49,203 nucleotides of DNA from Gemmatimonadota bacterium. GTDB taxonomy: Bacteria; Gemmatimonadota; Gemmatimonadetes; Gemmatimonadales; GWC2-71-9. The notes under the pieces were generated by a model, which saw only the letters and a list, made by a program, of their open reading frames with translations, was not told the origin of the DNA and did no database searches. How positions within the stretch are numbered: position 1 is the stretch's first letter; the number at the start of each line of letters is the position of its first letter. Of this stretch, positions 1 through 49,203 are shown piece by piece. Location: positions 1 through 49,203 of the forward strand of contig QHUU01000096.1 of assembly GCA_003222155.1 (NCBI GenBank), written 5' to 3'. Both the position numbers and the translations under genes were made by a program.

Positions 1-2
1 TC

Positions 3-923
3 TCCCAGGCCCTCTCCGCGTTCGATTTTCGCCCCGGCGACCGGATTGTCACGACGCGCACCGACTACCCATCGAACCAGCTGATGTACCTGTCTCTGGC
101 GCAGCGTGCCGGGGTCGAGACCGTGCGCGCCGACGATCTCCCAGACGGCGGCGTCGACCCGGAGAGCGTCCGCCGCCTGGCGCGCCATGCCCGCACGCGG
201 CTGGTTGCGCTCTCGTGGGTGCCGACCAATTCGGGGCTGGTACAGGACGCGCGCGCCGTCGGCGAGGTCTGCGCCGAGCTGGATGTGCCGTACCTGGTCG
301 ACGCCTGTCAGACGGTGGGGCAGATGGCGATCGACGTGAGCGCGCTCCGGTGCGACTTCCTCGCCGCCACGGGGCGCAAGTTCCTGCGGGGCCCGCGCGG
401 CATCGGATTCCTGTACGTGTCCGACCGCCTGCTCGACCGTGGGGCGTTCCCGCTGTTTCTCGACATGCGCGGCGCCGACTGGACCGACCCCGACACGTTC
501 CGCCTGGCGGACGGTGCGCGGCGCTTCGAGAACTGGGAGTTCGCCTACGCCCTCGTCGTGGGGCTCGGCGCCGCCGCCCGCTATGCGCTCGCGGCGGGTG
601 AGCCCGGCCACGAGCGAGCCTGGCGGCTCGCCGCGCTGCTGCGCGAGCGGCTCGACCGCGTGCCCGAAGGGCGGGTACTCGACCGCGGCCGGGAGCGGTG
701 CGCCATCGTCACGCTCGACGTCCGGGGCCGCGATGCCGCCGAGCTCGAACTCCGCCTCCGCGAGCGCGGCATCAACACCAGCTCGGCCGACCGCATGTCG
801 GGCGTGCTCGACATGGACGACAAGCGTGCCGCCACGGTGCTGCGCTTCTCGCCCCACTACTACAATACGGAAGACGAGCTCGACGCCGCCGTCGCGGCGT
901 TGATCGAGCTGGTCCGCCAATGA
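3..923 (+). CDS. Class V aminotransferase-fold PLP enzyme (5' end outside window)
   Basis: The reading frame is open from the window edge, so the N-terminus is missing. The translation carries class V aminotransferase (cysteine desulfurase / isopenicillin-N epimerase-like) landmarks: a TDYPSN stretch near the edge, a LVDACQTVGQ segment whose Asp should contact the pyridine nitrogen of PLP, and the lysine at nt 378-380 in ATGRKFLRGPRGIG that should form the Schiff base. The C-terminal small domain ends in the usual RFSPHYYNTEDELD substrate-carboxylate region. This subgroup often acts on cysteine, selenocysteine or kynurenine-like substrates; the substrate cannot be named from sequence. Its stop overlaps the start of the next gene by 4 bp (ATGA), so the two are probably co-translated. 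Confidence 0.88.
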   Translation, partial: SQALSAFDFRPGDRIVTTRTDYPSNQLMYLSLAQRAGVETVRADDLPDGGVDPESVRRLARHARTRLVALSWVPTNSGLVQDARAVGEVCAELDVPYLVDACQTVGQMAIDVSALRCDFLAATGRKFLRGPRGIGFLYVSDRLLDRGAFPLFLDMRGADWTDPDTFRLADGARRFENWEFAYALVVGLGAAARYALAAGEPGHERAWRLAALLRERLDRVPEGRVLDRGRERCAIVTLDVRGRDAAELELRLRERGINTSSADRMSGVLDMDDKRAATVLRFSPHYYNTEDELDAAVAALIELVRQ

Positions 924-1429
924 CCCGACGGCTCGCGCTGTTGCTGGCGATTCCGTGGGCGGCGTCGCCCGCGCAGGCGCGCAGGAGTCAGCATGCCACG
1001 GTGACGCAGGCCATCGGCGCGACCGAGGTGACTATCGTCTACAACCGGCCGGGCGCGCGGGGCCGCAGTCTGTTCGGTGAGCTGGTCCCATGGGGCAAGG
1101 TGTGGTGTCCTGGCGCCGACGAGGCCACGACGATCGCCATCACCAAGGATGTGCTGGTCGCAGGACAGCGCCTCGCCGCCGGCAAGTACAGCCTCTGGGC
1201 CATCCCCGGCCCCGGCGAGTGGACGCTGATCTTCAGCAAGGCGGCGGACGTCTTCCACATTCCCTATCCCGGCCCCGCCCAGGACGCGCTGCGCGTCACG
1301 GCAAAACCCCAGGCGGGGGCCTTCATGGAAGCTCTGGCGTTCTACTTCCCGACCGCGGACGCGGACCGGGCCCTCTTGAACCTGCACTGGGGCGAGACCG
1401 TCGTGCAGGTCCCGCTGGCGGCGCCGTAG
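920..1429 (+). CDS. Exported DUF2911 protein
   Basis: This 169-residue protein begins with MTRRLALLLAIPWAASPAQA, a clear Sec signal peptide, which supports the ATG at 920 over upstream in-frame starts. The mature part matches DUF2911: VYNRPGARGRSLFGELVPWGKVW, then a GADEATTI segment, a LAAGKYSLWAIPG turn and a final LHWGETVVQVPL strand. DUF2911 proteins are small secreted beta-rich proteins of unknown function, common in Bacteroidota and Gemmatimonadota. The ATGA overlap ties it to the aminotransferase-like gene upstream, although one is cytosolic and the other exported. Confidence 0.85.
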   Translation: MTRRLALLLAIPWAASPAQARRSQHATVTQAIGATEVTIVYNRPGARGRSLFGELVPWGKVWCPGADEATTIAITKDVLVAGQRLAAGKYSLWAIPGPGEWTLIFSKAADVFHIPYPGPAQDALRVTAKPQAGAFMEALAFYFPTADADRALLNLHWGETVVQVPLAAP

Positions 1430-1439
1430 CACCGACCCC

Positions 1440-2366
1440 CTAGGCTTCGTAGCGTCGAATCCGCGACCCGTTGCCGGCAGAACGGGCCTGGACGAGCGCC
1501 GCGCTCGCGTGCTCGAGCAAGCTGGCGGGGTCGAGCGGAGTCTCGTGGAGATCCCCGACCGCCTCGAAGCCGGCGCGCACGCTCAGGGGCGGAAGACCGG
1601 CGGGCCTCGGGCCCGCCCCCTCGATCACCCCCGAGAGCCGACGGGCCATCCGCGCGGCGCCCTCGGGAGCGGTCGAGGGAGCGAGCACCAGGAATTCGCC
1701 GGCGGCGGCACGCCCGATGGCATCCGAGGCGCGGCCGCTGGCCTGGAGCAGCCGCGCCGCGAAGGCGACGACGACCGGTGAAGCCGCCGCCGCCCCCGAG
1801 GGTGCGTCGTGCGATTCCGGCTCGACCGAGAACGCCACGCAGGCGAGCGGGGCGTGCCGGCGAAACGCGTCCGAGACCAGCTCGCGCGCGCGCCGCTCGA
1901 GCCCCCGCCTGGTGTACAAGCCCCCCGCCGGCTCTGTGTCCTCCTCCAGCACGTGGTCGGTCTCGAGCTTGACGCGAGTGAACGCGTCGACCTTCAGCAT
2001 CAGCTCCTCGGCGTTGACTCCGAGGCTCAGATAGTCCCACGCTCCCGCCTCGAGAGCGGCCAGGCGCTGCTGCTTGGTCGCCGGCGTCGAGGTGATCATG
2101 ATCACGGGGGTATGCCACGACACGGCCCTGGCCTGCCGCAGCTTGCGGCACACGACGATACTGTCCAGGTCCTGGAGGTTCGCGTCCATGAGGACCACGT
2201 CCGGCCGCATGTCCGCCGCGTGCTCCAGCAACTCGAGCCCGCTCGTCACGGACAGGACCCGGTATCCCTGCGGGGCGAGCATGCTGTCGAGCGCCCGGGT
2301 GAGCCACGTGCCGGCGTGCGCGACGAGTGCGACAGGTATGCGGATGAAGGGCGTGCGCTGAGGCAA
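1440..2366 (-). CDS. Degenerate receiver plus degenerate GGDEF protein
   Basis: The frame encodes an N-terminal receiver-like domain (about residues 10-125) and a C-terminal GGDEF-like domain (about 150-300). The receiver keeps the phosphoacceptor Asp61 in VVLMDAN and a Thr in MITST. It has VAHAG where the acidic pair should be, and DYLSLGV where the conserved lysine follows (DYLxKP in active proteins). The GGDEF signature reads AAGEF (about 221-225), so diguanylate cyclase activity is unlikely. The start is uncertain: the frame runs on upstream without a stop, no in-frame ATG lies before the domain, and the TTG at 2366 is my best choice. It lies downstream of the NarL-type gene on the same strand and may be a signalling adaptor. 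Confidence 0.72.
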   Translation of the reverse strand: MPQRTPFIRIPVALVAHAGTWLTRALDSMLAPQGYRVLSVTSGLELLEHAADMRPDVVLMDANLQDLDSIVVCRKLRQARAVSWHTPVIMITSTPATKQQRLAALEAGAWDYLSLGVNAEELMLKVDAFTRVKLETDHVLEEDTEPAGGLYTRRGLERRARELVSDAFRRHAPLACVAFSVEPESHDAPSGAAAASPVVVAFAARLLQASGRASDAIGRAAAGEFLVLAPSTAPEGAARMARRLSGVIEGAGPRPAGLPPLSVRAGFEAVGDLHETPLDPASLLEHASAALVQARSAGNGSRIRRYEA

Positions 2367-2515
2367 GCTCGTGCTTTCGAAATGAGGGCGTGCGTTACTG
2401 CCTAGGGCGCCCCGGTACTGCTGGTGCGCTCGAATGTCGCCGTGGGACTGCCGGGGAAAAACCGGGCAAAACCCTAGGTCAGGCGTGGAGAAGACCCGGG
2501 GTTCGCGGCGGGGCT

Positions 2516-3148
2516 TCAGGGCTCGATGAGCCCCTCGCGAATCGCGTAGCGGACGAGGCCGGCGACATCGTGCACGTTCAGCTTCTTCATCACGCGTGTG
2601 CGGTGGAACTCGGCGGTCTTGGGGGTGATCGCGAGCAGCGCGGCGACCTGTTTGGTCGATTTGCCCTCGGCCACGAGCTGCACGACCTGGCGCTCCCGGG
2701 AGGTGAGCCGGCCGCGGTCTTCCGCGGCAGCGGCCCGGCAGGCGTCGACGACGGCCTGCGAGACGCCCGCCCCCACGTAGAACCCGCCGCGCGACACCTG
2801 CTGGATGGCCTGGGCGAGGTCTTCTCCCGCCTGCGTCTTGAGCACGAACCCCCGCACGCCCGCGCGGACCGCGTCCGTCACCAGGCGCTCCTGCTCGAGC
2901 GCCGTCAGCATCACGACCTGGGTTTCGGGGCACGCCTCCACGATCTGGCGCGCGGCATCGATGCCGTTCAGGAGCGGCATCATGATGTCGAGCACCGCGA
3001 CGTCCGGCTCGAGCTCCCGCGCCACCTCGACCGCCGCACGCCCGTCGGATGCCTCGGCCACCACCTCGAGGCCGTGGCGCTCGAGCAGGGCGCGCACGCC
3101 CTGCCGGAGCACGACGTGGTCGTCAGCCAGCACTACGCGTAGCGACAT
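2516..3148 (-). CDS. NarL/FixJ-family response regulator
   Basis: This is a 210-residue two-domain response regulator. The receiver has the acidic pair Asp9/Asp10, phosphoacceptor Asp54 (AVLDIMMP), Thr82 (VMLTA) and Lys104 (FVLKT), so it should be phosphorylatable. The output domain is a LuxR-type helix-turn-helix with LTSRERQVVQLVAEGKSTKQVA, then the recognition helix TPKTAEFHRTRVMKKL. It ends at residue 210, the normal length. A Shine-Dalgarno GGAGG sits 4 nt before the ATG. No cognate kinase is adjacent; the histidine kinase at 14.8-16.6 kb is too far away to assign. Its target genes are unknown. Confidence 0.93.
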   Translation of the reverse strand: MSLRVVLADDHVVLRQGVRALLERHGLEVVAEASDGRAAVEVARELEPDVAVLDIMMPLLNGIDAARQIVEACPETQVVMLTALEQERLVTDAVRAGVRGFVLKTQAGEDLAQAIQQVSRGGFYVGAGVSQAVVDACRAAAAEDRGRLTSRERQVVQLVAEGKSTKQVAALLAITPKTAEFHRTRVMKKLNVHDVAGLVRYAIREGLIEP

Positions 3149-3174
3149 CGTTCCTCCGCCGGGTCCCGAGCTCC

Positions 3175-3204
3175 TCTATACGGAGCGACCCGGCACGGCG
3201 TCAA
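3175..3204 (-). promoter_or_regulatory. Sigma70-like promoter for the NarL-type gene
   Basis: On the minus strand a TTGACG box (3204-3199) is followed after 18 nt by TATAGA (3180-3175). The start codon at 3148 lies 26 nt further on, with a GGAGG ribosome site between. Both boxes match the housekeeping consensus at 5 of 6 positions, which is uncommon by chance in DNA this GC-rich. Confidence 0.6.
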
Positions 3205-3257
3205 GCGGCCTGCGTCACGGCACGGGGGAAGTACCCATGCGGTAGCGAGTTATCGGT

Positions 3258-3263
3258 TACTGT
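3258..3263 (+). promoter_or_regulatory. TANNNT box 6 nt before the start of the DUF2779 gene
   Basis: TACTGT is separated from the ATG at 3270 by exactly 6 nt and there is no Shine-Dalgarno sequence. A -10 box in this position would start transcription at or next to the A of the ATG, giving a leaderless mRNA. The same spacing occurs at 9725 and 45506. No convincing -35 box is visible. Confidence 0.45.
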
Positions 3264-3269
3264 TCGATC

Positions 3270-4763
3270 ATGCCCTCCGAGCCCTCCCGCCTCTCCAAAT
3301 CGCGCTATCTCTCGGGCCTCCAGTGTCACAAGCAGCTGTGGTGGCGGGTGCACGAGCCCGAGGCGCCGGAGCTGTCCCCGTCCGCCGGGCAGCGGAACCT
3401 GTTCGCCCAGGGGCGGGAAGTCGGTGAGCGGGCGCGGCGCCACGTCCCGGGGGGTGAGCTCATCGATCTCCCGTTCCATCAGTACGACAACAAAGTCGCG
3501 GCCACGCGCGAGGCCCTGCAGCGCGGCGTGCCGGCGATCTACGAAGCCTGGTTCCTGGCGGACGAGGCCTACGTGGGGGTGGACATCCTGGAGCGCACGT
3601 CCCGCGGCTACGGCGTGATCGAGGTCAAGGCGTCCAACAGCCGCAAGCCCGAGCATCTGCCGGACGCCGCCGTCCAGGTGCACGTGCTGCGGCGCGCGGG
3701 GCTCCAGGTGGAGCGGGCCGAGGTGATGCATCTCAACCGGGAATGCCGCTACCCCGACCTGTCCAACCTGTTCGTCCGGGAGGACGTGACGGCGCTCGTC
3801 GAGTCGGTGCTGATCGGCGTGCCGGACGAGCTCGCGGCACAGCGGCGGATGCTCGAGGGACCGCTTCCCGATGTACCGATCGGCGAGCATTGCACGAGCC
3901 CGTACGACTGTCCCTTCATCGCGCGCTGCTGGCCCAAGCTCCCCGACCACCATGTCAGCAAGCTGTACCGCATCGAGCGCAAGCGGGCGCTGGAGCTCGA
4001 GGCCGACGGGTACGCGACGATCTACGATCTCCCGTCGGACCTGGAGCTCTCGATGATTCACGCGCGCCAGGTGAAGGCGGTGCAGAGCGGGCGCATGGTC
4101 GTGGAGGCCGCGCTCACGAAGGCGCTCGCCCACTTCGCGTCACCGCTCGCGTTTCTCGATTTCGAGACGGTGAGCCTCGCGATCCCGCGCTGGCCGGGGT
4201 GCCGGCCGTGGCAGCAGGTGCCGGTGCAGTTCAGCGTGCATGTGGAGGAACGGGGCCGCGGCCTCGTGCATCATGAGTGGATCGCGGATGGACCCGAGGA
4301 TCCGCGGCCGGCGCTCGCCGCGGCGCTGGTCGACGCGTGCGCTGGAGCCAGGAAGGTCGTGGCATACTACGCGAGCTTCGAGCGCGACTGCCTGAAGCAG
4401 CTCCGGGAGGCCGTGCCACGCTTCGCGAAGGACCTCGAGCGGATCGAAAAGCGCCTCCTGGACCTGCTGCCCGCGATTCGCAACCACGTCTACCATCCCG
4501 ACTTCGGAGGCGGGTTCAGCATCAAGAAGACGCTGCCCGCGCTCGTGCCGGGGCTGTCGTACTCGGATCTGAAGGTGCAGGACGGCGAGGTGGCGACGGT
4601 GGAGCTGCAGCGACTGATGCTCCAGGGCGCCGAGCTGCCGGCGGGCGAGCGGGCGGCGTTGCGGGACGCGTTGCTGCGCTATTGCGAGCGGGACACGTGG
4701 GCGATGGTCAAGCTGCTGGAGACATTGAGGAGCTTGGTCGCGGATCAGCTGGAGCTGTTCTGA
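3270..4763 (+). CDS. DUF2779 protein: Fe-S RecB/Cas4-like nuclease fused to a DEDD-type exonuclease-like domain
   Basis: This is a 497-residue cytosolic protein. The N-terminal half resembles a Cas4/AddB-type PD-(D/E)XK nuclease: Asp105 (VGVDIL), Glu118-x-Lys120 (IEVKAS) and Gln136 (QVHV). Four cysteines (Cys19 in LQCHKQLWW, then Cys208, Cys214 and Cys220 in HCTSPYDCPFIARC) are placed as in the 4Fe-4S cluster of that family. The C-terminal half is the DUF2779 domain, with an RNase H-like pattern: Asp297-x-Glu299 (LDFET), YYASFERDCL, and Asp475 (YCERDTW). Stand-alone DUF2779 proteins have no firmly assigned role; nucleic-acid processing is inferred from the motifs. The 3' end overlaps the convergent MocA-like gene by 19 bp. 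Confidence 0.85.
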   Translation: MPSEPSRLSKSRYLSGLQCHKQLWWRVHEPEAPELSPSAGQRNLFAQGREVGERARRHVPGGELIDLPFHQYDNKVAATREALQRGVPAIYEAWFLADEAYVGVDILERTSRGYGVIEVKASNSRKPEHLPDAAVQVHVLRRAGLQVERAEVMHLNRECRYPDLSNLFVREDVTALVESVLIGVPDELAAQRRMLEGPLPDVPIGEHCTSPYDCPFIARCWPKLPDHHVSKLYRIERKRALELEADGYATIYDLPSDLELSMIHARQVKAVQSGRMVVEAALTKALAHFASPLAFLDFETVSLAIPRWPGCRPWQQVPVQFSVHVEERGRGLVHHEWIADGPEDPRPALAAALVDACAGARKVVAYYASFERDCLKQLREAVPRFAKDLERIEKRLLDLLPAIRNHVYHPDFGGGFSIKKTLPALVPGLSYSDLKVQDGEVATVELQRLMLQGAELPAGERAALRDALLRYCERDTWAMVKLLETLRSLVADQLELF

Positions 4764-5353
4764 GCCGCCTGGAAGTCCTCCGGCGTATCCACGTCCACCA
4801 GCACCGCGGCCGGCCGGTCCACGTACAGCGCCTCGTGCTTGTGCGCCTGCACCACCGCCTTGCCGCACCCCTCTCCCGTCCACGCCAGCAGCTCGCCGAA
4901 CAGCGTTCGTCGGAACAGCAGCGGCGGTGCGGTGACGTCGCCGTAGCGCGACACGATGAGCGGCGCGGCGCTCGTGCCCGCCCGGCGAACCAGCTCCGCC
5001 AGCGCGGCCTCGCTCACATGCACCATGTCGCCCAGGAGCACCACGGCCGCGTCCACGTCTTGGCCGAGCAGGTCGAGCCCAGCGTGCAGCGACGCGCTGG
5101 TCGGACCCGTGAAATCGGGATTGAGCGCGATCTCCACGTGGAGGCCAGCGAGCACGGCGCGCGCCCGGTCGGCCTCGTGGCCGAGCACCACCACCACCGG
5201 CGACAGCCCGGCCACGAGCGCGCGGCGTGCGGCACGCCGAACCAGCGACTCGCCCTCGAGCTCGAGCAGCATCTTGTTCCTGCCCATGCGACGGGAGGCG
5301 CCGGCGGCGAGCACGACGCCGGCCACCCGGAGCCGCTCAGTCGGTTTGGGCAT
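4745..5353 (-). CDS. MocA-like molybdopterin nucleotidyltransferase family protein
   Basis: The 202-residue protein has the NTP-transferase signature VVLAAGASRRMGRNKML, where the glycine-rich loop, Arg and Lys bind the nucleotide. A GPTSASLHAGL segment and a VDVDTPEDFQA end are both typical of MobA/MocA-like enzymes. MocA transfers CMP to molybdopterin for xanthine dehydrogenase-type hydroxylases. This function fits the neighbour: the gene overlaps the 3' end of xdhC by 17 bp, so the two are translated from one message. No molybdenum hydroxylase subunits are in the window, so the client enzyme is elsewhere or just out of view. Related family members that use other cofactors cannot be excluded. 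Confidence 0.82.
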   Translation of the reverse strand: MPKPTERLRVAGVVLAAGASRRMGRNKMLLELEGESLVRRAARRALVAGLSPVVVVLGHEADRARAVLAGLHVEIALNPDFTGPTSASLHAGLDLLGQDVDAAVVLLGDMVHVSEAALAELVRRAGTSAAPLIVSRYGDVTAPPLLFRRTLFGELLAWTGEGCGKAVVQAHKHEALYVDRPAAVLVDVDTPEDFQAAQNSSS

Positions 5354-6425
5354 GGATGGGGGCGAGGCGCTCTCGCAGCGACCGGGTCCGGCGGCCGGAA
5401 CGCACCGCGAGAACCTCGGCGATCACCGCCAGCGCCACCTGTTCGGCGCCGTCGGTCCCGATGTCCAGGCCCACGGGGCCGTACACGCGACCCTCGTCCA
5501 GCGGGCCCTCCGCAGCGAGGGTCCGCAGCATGCGATCGGTGCGCTGGCGCGGGCCCAACATACCGATGTACGAGACCGGCGTCTTCAAGAGCGCGCGCAA
5601 GTATGCCTGATCGTCGGCGAAGTTGTGGTTCATCACGACGGCGTAACACTCGACATCGAGCGCCGTCGCCCCGGCCAGCTCGTCGCCCCCGCTCCGCACC
5701 AGCGCCGCGGCGCCCGGGAACCGCTCGGCGGTGAGATAGCCGGGGCGCCGATCGACCACCACGACCCGGAACCCCACATCGGCCGCGAACCGTACCAGCG
5801 GCCGCGCGTCGTCTCCCGCACCCAGGACCACCAGTTGCGGTGGCGGACGCAGCACGTCGAAGAATATCGAACGGCCGGCGATCTCGTGGATTCCCGACTG
5901 CCCCGCCTCCAGCAGCTCGCGCCCCTTGATCACGGTGCGCGCCGTCATGTCCGTCGCTCCGAGCTCGCCCTCGGCGCCGTCGGCGGTCACGAGGAGACGT
6001 TTCCCGTTTCCCGTTTCCCGGTTCCCGACGAGCATTGTGCAGACCACGAACGGGCGGCGGCCGTCCAGCAGCTCCCGTTCCCGCGGCCTCGCGTCCGCGG
6101 GCTCGACGTACACGTCGACCTGTCCTTCGCAGCCCACGCCCAGGTCCCAGGCCGCGATTTCGTCGGCGCTGGAGCAGTAGCTCCGGAGCCCGGGCGCTCT
6201 GCTGCGGATCACCTGCAGCGCCACCTCCCGCACGTCCTGCTCGAGGCAGCCGCCGCTCACGTTTCCCGCGCAGCGCCCGTCGCTCGCGACGGCGAGCTTG
6301 GCGCCCTCGTGACGGTACGCCGAGCCCCGCACCCGCACGACCGTCGCCAGCGCGGCGGGCTTCCGCTCACGCCGGACCCCGGCCAGGAAATCGAGCACCG
6401 CGCGCGTTTCAAGCCACTGTTTCAT
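5337..6425 (-). CDS. xdhC: XdhC/CoxI-family molybdenum hydroxylase maturation factor
   Basis: This 362-residue protein has the two XdhC parts. The N-terminal XdhC_CoxI region contains RGSAYRHEGAKL (34-44) and NVSGGCLEQDV (55-65); Cys60 is in the conserved SGGC motif. The C-terminal Rossmann region begins at LVVLGAGDDARPLV and includes VVVVDRRPGYLT, MNHNFADD and SYIGMLGPRQR. XdhC binds molybdenum cofactor and promotes its sulfuration and insertion into xanthine dehydrogenase-type enzymes. It precedes the MocA-like gene in an overlapping pair. Oddly, a 7-bp tandem repeat lies inside the gene (5999-6026), encoding a short loop of GNRETGNGKR type between the two parts. The start at 6425 has a GGGGAG ribosome site 5 nt upstream. 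Confidence 0.9.
   Translation of the reverse strand: MKQWLETRAVLDFLAGVRRERKPAALATVVRVRGSAYRHEGAKLAVASDGRCAGNVSGGCLEQDVREVALQVIRSRAPGLRSYCSSADEIAAWDLGVGCEGQVDVYVEPADARPRERELLDGRRPFVVCTMLVGNRETGNGKRLLVTADGAEGELGATDMTARTVIKGRELLEAGQSGIHEIAGRSIFFDVLRPPPQLVVLGAGDDARPLVRFAADVGFRVVVVDRRPGYLTAERFPGAAALVRSGGDELAGATALDVECYAVVMNHNFADDQAYLRALLKTPVSYIGMLGPRQRTDRMLRTLAAEGPLDEGRVYGPVGLDIGTDGAEQVALAVIAEVLAVRSGRRTRSLRERLAPIHAQTD
5999..6026. repeat. In-frame 7-bp tandem repeat inside xdhC
   Basis: Three perfect copies of GTTTCCC (5999-6019) are followed by one altered copy GGTTCCC (6020-6026). On the coding strand they add Arg/Gly/Asn/Lys codons between the two domains of XdhC. The base composition is plainly unlike the surrounding gene. 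Confidence 0.85.
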
Positions 6426-6534
6426 GCGATCTCCCCTCGGGTAATCTAGCGACTGCGCGGGGCTTGCCCGGCAGGGACCCGGGGGTAGCTTCTCCGTTCA
6501 GCCACGCGGAACCATCTCGACGGAGGACCCGCCC

Positions 6535-7734
6535 GTGAATCGCACTGCCACGCTGCTCCTGCTCGCCGCCCTGCCCGCCGGGCTGCTCATCGCGCGCCGC
6601 GGCCCGGAGGACGAATCGGTCTTCGTCCGAGGCCTCCGGCCCGACCAGCACGAGTCGGTGCTGTACGTCTGGACCAGCGACGCCGACCAGAAGGATCCCG
6701 ACTTCCTCGCCGTGATCGACGCGAGCCCCACGTCGTCGAGCTACGGCAAAGTCCTCACGACCGTACCGACGAGTGCTCCCGCCAACGAAGCACACCACTT
6801 CGGGTACACCGTGAACGCCGACCGCATCTTCGCGGGCGGGCTGTTCTCCAACCGGCTGTTCATCTACGACGTCGCGGCCGACCCGAAGCACCCCAAGCTC
6901 ATCAAGACGGTGCCCGATCTGGCGGCGAGCACCGGCTTCTCGGGACCGCACACCTTTTACGCCGTGCCCGGTGGCGTGATGATCGCAATGCTCGGCGCGA
7001 AGGACGGAGGCGCGCCGGGAGCGCTCGTGCAGCTCGACAACGACGGCAATTTCGTGAAGGCCCTCCCCGCCCCGAAGTACATGTACGATGTGGGCATCAA
7101 GCCGGAGCTGAACCTCATCGTCACGTCGAGCTGGGCTCATCCGCACGCGGTCAAAGCCGGCAATACGCCGATGGACCAGGTGGGCGACGAAGTCGTGGCG
7201 TGGGACTACAAGACCGGCAAGGTCCTCCAGACCGAGCATCTCGACAAGGCCCCGCTCGAGGTGCGCTGGCTGCACGGCGCCGCGGCGCGCGGCGGCTTCA
7301 TCAACTGCGCCTTCGGGAACAGCGTGTGGCACTGGGAGGTGGGGCACGACGGGAAGCTCACGTTCACGCGGGTGATCAAGCTGGCCGACAACGCCATCCC
7401 GGCGGACATGCGGATCTCCTACGACAACAAGTTCCTGTTCGTGTCCCTGTTCGGCGGCGGTGCGGTGCAGCAATACGACATCGCCGATCCAGGGCAGCCG
7501 AAGCTCGTGAGCACGGTGGCCTTCCCCCAGGCGCAGATGATGAAGCTCACGCCCGACAACAAGCGCCTGTACGTCAGCAACTCGCTGCTCTCGAACCTGG
7601 ACGGCAAGGTGCCCTACCGGGTGCGCCTCATCGACGTGGGCGCCAAGGGCATGACGCTCGACCCCGTGTTCGACGTGGACTTCGAGCATCTCCCGACAGG
7701 ACAGGCGCGGCCGCACGACATGCTGCTGAAATGA
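6535..7734 (+). CDS. Exported selenium-binding-protein (SBP56/methanethiol oxidase) family beta-propeller
   Basis: This 399-residue protein starts at a GTG preceded by GGAGG 8 nt upstream. It opens with a hydrophobic signal or anchor (MNRTATLLLLAALPAGLLIA). The rest follows the selenium-binding protein family: SVLYVWTSD near the start, DPDFLAVIDASPTS, HHFGYT, a GPHTFYAVPGG segment, the LEVRWLHG block, and IPADMRISYDNKFLFVSLFGGGAVQQYDIADP. Family members include human SELENBP1, a methanethiol oxidase of about 470 residues. This one is shorter, has a single cysteine (FINCAFG) and lacks the CSSC selenium/copper-region motif, so the same chemistry cannot be assumed. It seems to stand alone, divergent from xdhC. 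Confidence 0.8.
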   Translation: MNRTATLLLLAALPAGLLIARRGPEDESVFVRGLRPDQHESVLYVWTSDADQKDPDFLAVIDASPTSSSYGKVLTTVPTSAPANEAHHFGYTVNADRIFAGGLFSNRLFIYDVAADPKHPKLIKTVPDLAASTGFSGPHTFYAVPGGVMIAMLGAKDGGAPGALVQLDNDGNFVKALPAPKYMYDVGIKPELNLIVTSSWAHPHAVKAGNTPMDQVGDEVVAWDYKTGKVLQTEHLDKAPLEVRWLHGAAARGGFINCAFGNSVWHWEVGHDGKLTFTRVIKLADNAIPADMRISYDNKFLFVSLFGGGAVQQYDIADPGQPKLVSTVAFPQAQMMKLTPDNKRLYVSNSLLSNLDGKVPYRVRLIDVGAKGMTLDPVFDVDFEHLPTGQARPHDMLLK

Positions 7735-7762
7735 AAAGAGGCGTCGAGCAAAAACGTCACGC

Positions 7763-7814
7763 CAAGGCGTAGCACAAAGGCGTGGCACAAAGGCGTAGCA
7801 CAAAGGCGTCGCGC
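7763..7814. repeat. Four tandem copies of a 13-bp unit between genes
   Basis: The unit AAAGGCGTAGCAC is repeated head to tail: 7763-7775 (first base C), 7776-7788 (one change), 7789-7801 (perfect) and 7802-7814 (three changes). It lies between the stop of the SBP-like gene and the ATG of the HAD gene at 7827. No protein or terminator role is evident. Confidence 0.85.
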
Positions 7815-7826
7815 ACATTACCGCCA

Positions 7827-8513
7827 ATGCCCTCCGGCCCGGCGTTCCTGTTCGATCTCGACGGCACGCTCGTCGACAGCGTGTATCAGCACGTGCTCGC
7901 GTGGCGCGAGGCGCTCGAGAGCGTGGGAATCGAGCTCTCCGTGTGGCGCATCCACCGCCGCATCGGGATGAGCGGCGGCTTGTTCGTCAACGCCCTGTTC
8001 CGCGAAACGGGACGGGACCTGAAGCCGGAACAGGCGGCCCAGATCCGGCGTGTCCACGCCGAGGCCTACGCGCGCCAGGTGTCGCAGGTGCGTCCCCTCC
8101 CCGGAGCGCGGGAGCTCCTCGCCTATCTCACCAAGGCCGGCGTCCCGTGGGCGATCGGGACGAGCGGGCGGATGGAGAGCGCCAAGCCCAACCTCGACAT
8201 GCTCGCCATCCCCGCCGGCGTCCCGATCGTGACCCGCGACCAGGTGGAGCACGCCAAACCCGACCCCGATCTGTTCCTCGCGGGCGCAGACCGGCTGGGA
8301 GTCCCGATCGACGAGTCGGTGGTGGTGGGAGACAGCGTGTGGGACCTGCTGGCGGCGCGGCGCGCGCGCGCGATCGGCGTGGGGCTGTTGTCGGGCGGGT
8401 ACGGAGAGGAAGAGCTCGAGCGGGCCGGCGCGTATCGCGTGTACCAGGATCCCGCCGATCTGCTGCAGCACCTGGACGAGGTCGGCGTCCGGATCGGGAG
8501 CAGCCCTCCCTAG
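7827..8513 (+). CDS. HAD-superfamily phosphatase (phosphoglucomutase/Gph-like)
   Basis: The ATG at 7827 places the catalytic motif I at Asp10-Leu-Asp12-Gly-Thr (FLFDLDGTLVDS), right after a short N-terminus as is normal in this family. A longer in-frame start at 7782 would translate the tandem repeat and is less likely. Motif II is AIGTSGR, motif III the Lys in HAKPDPDLF, and motif IV VVGDSVWDLLAA. The cap is the helical type between residues about 17 and 90. The 228-residue length fits the subfamily that includes phosphoglycolate phosphatase and beta-phosphoglucomutase; the substrate is not deducible. Its TAG stop overlaps the stop of the convergent channel gene through the palindrome CTAG. 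Confidence 0.88.
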   Translation: MPSGPAFLFDLDGTLVDSVYQHVLAWREALESVGIELSVWRIHRRIGMSGGLFVNALFRETGRDLKPEQAAQIRRVHAEAYARQVSQVRPLPGARELLAYLTKAGVPWAIGTSGRMESAKPNLDMLAIPAGVPIVTRDQVEHAKPDPDLFLAGADRLGVPIDESVVVGDSVWDLLAARRARAIGVGLLSGGYGEEELERAGAYRVYQDPADLLQHLDEVGVRIGSSPP

Positions 8514-9628
8514 AAGTGCTCCTCCGTGACAGGCAGCCGGACCACCCGGTCCCAGGCGCTCGTCTGCCAGTTGTCCGGACGCTCCCGCTCACGCACCCAG
8601 GGCGGTAGCGGCAGCGCGAGGTGGTCCGACAAGGCCTCCACATACGGCTCGTACATGCGGCGCAACTCGGTGAGCCGCGGCTCGAAGTCGGGCCGGCCCT
8701 TGAGCGCCAGGCCGCCGGCCGCGAGCCGCTCGCGCAACCGCGCCAGCTGCGCCGATGGCAGCCGCTCCTCCGGCCGACGCGGCGGCGTGCTGAACACCTG
8801 CGCCAGATCCACCACGGCGTGCCGCGCCATCGCGAATGTCAGCTCCGCCTGCCGCAGGCACCACCCCTCGAGCCCCACCATGATGAGGGCGCTCGCATCC
8901 AGGATCGTGGTGAGCGCGGCGAGCCACGACTCGTTGTAGTGCTGCGAGCGGAAGTACGCGAGCGGCGGATACGACAGATGGCTTTCGAGCACGTCCGCGG
9001 CCCAGTGCTCCCACTCGCGCAACAGCTCGGCCAGCGCCGCGCTGCCGGGATCACTGCGGTGCCGCCACAACAGCTCCGAGGCGCTGGGCGGCGATCCGGC
9101 GCGGGCGTCGAGCAGCGAGATCGCCACCTCGCGGCGCGAAAACGCCTGGTAGATCACCGGGAAATAGCCGATCACCGCCGCGAGGAACGCGAACCCGGTG
9201 CCCGCCTCCACGACCGCGAGGGTCTTGGCGAGCGCGCTGCGCGGCACCACGTCGCCCAGGCCGAGCGTGAAGAACGTCGTGCCGCTCATGTACACGTCCG
9301 TCCAAAAGCCGGTGCCGCCTTCTCCCGCCACCGTCATCGCCGAGCCCGCGGCCCATTGCAGCAGCCCGAACGAGAAAACGCTGCCCGCCGCCCACAGCGC
9401 AAGCAGCGCGATGAGCGAGAGCGGCCCGTAGAAGGACAGAAAGGCGTCACGGCGCCGGCCCGTGAGCACCCGCGCCGTGGCGCGCCACGGCGCCCAGGTA
9501 TAGCGGTAGAACATCTTCGTGAGGCGGATTCGCCCGCTCACCCGACGCGGCAGGATGATCGTCTCGAACGCGTCCCACAAGACCACGGCGAGCAACAGTA
9601 CGCCCGCCACTCCCCCGATCCAGCGCAT
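8510..9628 (-). CDS. Two-TM potassium-channel-like membrane protein
   Basis: The protein of 372 residues has a first membrane helix at 1-20, further helices about 67-90 and 140-160, and a pore loop TTFFTLGLGDVVP between the last two. The filter TLGLGD is a variant of the TVGYGD potassium filter; similar variants occur in bacterial Ion_trans_2 proteins. After the last helix comes a soluble region of about 200 residues, rich in Trp, Arg and aromatic pairs, with no recognised RCK or cyclic-nucleotide domain. It should sit in the inner membrane and conduct K+ or a similar cation, but selectivity is inferred. An ATG at 9628 has a purine-rich GGGAGCGGG site upstream. Confidence 0.82.
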   Translation of the reverse strand: MRWIGGVAGVLLLAVVLWDAFETIILPRRVSGRIRLTKMFYRYTWAPWRATARVLTGRRRDAFLSFYGPLSLIALLALWAAGSVFSFGLLQWAAGSAMTVAGEGGTGFWTDVYMSGTTFFTLGLGDVVPRSALAKTLAVVEAGTGFAFLAAVIGYFPVIYQAFSRREVAISLLDARAGSPPSASELLWRHRSDPGSAALAELLREWEHWAADVLESHLSYPPLAYFRSQHYNESWLAALTTILDASALIMVGLEGWCLRQAELTFAMARHAVVDLAQVFSTPPRRPEERLPSAQLARLRERLAAGGLALKGRPDFEPRLTELRRMYEPYVEALSDHLALPLPPWVRERERPDNWQTSAWDRVVRLPVTEEHF

Positions 9629-9674
9629 GACGCCCGCTCCCGGCCCCGAGAAGGTTGACTAACGGTCGGACTGA

Positions 9675-9694
9675 CCCCGGGCGCAAGCCCGGGG
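9675..9694. repeat. Perfect 8-bp hairpin with GCAA loop between divergent genes
   Basis: CCCCGGGC and GCCCGGGG flank a GCAA loop, which is a stable GNRA tetraloop in RNA. The element lies between the 5' ends of two divergent genes (8510-9628 minus and 9737-10813 plus), so it is not placed as a terminator for either. It has the look of a dispersed palindromic element. Confidence 0.75.
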
Positions 9695-9724
9695 CAGCCG
9701 CTGGCGAGCCTCCCGCACGGCCGG

Positions 9725-9730
9725 TAAACT
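9725..9730 (+). promoter_or_regulatory. TANNNT box 6 nt before the CotH-like gene
   Basis: TAAACT is followed by 6 nt and then the GTG start at 9737. There is no ribosome site in between. This suggests a leaderless transcript for the CotH-like/PPK pair. Confidence 0.45.
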
Positions 9731-9736
9731 TGCTCG

Positions 9737-10813
9737 GTGAGCTTCGACCGGGTGAGGCGCGGGTGCGGCGCTGCGCTCACCGCCCTCGTGGGCGTGTGCG
9801 TCGCCCCGGGTGCGTCGGCGAGCCAGGCGCCACCCGACTCCACCCCGGCACGCGCTCCGGACCGCCTGTTCGAAGCGACCGAGCCGCTCCAGCTCACCCT
9901 GCAAGCCGACTTCGGCGCTCTCAACAAGAACCGCGGCAACGACAAGCCGAACCACCCCGGTGTGCTCTCTTACACCACAGCGGCGGGCGATTCCGTGGCG
10001 CTCGACGTGCAATTGCATACCCGCGGGCACTTCCGGCTGGGCCGGTGCCAGTATCCGCCACTCAAGATCGTCTTCAACCGCGAGCAGACGGCGCACACGA
10101 CCTTCGCGCACCAGGGGAGCCTCAAGCTCACCGTGCAGTGTCGCGGCGGCCAGTCGTATACGAACTACCTCCTGGAAGAGTACCTCATCTACCGCACCTA
10201 CAACCTGCTCACCGATCGGAGCTTCCGGGTACGCCTGGCGCGCGTCACGTACGCGGACGCGAGCGGCAAGCACGCTCCCGAGACGCGGCGCGCCTTCTTC
10301 GTCGAGGACGACGACCGTATGGCCCGGCGCAACCAGATGCAGGTATTCGCGCAGAAGGGCGTGACTCAAGACGAGCTGAACTTCGAGCAGACGGGCCTGG
10401 CGATGGTGTTCCAGTACCTGATTGGCAACACGGATTTCGCCGTGACGGCGCTGCACAACATCGTGCTCATGCGCGATTCGTCCGGCGTCGTGTATCCGGT
10501 CCCCTACGACTTCGACTGGTCGGGCGTGATCTGGACGCCCTACGCCCAACCCGACTCGCGACTCGAGATCGCCAACGTGCGCCAGCGGGTGTTTCGCGGT
10601 ACCTGCCGCGCGCCGCCGGAGCTCGCCCCGTTGTTCGCGCTCTTCAACGCCCGGAAAGACTCGATCTACGCGCTGTACCGCGGGATGGCCGCCGAGGGAC
10701 TCGAGGCCAAACGGATCGAGCAGGCGCTCGATTACTACGACGCCTTCTTCAAGACCATCAACGACCCGGATCGCGCGCGCCGCGAGTTCATCCTCGCGTG
10801 CCGGCGGAGCTGA
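9737..10813 (+). CDS. Exported CotH-like (atypical kinase fold) protein
   Basis: This 358-residue protein starts with a GTG and a signal peptide (hydrophobic segment about 11-28, ending in AS-like residues). The mature region matches no common enzyme closely, but its order of motifs resembles the CotH/HipA-type kinase fold: Lys130 in GSLKLTV, the acidic helix LLEEYL (145-150), MVFQYLIGNTDFAVTALHN (223-241) as a catalytic-loop equivalent, and PYDFDWSG (256-263) as the metal-binding DFD/DFG equivalent. CotH proteins phosphorylate spore-coat or surface proteins in known cases. The gene ends 13 nt before the PPK fusion, and GAGGAG in that gap serves the next start. The kinase assignment is inference from motifs; an inactive or non-kinase role remains possible. 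Confidence 0.6.
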   Translation: MSFDRVRRGCGAALTALVGVCVAPGASASQAPPDSTPARAPDRLFEATEPLQLTLQADFGALNKNRGNDKPNHPGVLSYTTAAGDSVALDVQLHTRGHFRLGRCQYPPLKIVFNREQTAHTTFAHQGSLKLTVQCRGGQSYTNYLLEEYLIYRTYNLLTDRSFRVRLARVTYADASGKHAPETRRAFFVEDDDRMARRNQMQVFAQKGVTQDELNFEQTGLAMVFQYLIGNTDFAVTALHNIVLMRDSSGVVYPVPYDFDWSGVIWTPYAQPDSRLEIANVRQRVFRGTCRAPPELAPLFALFNARKDSIYALYRGMAAEGLEAKRIEQALDYYDAFFKTINDPDRARREFILACRRS

Positions 10814-10826
10814 CCGAGGAGCCCTG

Positions 10827-13800
10827 GTGACCGAGCTGCACTGGGACGTGCCGACCGCCGCGCGCCTGGCTGAGCTGGTCGCCGCACCACTGCCGCTCGG
10901 CCTCTCCGCCGGACCGCCGCGGCGAACCTTCCACCGCGACCTGTACTTCGACACGCCGGCCGGCGACCTGCGTCGCCGCGACGTCACCTGTCGCATGCGC
11001 TTCGACGTGGACGATCACCGCACGATCGCCCTCGACGTGGGCGCGGTGCGCTACGTCGCCCCGGCCCTCGAGATCGAGCCGCAGGAGGCGTTCCGTGGAG
11101 ACGCGGACCCGGCGCGCCGGCTGCGGGCGCTGGTCGACCCGGCACGACTGATGCTCGTCTGCGAGCTCGAGGTCGAACGCGAGCTGCGCACCGCGCGTCT
11201 CCCCGTCGTGCCGCTGCGGCAGTTCGAGATCGCGTACGACACGGTGACGGTCCGCGGCACCGACCCGCCGCCCGTGTTCTGCGAGCTGGCGATTTCCCGC
11301 TGCGCGTGGTCGGTGCTCCCCCTGGGGCGTTTCGCAGGAGCGCTCGAGCGACGTTACGGCCTCGTTCGCGCACCGCGCGACCGGCTCGAACGCGCGCGGA
11401 CGGCTCGTGCCGCGCTCGGTACGGCAGACGGCGCGGCGCCCGGGGCAAGGCAGATCGCCGTGCTGGCGGTCGTGCACGGGCGACTGGCATTGTGGCGGAG
11501 TGGCGCTGGACTCGAGCTGCCGCTCGAGCCGGGTGGCGGCGAGGAGGCGTGTCGCCGTGCGATGCGCCGCCTGTTCGGGAGCGTCGAAGGCGAGACCCGT
11601 CTGATCGGCGTGGTGCGCGCGGGGGACCGGCGTCCCGCGGTCGAGGTGTGGCTGGTGCGGCGGCTGCGGCGCAACCTCACCGCGGCGCCGCCCGGCGGGC
11701 TGCAATGGTTCACGCCCGCGGACGTCGTCGCCCGAGTGGGCTCGCCCGTGTTGCGCGATCCGACGACGCTCTCGGCGCTGGCCGTCGCCGCCCGCTCGGA
11801 GCTCGTGCCGGAGTGGTCCGCGGCGCCCCTCGATTCGGTTCCACCGGCGGGCCCCACGGGCGGGACGACCGACGAGACCAGCCGGGTCACGCTGAGCGAG
11901 CTGCGGGTGCCGGCGCTGCCGCCCAGGGCCCTCGACCCCGCGCGGCAGGCGCCCGACCAGTTCGTCAACGCGCTGCTTTCCTCCCTGGAGTTCAACGTCC
12001 GCGTGCTCGAGCTGGCCGAGGATCCCCGCGTCCCGCTGCTGGCACGGCTGCGCTTCCTCGCGATCTTCAGCACGAACCTCGATCAGTTCTTCATGGTCGA
12101 CGTCGGCTCGCTGCACCATCAGGTGGCGGCCGGCGTCGTAGAGCGCTCGCCCGACGGCCTCACCCCAGCCGAGCAGCTCGACGCCATCGCGATCCGCCTG
12201 CATCCGCTCATCGGGCGGCAGTATCGCTGCTTTCGGGCGCTGGTGCAGGGCCCGCTCGCCGCGCAGGGCATTCGCATCCGCGACTGGACCGAGCTCGATC
12301 CGGGCGAGCGCGCGGGGCTGGCACGCCGCTTCGCGGACGACGTGGCGCCGCTGCTGACGCCCAAGGCGCTCACCCGCGCCCCCGGCCACGCCTTTCCGCA
12401 CCTCGCGGACCGCCGAGTGAGCCTGGCAGTCATGCTGCGGGACGGGCCGGACGGGCCACCGCACTTCGCCACAGTCGAGCTGCCGCCCTCCCTGCCCCGG
12501 TTCCTGGCCGCGGGCGGCGACGGTGGGGGGGTGGTCGCGCTCGAGACGGTCGTACGCGCCCATCTCGGGACGCTGTTCCCCGGTCGCGAGATCGTGGAGG
12601 CGCACGCCTTCCGCGTGACGCGCAGCGGGGACATTCAGCTGGACGAGCTCGGAGCGGCGAGCTTCGTGCAGGCGGTCGCCGAGGAGGTACGGCTGCGGCC
12701 GTGGGGTCCGGTGGTGCGCCTCGAGGTCGACCGCGCCATGCCGCCGGGGCTGCGCGAGCTGCTGCAGCGCGAGCTGCGGTTCGAAGAGAGCGAGCTCGCG
12801 AGCGCGCTCGGTCCGTCGGACGTGTACGCGGCGGACGGGCCGGTGCACCTCGGTGCGCTCGCGGAGCTCGCCACCGGTCACTCCCGCCCGGAGCTGGATT
12901 ATCCTCCGCTCGCCGCCCGTGATCCCTTCCCGGCCGGGCGCACCGTGTTCGCCGCGCTCGACTCGGGAGACGTCCTGGTGCACCACCCCCACGACGGTTT
13001 TGCCACCAGCTTCGAGCGCTTCATCGCCGAGGCGGCGGAGGATCCGGCGGTGGCCGCGATCAAGCTCACGCTGTATCGGCCCGGCGGGCCGTCGCCGGTG
13101 GGGGAGGCGCTGCGGCGCGCCGCCGCCCGCGGCAAGGACGTATCCGTGTTCGTCGAGCTCAAGGCGCGGTTCGACGAGGAGCTGAACATCGGCTGGGCAC
13201 AAAGCCTCGAGGCGGCGGGGATCCACGTGATGACCGGCGTCGCGACGCTCAAGACCCACGCGAAGATCGCCCTCGTGATACGGCGGACGGACGGCCGCAC
13301 GCGGCGCTATGCGCACGTAGGAAGCGGCAATTACAACCCCGACACCGCCAGGCTGTACACCGATCTGGGGTTGTTCACCGCGGACGAAGCGATCACCGCG
13401 GATCTGCACGCGCTCTTCAACGAGCTCACCGGCTCCTCGCGGGCGCCGCGGGCGACGTTCCGGCGGCTGCTCGTCGCACCGACCAACATGCTCGACCGCT
13501 TCCTGGCCCTCATCGCGAGGGAGGCGGAGCACGCGCGCGCCGGCCGCGGCGGGCGCATCCGCGCCAAGCTCAACGGCCTCGCCGACTGCAGCGTGATCGG
13601 CGCGCTGTATCGCGCGTCCCAGGCCGGCGTGCACGTGCGTCTCGTGGTGCGGGGAGTGTGCATGCTGCGCCCGGGCGTGCCGGGGCTATCCGAGCGGATC
13701 AAGGTGGTGAGCGTGCTGGGTCGCTTCCTCGAGCACGCCCGCATCTACTACTTCGAAAACGGAGGAGCCCCGGAGTACTACATCGGCTCGGCCGACTGGC

Positions 13801-13994
13801 GGCCCCGCAACCTGCGGCGACGCATCGAGGCCGTCACGCCCGTGGACGACCCCGCCGCGCGCGAGCGACTGGACGCCATCCTCGAGGGCGAGCTCGCGGA
13901 CCCCGGTGCCTGGAGCCTCGCTTCCGACGGCTCGTACGCCCGGGGTGTGCGCGTCACGGATCCCCTGCGTACCGCATCTCATTCGTCGGCGTGA
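10827..13994 (+). CDS. ppk1: CYTH-like domain - middle domain - polyphosphate kinase (PPK1) fusion
   Basis: A 1055-residue protein, about 370 residues longer at the N-terminus than ordinary PPK1. Residues 1-195 look like a CYTH/triphosphate-tunnel domain: FHRDLYFDTPAGDLRRR (35-51), CRMRF (55-59), ELEVERELR (113-121), FEIAYDTV (133-140) and FCELAISR (151-158), although the N-terminal ExExK signature is not intact. Residues 205-325 resemble a Nudix fold without a proper Nudix box. PPK1 proper begins near 377. It keeps KLTLYRPG, VELKARFDEELNIGW, the catalytic His811 (LKTHAKIALV), the second active-site His970 (LEHARIYYFENGG) and YYIGSADW, so polyphosphate synthesis from ATP should be possible. 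Two N-terminal PPK motifs are altered (NALLSSLEFN, LDQFFMVDV). It follows the CotH-like gene directly. Confidence 0.88.
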   Translation: MTELHWDVPTAARLAELVAAPLPLGLSAGPPRRTFHRDLYFDTPAGDLRRRDVTCRMRFDVDDHRTIALDVGAVRYVAPALEIEPQEAFRGDADPARRLRALVDPARLMLVCELEVERELRTARLPVVPLRQFEIAYDTVTVRGTDPPPVFCELAISRCAWSVLPLGRFAGALERRYGLVRAPRDRLERARTARAALGTADGAAPGARQIAVLAVVHGRLALWRSGAGLELPLEPGGGEEACRRAMRRLFGSVEGETRLIGVVRAGDRRPAVEVWLVRRLRRNLTAAPPGGLQWFTPADVVARVGSPVLRDPTTLSALAVAARSELVPEWSAAPLDSVPPAGPTGGTTDETSRVTLSELRVPALPPRALDPARQAPDQFVNALLSSLEFNVRVLELAEDPRVPLLARLRFLAIFSTNLDQFFMVDVGSLHHQVAAGVVERSPDGLTPAEQLDAIAIRLHPLIGRQYRCFRALVQGPLAAQGIRIRDWTELDPGERAGLARRFADDVAPLLTPKALTRAPGHAFPHLADRRVSLAVMLRDGPDGPPHFATVELPPSLPRFLAAGGDGGGVVALETVVRAHLGTLFPGREIVEAHAFRVTRSGDIQLDELGAASFVQAVAEEVRLRPWGPVVRLEVDRAMPPGLRELLQRELRFEESELASALGPSDVYAADGPVHLGALAELATGHSRPELDYPPLAARDPFPAGRTVFAALDSGDVLVHHPHDGFATSFERFIAEAAEDPAVAAIKLTLYRPGGPSPVGEALRRAAARGKDVSVFVELKARFDEELNIGWAQSLEAAGIHVMTGVATLKTHAKIALVIRRTDGRTRRYAHVGSGNYNPDTARLYTDLGLFTADEAITADLHALFNELTGSSRAPRATFRRLLVAPTNMLDRFLALIAREAEHARAGRGGRIRAKLNGLADCSVIGALYRASQAGVHVRLVVRGVCMLRPGVPGLSERIKVVSVLGRFLEHARIYYFENGGAPEYYIGSADWRPRNLRRRIEAVTPVDDPAARERLDAILEGELADPGAWSLASDGSYARGVRVTDPLRTASHSSA

Positions 13995-14457
13995 AGCCGA
14001 GCTTCTCGTACAGCGGGCGCCCGTCGGCCGACGCGTGCAGCACCAGGCTCTCGACGCCGTTCGCGCGGCACCAGCGGAGCAGTTCGCGCATCAGCGCTGC
14101 CGCCACGCCCCGGCGCCGCCACGCCCGCTCGGTGAACACGTTCAGGATCAGGCCCTGCGGTCCGCGCACCAGGGCCGCGCCGCCCGGCGCGGGGCGCGGC
14201 AACAGCTCGCGCAGCTGCACCCCCGCCCCAGCCACGATCTCACGGGACCGACCGCCCGAGACGGCGTCCGCCTCCGCCAGCCAGGCGACGTAGCGTCCGT
14301 CCGGGATCGCGGCGGCGAAGTACGCGCGCGCGGCTTCGACCAGCGTGTCGCGCAGGTCATCGCTCAGCTGGCCCATGTCCCGGAACATCTCGGCGCGATG
14401 GCGCGCGAGCACGCCAGCGTCCGCTGCCGTCGCCCGGCGGATCGAGAGCCCCGTCAC
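13954..14457 (-). CDS. GNAT-family N-acetyltransferase
   Basis: The 167-residue protein opens with LSIRRATAADAGVL, the usual first strand and helix of GNAT enzymes. It contains the acetyl-CoA pyrophosphate loop RRRGVAAALM (motif A; Q/RxxGxG/A) after LILNVFTERAW. It ends with LYEKLGFTPTNEMRY, where the Tyr is in the usual position of the general acid. The acceptor is unknown. It is the last gene of the histidine-kinase operon, joined to the preceding small gene by a GTGA overlap (GTG start). Its 3' end overlaps that of the convergent PPK fusion by 41 bp. Confidence 0.88.
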   Translation of the reverse strand: MTGLSIRRATAADAGVLARHRAEMFRDMGQLSDDLRDTLVEAARAYFAAAIPDGRYVAWLAEADAVSGGRSREIVAGAGVQLRELLPRPAPGGAALVRGPQGLILNVFTERAWRRRGVAAALMRELLRWCRANGVESLVLHASADGRPLYEKLGFTPTNEMRYAGDP

Positions 14458-14771
14458 CGCTCGCGCTGCGCCTCCAGCAACGCCAGCGCCCGGCGCAACC
14501 GCGCCAGCGCCGCCCCAAAATCGCTATCGCCCGCCGTGTGCAGCGGCGCCAGCACCTGCAGGGCGTTGCGCAGATGCTCAGCCGGGGATTCGTCCGCGGG
14601 AAGACGGACCGTGCGCCCGCGCCGCTCGAGCGTACTGCGCCGCTCCGCGCCGCGGCGGCGGTCCACCACGCGGCGGCGCTCGAGCGGCACAGTCGCCACC
14701 GCCCGTCGCCGCGGCGCGGAGCGGCGGTCCACGCCGTGCCGGCGATCGGCGAAGAGGCGGGTGCGCGTCAC
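14454..14771 (-). CDS. Arg-rich small protein with repeated DRR/ERR motifs
   Basis: The protein has 105 residues and no recognised domain. Residues 1-55 are crowded with arginine in a repeated pattern: ADRRHGVDRRS, ERRRVVDRRRGAERRS, LERRGR. The C-terminal half (about 60-105) is an amphipathic helix-rich segment, ALARLRRALALLEAQRER. GTGA overlaps on both sides (with the kinase upstream and the GNAT downstream) argue strongly that it is a real gene. Similar ERRxGxDRR patterns occur in poorly described bacterial signalling proteins. The basic face could bind nucleic acid, lipid head groups or polyphosphate; this is speculation. Confidence 0.72.
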   Translation of the reverse strand: MTRTRLFADRRHGVDRRSAPRRRAVATVPLERRRVVDRRRGAERRSTLERRGRTVRLPADESPAEHLRNALQVLAPLHTAGDSDFGAALARLRRALALLEAQRER

Positions 14772-16579
14772 GGAGCAGCCTCAGGCGCGCGGGGAAGCTC
14801 GATCCAGAACTTGCTCCCGCTCCCGAGCGCCGACTCCACACCGACGCTCCCGCCCATGCGCTCCACGCCCTTGCGCACGATGGCGAGGCCGATGCCGGTG
14901 CCGGGGTAATCGTCGGCGCGGTGCAGCCGCTCGAACACGCGAAAGATGCGCTCGTGGTGCTCCGCGGCGATACCGATCCCGTTGTCCTCGACCCACACGC
15001 GCACGCGCCCGCCGTGCGGCTCCGCCCGGACCACCATCTGCGGCACCTGTCCCGCCGGCACGAACTTGATCCCGTTCGCGAGCAGGTTCACGAACACCTG
15101 GCCCAGGGTGGCCCCGTGGCCCACCACCACGGGGAGGGGCTCCGCCACGGTGATCCGCGCCCCGCGGCCTTGCACCTCGCCATCGAGCTGCTCGAGCGAC
15201 GAGCGCACCAGACGGCCGAGATCGATCGGTACGAGACGCAGCTCGGCCCGCGCGAGACGACTGTACGCCAGGAGATCGTCGATCAGGCGGTCCATCGTCC
15301 GGGCGGCGGTGATCACGCGCTGCGCATAGCGCCGGCCGGCCTCGTCGAGCCGGTCGCCGTAGTCCTCCAGCAGCGCCAGGCTGAAGCCCTGCATCGCGCG
15401 CAACGGGGCGCGCAGGTCGTGCGAAATCGAATACGCGAACGCCTCGAGCTCCGCGTTCCGCTCCTCGAGCTCCCCGGTGCGGGCCTGCACGCGCTCCTCG
15501 AGACCGCGTTGCGACGCCCGCACGTGCGCCACCATGACGTCGAAGGCTCGAGCGAGCCGCCCCAGCTCGTCGCCCCGCGGCGGCCCTCCGACCGGCTGCG
15601 CGTAGTCCCCCGCCGCCACCGCGTCGGCGGCATGGGTCAAGCGCACCAACGGCCGGGTCAGGGTGCGGCTCGCCCCCCAGGCGGCGAGCAGGCCGAGCCC
15701 CAGAATCGCCGCGCCGATCAGGATCAGCCGGCCGAGGAACTGCCGCGCCGGAGCGAGGACGACGTCACGGGGAAACTCCACCAGCAGCACCCACGGTGTC
15801 CCCGGAACGAGACGCGCGCTCGCGAGTACCGGCCCGGCTCCGGCACGCTCGTAGCGGAGCACGCCGCCCGCGTGGGTGACGTCGACGGGCGGTGGCGGCA
15901 CGCGGCGGGCCAGGTCCGTCCACACGTCATCCGCAGCGTTGCCGATGAAGAAGTGCGCATCGGAGCCGATGAGACGGCTGAGACGGCTGTTCTGCTCGCG
16001 GGTGTCCGTCGACTGCGCGATGCGACGCCACTGGACCACGTACCCGCGAACGCGTGACCCGGCGACGACGGGCGCCGCCACGGCGTACCCGAGGGAGTCC
16101 CCCACCGGATAGAACTGCCCGACGGCGCCCGAATCGCTGCCGGCCGCCGCGGCGAGCACCGCGCGGGCGGCGGCCTCCTTGCTCCATGGATCCGCGTCGC
16201 CCACCACCAGCAGCCGGCGCCGGTCCGCGCTCCAGAGCTCGGTGGCAGCGACCTGTTGGGCCTGCGGGCCGCCGGAGCGCATGGCCGCCTGGGCGGCGGC
16301 GCGTCGGGAATCACCGGGCGCGAGGGCGTACGCGCGCACCGCCGGGCTGTCGGCCACCGTCCGGGCGGTGGCGAGGAGCTGGCCGCGGGAGGCCTTGAGC
16401 GTGGCCGCGAGCTGGTCGACGACCGTGCCGAGACGGCTGGCCACCGCGGTCGCCGTGGAGCGGCGTACCGTCTGATACGCCGCCCAGCCGTAGCTGAGCG
16501 TCACGGCGACCACGAGGGCCGCGATGAGCAGCGGGAGCTTGACGGAGATGGACAGGCCGCGCCGCACGATGCCGGGCAT
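14768..16579 (-). CDS. Membrane sensor histidine kinase (sCACHE-like sensor, HAMP, HisKA)
   Basis: This 603-residue kinase has a first membrane helix at about 13-33, a periplasmic sensor of about 245 residues, a second helix about 283-304, a HAMP segment (305-355, with RPLVRLTHAADAVAAGDY), and a short coiled coil. The HisKA dimer helix carries His387 in FAYSISHDLRAPL. The ATPase domain has NLLANGIKF (N box), VEDNGIGIA (G1) and YPGTGIGLAIV (G2). All catalytic elements are present. The FAYSISHDLRAPL and ERLHRADDYPGTGIGL forms are typical of the phytochrome/Cph1-like kinase group. GGAGG lies 5 nt before the ATG. No response regulator is in this operon; downstream are the Arg-rich protein and a GNAT enzyme. 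The signal sensed is unknown. Confidence 0.93.
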   Translation of the reverse strand: MPGIVRRGLSISVKLPLLIAALVVAVTLSYGWAAYQTVRRSTATAVASRLGTVVDQLAATLKASRGQLLATARTVADSPAVRAYALAPGDSRRAAAQAAMRSGGPQAQQVAATELWSADRRRLLVVGDADPWSKEAAARAVLAAAAGSDSGAVGQFYPVGDSLGYAVAAPVVAGSRVRGYVVQWRRIAQSTDTREQNSRLSRLIGSDAHFFIGNAADDVWTDLARRVPPPPVDVTHAGGVLRYERAGAGPVLASARLVPGTPWVLLVEFPRDVVLAPARQFLGRLILIGAAILGLGLLAAWGASRTLTRPLVRLTHAADAVAAGDYAQPVGGPPRGDELGRLARAFDVMVAHVRASQRGLEERVQARTGELEERNAELEAFAYSISHDLRAPLRAMQGFSLALLEDYGDRLDEAGRRYAQRVITAARTMDRLIDDLLAYSRLARAELRLVPIDLGRLVRSSLEQLDGEVQGRGARITVAEPLPVVVGHGATLGQVFVNLLANGIKFVPAGQVPQMVVRAEPHGGRVRVWVEDNGIGIAAEHHERIFRVFERLHRADDYPGTGIGLAIVRKGVERMGGSVGVESALGSGSKFWIELPRAPEAAP

Positions 16580-16650
16580 GAGTGCCTCCGGGCCCCAAGG
16601 TAGGGGCGCGGGCCGGGCGCGCCAGATCCCTGGCTAAATTCCCCACACCC

Positions 16651-17649
16651 ATGCCAGCGATCGTCACGGCCGAGCGACTGAGCAAGACGTTCCGCGTCAA
16701 GGTGCGCGACCCGGGCTTGAAGGGGGCGCTCGCGGCGCTGGTGCGGCCCCGCTATCGCGACGTCCATGCCGTGCGCGACGTGACGTTCCGGATCGAGCCG
16801 GGGGAGATCGTGGCATTCCTCGGGCCCAACGGCGCGGGCAAGACGACCACCCTCAAGATGCTCACCGGGCTGCTGTACCCGACGACCGGCCGGGTCGAGG
16901 TGGCGGGGTTCGTGCCCTGGACCGGCGGGCGCGACTTCAAACGCCGCATCGCCCTCGTGCTCGGCAACCGGCAGCAGCTCGTGTGGGACCTGCCGCCCGA
17001 GGAGACCTTTCTCTTGAACCGCGCCATTTACGACATCGCCGGGGCGGCGTACACGGAGCGGCTCGCGGAGCTGGTCGACTTGCTCGACCTCCGCGACGTA
17101 CTGGAAAAGCCGGTACGCCAGCTCTCGCTGGGCGAGCGCATGAAGTGCGAGCTCGCCGCCGCCCTGCTGCACCATCCGCCGCTGCTGTTCCTCGACGAGC
17201 CCACGCTGGGCCTGGACGTGACCGCGCAGGAGGCGATCCGTGGCTTTCTGTCGCAATATCGGGAGCGGCACGGCGCCACGGTGCTGCTCACGTCCCACTA
17301 CATGCAGGACGTGACGGCGCTCGCGTCGCGGGTCCTCATCATCAACCGCGGGCACCTCCTGTACGACGGCGCCCTCGATGCACTGGTGGCGCGGATCGCG
17401 CGCATCAAGCGGATCGAATTGGTGCTCGGCCCCGGCGACGGTGTCACGGCCGAGATGCTCGCCGGGTTCGGCACGGTCAAGAGCTTCCATTTCCCCAACG
17501 CGGTGCTCGAGGTACGGCGCGACGAGGCGGCCGCGACCAGTGCCCGGCTCCTGGCCGCGCTTCCCGTGGCCGACCTGTCGATCGAGGACCCGCCCATCGA
17601 GGACGTGATCCGCCAGGCGTTCGCCCAGGGGTTGGGAGAGGACCCATGA
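16651..17649 (+). CDS. ABC-2 exporter ATP-binding protein
   Basis: This 332-residue ATPase has Walker A FLGPNGAGKTTTLKML, a Q-loop region near LGNRQQLVWDL, the ABC signature LSLGERMK, Walker B LLFLDEPTLGLD and the switch His in LLTSHYM. It ends with the extra C-terminal domain seen in natural-product and drug exporters. The ATG at 16651 is preferred because the upstream in-frame extension (from 16582) is low-complexity. There is no ribosome site; a TAAATT box lies 10 nt before the ATG. The gene overlaps the first permease by 4 bp. The pattern of one ATPase and two DUF990-type permeases is a known exporter family whose substrates are mostly undefined. Confidence 0.93.
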   Translation: MPAIVTAERLSKTFRVKVRDPGLKGALAALVRPRYRDVHAVRDVTFRIEPGEIVAFLGPNGAGKTTTLKMLTGLLYPTTGRVEVAGFVPWTGGRDFKRRIALVLGNRQQLVWDLPPEETFLLNRAIYDIAGAAYTERLAELVDLLDLRDVLEKPVRQLSLGERMKCELAAALLHHPPLLFLDEPTLGLDVTAQEAIRGFLSQYRERHGATVLLTSHYMQDVTALASRVLIINRGHLLYDGALDALVARIARIKRIELVLGPGDGVTAEMLAGFGTVKSFHFPNAVLEVRRDEAAATSARLLAALPVADLSIEDPPIEDVIRQAFAQGLGEDP

Positions 17650-18455
17650 CCGGGACGGTCGATTGGCTGCGGCGCTACGGCGCGTTGCTGCGGGCCGCGT
17701 GGCTCCAGGACCTGCAGTACCGGGCATCCATCGTGCTGTGGCTGCTCTGGGGCGTGACCGAGCCGGCCGTGGCGCTCGGGATCTGGTGGGCGATCGCGGC
17801 GGACGGCCCCGTGCAGGGGTATGCGCGCGCGGACTTCGCGCGCTACTTCTTCGCCCTGATGCTCGTGAACCAGCTCACCATCGCGTGGGACTCGTGGTAC
17901 CTGGACTCCTGGATCCGCGACGGTGAGCTCAACTTCCGGCTGGCGCGACCGATTCACCCCGCGCACGAGGCGGTGGCGGAAAACATCGCATACAAGGCGC
18001 GTACGGCCGGCATGATTCTCGTGGTGTGGCTCATCGTCGCCGCGGTGTGGCCCGCGGTACGGCTGCCGTTCGGGGCCGACCGATGGGCGCTCACCGCGGC
18101 GGCGGTACTGCTCGCCGCGGCGCTGCGGTTCTTCATCAGCTTCGCCACGGGGCTGCTGGCGTTCTGGACCACGCGCGCCACTGCCATCATGGAGCTGCAC
18201 GCCGGGATCTCGCTGTTTCTCTCCGGCCGGCTCGCGCCGCTCGCCCTGCTCCCCCCCGCCGTCGCGCGGGTGGCGGGGTTCCTCTGGTTCCCGTACATGC
18301 TGGCGTTCCCCGTGGACCTGCTCACGGGTACGGTGCACGGCGCGGCGCTCGTGCAGGGATTCGTCGGGCAGGTCGTGTGGCTTGCCGTATGGGTGGGTGC
18401 GTACCGGCTGGCCTGGACGCGCGGGCTGCGCAAGTACGGAGCGGTGGGGGGATGA
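17646..18455 (+). CDS. ABC-2 family permease, first subunit
   Basis: The 269-residue protein starts at the ATGA overlap with the ATPase gene. It has about six membrane helices (for example VLWLLWGVTEPAVALGIWWAI and AGMILVVWLIVAAVWPAV). The N-terminal RAAWLQDLQYRASIVLW block and the GELNFRLARPIHPAHE loop are typical of DUF990/ABC-2 permeases. It should pair with the product of the next gene, whose ATG overlaps this stop by 4 bp, to form the membrane channel. The substrate is unknown. Confidence 0.88.
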   Translation: MTGTVDWLRRYGALLRAAWLQDLQYRASIVLWLLWGVTEPAVALGIWWAIAADGPVQGYARADFARYFFALMLVNQLTIAWDSWYLDSWIRDGELNFRLARPIHPAHEAVAENIAYKARTAGMILVVWLIVAAVWPAVRLPFGADRWALTAAAVLLAAALRFFISFATGLLAFWTTRATAIMELHAGISLFLSGRLAPLALLPPAVARVAGFLWFPYMLAFPVDLLTGTVHGAALVQGFVGQVVWLAVWVGAYRLAWTRGLRKYGAVGG

Positions 18456-19234
18456 AACTCCGCATCCTCGCCGCCCTCTGGCGCCTCAACGTCGCCGAAG
18501 AGCTCCAGTACCGCGCCAACCTCGTGGCGAGCCTGCTCGGCACGATCTTCTGGATCGGCACGGCGCTGCTCACGCTGGCCGTGTTCTTCCGGCACACCAC
18601 GCGCCTGGGAGACTGGGACTATTGGGAGGTGGTCGTCCTGCTGGGCGTGTTCAACACGCTCACCGGAGTGATCGAGGCCGTGCTGCGGCCCGGCATCGGT
18701 CGGCTCGCGGGAGAGGTGAAAAGCGGCGGTCTCGACCTGGTGCTCGCCAAGCCGGTGGACGCGCAGGGGTTCGTGTCGTTCCGCCGACTGGACGTGTGGC
18801 GACTCACCGACGTGGTGCTCGGGCTCGCGCTCGCGGGCTATGCGCTCGTGCGGCTGCACCACGTGCCGACGGTCGCGCAGCTTGCGGCTTTCGGCTTGGC
18901 TCTTACGGCTGCCGTCGTGGTCGTCTACGCGCTGTGGGTGGCGCTGATGAGCCTGGCGTTCTGGTTCGTGTCGGTCGAGAACCTCTCGGTGCTGTTCGAC
19001 GCGGTGTACGAGGGCGCCCGCTATCCGGTGTCGGCCTATCCCGGCGCGCTGCGATTCGTCTTCGTGTACCTGATTCCGATCGCCTGGACCACGACGATTC
19101 CGGCGTCGGCGCTCACGGGCAGACTCGAGCCCGGGTTCGCGCTCGTCGCGGCCGCCGTAGCGGCACTCGCCTTTGCGCTGACACGTCTGTTGTGGCGCAC
19201 GGCGCTCAAGCGCTACTCGGGCGCGAGCGGCTGA
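18452..19234 (+). CDS. ABC-2 family permease, second subunit (DUF990)
   Basis: The 260-residue protein mirrors the first permease: RLNVAEELQYRANLVASLLG at the N-terminus, and then GLDLVLAKPVDAQGFVSFRRLD, the second-subunit version of the GELNFRLARP loop. Six helices are visible. The last, cytosolic residues are RLLWRTALKRYSGASG. It completes the three-gene exporter operon and ends 8 bp before the convergent ligase gene, leaving little room for a terminator between them. Confidence 0.88.
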   Translation: MKLRILAALWRLNVAEELQYRANLVASLLGTIFWIGTALLTLAVFFRHTTRLGDWDYWEVVVLLGVFNTLTGVIEAVLRPGIGRLAGEVKSGGLDLVLAKPVDAQGFVSFRRLDVWRLTDVVLGLALAGYALVRLHHVPTVAQLAAFGLALTAAVVVVYALWVALMSLAFWFVSVENLSVLFDAVYEGARYPVSAYPGALRFVFVYLIPIAWTTTIPASALTGRLEPGFALVAAAVAALAFALTRLLWRTALKRYSGASG

Positions 19235-19242
19235 TCGCCCGC

Positions 19243-20865
19243 TCAGCGGGTCAGGACGCCCTTCTGAAAGTCCTCTCTGGCCCAGCGGCTCGCGACGAAG
19301 TGCTGCTTCTTGCCCGTTGCCGTCACCGGCAGCTGGTCCACGAAGCGGTAGAACCGCGGGCGCTTGAACTCGGCGAGCTCCCCGGAGAGAGAGCTCCGCA
19401 GCTCGTCCACCGTGAGGCCCGCGTCCGCGGGCACCACGTACGCCGCCAGCACGCTCCCCTTGACCGCGTCCGGAACGCCGACGACCAGGGAATCCGCGAC
19501 CTTGGGGTGCTGGTTGATGACGGCTTCGACCGACGCGGGGTGAACGTTCTCCCCGGCCGTGATGATCATGTGATCCTTGCGGCCCAAGACGGTCACGTAG
19601 CCTTGCTCGTCCCACACCCCGATGTCCTTGGTATAGTACCACCCCCGGTGGTAATACCGGCGCGTCTCGTCCGGACGATTGTGATAGACGAACGGCCCCT
19701 TGAGCGAGCGGATGATCACCTCCCCCTCCGTCGTGCCGTCCCGGGGCACGCAGTCGTCCGGCTCGGCGTGCTCCACGTCCTCGGCCAGCCGCACCACGCG
19801 CACCTGGTCGCCGGTGCAGGCCCGGCCAGCGGCGCCCGCGTGGTCCGGGAGGTCGTGCGGCCGGAGGATGGTGTTCCAGAACGTCTCGGTCGTGCCGTAT
19901 CCGTTGTACAGATTGGGCGTGAGCGTCGCGGCGTAGCGGAGGCACGATTCGCGATCGAGCGGTGAGCCCATGGCGACGACGCCCTTCAAGCTCCGCAGAT
20001 CGGCGCGCTGCTTTTCCTGCGCCCGGGCGAGCAGCTCGATGGTGGCCGGCGTGCCGATCAGATAGGTGAGGCCGTAACGCCCGACGTAATCCAGGACTTC
20101 GCGCGGCTTGAACTCCCGCAGCCCCACGACTTCGGCTCCGACGTACAGCGCAGGGCAGGGACCACCCGAGTGCAGGCCGCCGGCGTGGAACCACGGCGTC
20201 ATGTTCATGGTCCGGTCTTCGGGGCCCAGTGGGAAGTGCATGATGACGTCGAGCGCCCGCAAGATGTTGTTCACATGGTTGAGCGGGACGCCTTTGGGCT
20301 CGCCGGTGGTCCCCGACGTATACAACCGGACGATCTCGTCGGTGGGGGCCGCACGCTCGGGGACGACGTTGGTCTCCGCGTGCCCGCGGGTGAAGTCGTC
20401 ATAGCTCACGGCGCCCGCCGCGGCAGGCCCCTCACCCACGACGATCAGGAGCTCGGGCTTGTGCTCGGCGAGCCGGACGGCTTCGCGCGCCACCGCCGCG
20501 AGGGCAGCGTCGTACACGTACGCACGCGGACGGCTGTCGTCCAGGTGCAGCGCAACTTCACGCGCCGACAGGCGGAAGTTGATCGGCGAGAACACCACGC
20601 CCGCCTTCTGCGTGCCGATGAAGCAGAACACGTACTCCGGGGTGTTGAAAAGCGACGCCATGAGAACGTCGCTCCGCGTCCGGCCCAGCCCGGCTGCACG
20701 CAATGCGTGGGCCAGGCGGTTCGCCGCGGCGTTCAGCGCAGCGTACGTCCAGCTCGCCTCCCGCGTGGTGCAGGTCAGCGCTCGCCGGCCGGGATGCCGC
20801 TCCAGCGCGGCCATGAAGCCCGCCAGATAGGTGAACTCGCCGAATTCGCGCGTGAACTCTTCCAT
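19243..20865 (-). CDS. AMP-dependent acyl-CoA/acyl-ACP ligase
   Basis: A 540-residue adenylate-forming enzyme. The start at 20865 has AAGGAG 6 nt upstream, which decides against the in-frame start at 20907. Motifs: the P-loop RLYTSGTTGEPKG, substrate region MTPWFHAGG, GYGTTETFW, the adenosine-ribose Asp in YYTKDIGVW, the hinge GRKDHMIITAGENVHP, and the C-terminal catalytic Lys in PVTATGKKQH. It should activate a carboxylic acid with ATP and pass it to CoA or a carrier protein. The ribosome site lies within the 13-nt gap after the fabF stop, so the two genes are co-transcribed. This pairing suggests a dedicated acyl pathway, but no acyl carrier protein is nearby. Confidence 0.9.
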   Translation of the reverse strand: MEEFTREFGEFTYLAGFMAALERHPGRRALTCTTREASWTYAALNAAANRLAHALRAAGLGRTRSDVLMASLFNTPEYVFCFIGTQKAGVVFSPINFRLSAREVALHLDDSRPRAYVYDAALAAVAREAVRLAEHKPELLIVVGEGPAAAGAVSYDDFTRGHAETNVVPERAAPTDEIVRLYTSGTTGEPKGVPLNHVNNILRALDVIMHFPLGPEDRTMNMTPWFHAGGLHSGGPCPALYVGAEVVGLREFKPREVLDYVGRYGLTYLIGTPATIELLARAQEKQRADLRSLKGVVAMGSPLDRESCLRYAATLTPNLYNGYGTTETFWNTILRPHDLPDHAGAAGRACTGDQVRVVRLAEDVEHAEPDDCVPRDGTTEGEVIIRSLKGPFVYHNRPDETRRYYHRGWYYTKDIGVWDEQGYVTVLGRKDHMIITAGENVHPASVEAVINQHPKVADSLVVGVPDAVKGSVLAAYVVPADAGLTVDELRSSLSGELAEFKRPRFYRFVDQLPVTATGKKQHFVASRWAREDFQKGVLTR

Positions 20866-20878
20866 GTCGCGCTCCTTG

Positions 20879-22111
20879 TCAGGCTTTGCGGAATACGAGC
20901 GTTGCATTGATCCCTCCGAAGGCGAAGGAGTTGGAGAGCACGGTCCGTAGCGGCACGGGACGCAGCTCCGTGGCGACGCAGACCGGTTCGCAGTCGGGAT
21001 CCGGGTGCTCGTAGTTCACGGTCGGGGGAATCACGCCGTCGCGCAGGCTCAGCACCGAGAAGACCGCTTCGATCGCTCCCGCCGCCCCGATCGTGTGTCC
21101 GAGCATCGACTTGTTGGCGGTGAGGGGCACCTTGGGTGCCGCCCGGCCGAACACCCGGTGCATGGCGCGGGCCTCGACGGCGTCGTTCAGTCTGGTCGAC
21201 GTGCCGTGCGCGTTGACGTGATCCACGTCCACGGGATCGAGCCCCGCGTCTTCGAGGGCCAAGCGCATGGAGCGCGCGCAGCCGTCGGCCGACGGATCGG
21301 GACGCGTGAGGTGGAAGGCGTCGCAGCTGGTGCCGTAGCCGGCCAGCTCGGCCAGGATCGCTGCACCGCGCCGTTCGGCTGCGAGCCGCGGCTCGAGCAC
21401 CACGGCGCCGGCGCCTTCGGCAGGCACGAAGCCGTCCCGCTCCCGATCGAACGGCCGGGAAGCGCGCTCCGGGTCGTCGTTGCGCGCGGTGGTGGCCTTC
21501 AACGAGTGGTAGCCGCAGAAAATCACGCGCGCCAATGCCGCCTCGCACCCGCCCGCGATCACCACGTCGGCTGCACCGGAGCGGAGCAGACCCAGCCCCA
21601 GGCCGATCGCCGCGGCGCCGGAGGCACACGCCTGATTCACCGTGAGGTTCGGCCCCTTCGCCCCTAACGCCATGGCCACGACGCCAGCCGCCGTGTTGCC
21701 GATCGCGCCGGGCACGAAGAACGGGGACAACATCGTCGCCTCGCCGCCGGCGACCTGCTCGCACCCCTGTTCCACGAGGAGCACGCCGGCGAAGGTGTTG
21801 CCCATCACGACGGCGACCCGTTCCGCCTCTGCGCCGGCAACGGTGAGTCGGGCGTGCTGCACCGCCTGGCGCGCGGCGGCCACGCCCAGCTGGACGAAGC
21901 GATCCACGCGCCCGGCCAGCTTCGCGGTCATGTACGCCTCAGGAGCGAAGTCCGGGACCTGACCGGCGACCCGCGTGCGCAGTCCCGATACGTCGAACTG
22001 GGTAATGGGCCGAATGCCAGAGCGGCCGGCGCACAGCTTGGCCCAGCTGTCTTCTACGGAACGCCCCAAAGGCGTCACCGCCCCGAGGCCCGTGACGACC
22101 ACACTACGCAT
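20879..22111 (-). CDS. fabF: Beta-ketoacyl-ACP synthase II (FabF-type)
   Basis: This 410-residue condensing enzyme has the complete Cys-His-His triad: Cys162 (NQACASGA), His302 (VNAHGTSTRLND) and His339 (NKSMLGHTIGAAG). The N-terminus VVVTGLGAVTPLG and the glycine-rich end SNSFAFGGINATLVFRK are standard. FabF condenses malonyl-ACP with acyl-ACP, in the cytosol. It is followed by an AMP-dependent ligase rather than by fabG, acpP or fabD, so it is probably not the housekeeping copy and may serve a specialised lipid. No ribosome site is visible at the ATG; a 17-codon ORF lies 24 nt upstream. Confidence 0.93.
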   Translation of the reverse strand: MRSVVVTGLGAVTPLGRSVEDSWAKLCAGRSGIRPITQFDVSGLRTRVAGQVPDFAPEAYMTAKLAGRVDRFVQLGVAAARQAVQHARLTVAGAEAERVAVVMGNTFAGVLLVEQGCEQVAGGEATMLSPFFVPGAIGNTAAGVVAMALGAKGPNLTVNQACASGAAAIGLGLGLLRSGAADVVIAGGCEAALARVIFCGYHSLKATTARNDDPERASRPFDRERDGFVPAEGAGAVVLEPRLAAERRGAAILAELAGYGTSCDAFHLTRPDPSADGCARSMRLALEDAGLDPVDVDHVNAHGTSTRLNDAVEARAMHRVFGRAAPKVPLTANKSMLGHTIGAAGAIEAVFSVLSLRDGVIPPTVNYEHPDPDCEPVCVATELRPVPLRTVLSNSFAFGGINATLVFRKA

Positions 22112-22135
22112 GTCGGTTCGCTTGGGTCCGCTTGG

Positions 22136-22189
22136 TTACAGCGACAGGTCTTGTAGCACCGCGCGTTGAGTTTGAGGCAGGTCAGTCAT
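22136..22189 (-). CDS. Possible 17-residue leader ORF upstream of fabF
   Basis: An ATG at 22189 opens MTDLPQTQRAVLQDLSL and stops at 22136, 24 nt before the fabF start on the same strand. The sequence is short and has a weak ribosome site, so it may be chance. It reads like the start of a normal protein and could be a leader peptide or the remnant of a truncated gene. Confidence 0.25.
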   Translation of the reverse strand: MTDLPQTQRAVLQDLSL

Positions 22190-22310
22190 TGCGGCCGTGC
22201 GGATTGCAACCCGCGTGCCGCGAGCATTCCTGTGGTTTCGATTTGCAGCGCCCCGGGCAGCGGCCGGCGCTCGGGCGATGCGCATCCCCGCCGCGGTCAC
22301 GTCTCGTCCA

Positions 22311-23114
22311 TCAGCTCATGGCCGCGAGCGCCGCTCCGCCGTCCCGCCAGCGGTCCGCGAGGTCCGGCGCCAGACAGCGCCGCTCCAGCTCGGCCAGCCA
22401 CGGGGGCACCGAGCGGACCTCCTCCAGCGGCTCCGATTCGGGGGCCGGCGGCTTGCCGGTCAGCATCTCGTGCACGAGCACGCCGACGGCGAACATGTCG
22501 TCGGCCGGCGCCGCTGCAGCGGCGCCGTCCTTGCTACCCGGTGCGCGCCGCTCCGGCGCCACGTACGTCGCGGCGCACAGCGCGCCCGCGACCACTCCGG
22601 GCGTGCCCCGGGGCAAGGAACGCTCCACCGCGCCCACGATACCCGTGTCGGCCACCAGGGTATGGCCCTCCGTGAGCAGGACGTTTTCGGGCTTCAGGTC
22701 GCCGTGGGCGATGTGGGCCGCGTGCGCGTGGGCCAGGGCCGTGAGAATGTCGCGCAGAATCTCGACCGCGCGGCGCAGCGGCAGCTCGCCGTTGCGGGCC
22801 AGCCACGCGCGCAGCGTGGTGCCTTCGACGAACGCGCGCGAGTGATACACGAAGGCGCCGGCGCGGCCGGATCCGCGGGGCGGCACGAGGGGGGGAGCGC
22901 TCAGACGATCGGCCAGCATCAGCAGCTCGCGCTCGAGCAGCGCAGTGTCCAGCGCGAGCGACAGCTCCCCCGGCAGCACCTTCACGAGCAGCGCGGGTCC
23001 GCTCCCCGCCTCGAGCGCGACGAACATGCGGCAGGCGCCCACGGGACGCACTTCGCGCTCGACCCGATAGATCGGGCCCAGCGCGTCCTGCAGCGCCGTT
23101 CGCAGATCAGCCAC
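22311..23114 (-). CDS. Short Ser/Thr protein kinase, catalytic domain only
   Basis: The GTG at 23114 gives MADLRTALQDALGPIYRVERE, the N-terminus usual for kinases of this bacterial group; the in-frame sequence upstream does not look coding. The protein has 267 residues. The ATP lysine is in LLVKVL, the catalytic loop is HGDLKPEN (HGD in place of HRD), and the metal motif is ADTG in place of DFG. The APE motif is kept (YVAPERRAPGS), and the P-loop is degenerate (VRPVGACRMF). The protein ends just after the kinase fold, with no membrane helix or sensor domain, unlike the larger family members. Activity is possible, because the Lys and both Asp are present. Confidence 0.82.
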   Translation of the reverse strand: MADLRTALQDALGPIYRVEREVRPVGACRMFVALEAGSGPALLVKVLPGELSLALDTALLERELLMLADRLSAPPLVPPRGSGRAGAFVYHSRAFVEGTTLRAWLARNGELPLRRAVEILRDILTALAHAHAAHIAHGDLKPENVLLTEGHTLVADTGIVGAVERSLPRGTPGVVAGALCAATYVAPERRAPGSKDGAAAAAPADDMFAVGVLVHEMLTGKPPAPESEPLEEVRSVPPWLAELERRCLAPDLADRWRDGGAALAAMS

Positions 23115-23148
23115 CCCCGGCGGATCCCCCGGGGCGAGACGTCGGCAT
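23107..23148 (-). CDS. 13-codon upstream ORF overlapping the kinase start
   Basis: An ATG at 23148, with AGGAG 7 nt before it, opens a 13-residue frame (MPTSRPGGSAGGG). It ends 8 nt past the first base of the kinase GTG. The strong ribosome site belongs to this ORF, not to the kinase, so it could couple translation. A one-base assembly error in the G runs that split a single gene is an alternative. Confidence 0.35.
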   Translation of the reverse strand: MPTSRPGGSAGGG

Positions 23149-23220
23149 GGTGAAGCTCCTGAGCTGGTGTTGAACATATCCGCGACCGCGGGTCGCGCCA
23201 GCAATCGGAGGCCGGTCAGC

Positions 23221-23574
23221 CTACCGGTCCGTCCACACCGCGAGCTCGTTCCCGCACGGATCGCTGAAATGGAACCGGCGCCCGCCCGGGAACGCGTACG
23301 TCTGGCGCACGATCTTGCCCCCGGCCTGCTTGATCTTCGCTTCGATCGCTTCCAGCTGGCTGGCGTAGATCACTACCAGTGGATTGGCCGGGCGGACGGG
23401 TGCGTCCTTCGTGAACCCGCCGCTCAACCGACCATCACGGAAGCTCGTGTAGTCCGGTCCGTAGTCCTCGAACTGCCAGCCGAAGACCTGCTGATAGAAT
23501 TGCTTGGTCCGGCCGATATCCGTCGCGCCGAACTCGAGGTAGTCCACCTGGCGGTCATGGTCGCGCGGCGTCAT
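23221..23574 (-). CDS. VOC (glyoxalase/bleomycin-resistance fold) protein
   Basis: The 117-residue protein starts at an ATG with GGAGG in the leader (spacing about 5 nt). It has the beta-alpha-beta pattern of a single VOC unit: VDYLEFGATDIGRTKQFYQQVFGWQFEDYG at the start and GGRRFHFSDPCGNELAVW at the end, where the Glu is a metal ligand in enzymatic members. The middle carries GGFTKDAPVRPANPLVVIYASQLE. VOC proteins of this size range from dioxygenases to isomerases; the substrate is not deducible. It is probably a dimer in the cytosol. Confidence 0.85.
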   Translation of the reverse strand: MTPRDHDRQVDYLEFGATDIGRTKQFYQQVFGWQFEDYGPDYTSFRDGRLSGGFTKDAPVRPANPLVVIYASQLEAIEAKIKQAGGKIVRQTYAFPGGRRFHFSDPCGNELAVWTDR

Positions 23575-23677
23575 TCGGCCTCCGTGGGGGAGTCCTGATC
23601 TTACCGCGTCGGGGCGGCGAAACCCCAAGCTACCGCGCCGCGCGGGGCGAATCCAGGTGAGGGCCAAGAGCCGAATC

Positions 23678-24175
23678 TCATAAGTAGCGCGCGACAGCCA
23701 TCGCGCCTGCGGCAAGCAGCAACAGCGCGGCGGCCACCTGCGTCCCCCGCTCGATGCGTGTTTGCAGCGCCGCGAGCTCGGCGGCCTGAGCCGCCGTGGG
23801 AGCGCTTCCCTGCTGCTCGAGGCCCTGGCGGAGACGCGCGATCTTCCTGTCCGCCGGTGCGTTGCTCGCGATGCCGATCACCACGGCCAGGAGGGTGGCG
23901 ACGGCACCCGCCCCGAGCGCCAGTCCGGGTCGCGACGTCACCCAGGCGCGGTTGAAGCCGGCGGAGAGCCGGCCGTACATGACGAACCCCGGGATGACGG
24001 TCAACAGCATGGCGATCCCGAATGCGGGACCCATGCGCCGCTGCAGGCGCTCGATGAAGCGCCGGCCGTCAGGACCCACGGCGCGGGCCGTGGGAAACAG
24101 GAACAGCGCTGCGAACACCGCCGAGCCCACCCAGACGATTCCCGCCACGATGTGCACCAAGCGCAGCCAAACCAC
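23678..24175 (-). CDS. Four-helix integral membrane protein
   Basis: This 165-residue protein starts with a GTG (MVWLRLVHIVAGIVWVGSAVF). Four membrane helices lie at about 4-26, 50-70, 84-104 and 144-162, and a His in the first helix is in a position that resembles CopD/DUF2269-type proteins. No enzyme motif is seen. It is divergent from the TetR regulator gene with a 65-bp gap that contains a palindrome, so it is a likely regulatory target of that TetR protein. Confidence 0.75.
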   Translation of the reverse strand: MVWLRLVHIVAGIVWVGSAVFAALFLFPTARAVGPDGRRFIERLQRRMGPAFGIAMLLTVIPGFVMYGRLSAGFNRAWVTSRPGLALGAGAVATLLAVVIGIASNAPADRKIARLRQGLEQQGSAPTAAQAAELAALQTRIERGTQVAAALLLLAAGAMAVARYL

Positions 24176-24203
24176 AGACCACCTCGGGAAAGAGTTCCAA
24201 TTG

Positions 24204-24222
24204 ACTATACGAGCTGTATAGT
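24204..24222. promoter_or_regulatory. Palindromic operator / back-to-back -10 boxes
   Basis: ACTATAC - 5 nt - GTATAGT is a perfect 7-bp inverted repeat in the gap between the divergent membrane protein and TetR genes. Each arm contains TATAGT in the direction of one gene: minus strand from 24209, plus strand from 24217. It is therefore both a good TetR-type operator and a possible shared core promoter. AT-rich sequence this symmetric stands out in the surrounding GC-rich DNA. Confidence 0.65.
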
Positions 24223-24240
24223 TAAATTGTTCCCGTCAAG

Positions 24241-24864
24241 GTGCCCGTGACTCCCCGCCCTTACCGGTTGGGCCGCCGCCAGGCGGCGGTCGAACGCACC
24301 CACGCCCGGATCCTCAAGGCCGCGCGCGCGTTGCTCGTCGCGCCGGGGAACACCGCTTTCAGCATCGAGGCGGTCGCCCGGCGGGCGCGCGTCACACGGG
24401 TGACCGTGTATCAGCGGTTCGGCTCGCGGTCCAAGCTGCTCGAGGCCCTGTTCGACGATCTCGCCCGCCAGGGCGGGATGTGGGACCTGGCAGATGCCTT
24501 CCGCCAGCCCGATCCGGAGGAGGCGCTCGCGCGATTCGTGACGACCTTCGCCCGATTCTGGACGGCACACCGGCCGATCCACCGGCGCCTCATGGCGCTG
24601 GGGGCGCTCGACGCAGGGCTGGAGCGCACCTTGCGCGCCCGCCAGGAGTGGCGGCGGCAGGGGCTGCGGGTGATCGTGCCCCGGCTGGCCCAGCGCTCCC
24701 GCGGGTCCGCGGCCAAGCCACAGGACGAGACCATCGACGTGCTGTTCACGCTCACCAGCTTCCAGACGTTCGATCTGCTCGCCGGTCCCGGGCGCACTCC
24801 GGCGGACGTCGCGCCGATCGTGCTGCGGGTCGCCCGGGCCGCCCTGGGTCTCGCCATGCGCTGA
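24241..24864 (+). CDS. TetR/AcrR-family transcriptional regulator
   Basis: The 207-residue protein starts at a GTG. The N-terminal TetR DNA-binding domain runs from about residue 18 to 66: ERTHARILKAARALL, then FSIEAVARRARVTRVTVYQRFGSRSKLLEAL with the usual recognition helix. The C-terminal half is the ligand/dimer domain and is less conserved (FWTAHRPIHRRLMALGALD). TetR proteins are normally repressors released by small molecules, and the palindrome just upstream is its likely site for autoregulation and for control of the divergent membrane protein gene. The ligand is unknown. Confidence 0.92.
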   Translation: MPVTPRPYRLGRRQAAVERTHARILKAARALLVAPGNTAFSIEAVARRARVTRVTVYQRFGSRSKLLEALFDDLARQGGMWDLADAFRQPDPEEALARFVTTFARFWTAHRPIHRRLMALGALDAGLERTLRARQEWRRQGLRVIVPRLAQRSRGSAAKPQDETIDVLFTLTSFQTFDLLAGPGRTPADVAPIVLRVARAALGLAMR

Positions 24865-24933
24865 GCCCGACAGCGGCGCTTGCGGACCGGCACGTTTGGG
24901 GCCACACTAGCGCGCCCTCTTCAGGACACCGCG

Positions 24934-26586
24934 TTGCGCTTCGCCATGCTCGGTCTGCTCATCGGCTTCGCCGGCGGCTCCCCAGCGGTGGCGCAAGGCC
25001 CGCGGGTCGAGATCACCGTGGCGGCGGCGCTCCGGGCCGCTCCCGTGACCGGCCGCATGTACCTGTTCGTGAGCCGCGGCGACGACGTCGAGCCCCGCCT
25101 GCAGGTACGGCACGAAAGTGACTGCACGCCGTTCTTCGGCGTCGACGTGACGGCGCTCGCGGCCGGCACCCCCGGCGTGATCGACGCCACCACCCTCGGG
25201 TATCCGCTGGCCAGCCTCAAGGAAATCCCCGCGGGTGACTACTACGTGCAGGGGCTGCTCAACGTCTACTCCGAGTTCCACCGCGCCGACGGGCACACTC
25301 TCTGGCTGCACGACGACCAGTGGGAGGGACAGCAGTTCAACAAGTCTCCCGGGAATCTCGTGAGCGAGGTGCGCAAGGTGCACCTCGACCCGGGGCGGCC
25401 GGATACCCTCCGGCTCGAGCTCACGCGGACGCTGCCGCCGGTGGAGCTGCCGCCCGACACGAAGTGGGTGAAGCACATCAAGATCCAGAGCGAGATCCTC
25501 ACCGCGTGGTGGGGGCGTCCCATGTACCTCGGGGCCACGGTCCTGCTGCCGCGGGGCTACGAGACCGACACCGCGCGCCGCTACGCCACGGTGTACGAGC
25601 AGGGGCATTTCAATCTCCGCCCGCCGTTCGGGTTCTCGACCGATTCCAGCGTCGAAACGCCGGAGCAGCGCGCCGCCCGCCTGGCGCGCACGGCGCGGGA
25701 GCCCGGCTTCGAGTTCTACCAGGCCTGGCGCTCGCCCGCTTTCCCGCGCCTGATCGCGGTGACGTTCCAGCATCCCACGCCGTACTTCGACGACTCCTAC
25801 GCCGTGAACTCGGCGAACAACGGGCCGTACGGCGACGCGATCCTGCGGGAGCTCATTCCCTACCTGGAGGAGCACTTCCGCATGATCCGGGCGCCGTGGG
25901 CGCGGGTGCTCACCGGCGGCTCCACCGGCGGCTGGGAAGCGCTCGCCCTGCAGGTGTACCATCCGGAGTTCTTCGGGGGAACGTGGGTGCTGTATCCCGA
26001 CCCGGTCGACTTCCGGAACTACGAGATCCCAGACATCTACGGCGACACCAACGCATTCGTCCATCCCGTCGCCGGGTGGATGAGCTACGACGTGCCGGCC
26101 GAGCAGGAAGTCACGGGGCAACCGCGCATCAGCGTGCGGCAGGAGAGCCAGTTCGAAGCGGTGCTCGGCAGCCGCGCGCGCTCGGGCGAGCAGTTCGCCA
26201 TCTGGGAGGCGACCTACGGCCCCGTCGGCCCCGACGGCTATCCCGCGGAGCTGTGGAATCTCGCGACGGGCACGATCGACCACGCGGTGGCCGACTACTT
26301 CAAGGCTCATGACTACGACCTGCGCGATTACCTGGAGCGGAACTGGGCCACGCTCGGTCCCAAGCTCAAGGGCCGGCTCCATGTGTTCGTGGGGGACATG
26401 GATACGTTCTACCTGAACCTCGCCGTGTATCGGCTCGAGGAGTTCCTCAAGCGGGCGCGTCCGGCGGCCGATGCCGAGGTCGCGTACGGGCGCCCGCTGA
26501 AGCCACACGGCTGGCAGCCGTGGACCAACGCAGAGCTGATGCGCATCGTGGCCCGCCACATCGAGCGTCACCGGCCGCGGCACTGA
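24934..26586 (+). CDS. Exported esterase-family alpha/beta hydrolase
   Basis: The first residues from the TTG at 24934 form a signal peptide (MRFAMLGLLIGFAGGSPAVAQG); an ATG at 24946 is the alternative start. The first 190 residues of the mature part are beta-rich with no known domain. From about 200 onward it matches esterase D/PF00756 enzymes: ATVLLPRGYE, then the nucleophile Ser in GGSTGGWEAL, a WVLYPDPVDF segment, VFVGDMDTFYLN with a candidate acidic residue, and PHGWQPW with the catalytic His. The length of about 550 residues is longer than ordinary members. It should be periplasmic or secreted, and the natural ester is unknown. The M28 peptidase gene starts 38 nt after its stop. Confidence 0.82.
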   Translation: MRFAMLGLLIGFAGGSPAVAQGPRVEITVAAALRAAPVTGRMYLFVSRGDDVEPRLQVRHESDCTPFFGVDVTALAAGTPGVIDATTLGYPLASLKEIPAGDYYVQGLLNVYSEFHRADGHTLWLHDDQWEGQQFNKSPGNLVSEVRKVHLDPGRPDTLRLELTRTLPPVELPPDTKWVKHIKIQSEILTAWWGRPMYLGATVLLPRGYETDTARRYATVYEQGHFNLRPPFGFSTDSSVETPEQRAARLARTAREPGFEFYQAWRSPAFPRLIAVTFQHPTPYFDDSYAVNSANNGPYGDAILRELIPYLEEHFRMIRAPWARVLTGGSTGGWEALALQVYHPEFFGGTWVLYPDPVDFRNYEIPDIYGDTNAFVHPVAGWMSYDVPAEQEVTGQPRISVRQESQFEAVLGSRARSGEQFAIWEATYGPVGPDGYPAELWNLATGTIDHAVADYFKAHDYDLRDYLERNWATLGPKLKGRLHVFVGDMDTFYLNLAVYRLEEFLKRARPAADAEVAYGRPLKPHGWQPWTNAELMRIVARHIERHRPRH

Positions 26587-26624
26587 GCGCCCGAGGCGTT
26601 CACGCCCTCTCGTTCGGAGATCCC

Positions 26625-28316
26625 ATGCACCGCTCTTGCCTCTTCCTCGTCGTGCTGTGCGCGCCAGGGGCCGCCGCGGGCCAGGCCGAGCTACCTCGCA
26701 CCCACCGGCCCGCGCCGACGGTGCCGGCAATCACGCCCGGCGACTTGATGACCCGGCTGTACATCCTGGCCGACGATTCGATGCAGGGGCGCGAGGCGGG
26801 GACGGCCGGCAACGTGAAAGGCACCGACTACATCGCCGCCGAGATCAAGCGGTCGGGCCTGGTGCCGGCGGGAGACGACGGCACGTACTTCCAGACGATC
26901 CCGCTCAAGACCCGCACGTTCGACACCACGTCCACCTTCACGGTGGCGGGAGCTCCCTTGACCGCGTTCCGCGATTATGTCCCGCTCGGGCCCCGGTCGC
27001 TCGAGAGCCCGTCGCTCGCGATCGTGTTCGGCGGCGAGGTCGGCGACTCGGCCACCCGGATCGGGGCGGAGCAGGCGAGCGGCAGGTTGGTCGTGTTGCG
27101 GGTGCGGGGAGGCGCGGTGGGACTGCGCGCGCTGCGGTCCGCGCCGAGCCTGCCGGGCGCCGCGGCGGTCGCGCTCGTGGCCCTCGACAGTCTCGCCCCG
27201 CAGGCTCTCACGTTCCTACGGCGGCCGCGCACGGTGCTCGACGACAACCCGGCCGGCCCGGCGGCACCGCCGCCGGCATTCCTGGTCTCCGGCGCCACGG
27301 CGGCGAAGATGTTCACCACGCCGCTGGAGCAGCTCGCTCCCGGCGCGGCCGGCACGAGCGCGGCCATCGCCGTGCGGTTCGACGTCGTGCCGGTCGCGGA
27401 CGCCGCGCGCAACGTGGTCGGCATCGTGCCCGGCCGCGATCCGAAACTCAAGGGCCAATACGTCGCCATCGGGGCGCACAACGATCACATCGGGTTCGAC
27501 CGTAGCGCCGTAGACCACGACTCGATTCGCATCTGGAATCACGTAGTCCGCCCGGAAGGCGCCGACGACGCCGGCAAGCTGGCCACTCCCGAGCAGCAGG
27601 CGCGCGTCGATTCCCTGCTCGCCCGGTTCCGATCGGGGCATTCGGCTCGGAGCCGCGCCGACTCGATCGCCAACGGCGCCGACGACGACGGCTCCGGCTC
27701 CGTCGCGGCGCTCGAGATCGCCGAGCGGATTGCGTCCCTCAAGCGCAAACCGAAGCGGTCGATCCTGTTCGTGTGGCACACCGGCGAAGAGAAGGGGCTG
27801 CTGGGCTCGCGCTACTTCACGGATCACCCGACGGTGCCGCGCGACTCGATCGTGGCGCAGCTGAACATGGACATGGTCGGCCGGGGCGCCGCCGGCGACG
27901 AGACGGGGCGCACCAAGGACGGAGCGCCGCTGCACGGCGGTCCCCGCTACCTGCAGCTCGTCGGCTCGCGCCGCCTCTCGACCGAGCTGGGCGATCTGGT
28001 GGAGCGGGTCAATGCGGCGGGCCGTCACGGCCTCGTGTTCGACTACTCGATCGACGCCGACGGGCATCCGGCGAACATCTACTGTCGCTCGGACCACTAC
28101 GAGTACGCGCGGTACGGCATCCCGATCACGTTCTTTACCACGGGCCTGCATTCCGACTACCACCAGGTGACCGACGAGCCTGAATACATCGACTACGAGC
28201 ACATGGCGCGGGTCGCCGATCTGGTCGCAGACGTCGCGCTCAGCGTTGCCGACCTGGATCACCGCGTAGCGGTGGACCACGCGAAACCCGATCCCAGCAC
28301 ACCCTGCCGGCAGTAA
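26625..28316 (+). CDS. Exported M28-family zinc peptidase
   Basis: The ATG at 26625 opens a signal peptide (MHRSCLFLVVLCAPGAAAGQA). The 563-residue protein has a PA-like insert (about 110-260) and then the M28 catalytic core. Zinc ligands appear in order: His in IGAHNDHIGF, Asp in NGADDDGSGS, the catalytic and ligand Glu pair in HTGEEKGLLGS, Asp in LNMDMVGRG, and His in GLHSDYHQVTDEP. M28 enzymes are aminopeptidases or carboxypeptidases of periplasmic or extracellular peptides. It follows the esterase closely, suggesting a shared scavenging operon. The C-terminal 30 residues after the core are not recognised. Confidence 0.92.
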   Translation: MHRSCLFLVVLCAPGAAAGQAELPRTHRPAPTVPAITPGDLMTRLYILADDSMQGREAGTAGNVKGTDYIAAEIKRSGLVPAGDDGTYFQTIPLKTRTFDTTSTFTVAGAPLTAFRDYVPLGPRSLESPSLAIVFGGEVGDSATRIGAEQASGRLVVLRVRGGAVGLRALRSAPSLPGAAAVALVALDSLAPQALTFLRRPRTVLDDNPAGPAAPPPAFLVSGATAAKMFTTPLEQLAPGAAGTSAAIAVRFDVVPVADAARNVVGIVPGRDPKLKGQYVAIGAHNDHIGFDRSAVDHDSIRIWNHVVRPEGADDAGKLATPEQQARVDSLLARFRSGHSARSRADSIANGADDDGSGSVAALEIAERIASLKRKPKRSILFVWHTGEEKGLLGSRYFTDHPTVPRDSIVAQLNMDMVGRGAAGDETGRTKDGAPLHGGPRYLQLVGSRRLSTELGDLVERVNAAGRHGLVFDYSIDADGHPANIYCRSDHYEYARYGIPITFFTTGLHSDYHQVTDEPEYIDYEHMARVADLVADVALSVADLDHRVAVDHAKPDPSTPCRQ

Positions 28317-28486
28317 CGGCAGCCCACAGAGCCGTGGACTGATGCGTCCGTGCAGCATGATATGACGTAGTTGCTGCGCTGTCGCAACGTCGAGGCTTGG
28401 GTCGGTGATGTATCCCACTGGCCGACACTACCTTGCGCATATGGTCCAAATGTGCGCGGGAATTGCAGCGGCACCGCCACGCATCG

Positions 28487-29269
28487 ATGAAACGCGACCG
28501 AAGCGATTGGCTCTGCGTGGCGCGAGCGTGCTTCCGGACTCCAGCGCCGCTGTGCACTGCGGTGACGGCCTCGCTGCAGCTCGCGCGGGCGGCCTTTCCG
28601 CGCCGCGTGCTGCGGCAGCGTTGGATCCGGTACCAGATCGACCTCGCCGACACCCCCACCGCGCCTCCCCACGTGCGTCTGACGCGCGTGACCGACCCGA
28701 TCATCGGTGCGCTGCGCCAACGCCCCGATCGGGCGGAAACCAGCTTCAAGTCGGGCCTGCGGTTCTGGGACGAGGGGCTGCGGCGCGCGTACATCTGGCT
28801 CGGCCCGGACGGGCCGCTCTGCATCCAGTGGCTCCTCCTGCCGGAGGACAATCGCCAGCTGCGGCGCTTGAATGGGTGGGCCGGGATGTATCCGCCGCTG
28901 CCGCGCGGCACGGGGCAGGTCGAGAACCTGTTCGCCTTTTCCGCGGGGCGCCTTTCCAGCGTCACCGCCGACTTCGAGCACGCGCTCTACGACGAGGCGC
29001 GGCGGGCCGGGTTGCAGATGCTCGTCACGCACGTCCACGAGAGCGACCGCGCGGCGCGTGCCTGGGCGGAGGGAGCGGGCTGGCGGCCCTACGGGACGAT
29101 CACCCGGTACCAGCTGGGCTGGCCACCGCTGCTGGCGCGGAGCGTGTACGTGCACCGCGACGACACGCCCCGGCGCGCCGCAGCGGCCGCGCCGGCCGAG
29201 GAGCTCGCCCGGATGCGACTGCCGCGGAACTGGAGCGAAGGCACTCCCAGCACGGCGGCCGGGAGCTAG
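28487..29269 (+). CDS. GNAT-like protein of unknown function
   Basis: The 260-residue frame has a long basic N-terminal part (about 1-60), and then a region resembling GNAT folds: GPLCIQWLLLPEDN, VENLFAFSAG, ALYDEARRAGLQMLVTHVHESDRAARAWAEGAGWRPYGTI. The last segment looks like the C-terminal half of an N-acyltransferase, but the acetyl-CoA loop is not clear. The start is uncertain: ATG 28487 lacks a ribosome site and TTG 28433 is possible. It lies in the gap between the M28 peptidase and the convergent TolC gene, and I see no partner for it. Confidence 0.6.
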   Translation: MKRDRSDWLCVARACFRTPAPLCTAVTASLQLARAAFPRRVLRQRWIRYQIDLADTPTAPPHVRLTRVTDPIIGALRQRPDRAETSFKSGLRFWDEGLRRAYIWLGPDGPLCIQWLLLPEDNRQLRRLNGWAGMYPPLPRGTGQVENLFAFSAGRLSSVTADFEHALYDEARRAGLQMLVTHVHESDRAARAWAEGAGWRPYGTITRYQLGWPPLLARSVYVHRDDTPRRAAAAAPAEELARMRLPRNWSEGTPSTAAGS

Positions 29270-29270
29270 C

Positions 29271-30530
29271 TCAGCGGAACAGCCTGCGCCCGAGGATCGC
29301 CTCGAGGCCCGCGAGGGCGAGTCGCGTGGCGTAGCGCGTCTGGACGACGTCCGATCCCGCCTGTGTCAGCTGCACCTGCGCATCCACCAGCTCGAGGATG
29401 GTCGCCGCGCCCCCGCGGTAGCGCTGGCCCTGCACGCGGAAATTCTCGGCGGCAGTGGCGAGGGCCCGGATCGACAGGGCGTAATTGTCGCGTGCCGTGG
29501 TGTAGGTCTCGTACGCCTCGGTGACGTCGCGCCGGGCCGCGCGCTCGACGTCCTCCCGGGCCGCGCGGGCCACGTCGCGATTCACGCGTGCCGAGCTGAT
29601 CGCGATCTCCCGCGCGCCGCCGGTCCAGATCGGCATGGTCACGCGGAACGTGACGAGCGACAGGCTCCGCGCCTCGGGAAAGAAACGCGTGTCGAAGTGC
29701 TCGTTCTCTCCGGAGAGGGTCAGCTCGGGGAGATACGTCCCGCGGGCCCCGGCGAGCAGCGCCGCGGCGGCGCGCTCGTTGGCGCGCGCGATGCGGAACT
29801 GCGGCCCCTCGTGCAGCGCCAGGCGCACGCCCTCCTCGAGCGAGATCGGCAGCCGGGGCGCCTGCAGCGTGTCGAGCGGCTGCGCGGCCACCGGTCCGGG
29901 CGCGCCCACGCGCCGGCCCAGCTGGAGCCGGGCTACGGCGAGCGACACCTCCTGGCGGGCGGAGTCGATCTCGGCCCGCGTCTCCTCCAAGGCCACCTGG
30001 AGCGAGTCCGTCTGGACCGCGACCCCATGGGTGACGCGGGCGCGCGCCACCGCCAGCTGCTCCCGCGCCCGGTGCAGCCGCTCGGTGGCGACCCGCAACA
30101 GCTCCTGGTTTGCCAGGACATCGTAGTAATCCGCCTCCGTCGCCATGGCGGTCTGGAAGCGCTGTGCCAGCTCCCCCGCCGCGGCGGCCTCGTGCCCGGC
30201 GTCGGTCGCCGCGAGATCGGCGATCTTGCGCACGGAGAGGAGCTCGTAGCCCGCCGTGACGTGCGTCGTCACCGCGCTCGTCCCCGGTTGGCCGGTTCCA
30301 GGGTTCACGAACGGGGACGAGTATTTCGAGGCGTCCACGCCGATCTCCAGGGACGGCACGATGAACGCGAGCCGGGCGGCGCGCCGGGTCCAGGCGGCAT
30401 TGTCCGCCTGCCCCAGCGCGCTCACGTACGCCGGATCGAGCCGCGCGGCGCGCTCGATCGCCTCGCCCAGCGAGATGGTCGGCAGCGTGTCCACGGCCAG
30501 CGGCAGCGCGATCGCCAGCACGCCCAGCAT
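29271..30530 (-). CDS. TolC-family outer-membrane efflux protein
   Basis: The 419-residue protein has a short signal peptide (MLGVLAIALPLAVDTL) and two OEP repeats of about 190 residues each. The repeats begin ISLGEAIERAARLDPAY and ISLEEGVRLALHEGPQF, respectively. Long alpha-helical stretches rich in Ala, Arg and Glu are typical of the periplasmic tunnel. It forms the trimeric exit duct of the efflux pump encoded upstream. Its ATG shares one base with the stop of the adaptor gene (TGATG), so translation is coupled. Confidence 0.93.
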   Translation of the reverse strand: MLGVLAIALPLAVDTLPTISLGEAIERAARLDPAYVSALGQADNAAWTRRAARLAFIVPSLEIGVDASKYSSPFVNPGTGQPGTSAVTTHVTAGYELLSVRKIADLAATDAGHEAAAAGELAQRFQTAMATEADYYDVLANQELLRVATERLHRAREQLAVARARVTHGVAVQTDSLQVALEETRAEIDSARQEVSLAVARLQLGRRVGAPGPVAAQPLDTLQAPRLPISLEEGVRLALHEGPQFRIARANERAAAALLAGARGTYLPELTLSGENEHFDTRFFPEARSLSLVTFRVTMPIWTGGAREIAISSARVNRDVARAAREDVERAARRDVTEAYETYTTARDNYALSIRALATAAENFRVQGQRYRGGAATILELVDAQVQLTQAGSDVVQTRYATRLALAGLEAILGRRLFR

Positions 30531-31648
30531 CAGTGCTGCTCCACCGGCTGGACTCGCGCGCCCTCGGCCACGCTCTCCCCCACGTTCAGGGCGACGCGCT
30601 CCCCCGGCGCGACGCCGCCGGCGATCTGGGCGTTCTGGCCGTCGTCACGGGCCACGACGACGCGCCGGAACGCGACGCGGTCGGCCGAGTCCACCACCGC
30701 GACGAGCGTCGTCTCGCCGCGCACGATCAGCGCGCCGGCCGGGAGCTCCGGGTAGCCGCGCCCCTTGGCGGCGAGCTTCACGGTCACGTAGCTCCCGGGG
30801 AAAATGCCGCCGCCCCGGTTCTCGAGGTCGACCTCGGCGAGCAGCGTGCGCGTCCGCGGATCGAGCAACCCGCTGACGCGCGTCACGCGCGAGACGACCC
30901 GGACCTCTGGCCGGTCGGGCACGGTGATCTCCGCCGGCGTGCCGACGCCCACGAGAGGGGCATCCTGCTGGTCCACGTAGGCGTACACCCGCAGCCGTCC
31001 CGTCTCCGACACGGTGAGGACGGGGAGCGCTCCCGTCTGCGCGCTGGTCGCGTTCTGCATCAGCGCCCCGGGATCGGCGTAGCGGGCCGTCACGCGGCCG
31101 GTGAACGGCGCCCGGATGACCTCGTACGACTTGAGCGTCTCGATCGCCTTGAGGTTGGCTTCGGCCACCGCCGCGTCGGTCTCGTAGCGCTCGGCTTCCT
31201 GCGCGGAGCTGGCGTTCTGCTTCGCGAGCGCGCGGAACCGGTCGGCGTTGACGCGCTTGTTGCGCGCGTCTGCGAGCGCCGCCTCGTACTGCTGGTCCAG
31301 CTCCGGGGACTCGATAACCGCGAGCACCTGGCCTGCCCCCACGGCATCGCCCTTGTCGACCAGGATCTGCCGCAGGTAGCCGCTCACCTTAGCGTACAGC
31401 GTGACCGCCGCGTACGGCCGCGCCTCGCCCAGGAGGGTGAGCGTCTGGACGCCCTGCGGCGCCGTCACGCGCGCCACGCGCACGTGCGGGCCTGCCGCCA
31501 CGTCGGCCGCCCGCGCCCGCCCCTCCGCGCGCACCAGGCTCACCTTGCGGGCGAGCAGCCCGGCGACGATGGCGACCGACGCTACCATCGACACCACGCC
31601 CCCGACGAACAGCCGGCGCCCGGACCGGGACCGACGCATTTCGGTCAT
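30530..31648 (-). CDS. RND efflux periplasmic adaptor (membrane fusion protein)
   Basis: This 372-residue protein has an N-terminal membrane anchor (about 15-35). It has a barrel-sandwich/lipoyl domain (AKVSGYLRQILVDKGDAVGAGQVLAVIESPEL), a hairpin of about 80 residues (QYEAALADARNKRVNADRF and on), a second lipoyl half (VIRAPFTGRVTARYADPG), and beta-barrel and membrane-proximal domains. It bridges the RND pump and TolC. The ATG at 31648 shares a base with the pump stop codon (TGATG), which favours this start over the GTG at 31651. Confidence 0.93.
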   Translation of the reverse strand: MTEMRRSRSGRRLFVGGVVSMVASVAIVAGLLARKVSLVRAEGRARAADVAAGPHVRVARVTAPQGVQTLTLLGEARPYAAVTLYAKVSGYLRQILVDKGDAVGAGQVLAVIESPELDQQYEAALADARNKRVNADRFRALAKQNASSAQEAERYETDAAVAEANLKAIETLKSYEVIRAPFTGRVTARYADPGALMQNATSAQTGALPVLTVSETGRLRVYAYVDQQDAPLVGVGTPAEITVPDRPEVRVVSRVTRVSGLLDPRTRTLLAEVDLENRGGGIFPGSYVTVKLAAKGRGYPELPAGALIVRGETTLVAVVDSADRVAFRRVVVARDDGQNAQIAGGVAPGERVALNVGESVAEGARVQPVEQH

Positions 31649-34600
31649 CACGTTTCCCCTCTCTCTTCCGCCAGGAACCGCTCATCCAGCAAGTGGCTGG
31701 TCGGCGGCTCGGTCCGGATCAAGGAATACACGACGGGCACCACGAACAGCGTCGCCGCGGTCGCGAGCACCAGCCCGCCGATGACCGCACGACCGAGGGG
31801 CGCGTTCTGCTCGCCGCCCTCACCCAGCCCCACCGCCATCGGGACCATCCCGATGATCATCGCCAGCGCCGTCATCAGCACGGGACGGAGGCGCGTCTTC
31901 CCGGCCTCGAGCGCGGCAGCGAGGGCGTCGCCGCCCGTCTCGACCCGCCGGTCGTTGGCGAAGCTCACGAGCAGGATGGAGTTGGACACGGCGATGCCCA
32001 CCGCCATGATCGAGCCCATCAGCGATTCGACGTTCAGTGTCGTGCCGGTGAGGGCGAGCATCCACAGGATGCCCACCAGGGCGCCCGGCACGGCGGCCAT
32101 GATGATGAACGGATCGAGCCAGGATTGAAACAACACCACCATCAGGCAGTACACCAGCACGATCGCCAGGATCAGGCCCAGTCCCAGGCTCCGGAACGAC
32201 GCGGTCATCACCTCGCCCTGCCCCCGCACCGTGACGCGCATGCCGGGCGGCAGCGCACCAAGCGCGGTGATGCGCGAGCGGATGTCGCGCACCACGCCGC
32301 CCAGGTCCCGACCTTCCACGCCCGCCTCGACGTCGAGCACGCGTTGCACCGTGTAATGGCTCACCACGCCGGGCGCGGCGCCGGGATACACGCTCGCGAC
32401 GTTGCCGAGCATCACGGCGGGTGCTTCGGGCGGCTCGGCGAGGGCCGGCGCGCCGCTCGCGTCCACCGGCCGGCCGCCGGAGGCGGGCGTGAGCGGGGTG
32501 GCGAGCAGGCTGGGCACCGACGCGAGCCGGGCGATCGGCGTCTGCACGGCCACGGCGTAGTTCACGTTGTTGGCCGGGTTCAAGAAGAACGACGGTGCGA
32601 TCAGCCCGCTCGACGAGAGTGAGATGAGCATGCTGTTCGCTACGTCCCGCTGCGTGAGCCCCAGCTGCGCGGCGCGTACCCGGTCCACCCGCACCTTGAG
32701 CGCGGGATAGTCGAGCACCTGGGCGATGTGCACGTCCACCGCGCCCGGCACCGTGCGGATGGCGTCTCGCAGTCGCCGCGCCACCTCGTAGGAACGCGCC
32801 AGATTGGCGCCCTCGATCTGCACGTCCACCGGCGCCGACACGCCGAAGTTCAGCACCTGGCTCACGATGTCCGCCGGCTGGAAGTAGAAGCCCGAGCCGG
32901 GGAACTCCGCCGGGAGCGTCGCCCGCAGCGCCCGCATGTAGCGTTCCGTGGCGTGATGCCCCCGCTTCAACGCGATCAGCATCTCGGCGTCCATCGCCCC
33001 GATGTTGTCGGTGGGGACGAACGCCAGGTTGTAGAACAGCGGCACGCCGATCATGTCGTTGATCGTCTCCACCTCCTCGGGCGGGATGGTCTCGCGAATG
33101 CGACGCTCCACCTGCTCTACCAGCCGTTCGGTCTCCTCCAGCCGCGTCCCTGCTGGCGCCCGGAAGTGGAGCTTCATCAGGCCCGCATCCACCGCCGGGA
33201 AGAAGTCGGTCCCCACCACGGTGACGAGGCCGACGCCGCCCAGCGACAGCACCAGCGCCAGCACCAGCGTGAAGCGGCGGTGCGCGAGCACCGTTTCGAG
33301 CGCCCGGCCGTACGCCGCCTGGAACCGGTCCCAGATCTCGTCCCGCTTGCGGTACAGCGCCGAGCGCGTGGCCGCCGCGTGCTCTTCCCCCGGCATCAAC
33401 AGCCGGGCCAGCAGGGGCACCAGCGTGCGCGAGAGCACATAGGACGCGAGCATGGCGAACACCACGGCGAGCGCGAGCGGCGTGAACAGGTACTTGGCGG
33501 GCCCGTACAGGAGCGCGACCGGGAAGAACACGATGCAGATCGCCAGCGTCGCCACGATCGCGGGCACGGCCACCTGCCGGGCGCCGTCCAGGACGGCGAC
33601 CGTGAGCGGCTTTCCCAGGGCCCGGTTACGGTGGATGTTCTCGATCGCGACGGTGGCGTCGTCCACCAGCATCCCGATCGCGAGCGCCAGTCCGCCCAGG
33701 GTCATGATGTTGATCGTCTGGTTCGCGAACTTGAGGCCCAGAAACGCCGTGAAGATGGCGAGCGGGATCGACGTCGACACGATGACCACGCTGCGCCAGC
33801 TGCCGAGGAACGCGAAGATCATCAGCGAGACGAGCACCGAGGCGAGGATCGCCTCACGCACCACGCCCGAAATCGCGGCCCGCACGAACAACGACTGGTC
33901 GAAGTCGATCTTCAGGTCCAGCCCCTCGGGGGCGACCGCCTGAATCGCGGGGATCGCCTGGCGCGTGGCTTCCACCACCGCGAGCGTCGACGCGTCGGCG
34001 TGCTTCAGGATCGCCAGGTAGGTCGCGCGCTTGCCGTTCACGCGCACGATGTTGGACTGCTCGGCGTAGCTGTCTGACACGCGCGCCACATCTCCCAGCA
34101 GCACGGGCGCGCCGTTCACCACCTTCAGCGGAATCCGCTCGAACTCCGCCACCACGGACGGGCTCGAATTCAACGCCACGTTGTATTCGGTGGAGCCGAC
34201 GCGCGCCGTGCCCACGGGGACGATCACGTTCGACAGCTGCAGCGCGCCGACCACGTCGGCCGGCGACAGCCCTTTCGCCGCCAGCGCCTGCGGGGCGATG
34301 TCGATCGAGATCTGACGCTGCCGGCCACCGAACGGCGCCGGCGTCGAGAGCCCCGGAATCGTGAACAGCCGCACCCGGATGAAGTTCAGCCCATAGTCGA
34401 AGATCCGGTCCTCGGGCAGCGTGGCGCTCGACGCCGTGAGCTGCGCCACCGGCACGTTCGACGCGTTGAATTGGATCACGGTGGGCGGCTGCATCCCCGG
34501 CGGCGCCAGCCGGAGGATCGTGCTCGACACGGCGCTGATCTGGGCGATCGCGGCCCCGATGTCGGTACCGGGCTGGAAATACACGCGCAACAGCCCCACG

Positions 34601-34863
34601 CCGGGGATCGACTGCGACTCGATGCGCTCGATCCCGTTGACCGTGGTCGAAAACCCACGCTCGCTGATGATCACGACGCGACGCTCCATCTCCTCGGCCG
34701 AGAGTCCCGGATAGTTCCACACGACGGCGACCACCGGGATGTCGATCGCGGGGAAAATGTCCACGATCATGCGCGTGAGGGACAACGTGCCCAGGACGAG
34801 AATGAGCAGCGCCATGACGGCAATGGTGTAGGGCCGGCGCAGGGCCAACCGGACGATCCACAT
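31648..34863 (-). CDS. RND-family multidrug/cation efflux pump
   Basis: This 1071-residue inner-membrane transporter starts at 34863 with GGAG 5 nt upstream. The N-terminus is MWIVRLALRRPYTIAVMAL; twelve helices in two halves surround large periplasmic loops. The proton-relay region reads GMLVDDATVAIENIHR with the two Asp of RND helix 4. It is the first gene of the operon, followed by the adaptor and the TolC protein, the complete tripartite order. Its sequence fits the HAE/AcrB-like or MdtBC-like group more than metal-specific CzcA, but the substrate is not deducible. The gap to the divergent BNR gene is 214 bp. Confidence 0.94.
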   Translation of the reverse strand: MWIVRLALRRPYTIAVMALLILVLGTLSLTRMIVDIFPAIDIPVVAVVWNYPGLSAEEMERRVVIISERGFSTTVNGIERIESQSIPGVGLLRVYFQPGTDIGAAIAQISAVSSTILRLAPPGMQPPTVIQFNASNVPVAQLTASSATLPEDRIFDYGLNFIRVRLFTIPGLSTPAPFGGRQRQISIDIAPQALAAKGLSPADVVGALQLSNVIVPVGTARVGSTEYNVALNSSPSVVAEFERIPLKVVNGAPVLLGDVARVSDSYAEQSNIVRVNGKRATYLAILKHADASTLAVVEATRQAIPAIQAVAPEGLDLKIDFDQSLFVRAAISGVVREAILASVLVSLMIFAFLGSWRSVVIVSTSIPLAIFTAFLGLKFANQTINIMTLGGLALAIGMLVDDATVAIENIHRNRALGKPLTVAVLDGARQVAVPAIVATLAICIVFFPVALLYGPAKYLFTPLALAVVFAMLASYVLSRTLVPLLARLLMPGEEHAAATRSALYRKRDEIWDRFQAAYGRALETVLAHRRFTLVLALVLSLGGVGLVTVVGTDFFPAVDAGLMKLHFRAPAGTRLEETERLVEQVERRIRETIPPEEVETINDMIGVPLFYNLAFVPTDNIGAMDAEMLIALKRGHHATERYMRALRATLPAEFPGSGFYFQPADIVSQVLNFGVSAPVDVQIEGANLARSYEVARRLRDAIRTVPGAVDVHIAQVLDYPALKVRVDRVRAAQLGLTQRDVANSMLISLSSSGLIAPSFFLNPANNVNYAVAVQTPIARLASVPSLLATPLTPASGGRPVDASGAPALAEPPEAPAVMLGNVASVYPGAAPGVVSHYTVQRVLDVEAGVEGRDLGGVVRDIRSRITALGALPPGMRVTVRGQGEVMTASFRSLGLGLILAIVLVYCLMVVLFQSWLDPFIIMAAVPGALVGILWMLALTGTTLNVESLMGSIMAVGIAVSNSILLVSFANDRRVETGGDALAAALEAGKTRLRPVLMTALAMIIGMVPMAVGLGEGGEQNAPLGRAVIGGLVLATAATLFVVPVVYSLIRTEPPTSHLLDERFLAEERGET

Positions 34864-34980
34864 GCGAGCTCCTCTGGGCTGATCGACGAACGCCGGGGGC
34901 AACCTGCGAAAAACGCACCGCGCCGCCGCCCGGTTCCGCGAGAAAACTACCCCGTTTCGGGACGCGCGGCCGTGGCGCGA

Positions 34981-34992
34981 GGGCCATGGCCC
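34981..34992. promoter_or_regulatory. 12-bp perfect palindrome in the divergent gap
   Basis: GGGCCATGGCCC lies between the divergent RND operon and the BNR-repeat gene. GC-rich palindromes of this length are frequent by chance here, so a role as operator is only a possibility. The rest of the 214-bp gap shows no clear promoter boxes. Confidence 0.25.
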
Positions 34993-35077
34993 GGCCTGAA
35001 ACGCCATGCCCCGGCTGGCGCCGGCGAGCCTTCGGCACCATGCTATCCCTCCCCCGCGCCTGAGGTTTCCGTCACGC

Positions 35078-38000
35078 ATGGCCCGCATTCTGGCCGTCAT
35101 CGCACCCCTGCTGCTGCTCGTTCCCACCGCGCGAACTCAGCAGATCGACACCACGCTGTGGGCGCGCCTGCGCTACCGGTTCGTGGGTCCCGAGGGCAAC
35201 CGCGCGGTCGCCGTCGCCGGGGAGCCCGGGAATCCGCTGGTCGCGTACGTGGGCGCCGCCTCGGGGGGAATCTGGAAGACCGAAGACGGCGGCGTGCACT
35301 GGCGGGCGGTGTTCGACAGCCAGCCGGCCCAGGCGATCGGCGCGGTCGCGGTGGCGCCGTCGGCGCACAACGTGCTGTGGGCGGGCACGGGCGAGACGTT
35401 CTTCATTCGCTCGACCACGGCGCTCGGCAACGGGGTGTATCGCTCGACCGATGGCGGCCGCAGCTGGCAGCACCAGGGACTCGACGGTACGGGACGGATC
35501 GCGCGCATCGTGATCCATCCCGCCAACCCGGACCTGGTGCTGGTGTGCGCGCTGGGACGGGCGTACGGGCCGGCGCAGGACCGCGGGGTGTACCGCACCA
35601 CCGACGGGGGCAAGACGTGGACTCGCGTGCTGTTCGTCGATGCCAACACCGGCTGCTCGGACCTCGCCATGGATCCGGGCGACCCGAACACCGTCTTCGC
35701 CGGGATGTGGCAGTTCGAGGTGAAGACGTGGCACCTCCAGAGCGGCGGGCCGGGGAGCGGGCTGTGGGTGTCGCGTGACGGCGGCGCGACGTGGAAGCGA
35801 ATCGTGGGGCATGGCCTTCCCGACGCACGCCACGTCGTGGGCAAAGTCGCCGTGGCCGTGGCGCCGTCGAACCCGAACACCGTGTACGCGCTGATCGAGG
35901 ACCAGGACCCGACGCTCTATCGGAGCGACGACCGGGGCACGACCTGGCACGTCGTGAGCCACGACCACACCATGGCCGAGCGGGCGCCCTACTACGTGCG
36001 CTTCGCCGTCGCGCCGGACGACGAGGAGCGGCTGTACTTCGTCTCGGTGCGCTTCAGCATGTCGCGCGACGGCGGCCGCACCCTGGCCCGCTCGGGCTAC
36101 GAAGGAGGCGGCGACAACCACGACATCTGGATCGATCCGTTGAACCCGGACCGCTTCATGGTCGCGCACGACGGCGGCGTGAGCATCACGCTCAACCGCG
36201 GCAGGACGTTCATGCGCGTCGTGCTGCCGATCGCCCAGATGTACCACGTGCACGTCGACACCCGCGTGCCGTATTACGTGTACGGCAACCGGCAGGACGG
36301 CTCCTCGTACCGCATGCCGAGCCGCAGCCTGGCCGACGGCATCTCGGAGGGGGCGTGGCAGCATGTGGGAGGCTGCGAGAGCGGGTTCGGTATCCCGGAC
36401 ACCGTGGACAACGCGACCGTCTGGTCCGGGTGCTACGACGGAGGGCTGGAAGTCTACGACGTGCGCACGGGCCACGCGCGCAACGTGCGCGTCTGGCCGG
36501 AAGCCGGCTACGGCTGGCGGCCGGCCGACGTGAAGTACCGCTGGAACTGGACGTTCCCGATCATGATCTCGCCGCACGATCACCGGCGGGTGTACGTGGG
36601 CAGCCAGTACGTGCACGTCACGAGCGACGGCGGCGCGAGCTGGAAGGTGGTGAGCCCCGACCTCACCCGCAACGACACGAGTCACCAGCAGAGCTCGGGC
36701 GGCGTCACGACGGACAACCTGATGACGTTCGACGGCGCCACGCTGTTCGCGCTGGCGGAGTCGCCCGTGCAAGCCGGCGTGATCTGGGCGGGATCGAACG
36801 ACGGCCTGGTGCACGTCACGCGCGACGGCGCCACGACCTGGACGGACGTGACGGGCAACCTGCCGAAGCTCGCGCCCTGGGGGAAGATCTCGAACATCGA
36901 GCCGTCGCGCTTCGACGCCGGAACGGCCTATATCTCGGTCGACCTGCACGAGCTGGACGACCTCGATCCCTACATCTTCAAGACCACGGACTTCGGCAGA
37001 AGCTGGAAGCGGATCTCGGAGGGCTTGCCCCGCTCGTCGCTCGGGTTCGTGCACGTGGTGCGCGAAGATCCCACGCGGCGCGGGATGCTGTTCGCGGGCA
37101 CGGAAAGCGGCGTGTACGTGACGTTGGACGACGGCGGCCACTGGGCACCGCTGCAGAGCAACCTGCCGCACGCCCCCATCTCGTGGATAACGGTGCAGCC
37201 GCACTTCCGCGACCTGGTGGTCGCGACGTACGGGCGGGGGATCTGGATCCTCGATGATATCTCGCCGCTGGAGGATCCCGCGTTCCCCGCCCTGACGGGC
37301 GGGGCTGTGTTGTTCAAGCCGCGCCCGGCCTATCGGTTTCGGGCCCAGCAGGGGATCGCCAGCGCTCCCAACAGCGCGGTGCGGGTGGACAGCGTGCCCG
37401 AGGGCGCGGACCTGACGTACTTCGTGCCGGCGGCGCTCGCGGACACCGCGGCGGCGCCCGACAGCGCGCACCCGCGCCGCCCCGCCAAGATCGTCGTGCT
37501 GGGCGCGAGCGGCGACACGGTGCGCGCGCTCGAAGGCGAGCGTAAACCCGGTTTGAATCGCGTGTGGTGGGACCTGCGCTACACCCGCCCTGCGGTGCCG
37601 AAGCTGCGGACGCCCCCGCCCGGCAAGCCGTTCGTGCGGACCGGGCCGGACGGCACGCGGCCGCTCGTGACCTGGGACCTCGATCTCTCGCTGCGGGGAC
37701 CACTCGTGCCGCCGGGCAGCTACCAGGTGCGGCTCACGGTGGGCGACAGCGCGGCGGCCGGCGCGGCCCTCATCCAGTCGCTCAGCGTGCTCAAGGACCC
37801 CAACACCGCGGCGAGCGACGCGGACGTTCTGGCGCAGACCCGGCTGGCGCTCGCCATTCGGGCGGCGCAGGACAGCGTGGCGCGCATGATCAACCGGCTG
37901 GAGTGGGTGCGGAAGCAGCTCGCGGACCTGACCGGTCAGCTACGGGGCGACACCGCGCTCGCGGGTGACTCGAGCGCCAAGCGGCTCGCCGGCCTCGCCG

Positions 38001-38338
38001 ACTCGCTCGACCGGCATGCCAGCGCCGTCGAGGGCGCGCTGTTCGACGTGCACCTGACCGGTGCGCGCGAGGACGCGTTCCGCAGCCCGATGCAGCTGTA
38101 CGGCCGGCTGGCGGCGCTGCAGTCCGACGTGTCCGAGAGCGGCGCCGACTTCGCGCCCACCACGCAGCAGCAGGGGGTCTACGAGCTGTTCGCGCAGCGG
38201 CTCGTGGACGCGTCGGGCCGGTTCGCCGGCTTCATGGAGCGGGAGCTGCCGGCGTTCGGCGCCGAGCTGCACAAGGCGCCACTGAAGGACCTCATCTCCG
38301 CGATCGATCAAGGCACGCCAGCGCGCCCCGGACCCTGA
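35078..38338 (+). CDS. Exported BNR/sortilin-like beta-propeller protein
   Basis: This 1086-residue protein starts with a signal peptide (MARILAVIAPLLLLVPTARTQQ). Residues from about 30 to 730 form a propeller of repeated Asp-box/BNR motifs: GGIWKTEDGGVHWRAVF, GVYRSTDGGRSWQHQG, GVYRTTDGGKTWTRVL, GLWVSRDGGATWKRI, HVTSDGGASWKVV, FKTTDFGRSWKRIS. The C-terminal part (about 850-1086) has a beta domain (VPPGSYQVRLTVGD) and then a helical domain. Such sortilin-like or VPS10-like proteins are common secreted proteins in this bacterial group. They resemble glycosyl hydrolases only by fold, and no catalytic residues are seen. A purine-rich TGAGG lies upstream of the ATG. Confidence 0.85.
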   Translation: MARILAVIAPLLLLVPTARTQQIDTTLWARLRYRFVGPEGNRAVAVAGEPGNPLVAYVGAASGGIWKTEDGGVHWRAVFDSQPAQAIGAVAVAPSAHNVLWAGTGETFFIRSTTALGNGVYRSTDGGRSWQHQGLDGTGRIARIVIHPANPDLVLVCALGRAYGPAQDRGVYRTTDGGKTWTRVLFVDANTGCSDLAMDPGDPNTVFAGMWQFEVKTWHLQSGGPGSGLWVSRDGGATWKRIVGHGLPDARHVVGKVAVAVAPSNPNTVYALIEDQDPTLYRSDDRGTTWHVVSHDHTMAERAPYYVRFAVAPDDEERLYFVSVRFSMSRDGGRTLARSGYEGGGDNHDIWIDPLNPDRFMVAHDGGVSITLNRGRTFMRVVLPIAQMYHVHVDTRVPYYVYGNRQDGSSYRMPSRSLADGISEGAWQHVGGCESGFGIPDTVDNATVWSGCYDGGLEVYDVRTGHARNVRVWPEAGYGWRPADVKYRWNWTFPIMISPHDHRRVYVGSQYVHVTSDGGASWKVVSPDLTRNDTSHQQSSGGVTTDNLMTFDGATLFALAESPVQAGVIWAGSNDGLVHVTRDGATTWTDVTGNLPKLAPWGKISNIEPSRFDAGTAYISVDLHELDDLDPYIFKTTDFGRSWKRISEGLPRSSLGFVHVVREDPTRRGMLFAGTESGVYVTLDDGGHWAPLQSNLPHAPISWITVQPHFRDLVVATYGRGIWILDDISPLEDPAFPALTGGAVLFKPRPAYRFRAQQGIASAPNSAVRVDSVPEGADLTYFVPAALADTAAAPDSAHPRRPAKIVVLGASGDTVRALEGERKPGLNRVWWDLRYTRPAVPKLRTPPPGKPFVRTGPDGTRPLVTWDLDLSLRGPLVPPGSYQVRLTVGDSAAAGAALIQSLSVLKDPNTAASDADVLAQTRLALAIRAAQDSVARMINRLEWVRKQLADLTGQLRGDTALAGDSSAKRLAGLADSLDRHASAVEGALFDVHLTGAREDAFRSPMQLYGRLAALQSDVSESGADFAPTTQQQGVYELFAQRLVDASGRFAGFMERELPAFGAELHKAPLKDLISAIDQGTPARPGP

Positions 38339-38425
38339 TGCAGGGGCGCCCGCGACTCACACGCCGCCGGCCCAGGCCCGCGGGTTGCAGGACACACCCC
38401 GCCGAGGCCCGATCTGGAGGTTCCC

Positions 38426-38980
38426 ATGGGTCTGACGTCCGAACAAGCACATTGGATCGTCGGGGCGGAGCTGTGTGCTCTCGCCCTGGCGCTGCTGTTG
38501 TACGAATTGCAGGTATGGCAGGCTCGCGTGCTGCGCTACGCCCTCGGTGCCACGCTCCTGGTGTTAACAGCCGAAGGCGTGCTGTTTCCCGCGATCGAAG
38601 GGGCCCTGACCCCGGCGCGGTTCGACAGCGCCACCGCTCAGCACCTGCTCCTGGCCGCGCTGTGCCTCGTCGTGGGACTGGTCGAGCTGCGGCGCGCCCG
38701 GCGCGCGGTGACAGGCGGCCCAGGGCGGGCCGCGCTACCGCTCGGCCTGCTCGCGACCGGCGCGATCTTTGCGCTCCACGCGCAGCACCACAGCCCGGCC
38801 CCGCGCGTGCTCCTCACGGTGCAGCATCGCATCCTGGGTGCATCGCTCGCCGTCGGCGGGTTGACCAGGGGAGCGGCAGAGCTGCCGCTTCCGGCCGCGC
38901 GATCCTTCAAGACCGCGTGGCTCGTGCCGCTGTTTCTCGCCGGCGTCGAGCTGCTGTTGTATACGGAAACGCGCGGCTGA
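38426..38980 (+). CDS. Integral membrane protein, His-rich, unknown function
   Basis: The 184-residue protein has GGAGG 7 nt before its ATG. Five or six membrane helices are visible (for example LCALALALLLYELQVW, LLLAALCLVVGLVEL and LVPLFLAGVELLLY). A cluster of His residues, LHAQHHSPAP and TVQHRILG, lies between helices and could bind metal or heme. It resembles no family I can name; the pattern is loosely like copper-resistance or cytochrome-linked membrane proteins. It starts 87 nt after the BNR gene, and the next promoter begins 4 nt after its stop. Confidence 0.7.
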   Translation: MGLTSEQAHWIVGAELCALALALLLYELQVWQARVLRYALGATLLVLTAEGVLFPAIEGALTPARFDSATAQHLLLAALCLVVGLVELRRARRAVTGGPGRAALPLGLLATGAIFALHAQHHSPAPRVLLTVQHRILGASLAVGGLTRGAAELPLPAARSFKTAWLVPLFLAGVELLLYTETRG

Positions 38981-38984
38981 GCGC

Positions 38985-39013
38985 TTGACAGTTGTGTCGG
39001 TCGTGTCTAGAGT
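38985..39013 (+). promoter_or_regulatory. Strong sigma70-type promoter
   Basis: TTGACA (38985-38990), a perfect -35 box, is followed by a 17-nt spacer and TAGAGT (39008-39013), a -10 box with 4 of 6 consensus bases. Transcription should begin near 39019. It drives the leader ORF and hairpins in front of the HAD phosphatase gene, and is the best consensus promoter I found in the window. Confidence 0.7.
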
Positions 39014-39046
39014 GCGTATCAGAACCCACGAGGGCTGGAACCCGGT

Positions 39047-39094
39047 ATGCATCGCCTGGTGTTGAACCATAATTGCCCCTGCATGACTCCCTGA
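39047..39094 (+). CDS. 15-residue leader ORF (putative attenuator peptide)
   Basis: ATG at 39047 opens MHRLVLNHNCPCMTP and stops with TGA at 39092. It begins about 28 nt after the predicted transcription start, and two hairpins follow. The composition is unusual: two Cys, two Asn, two His and two Met (one of them the start) in 15 codons. Position and downstream structure fit a leader peptide whose translation controls termination. A ribosome site is weak (GAGGG and GGA at non-ideal distances). No family of known leader peptides is recognised. Confidence 0.5.
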   Translation: MHRLVLNHNCPCMTP

Positions 39095-39112
39095 GCGAGC
39101 CGGCCCGCTGGG

Positions 39113-39130
39113 TGGCACGATGGTGTGCCA
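39113..39130 (+). promoter_or_regulatory. Hairpin upstream of the terminator
   Basis: TGGCAC (39113-39118) pairs with GTGCCA (39125-39130) around a 6-nt loop. It shares its last two bases with the terminator stem, so the two structures compete at the base. It begins 18 nt after the leader stop codon, where a stalled or released ribosome would affect its folding. Confidence 0.45.
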
Positions 39131-39172
39131 ACGCCCCCCTCCGGCTGTCCCCGGCGGGGGGCGTTGAATTTT
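39129..39172 (+). terminator. Intrinsic terminator (possible attenuator)
   Basis: CAACGCCCCCC (39129-39139) pairs perfectly with GGGGGGCGTTG (39156-39166). A further CCGG/CCGG inner stem encloses a 6-nt loop. The stem is followed by AATTTT (39167-39172). It is a strong stem with a short T run, placed after the leader ORF and 31 nt before the HAD start codon, so a full terminator here would block the downstream genes unless regulated. Confidence 0.65.
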
Positions 39173-39174
39173 CG

Positions 39175-39212
39175 CCGATGAAACGACCATGAGGCGCGAA
39201 CCGATGAAACGA
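39175..39212. repeat. 12-bp direct repeat around the HAD start codon
   Basis: CCGATGAAACGA occurs at 39175-39186 and again at 39201-39212. The second copy holds the chosen start codon of the HAD gene (39204). The first copy contains an ATG (39178) that reads MKRP and stops at once. This looks like a short duplication of the translation start. Confidence 0.7.
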
Positions 39213-40019
39213 TACCTGTTGGCAAGCGACTTCGACCAGACCCTGAGCTTCAACGACTCGGGGATCGTCCTGAGCGAGCTGCTCGGCATCTCCGGCTTTC
39301 GCGAGAAGAGCGCCGGGCTGTCGCGCATCCACCTGGTGCAGCAGGGCGCGGAGCTCGCGTACCTGCTGCTGCACGATCCCGAATACCGCAAGGTGCGCAA
39401 GGAGCACCTGATCGAGGTCGGCAAACGGATTCGCTTGAAGCAGAACCTGCACCTGCTGCCGCGCCTGCTGAGCCAGTTGGAGGGATTCGACGTCGCGTTC
39501 TACGTGATTTCGGCGGCTCCACAGGAGGTGATCCAGTCGGCGCTCGAAGGCATCGTCCCGCCTGAGCACATCCACGGGACGCGGTTCCGCTACGCTCCTG
39601 CCTCCGGTGAAATCCAGGCGATCGAGCGGGTCACCGCCGGCTACGGCAAGGTGGCCCTGCTCGAAGAACTGCGGGCACAGCTTCCGGTGAGTCACGACCG
39701 GGTGATCTACATGGGCGACGGCAGCTCGGACATTCACGTGATGCTGCACGTCAACCGCCTGAACGGCATGACGATTGCCGTCTCCGAGAACAAGTACCTT
39801 GCGCAGATCGCCAAACGCTCCGTGCTGTCCGACGACGCAGTGAGTGTGCTCGTGCCGATCCTCGAGGACATCGTCGGCATGGACGCGGGCCGCATTCACG
39901 CCCTGTTCGAGTCCCACGGGCTGGTGCTCCAGGAATGGGACAAGGTGCAGACGGACCTCCTCACGATCCGTGAGACTGACGCGGCGCGGCCGCTGGTGGC
40001 CGAATTGGGGGGCAGATGA
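39204..40019 (+). CDS. HAD-IB-type phosphatase
   Basis: The ATG at 39204 places motif I at Asp9-Phe-Asp11-Gln-Thr (LASDFDQTL), close to the N-terminus as in PSP-like phosphatases. GAGG lies 9 nt upstream; an earlier in-frame ATG at 39189 lacks a ribosome site. Motif II is FYVISAAP, and motif IV is [13 protein letters not shown]. The 271-residue protein has a helical cap (about 20-85). Related enzymes include phosphoserine phosphatase and MtnX-type phosphatases; the substrate cannot be assigned. It is co-transcribed with a 79-residue membrane protein through an ATGA overlap. The terminator-like hairpin in its leader suggests regulation by attenuation. Confidence 0.82.
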
Positions 40020-40255
40020 CGTTCGACTGGATCGGGTGGCTCGCGACGGCGCTGTTCATGACCTCGTACTTCTGCAAGGATCCCGTCACGCTGCGGCGCG
40101 TGCAGGGCCTCGCGGCGCTGGCGTGGGCGGCGTACGGCGTGGTGATTCACGCCTGGCCGGTGATCGTCGCCAATGTGCTCGTGACGGCGGTGGCCGTGTG
40201 GACGTCGTTGGGGCGGCCGGCGACCGCAGGCGCTGCGGCCACTGCGCCTGAGTAG
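40016..40255 (+). CDS. Small three-helix membrane protein (SemiSWEET/YgjV-like)
   Basis: The 79-residue protein overlaps the HAD stop by 4 bp (ATGA). It has three hydrophobic helices: [28 protein letters not shown] and [16 protein letters not shown]. The three-helix layout and a W/Y-rich motif resemble small bacterial SemiSWEET or YgjV-type proteins. Pairing with a cytosolic phosphatase could mean uptake of a metabolite or sugar phosphate product, but this is inference. Confidence 0.6.
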
Positions 40256-40401
40256 GGCTGACACAACAGACCTGTTGCTTACACGCAGCATGTGTCGGTA
40301 CTGCCATGTTGGCCATAGTGGTAAGTGTGTTCCTTCCGCAACGTTAGCGCACGGGCGACAGAGCCTCACACCTGCCCAGGGTTTGCAGCACGCCACCGAA
40401 C

Positions 40402-42474
40402 ATGGCCGGTCCGCAACGCCTACTGGTGCTGGCTACTCTCCTGGCCCCCGCAGCGAGCGGCGCGTCTTGTGCCGCGGGTCACGCCGACCCAGAGCTTCCA
40501 GCGGTGTTCACAGCGGACCAGGCCAGGCACGGCCGGCGCATCTACAAGACCTCCTGCGCGGAGTGTCACGGCAGCGGCCTCGAAGGGGTGACGGCGCCGG
40601 CGCTCGCCGGACCGACGTTCCTCCAGAGGTGGCAACCTCCCACAGGCAGCGCCGCGGACCTGTACCACGTGATGCGCGTCTCGATGCCGAAGCTGGCGAT
40701 GGGCTCGCTCGGGCCCGACGACTACACCGCCGTGTTCGCCTTTCTGCTGCAGCAGAACGGCTGGCCACCCGGGAGCCGGCGATTCGACGCCTCCGACAGC
40801 GTGCTCAACCGGATTCGTCTCGATCGGCTTGGCGGCGTGGCCGCGACGCCCGGGCTCGCGCTCAGGGAATTCATCGCGGGCAAGGAGGAGCCACCGCCGA
40901 ACGGCGCGGGACCGAGCGAGTCGGAGCTTGCGGGCCCCAACTCCGCCAACTGGCCCTACCACACCGGTAATTACTCCGGGACGCGGTACTCCGAGCTGAC
41001 CGAGCTGACTCCCGCGAATACCGGACGGCTGAGCGTCGGGTGTGTGTTCCAGGTCGGCCCCGCCGAAGTCTTTCAAACGGGTCCCCTCGTGTACCACGGC
41101 GTGATGTACGTGACGACCGTGCGCCAGACGGTGGCGCTCGACGCCGTCACGTGCCGTCCGCGCTGGCGCCACACGTGGCAGCCGAGGGACTACGAGCTGT
41201 GGCCCATGAACCGCGGCGTGGCGCTGGCGCGAGGCTACGTCGTCCGGGGCACGGCCGACGGGTACTTGCTCGCGCTCGATGCCAGGGATGGGCAGTTGAT
41301 GTGGGCGCGACATGTGGCGCGACCCCAAATGGGCGAGACGATCACGATGGCTCCGCTCGTCTACGACGACCTCGTGATGGTGGGACCGGCCGGCAGCGAG
41401 AACGGCATCAAGGGATGGATCGGAGCCTTCCGGCTCGCCGACGGCGCACCAGTGTGGCGCTTCAATACCGTCCCCCGACCGGGCGAGCCCGGCGCAGACA
41501 CGTGGGAGAACCCGAGGGGCCTGCCGCAGGGTGGCGGCGCGGTGTGGACGCCGCTGGCGCTCGACCCGGCCAAAGGAGAGTTGTACGTTGCGGTGACGAA
41601 CCCGGCCCCGGACTTCGCGGGTCATCTGCGGCCGGGAAAGAACCTCTACACCAACGCCCTCGTCGCCCTCGACGTGCACACCGGGCGCCTGCGCTGGTAC
41701 GACCAGCTGCTCGCTAACGACACGCACGACTGGGACCTCACTCAGGTGTCCCCGCTGTTCCGCGAGAAGGTCTGGGGTCGGGAGCGGAGTTTGATCGCGA
41801 CCGTGGGCAAGGCGGGGGTGCTCACGGTGCTCGATCGGGACACGCACGAGCGGGTGTACGACGTCCCCATCACGACCCGGCTGAACGCCGACGTGGCGGT
41901 GGGCAGGACGCGCGCCAGAGTGTGCCCCGGCATGCATGGCGGCGTGGAGTGGAACGGGCCCGCCTACAATCCCCGCGCCCACTTGCTGTACGTTCCGGCG
42001 GTGGACTGGTGCGGCGTCTTCCAGGCGGGCAGGACGGCGCGCTACGACCCGGGGGACCAGTACGTTGGCGGCGCGTACACGTCCGACTCCGCGGCGCAGG
42101 CGAGGGGTTGGCTCACCGCCGTCGACGCGGGCTCCGGCACGGTGCGTTGGCGCTACCGGTCGGCAAGGCCACTCGTTGCGGCCGTGACCGCGACGGCCGG
42201 GGGCGTGGTGTTCACGGGTGAGCTCACGGGCGACTTCATCGCGCTCGACGCAGAAACGGGGCGCGAGCTGTACCGCTTCTATACGGGGTCGGGGCTCTTG
42301 GGCGGCGTCGTCACATACGCGGTGCACGGCAAGCAATACGTCGCGGCAGCGTCAGGTGGCGGATCCTACAACTTCGGCCGCGAGGGATCGCCCACGATCT
42401 TCGTGTTCACGCTGCCTACTGCCACGCCTCCGTCGGCACGTCGGCTGGCGGCTCGAGCGACTGGATATAAGTGA
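40402..42474 (+). CDS. PQQ-dependent dehydrogenase with N-terminal cytochrome c
   Basis: The 690-residue exported protein has a signal peptide, then a small cytochrome c domain: heme-binding C52-x-x-C55-H56 in SCAECHGSGL, with a Met-rich segment (VSMPKLAMGSL) supplying the axial ligand. The quinoprotein beta-propeller starts near 175 (ANWPYHTGNYSGTRYSELTELTPANTGRL). Metal/PQQ ligand positions look conserved: Glu in GPAGSENGIKG, Asn in VTNPAPDF, and Asp in DTHDWDLTQ. The residue two after that Asp is Thr, so this enzyme is of calcium type. It should oxidise an alcohol or sugar in the periplasm and pass electrons within the protein to its own heme. The usual order in quinohemoproteins is heme at the C-terminus, so the N-terminal position is a variant. 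Confidence 0.85.
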   Translation: MAGPQRLLVLATLLAPAASGASCAAGHADPELPAVFTADQARHGRRIYKTSCAECHGSGLEGVTAPALAGPTFLQRWQPPTGSAADLYHVMRVSMPKLAMGSLGPDDYTAVFAFLLQQNGWPPGSRRFDASDSVLNRIRLDRLGGVAATPGLALREFIAGKEEPPPNGAGPSESELAGPNSANWPYHTGNYSGTRYSELTELTPANTGRLSVGCVFQVGPAEVFQTGPLVYHGVMYVTTVRQTVALDAVTCRPRWRHTWQPRDYELWPMNRGVALARGYVVRGTADGYLLALDARDGQLMWARHVARPQMGETITMAPLVYDDLVMVGPAGSENGIKGWIGAFRLADGAPVWRFNTVPRPGEPGADTWENPRGLPQGGGAVWTPLALDPAKGELYVAVTNPAPDFAGHLRPGKNLYTNALVALDVHTGRLRWYDQLLANDTHDWDLTQVSPLFREKVWGRERSLIATVGKAGVLTVLDRDTHERVYDVPITTRLNADVAVGRTRARVCPGMHGGVEWNGPAYNPRAHLLYVPAVDWCGVFQAGRTARYDPGDQYVGGAYTSDSAAQARGWLTAVDAGSGTVRWRYRSARPLVAAVTATAGGVVFTGELTGDFIALDAETGRELYRFYTGSGLLGGVVTYAVHGKQYVAAASGGGSYNFGREGSPTIFVFTLPTATPPSARRLAARATGYK

Positions 42475-42862
42475 CGAGCTTCCACACTGCGTCGGGTGCG
42501 AGCAGCAGTCCGCCGTAGGCGGGCATGCCGTGCGGGCGGCCATAATAGATCGACTGGAAGAGCTCGCCGTCCGCGCCGCCGAACCGCCACCGGCCGTCCG
42601 CCAGGCTCGGCCCCACCCACCCGGCGCCCGCGCCCCCGTGACAACCGTCGCAGTTCATCGCGGTGAAGATCTTCGCCCCCTCATCCGCCGCCCGCTTGTC
42701 CCGCTGGTAGGGATTCTGCCAGCGCACCGCCTTGGGGGCAGCGCCGCCCGCCGACACGTGCTCGTCGTGACGCACGGCGGGGAGCCCGGCCTGCTGGTCG
42801 GGCGTCGCTCCGCGCATGCACGCCGCCAGCGCCGCCAGGAGGAGGACCGGAAGGAGCCTCAC
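42416..42862 (-). CDS. Lipoprotein cytochrome c
   Basis: The GTG at 42862 overlaps the stop of the DUF456 gene by 4 bp (GTGA) and opens a lipoprotein signal, MRLLPVLLLAALAACMRG with a LAAC lipobox. The 148-residue protein has one heme motif, CDGCHG, after KIFTAMN, and a Met ligand region in HGMPAYGGLL. It sits in the same operon as the lanthanide-type PQQ dehydrogenase and is its likely electron acceptor, comparable in role to XoxG. Its 3' end overlaps that of the convergent PQQ/cytochrome fusion gene by 59 bp. Confidence 0.82.
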   Translation of the reverse strand: MRLLPVLLLAALAACMRGATPDQQAGLPAVRHDEHVSAGGAAPKAVRWQNPYQRDKRAADEGAKIFTAMNCDGCHGGAGAGWVGPSLADGRWRFGGADGELFQSIYYGRPHGMPAYGGLLLAPDAVWKLVTYIQSLEPPADVPTEAWQ

Positions 42863-43365
42863 CCCTTCACCGCCGCGAAGCCGCCGATGACGGCGATCAC
42901 CACGCCCAGCGCGATCTTGGCGGCGGCACCGGCCGCGCGGCCGAGCACCGCGCCCCAACCCGCCCGCACCGCCACCGTCGGCGTGCGCGACCACGAAAAC
43001 TCGAACACCGCCGCGCCGGCGAATGCGCCCACGAACGCACCGATCACGCTCCCGACGATCGGGACCGGCACGCCCACCATGGCGCCCACGATCCCCCCGA
43101 CCAGCGCGCCCCATCCCGAGCGGCGCGACCCGCCGTAGCGCTCGGTCAGCCCGAACCCCACCCACCACTCGACGATCTCGCCGAGAAACGCGAGGCCCAA
43201 CACGATCGCCATCGTGGCGATCCCGACCGTGCGAAACCCGGTGAGCGCGCCGTAGCCGAGGACACCGCCGACCATCACCCACAGGCCCGGCAGGCCCAGT
43301 GGGACGAGGATCAGCCCGGCGATGCAGCACAACGCGAGTAGCAGTACCGCGAGTGTGTGGCTCAT
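42859..43365 (-). CDS. DUF456 membrane protein
   Basis: The 168-residue protein matches DUF456: an N-terminal helix pair (MSHTLAVLLLALCCIAGLILVPLGLPGLWVMVGG) and several Gly-rich helices (GALVGGIVGAMVGVPVPIVGSVIGAFVGAFAGAA) that suggest close helix packing. The function of the family is unknown. It lies between the PQQ dehydrogenase and its cytochrome in an operon, with a GTGA overlap to the cytochrome. Its ATG has GAGGAG just upstream. Confidence 0.85.
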   Translation of the reverse strand: MSHTLAVLLLALCCIAGLILVPLGLPGLWVMVGGVLGYGALTGFRTVGIATMAIVLGLAFLGEIVEWWVGFGLTERYGGSRRSGWGALVGGIVGAMVGVPVPIVGSVIGAFVGAFAGAAVFEFSWSRTPTVAVRAGWGAVLGRAAGAAAKIALGVVIAVIGGFAAVKG

Positions 43366-43390
43366 TCGCTCCTCACGGCTTCAGCCGCGG

Positions 43391-45157
43391 CTACAGGGCG
43401 AACAACCACACCATGCCGCCCTGGCTCGTGTGACGCGCGATGTCGCGGATGAAGTCGGCGGGCGCCCGCACGTCCGCGGGGTCATCGGAGCGCACGTCCC
43501 CGGCGAGCAGGAACCAGTCGCCGCCGATCCCAGCGTACACGGCCACGTACTGCTTGCCGTCGGGCCCGGTGTAAGCGATGGGATTCCCCACGACGCCCGA
43601 CCCGACCTTGAATTTCCACAGCAGCCGCCCGCTCGTCGCGTCCGCGGCTTTGAACCAGCCGTCGAGCGTGCCGTAGAAGACGACGTTGCCGGCGGTGGCG
43701 AGCACACCGCTCCAGACCGGGTACGGCTCCTCGATCTCCCACACCCTGCGGCCGCGTGCCGCGTCCCAGGCGATGAACGCGCCCAGGTGGCCGCCGGGCC
43801 CGGCGTGGTACGGCGTGTTGGCGCCGATGAACGGCGTGCCGGCGATACGGGTCGCCGTCACCGCCTGGTAGTCCATGCAGAGGTTGTTGGTGGGAACGTA
43901 GAACAACCCCGTGCGCGCCGAGTACGCCGCCGGCGCCGCGGGCGTCTTCCCGCCCTCCAGGCTCGGGCAGATGTCCTTCACGTTGCCGCGCGACGCGCCC
44001 GTGAGCTTGGTCGAGTCGACCACCGGGCGGCCGCTCGAGCGGTCCACGCGCCTCGCCCAGCTCACGTGCACGAACGGCTCGGCGACGAGCACCTCGCCCG
44101 TGGCGCGGTCGAGCGTGTACGCGAAGCCGTTCTTGTCGAAGTGGACCAGCACGTTGCGCTCCTCACCCCCCACGGGCAGGTCGGCGAGGATCATTTCGGC
44201 GTTAGCGTCGTAGTCCCAGTTGTCGTGCGGCGTGAACTGATAGGCCCACACCAGGGCCCCGTTGTCGGGCCGCCGGGCGAGCACGCTCGCGGTCCACTTG
44301 TTGTCGCCGGCACGCTGCTCCGGGTTGTACGGGCCGGGATTGCCGACCCCGTAGTACACCAGGTCGAGACGGGGGTCGTAAGACATCCACCCCCACACCG
44401 GTCCGCCGCCGTGGGCCCAGGCATCCTTCGGCCACGTCGTGACGCCCAGGTCGCTTCGCTTCTCGTAAAACGACCGCCATGTCCCCGGCCACGCCAGCAT
44501 CTCGCTGTCCGGACCCATGTTGTACGCGGTCCACGCGAGCCGGCCGGTGCGGAGATCGAGTCCTTTCACCCAGCCGTGGATGCCGAACTCGCCCCCCGAC
44601 GCGCCCACGATCACGCGGCGCTTGACGATGAACGGGGCGACGGGTGTGGTCTCGCCCTGCGCCAGATCGGCGATCTTCGTCTTCCACAGCTCTTTCCCCG
44701 TCGCGGTGTCGATCGCGACCGTGCGGCCGTCCAGCAGGTTGTAGACGATCTTCCCCTCGGCGTAGAACGCGCCGCGGTTGATCGCATCGCAACACGCAAT
44801 CCCCACGGCGTTGGGATCCACGTCGGGGCGGTACTTCCACTTGAGCGGATAGTCGGGCTGGGTCAGGTCGAACGCGTACAGCACGTTCGGGTACGGGGTC
44901 ACGACATACAGCGTGTGGCCCACGACGAGGGGCTGGCCTTCGTGGCCGCCCAGCACGCCCGTCGAGAAGGTCCACACCGGCCGCAGCCGACCCGCGTTGG
45001 CCACGTTGATCTGCGCCAAGGGACTGTAGCGCGTCGCCGCGTAGTCCCGCGCGGGCATGGTCCACTGGCCGTCCTCGCCGGCCTCCTGCGCCCGGGCGGC
45101 CACCGGACCTAGTGCCCCGAGGAGCAGCGCGAGCGCGCCCGCCCCTCTCCCCGTCAC
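43391..45157 (-). CDS. Lanthanide-type (XoxF/ExaF-like) PQQ alcohol dehydrogenase
   Basis: The 588-residue exported enzyme starts at a GTG overlapping the previous stop (GTGA), with a signal peptide MTGRGAGALALLLGALGPVAARAQ. The vicinal disulfide Cys122-Cys123 (GIACCDAINRG) is characteristic of methanol/ethanol dehydrogenases. Metal ligands are Glu190 (GASGGEFG), Asn273 (VGNPGPYN) and the catalytic Asp315 with a second Asp317 (HDNWDYDANAE). That second Asp is the hallmark of lanthanide-dependent enzymes; calcium enzymes usually have Ala or similar there. It should oxidise methanol or other primary alcohols in the periplasm. Operon neighbours are an 81-residue protein upstream, then DUF456 and cytochrome c downstream. 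Confidence 0.9.
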   Translation of the reverse strand: MTGRGAGALALLLGALGPVAARAQEAGEDGQWTMPARDYAATRYSPLAQINVANAGRLRPVWTFSTGVLGGHEGQPLVVGHTLYVVTPYPNVLYAFDLTQPDYPLKWKYRPDVDPNAVGIACCDAINRGAFYAEGKIVYNLLDGRTVAIDTATGKELWKTKIADLAQGETTPVAPFIVKRRVIVGASGGEFGIHGWVKGLDLRTGRLAWTAYNMGPDSEMLAWPGTWRSFYEKRSDLGVTTWPKDAWAHGGGPVWGWMSYDPRLDLVYYGVGNPGPYNPEQRAGDNKWTASVLARRPDNGALVWAYQFTPHDNWDYDANAEMILADLPVGGEERNVLVHFDKNGFAYTLDRATGEVLVAEPFVHVSWARRVDRSSGRPVVDSTKLTGASRGNVKDICPSLEGGKTPAAPAAYSARTGLFYVPTNNLCMDYQAVTATRIAGTPFIGANTPYHAGPGGHLGAFIAWDAARGRRVWEIEEPYPVWSGVLATAGNVVFYGTLDGWFKAADATSGRLLWKFKVGSGVVGNPIAYTGPDGKQYVAVYAGIGGDWFLLAGDVRSDDPADVRAPADFIRDIARHTSQGGMVWLFAL

Positions 45158-45399
45158 GCCAGGCCGAGACGGTGGCGGAGATGCTCCTGCACCTCGGCCG
45201 TGATGACCCCCCGCTTGACGGCGTCGGCGAGCGCCGCCGTGATCGCCGCCCGATCGGCGTCCAGGCCCTGCTCGCGCAGCTCGCGGATGATCCGCGCCAG
45301 CCGGGCATCGTAGTCCTGCGACTTGAGCGTGCCCGCGTCCACCTGCTGCTTCAATTTCTCCAGCTCCTTGACGAAGCGTTGAACCGTGACCGGTGCCAT
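45154..45399 (-). CDS. 81-residue helical protein in the PQQ operon
   Basis: The ATG at 45399 is chosen over 45405 because AGGAG lies 6 nt before it. The protein of 81 residues is charged, has no signal peptide and no Cys, and is probably all helix: VQRFVKELEKLKQQVDAG, a region of about 20 residues (DARLARIIRELREQG), and AITAALADAVKRGVITAEVQEHL. A GTGA overlap joins it to the dehydrogenase gene, so it is translated before it. I do not recognise the family. A cytosolic role in expression or assembly is only a guess. Confidence 0.7.
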   Translation of the reverse strand: MAPVTVQRFVKELEKLKQQVDAGTLKSQDYDARLARIIRELREQGLDADRAAITAALADAVKRGVITAEVQEHLRHRLGLA

Positions 45400-45505
45400 C
45401 CGCAACTCCTCTTGTGGCGGCTCTCACTGTGTCGAGCCGGTTGAACTGCGCCCCGCGGGCAACGATGGACGATGAGAGCACGTGGCCGCAAGGCCCGCCG
45501 CCGGC

Positions 45506-45511
45506 TACACT
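45506..45511 (+). promoter_or_regulatory. TANNNT box 6 nt before the TauE/SafE gene
   Basis: TACACT is followed by 6 nt and then the GTG start at 45518. There is no ribosome site. This is the third gene in the window with the same arrangement. Confidence 0.45.
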
Positions 45512-45517
45512 AGTGGC

Positions 45518-46309
45518 GTGACCGTGGCGCACCTCATGCTCGCGCTCGTGGCCGCTGCGGCGGCGGGCGCCGTAAACGCCATCGCCGGCGGCGGCACGCT
45601 GCTCACCTTTCCCGCCATCGTCGGACTCGGCGTCACGCCGCTCGTGGCCAACGCCACCAGCACCGTGGCGTTGTGGCCCGGCTCGCTCGGCAGCATGTGG
45701 GGCTATCGCCGCGAGCTCGGGGGCGCGCGCCGCTGGGTGATCGGCTTCGCCGCACCCAGCCTTGTGGGCGGGGCGCTCGGTGCGTGGCTGCTGTTGCACA
45801 CGCCGCCCGCAGCGTTCGATCGCATCGTGCCGTTTCTGGTGCTCGGTGCAACGGTGCTGTTTCTCCTCCAGGGCCCGCTGCTTCGCAGGCTGCGCCCCCG
45901 GTCCGCGGGGGCGAGTGACCGGGCGGCGGCGCCGGATGCGGGGCCCCGGTGGAGCTTCCTGGCGGCCCAGTTCCTCGTCGCCGTCTACGGGGGCTACTTC
46001 GGGGCGGGCATCGGGATCCTCATGCTGGCCGTGCTGGGCTTCATGGGCCTCACCAACATCCACCGGATGAACGGCCTCAAGAACTGGGGCGCGCTGTGCA
46101 TCAACGCCGTGGCGGTAACGATGTTCGCGGGCGGCGGCATCGTGCACTGGCCGATCGCCCTGACCATGGCCGTGGGCGGGACGGTGGGTGGTTACGCAGG
46201 CTCCCGCGTGGCGCAGCGCGTCGGGCAGCAGGGCGTGCGGCACGCCATCGTGGCGATCGGCCTCGCGGCGTTCGTGTGGCTGCTGCTGCGCCGGCCCGGC
46301 GGCGCCTGA
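45518..46309 (+). CDS. TauE/SafE-family membrane permease
   Basis: The GTG at 45518 opens MTVAHLMLALVAAAAAGAVNAIAGGGTLLTFPAIVGLG, the first repeat of the TauE/SafE fold with its G-G-G-T motif. The second repeat reads YGGYFGAGIGILMLAVLGFMGLTNIHRMNGLKN. About eight helices are seen in 263 residues, the normal size. Members export or import organosulfur compounds, sulfite or other small anions; the substrate is unknown. The gene is divergent from the PQQ operon. The upstream in-frame start at 45482 is less likely. Confidence 0.88.
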   Translation: MTVAHLMLALVAAAAAGAVNAIAGGGTLLTFPAIVGLGVTPLVANATSTVALWPGSLGSMWGYRRELGGARRWVIGFAAPSLVGGALGAWLLLHTPPAAFDRIVPFLVLGATVLFLLQGPLLRRLRPRSAGASDRAAAPDAGPRWSFLAAQFLVAVYGGYFGAGIGILMLAVLGFMGLTNIHRMNGLKNWGALCINAVAVTMFAGGGIVHWPIALTMAVGGTVGGYAGSRVAQRVGQQGVRHAIVAIGLAAFVWLLLRRPGGA

Positions 46310-46312
46310 CCG

Positions 46313-46516
46313 TCAGGCCGCGCCGGTCTCGGAGTCGTCCGACGCCTTCTTACCGTCGTTGCGCTTGAACAGCCACACAGCGAACAGCACTATCCCCACG
46401 ACGAGCGCGATCTTGAACGCCAGGAACAGCAGCGGGATGAAAAAGAACGACCCGACCTTCCACAAGGAGAAGCCGAGCAGGCCGAGTGCGGCAAGCTGCA
46501 GCAGCGGTTTGGACAT
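46313..46516 (-). CDS. Small one- or two-helix membrane protein
   Basis: This 67-residue protein has AGGAG 6 nt before its ATG. A long hydrophobic stretch (LLQLAALGLLGFSLWKVGSFFFIPLLFLAFKIALVVGIVLFAVWLF) could form two closely packed helices, followed by a charged tail (KRNDGKKASDDSETGAA). No family is recognised. It lies between the convergent TauE/SafE gene and the tonB-like gene and may be in an operon with the latter. Confidence 0.65.
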   Translation of the reverse strand: MSKPLLQLAALGLLGFSLWKVGSFFFIPLLFLAFKIALVVGIVLFAVWLFKRNDGKKASDDSETGAA

Positions 46517-46537
46517 GAGCGACTCCTGCGTGACGCC

Positions 46538-47215
46538 TCAGCCGGACGTGATGGAGTAGTCGAGCGGCTGGGTGATGTGGACGCGTACGGCCCTGCCGTG
46601 CAGCCGGGCAGGCCGGAACAGCGCCTTGAGGATCCATTCGCGGGCGGACACATCGAAGCCGGGGTTGGGGCTGGTGGCGATCACGACCGAGCCGGCCTCC
46701 ACCCGACCGGTGGTATCGACGATGGCCCGCAGCAGCACGCGGCCCTGGATGCGCGCCTGCTTCAAGAGATCGGGGTAGAGCGCCGGGGGCGCCGAGAGCA
46801 AGGCGGGACGCTCCTCCACCAGCGCCTCCGAATAGACGTCGTTCCCGGAGGGCACGACCCCGTTGGCGCGGCCGCCCTCGACACCGATCCCCGAATAATC
46901 TTTCGGGTCGAAGCGCTCCCGCAGGTCCAGCTTCGGCATGGCGGTGGGCAGTTCGGTGGGGACGGTCACGGTCTGGAACCCTCTGAGGGGCTCCGCGAGC
47001 TGGACGGGGGGCGGCGTCGCGGGCTGCCGCTGTGCCGGCGCGAGCAGCACGACCGACGTGTCGATGCGCACGGCGCTGTCGGCAGGGCGGGCGGAAAGCG
47101 TTGCGTACACGGCGGCGGCAATCACGACCGTGTGCAGTGTGAGTGAAGTGGCCCCGACGCCGAGCAGCGTCTTCGTCTTTGTGCGGCGCTTCGTCTCGAG
47201 CAGTGTCAGCTCCAT
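46538..47215 (-). CDS. TonB-family energy transducer
   Basis: The 225-residue protein has one N-terminal membrane helix (about 19-41), a Pro-rich linker (PATPPPVQLAEP) and a TonB C-terminal domain: PDLLKQARIQGRVLLRAIVDTTGRVEAGSV and ILKALFRPARLHGRAVRVHITQPLDYSI. TonB transmits proton-motive force from ExbBD to outer-membrane receptors. No exbB/exbD or receptor gene is adjacent, so it serves systems encoded elsewhere. GAGG lies 5 nt before the ATG. Confidence 0.88.
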   Translation of the reverse strand: MELTLLETKRRTKTKTLLGVGATSLTLHTVVIAAAVYATLSARPADSAVRIDTSVVLLAPAQRQPATPPPVQLAEPLRGFQTVTVPTELPTAMPKLDLRERFDPKDYSGIGVEGGRANGVVPSGNDVYSEALVEERPALLSAPPALYPDLLKQARIQGRVLLRAIVDTTGRVEAGSVVIATSPNPGFDVSAREWILKALFRPARLHGRAVRVHITQPLDYSITSG

Positions 47216-47291
47216 ACGATCCTCCCGTCTCCTGGGTTCGGCTGGGGCGCCAGCCGCACCCCCATGACCCGGTTGGACGACGAGAAGTTCC

Positions 47292-47344
47292 CGTCAGGAG
47301 TTTCGCGGCGCGGACCCGAACGGGGCCCGGACCGACTCCTGACG
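47292..47344. repeat. 10-bp inverted repeat upstream of the tonB-like gene
   Basis: CGTCAGGAGT (47292-47301) and ACTCCTGACG (47335-47344) form a perfect inverted repeat with a 33-nt, GC-rich spacer. The element lies in the gap upstream of the tonB-like gene on the minus strand. It may be an operator or an RNA hairpin. Confidence 0.5.
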
Positions 47345-47348
47345 CGCC

Positions 47349-47382
47349 GACGCGCCTCGACGGGTAGCCGCCGAGGCGCGTC
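47349..47382 (-). terminator. Hairpin after the repeat-protein gene
   Basis: GACGCGCCTCG (47349-47359) and CGAGGCGCGTC (47372-47382) form a perfect 11-bp stem with a 12-nt loop, 22 nt downstream of the stop codon at 47405 on the minus strand. No T run follows, which is common for GC-rich terminators; the assignment is by position. Confidence 0.55.
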
Positions 47383-47404
47383 GCTGGTGGGGAGCCCGTG
47401 AGGG

Positions 47405-49203
47405 CTACCGCTTGGAGATGTCGCCGCGGGTCACCGCGCCGGAGACGCCGAACCCCTCCGACGGGATGAATACGCGGAAGAAGTCGTTACCGCTCCCCGC
47501 CGACCCGTTGTCGCACACCGTGAGGGTGTAGGCGACGAGGTTGCCGGTGTCCTCGCGCCCGACGGCGTCGACCTCCACGCCGCGGGTCGGGTCGCTGCAG
47601 GCGCTCGAGCTGTTGCGGTACGCCGTAAAGGACGTAGCGGGGTCCGCCACCGGATCGGTGGTCAGCGTGGCCGGCTGCGTGGGGGAGTGCAGGTCGGCCC
47701 AGTCGGTGCCGGTGAACCGTCCCGTGAGGTTGGCGCGGACGTCGAAGTCGAACGTCGTGGCGTCGCTCCCGGGCGTGGGCGAGCCGCTCCCGATTTGTCC
47801 CTGGCCCAAGACCTCAACGCCGCCGCCGCCCCCACCAGTCGGGGCACAGCTCACCGTGAAGGTCGTGGTCGCCGTCCCGCCCGACGGCACGGTGACGGTG
47901 CGGGGATTCGCCCCGGCGACTGTGCAGTTCGACGCCACGCCGGACAGGAGGAGCGAGTGGTCACCCGACGGGCCGGTGAAGGTGACGCTGCCGTTGGTCG
48001 CGATCTGCTGGCTGAACGATCCGTCGATCGTGACCGTGTAGCCGTCGGGATCGAGGCTCGAGCCCGTCGTGCTGGCGGTGACCGTCAAACTACCGGTGCC
48101 GCCACCGGTCGGCGCGCACGTCACGGTGAAGGTGGTGGACACGGTCCCACCGGACGGCACGGTGACGGTGCGCGGATTCGCCCCGCTCACGGTGCAGTTC
48201 GCCGCCACGCCCGACAGCGCCACGCTGTGATTACCCGCCGGGCCGGTGAACGAGACGCTCCCGTTCGTCGCGATCGACTGGCTCGTCGCGCCGCCGTCCA
48301 GGGTGACGGTGTAGCCATCGGGATCCAGGTCCGAGCCCGTGGTGCTGGTCGTCACCGCCAGCGTGCCGTTGCCGCCACCGGTCGCCGCGCACGTCACGGT
48401 GAAGCTGGCGGTCGCGGTCCCGCCCGAGGGCACGGTGACGGTCTGCGGGTTCGCCCCGCTCACCGAGCAGTTTGCGGCGACCCCGGACAGCGCCACCGAA
48501 TGACTCCCCGCCGACAACCCGGTGAACGTAACGCTCCCGTTGGTCCCGACGCCCTGGCTCGCACCGCCGTCCACGGTCGCCGTGTAGCCGTCGGCATCGA
48601 GGTTCGAGCCGGTCGTGCTCGCGCTGACCGTGAGGTTCCCCGTCTGCGGCGGCGGAGCGGCGCAGGTCACGGAGAACGACGTCGAGGCCGTGCCGCCCGC
48701 CGGTACGCTGACCGTCTGCGAGGTCCCGCCGCTGACCGAGCAGTTCGAGGGGACCCCGGAGAGGGCGACCGCGTGACTGCCCGCCGAGAGCCCGGTGAAC
48801 GTGACGCTGCTATTCGTCCCGATGCTCTGGCTGGCGCCACCATCAACCGTCACCGTGTAGCCGCCCGACGGCAGGTTCGACCCGGTCGTGCTGGTGGACA
48901 CGGTGAGGTTGCCCGTCGTGGGAGGCGGGGCCGCACAGCTCACGGAGAATGACGTCGAGGCCGTGCCGCCCGCCGGTACACTGACCGTCCGCGAGGTCCC
49001 GCCGCTGACCGAGCAGTTCGAGGGGACCCCGGAGAGGGCGACCGCGTGACTGCCCGCCGAGAGCCCGGTGAATGTGACGCTGCTATTCGTCCCGATGCTC
49101 TGGCTGGCGCCACCATCAACCGTCACCGTGTAGCCGCCCGACGGCAGGTTCGACCCGGTCGTGCTGGTGGACACGGTGAGGTTGCCCGTCGTGGGAGGCG
49201 GGG
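47405..49203 (-). CDS. Large repeat-bearing surface protein, C-terminal part (5' end outside window)
   Basis: The frame is open to the right edge of the window, so the N-terminus lies beyond it. The visible 599 residues hold five tandem repeats of about 91 residues and then a C-terminal domain of about 135 residues. Each repeat has the scheme STTGS-YTVTVDGG-SVTFTGLSAG-HAVALSGV-NC-VSVPAGGTA-SFSVSC. Two Cys per repeat (in the NC and SC positions) could form a disulfide. This is probably an immunoglobulin-like or PEGA-like beta fold. The C-terminal domain has GQGQIGSGSP, FDFDVRANLTGRF and TVCDNGSAGSGNDFFRVFIP, resembling a secretion-associated or binding module of this bacterial group. It ends with DISKR and no LPXTG. 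Confidence 0.8.
   Translation of the reverse strand, partial: PPPTTGNLTVSTSTTGSNLPSGGYTVTVDGGASQSIGTNSSVTFTGLSAGSHAVALSGVPSNCSVSGGTSRTVSVPAGGTASTSFSVSCAAPPPTTGNLTVSTSTTGSNLPSGGYTVTVDGGASQSIGTNSSVTFTGLSAGSHAVALSGVPSNCSVSGGTSQTVSVPAGGTASTSFSVTCAAPPPQTGNLTVSASTTGSNLDADGYTATVDGGASQGVGTNGSVTFTGLSAGSHSVALSGVAANCSVSGANPQTVTVPSGGTATASFTVTCAATGGGNGTLAVTTSTTGSDLDPDGYTVTLDGGATSQSIATNGSVSFTGPAGNHSVALSGVAANCTVSGANPRTVTVPSGGTVSTTFTVTCAPTGGGTGSLTVTASTTGSSLDPDGYTVTIDGSFSQQIATNGSVTFTGPSGDHSLLLSGVASNCTVAGANPRTVTVPSGGTATTTFTVSCAPTGGGGGGVEVLGQGQIGSGSPTPGSDATTFDFDVRANLTGRFTGTDWADLHSPTQPATLTTDPVADPATSFTAYRNSSSACSDPTRGVEVDAVGREDTGNLVAYTLTVCDNGSAGSGNDFFRVFIPSEGFGVSGAVTRGDISKR
47821..49203. repeat. Tandem 273-bp repeats in the surface-protein gene
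   Basis: Five units start near 49174, 48901, 48628, 48355 and 48082 (minus strand), and the tail of a sixth reaches the window edge. The two nearest the edge are almost identical in DNA: 48961-49203 and 48688-48930 differ at only three visible positions over 243 bp. The units closest to the stop codon have diverged. The pattern suggests repeated unequal duplication at the N-terminal side. Confidence 0.88.

Follow-up and report, generated by a model that had tools for sequence, protein, structure and literature searches.

The domains that make up the protein studied here are known from separately described systems. YgiF, a CYTH-type inorganic triphosphatase (5A60), binds one metal ion through E160 and a second through E4, E6 and E162; R56 is catalytic, and the enzyme is impaired when E6, E160 or R56 is mutated (PMC4641920). 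CYTH domains fused to an HD hydrolase, an exopolyphosphatase, a kinase or CHAD have been listed, and PPK1 is not among these partners (PMC8233210). A group consisting of CotH, a polyphosphate polymerase (VTC) and the membrane protein DUF4956 has been described beside Gram-positive Pel operons (PMC7112168). In the locus described here the component domains are likewise known ones, and for their combination with PPK1 no description was found: the search of the open literature returned no CYTH-PPK1, Nudix-PPK1 or DUF4956-PPK1 protein.

The window, the whole stretch of 49,203 nucleotides that was analysed, is contig C92 of a Gemmatimonadota metagenome-assembled genome (MAG) of 3.4 Mb that is about 95% complete and has its nearest public relatives among soil Gemmatimonadetes MAGs. 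The phylum, one of soil bacteria, has received little study. It carries an open reading frame for a CYTH – Nudix-like – PPK1 fusion protein (Table 1). Judged by its sequence, this reading frame is a real gene, since the protein has full-length homologs in sister species (92, 89, 76 and 73% identity) and its GTG start follows a GAGGAG sequence at a distance of 5 nt. A chance reading frame or a frame artefact is ruled out by the full-length homologs in many genomes. A scan for sigma-70 promoters gave no candidate. A gene for a GNAT acetyltransferase (13954-14457), encoded on the minus strand, shares 41 bases with the 3′ end of the fusion gene, and a GNAT gene also follows the fused PPK1 gene in two sister species (L036, L038).

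Table 1. Coordinates of the fusion gene, its parts and the related features. Positions without a locus prefix refer to the window.
Feature	Coordinates	Strand	Remarks
Predicted secreted kinase-like protein, 358 aa	9737..10813	+	N-terminal signal-like stretch ending ASA/SQ; invariant GNxD...HN...PYDFDxSG
Shine-Dalgarno-like GAGGAG	10816..10821	+	5 nt before the GTG start of the fusion gene
CYTH – Nudix-like – PPK1 fusion gene	10827..13994	+	1055 aa plus stop
CYTH (triphosphate tunnel) domain	10827..11420	+	aa 1-198; catalytic glutamates degraded, R56/R58 (YgiF numbering) kept
Nudix-fold domain without Nudix box	11439..11801	+	aa 205-325; Foldseek, profile searches
Probably flexible linker, low confidence	11802..11951	+	aa 326-375; pLDDT <50 at 331-364
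PPK1 catalytic body (PP_kinase_N, middle, C1, C2)	11961..13946	+	aa 379-1040; Pfam, TIGR03705, alignment
His811, catalytic histidine of LKTHAK	13257..13259	+	alignment to solved PPK1s
His970, second conserved histidine of FLEHAR	13734..13736	+	alignment to solved PPK1s
DUF4956-PPK1 fusion, G032	L049:7127-9943		
DUF4956-PPK1 fusion, G014	L042:9926-12721		
DUF4956-PPK1 fusion, G015	L043:9957-12725		

The C-terminal part of the protein is a canonical PPK1 body with an intact active site, and ATP-dependent synthesis of polyphosphate is predicted for it. All four Pfam PPK domains are matched within aa 379-1039, the TIGR03705 model scores 687.8 bits, and the body aligns end to end with solved PPK1s, both histidines and KARFDE included. 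The motifs lie where the earlier note on this DNA had put them, with KARFDE at residue 779 and TLYR at residue 748 in addition to the two histidines. The four domains, the catalytic histidines, KARFDE and the length of the body are shared with the E. coli PPK (1XDO/1XDP; TIGR03705). The fusion protein differs from this enzyme in its 375-residue CYTH-Nudix head, in belonging to a paralog clade of its own and in being encoded in its own operon without PPX, SixA and CHAD. The ordinary PPK1, in the genomes that also hold one, sits with PPX, SixA and CHAD genes. The genome of the window has a single PPK1, the fused one, which is the only PPK found in it; PPK2, PPX/GppA, CHAD and VTC (PF09359) were not detected in this MAG, which at about 95% completeness does not prove the absence of a gene.

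A CYTH pattern in the extra N-terminal residues had been noticed from the sequence, and it is confirmed by profile and fold comparisons. The Pfam CYTH model (PF01928) scores 24.5 bits over aa 25-143, above its cut-off of 23.2, CYTH is matched in 18 of 20 homologs (E <= 1), and a profile of 20 homologs finds YgiF (5a60) in the PDB with an E-value of 1.5e-4. The structure model of the head, built from homologs (mean pLDDT 78.6), consists of an eight-stranded tunnel and a subsequent second alpha/beta domain. In the Foldseek search with this model, ranks 1-35 are all occupied by CYTH/TTM structures; Mediator-head tunnel folds appear after rank 35, followed by Nudix structures. The CYTH domain (aa 1-198) has the triphosphate-tunnel fold. 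The earlier note had also pointed to VTC polymerases as members of the tunnel superfamily. Aligned with hhalign, the tunnel domain matches bona fide YgiF-type CYTH with a probability of 94.8 (E 5.3e-8, 162 columns) and bacterial VTC with a probability of 2%. The tunnel domain is accordingly YgiF-like and its link to VTC is one of fold only; descent from VTC, for which hhalign gives no support, was rejected. With YgiF the domain shares the tunnel fold, the Y/FDT...LRRRG...RxR block, the C-terminal helices and the habit of occurring in multidomain proteins (CYTH-CHAD in the YgiF type). It differs from YgiF in that the metal-binding glutamates are degraded and the partner is PPK1 rather than CHAD.

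The active-site residues of the CYTH domain were scored, in YgiF numbering, on an alignment of 52 homologs, in which the rows of E160, E162, R56 and R58 are firm. E160 is Glu in 9/52 homologs, and E162 is replaced by Arg in 32/52 and retained as Glu in 2/52. R56 and R58 are Arg in 44/52 and 50/52, respectively. K69 is not kept, and E153 of the fusion protein, which aligns with E158 of YgiF, is Glu in 43/52. E4 is Glu in 5/52, E6 is Glu in 25/52, and K8 is Arg or Lys in 44/52, these three rows being soft because the first CYTH strand could be aligned only to within about 2 residues. Not one of the 52 homologs keeps at least three of the four metal glutamates (E4, E6, E160, E162), which agrees with the loss of the ExExK signature stated in the earlier note, and at least two of the three basic residues (K8, R56, R58) are kept in 51/52. 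It is quite improbable that the domain has retained tripolyphosphatase activity, or works with other metal ligands, and trims or proof-reads the chain ends for PPK1. The clear CYTH fold, the conserved equivalents of R56 and R58, the conserved E153 and a Glu near E6 in about half of the homologs would fit such an activity; the rarity of E160, the change of E162 to Arg and the loss of K69 and E4 speak against it, as does the impairment of YgiF by mutation of E6 or E160 (PMC4641920). With the metal glutamates lost and the basic residues kept, polymer trimming, which the earlier note had considered, is not supported, and its suggestion of binding or regulation rather than catalysis describes the likelier role.

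Identification of the second domain of the head was not possible with Pfam and NCBIfam, neither of which gave a match to this segment alone; its Nudix nature was revealed by fold and profile comparison. The Foldseek matches to Nudix structures are led by NUDT4/DIPP2 (E 1.8e-4, TM to target 0.60-0.64). A profile of homologs of aa 205-325 finds a genuine Nudix protein (PF00293, E 6.7e-20) in another Gemmatimonadota genome with an i-E of 2.6e-6, a value obtained on a small set, and matches ADP-ribose pyrophosphatases weakly (E 0.05). The Nudix box (Gx5Ex7REUxEExGU) is absent in all 50 homologs and present in the control Nudix protein, so that the Nudix-like fold without catalytic box proposed from the sequence is upheld. 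In common with NUDT4 (DIPP-type) and the bacterial ADP-ribose pyrophosphatases, the domain has the Nudix fold, the LP..G.GE..cR motif and a trailing D.kTlAAl block; the catalytic REuxEExGu, in contrast, is lost throughout. The segment has a conserved set of its own, namely GSGE, EVW and LRDP.TLAAL.

Ligand-sensing Nudix folds, such as NrtR, are known. The Nudix-like domain could likewise be a sensor of a nucleotide or of an ADP-ribose-type ligand that gates PPK1, the CYTH domain being mainly structural. This would be in line with ADP-ribose pyrophosphatases as the closest sequence relatives of the segment and with its conserved set, which implies a kept function. We regard it as unlikely, as three genomes of family f2 encode a CYTH-PPK1 protein without the Nudix domain, showing that the CYTH part can stand alone, and the tunnel arginines are conserved beyond the need of a scaffold. 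Both domains are best read as pseudoenzymes that have kept anion binding and lost metal catalysis. This reading follows from the loss of the metal glutamates and of the Nudix box and the persistence of the basic tunnel residues, interpreted by the established CYTH mechanism.

Whether the extension is ordinary and already characterised in PPK1 proteins, a point raised in the earlier note, has a divided answer. The CYTH-type extension (E <1e-30) was found in 52 of the 298 Gemmatimonadota genomes sampled, in families f1, f2, f4, f5 and f6, and is in this sense common in the phylum; a characterised example was not found in the literature searched. A scan of genomes of all species, with patterns derived from one sequence, returned two near-identical Gemmatimonadota only, and tblastn gave no occurrence of the fusion on plasmids. 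A tree computed on 55 PPK1 bodies separates the fused from the ordinary PPK1s by a branch with 100/99 support, and one contig-end fragment labelled as ordinary groups with the fused ones. By this tree, the fused PPK1 is a paralog clade separate from the ordinary PPK1. The CYTH-PPK1 proteins of the three f2 genomes are nested among the CYTH-Nudix-PPK1 proteins, which suggests that the Nudix domain was lost in them. In three genomes, G014, G015 and G032, the N-terminus of PPK1 is formed by DUF4956 (PF16316). These DUF4956-PPK1 fusions nest with strong support inside the CYTH-Nudix-PPK1 clade, which indicates that DUF4956 replaced the CYTH-Nudix head.

The gene upstream of the fused PPK1 gene is separated from it by 13 nt and belongs to the same operon. 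Its product has no match in Pfam, CotH (PF08757) included. In an alignment, its GNxD, HN and PYDFDxSG motifs are invariant across 8 homologs, and an AF2 model (pLDDT 77) has its best Foldseek matches in HipT, PI4K and PI3K (E 5e-4), with a low TM of about 0.37. The invariant residues and the matches of the model suggest a kinase-like fold. Membership in the CotH family was also considered and found neither with Pfam nor in the PDB sequence search. In related loci the kinase-like gene is the same-strand neighbour of the fused PPK1 gene, or the latter adjoins a gene for an Omp85 protein (PF01103) with a related-looking N-terminal region (GDWDRHQDQWRW..PIPRDRD). Proteins of about 850 aa that combine this N-terminal kinase-like motif region with a C-terminal Omp85 barrel are encoded at L035:8181-10724 and, in similar form, in L052, L045 and L086. 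Genes for a metallophosphoesterase and an SdiA-regulated-type propeller protein are also present in some of the loci with a fused PPK1.

DUF4956 is usually the third element of these loci. At most of those with enough flanking sequence, the kinase-like gene is adjacent to the fused PPK1 gene, and DUF4956 is encoded on the same strand no more than a few kb away. No DUF4956 gene is present in the window; the copy of this genome is located on contig C89 (L119:6970-8046). This contig is syntenic with a locus of genome G002 in which a second CYTH-Nudix-PPK1 gene forms a full operon with an Omp85-kinase-like gene, a metallophosphoesterase gene and DUF4956. C89 lacks the first three of these genes and has kept DUF4956, flanked as in G002. 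DUF4956 is present in 48 of the 52 fusion genomes and in 103 of the 246 others; as it is common in the phylum (151/298), this co-occurrence is confounded by ancestry, and the argument rests on adjacency and fusion. VTC was found in 6 of the 298 genomes, each copy abutting DUF4956, and in 14 control genomes DUF4956 and VTC were detected in the same three. Both families were detected in Corynebacterium glutamicum. Most of the related loci resemble the CotH/VTC/DUF4956 group (PMC7112168) in uniting DUF4956, a putative kinase-like gene and a polyphosphate-type polymerase. They differ from it in the polymerase, which is not VTC but a PPK1 headed by a YgiF-type CYTH domain, and in the kinase-like protein, which Pfam does not assign to CotH and which is Omp85-borne in another variant. 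Pairs of DUF4956 and the same secreted kinase-like gene without a neighbouring PPK1 occur in order-level relatives (L120, L121, L122, L128, L134, L137). In genome G029 an ordinary but divergent PPK1 gene belongs to a run of genes on one strand that also includes those for SixA, DUF4956, propeller and CHAD proteins (L126:5791-11988). The earlier note, sound in its description of the domain architecture, had missed the operon, the conservation across the phylum, the swaps of architecture and the DUF4956/kinase-like context.

The replacement of the CYTH-Nudix head by DUF4956 in a single polypeptide would also be accounted for if the N-terminal domains bound no ligand and served solely for docking to, or assembly with, DUF4956 and the kinase-like protein, which would make them replaceable by direct fusion. 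Such a role is improbable in our estimation, as it gives no reason for the conservation of basic residues within the tunnel. We favour, with modest confidence, the view that the fused protein is an envelope-linked PPK1 paralog with a regulatory or polymer-binding head formed by a pseudo-tunnel and a pseudo-Nudix domain, and that it takes the place of VTC in the DUF4956/kinase module. On this account, the paralog would make polyphosphate from ATP at its own intact PPK1 site. The tunnel with its kept arginines would most likely grip the phosphate chain or an oligophosphate, and the Nudix fold would most likely bind a phosphorylated ligand. Together the two domains may set the chain length, the processivity or the on/off state of the enzyme. 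The protein is proposed to work with the membrane protein DUF4956 and the secreted kinase-like protein, taking the place that belongs to the VTC polymerase in other DUF4956 modules, and this pathway would be located at the envelope.

The control of chain length and the regulation of PPK1 are poorly understood, and the family described here provides a naturally occurring PPK1 whose two-domain head, presumably regulatory, can be removed. The DUF4956-PPK1 fusions can be regarded as Rosetta-stone evidence for a role of DUF4956, a membrane family of unknown role seldom named in the literature searched, in polyphosphate metabolism. Three independent lines, namely adjacency, the replacement of VTC and direct fusion to PPK1, tie DUF4956 to this metabolism and make its function directly testable. 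A more speculative and rather doubtful extension is that DUF4956 is a general membrane partner of bacterial polyphosphate synthesis, for which VTC, CYTH-PPK1 and DUF4956-PPK1 would be interchangeable polymerases. These would then feed polyphosphate to DUF4956, or through it, in the direction of the periplasm, and the secreted kinase-like proteins there would use it or respond to it. If true, this would be a bacterial counterpart of the coupled synthesis and translocation by VTC.
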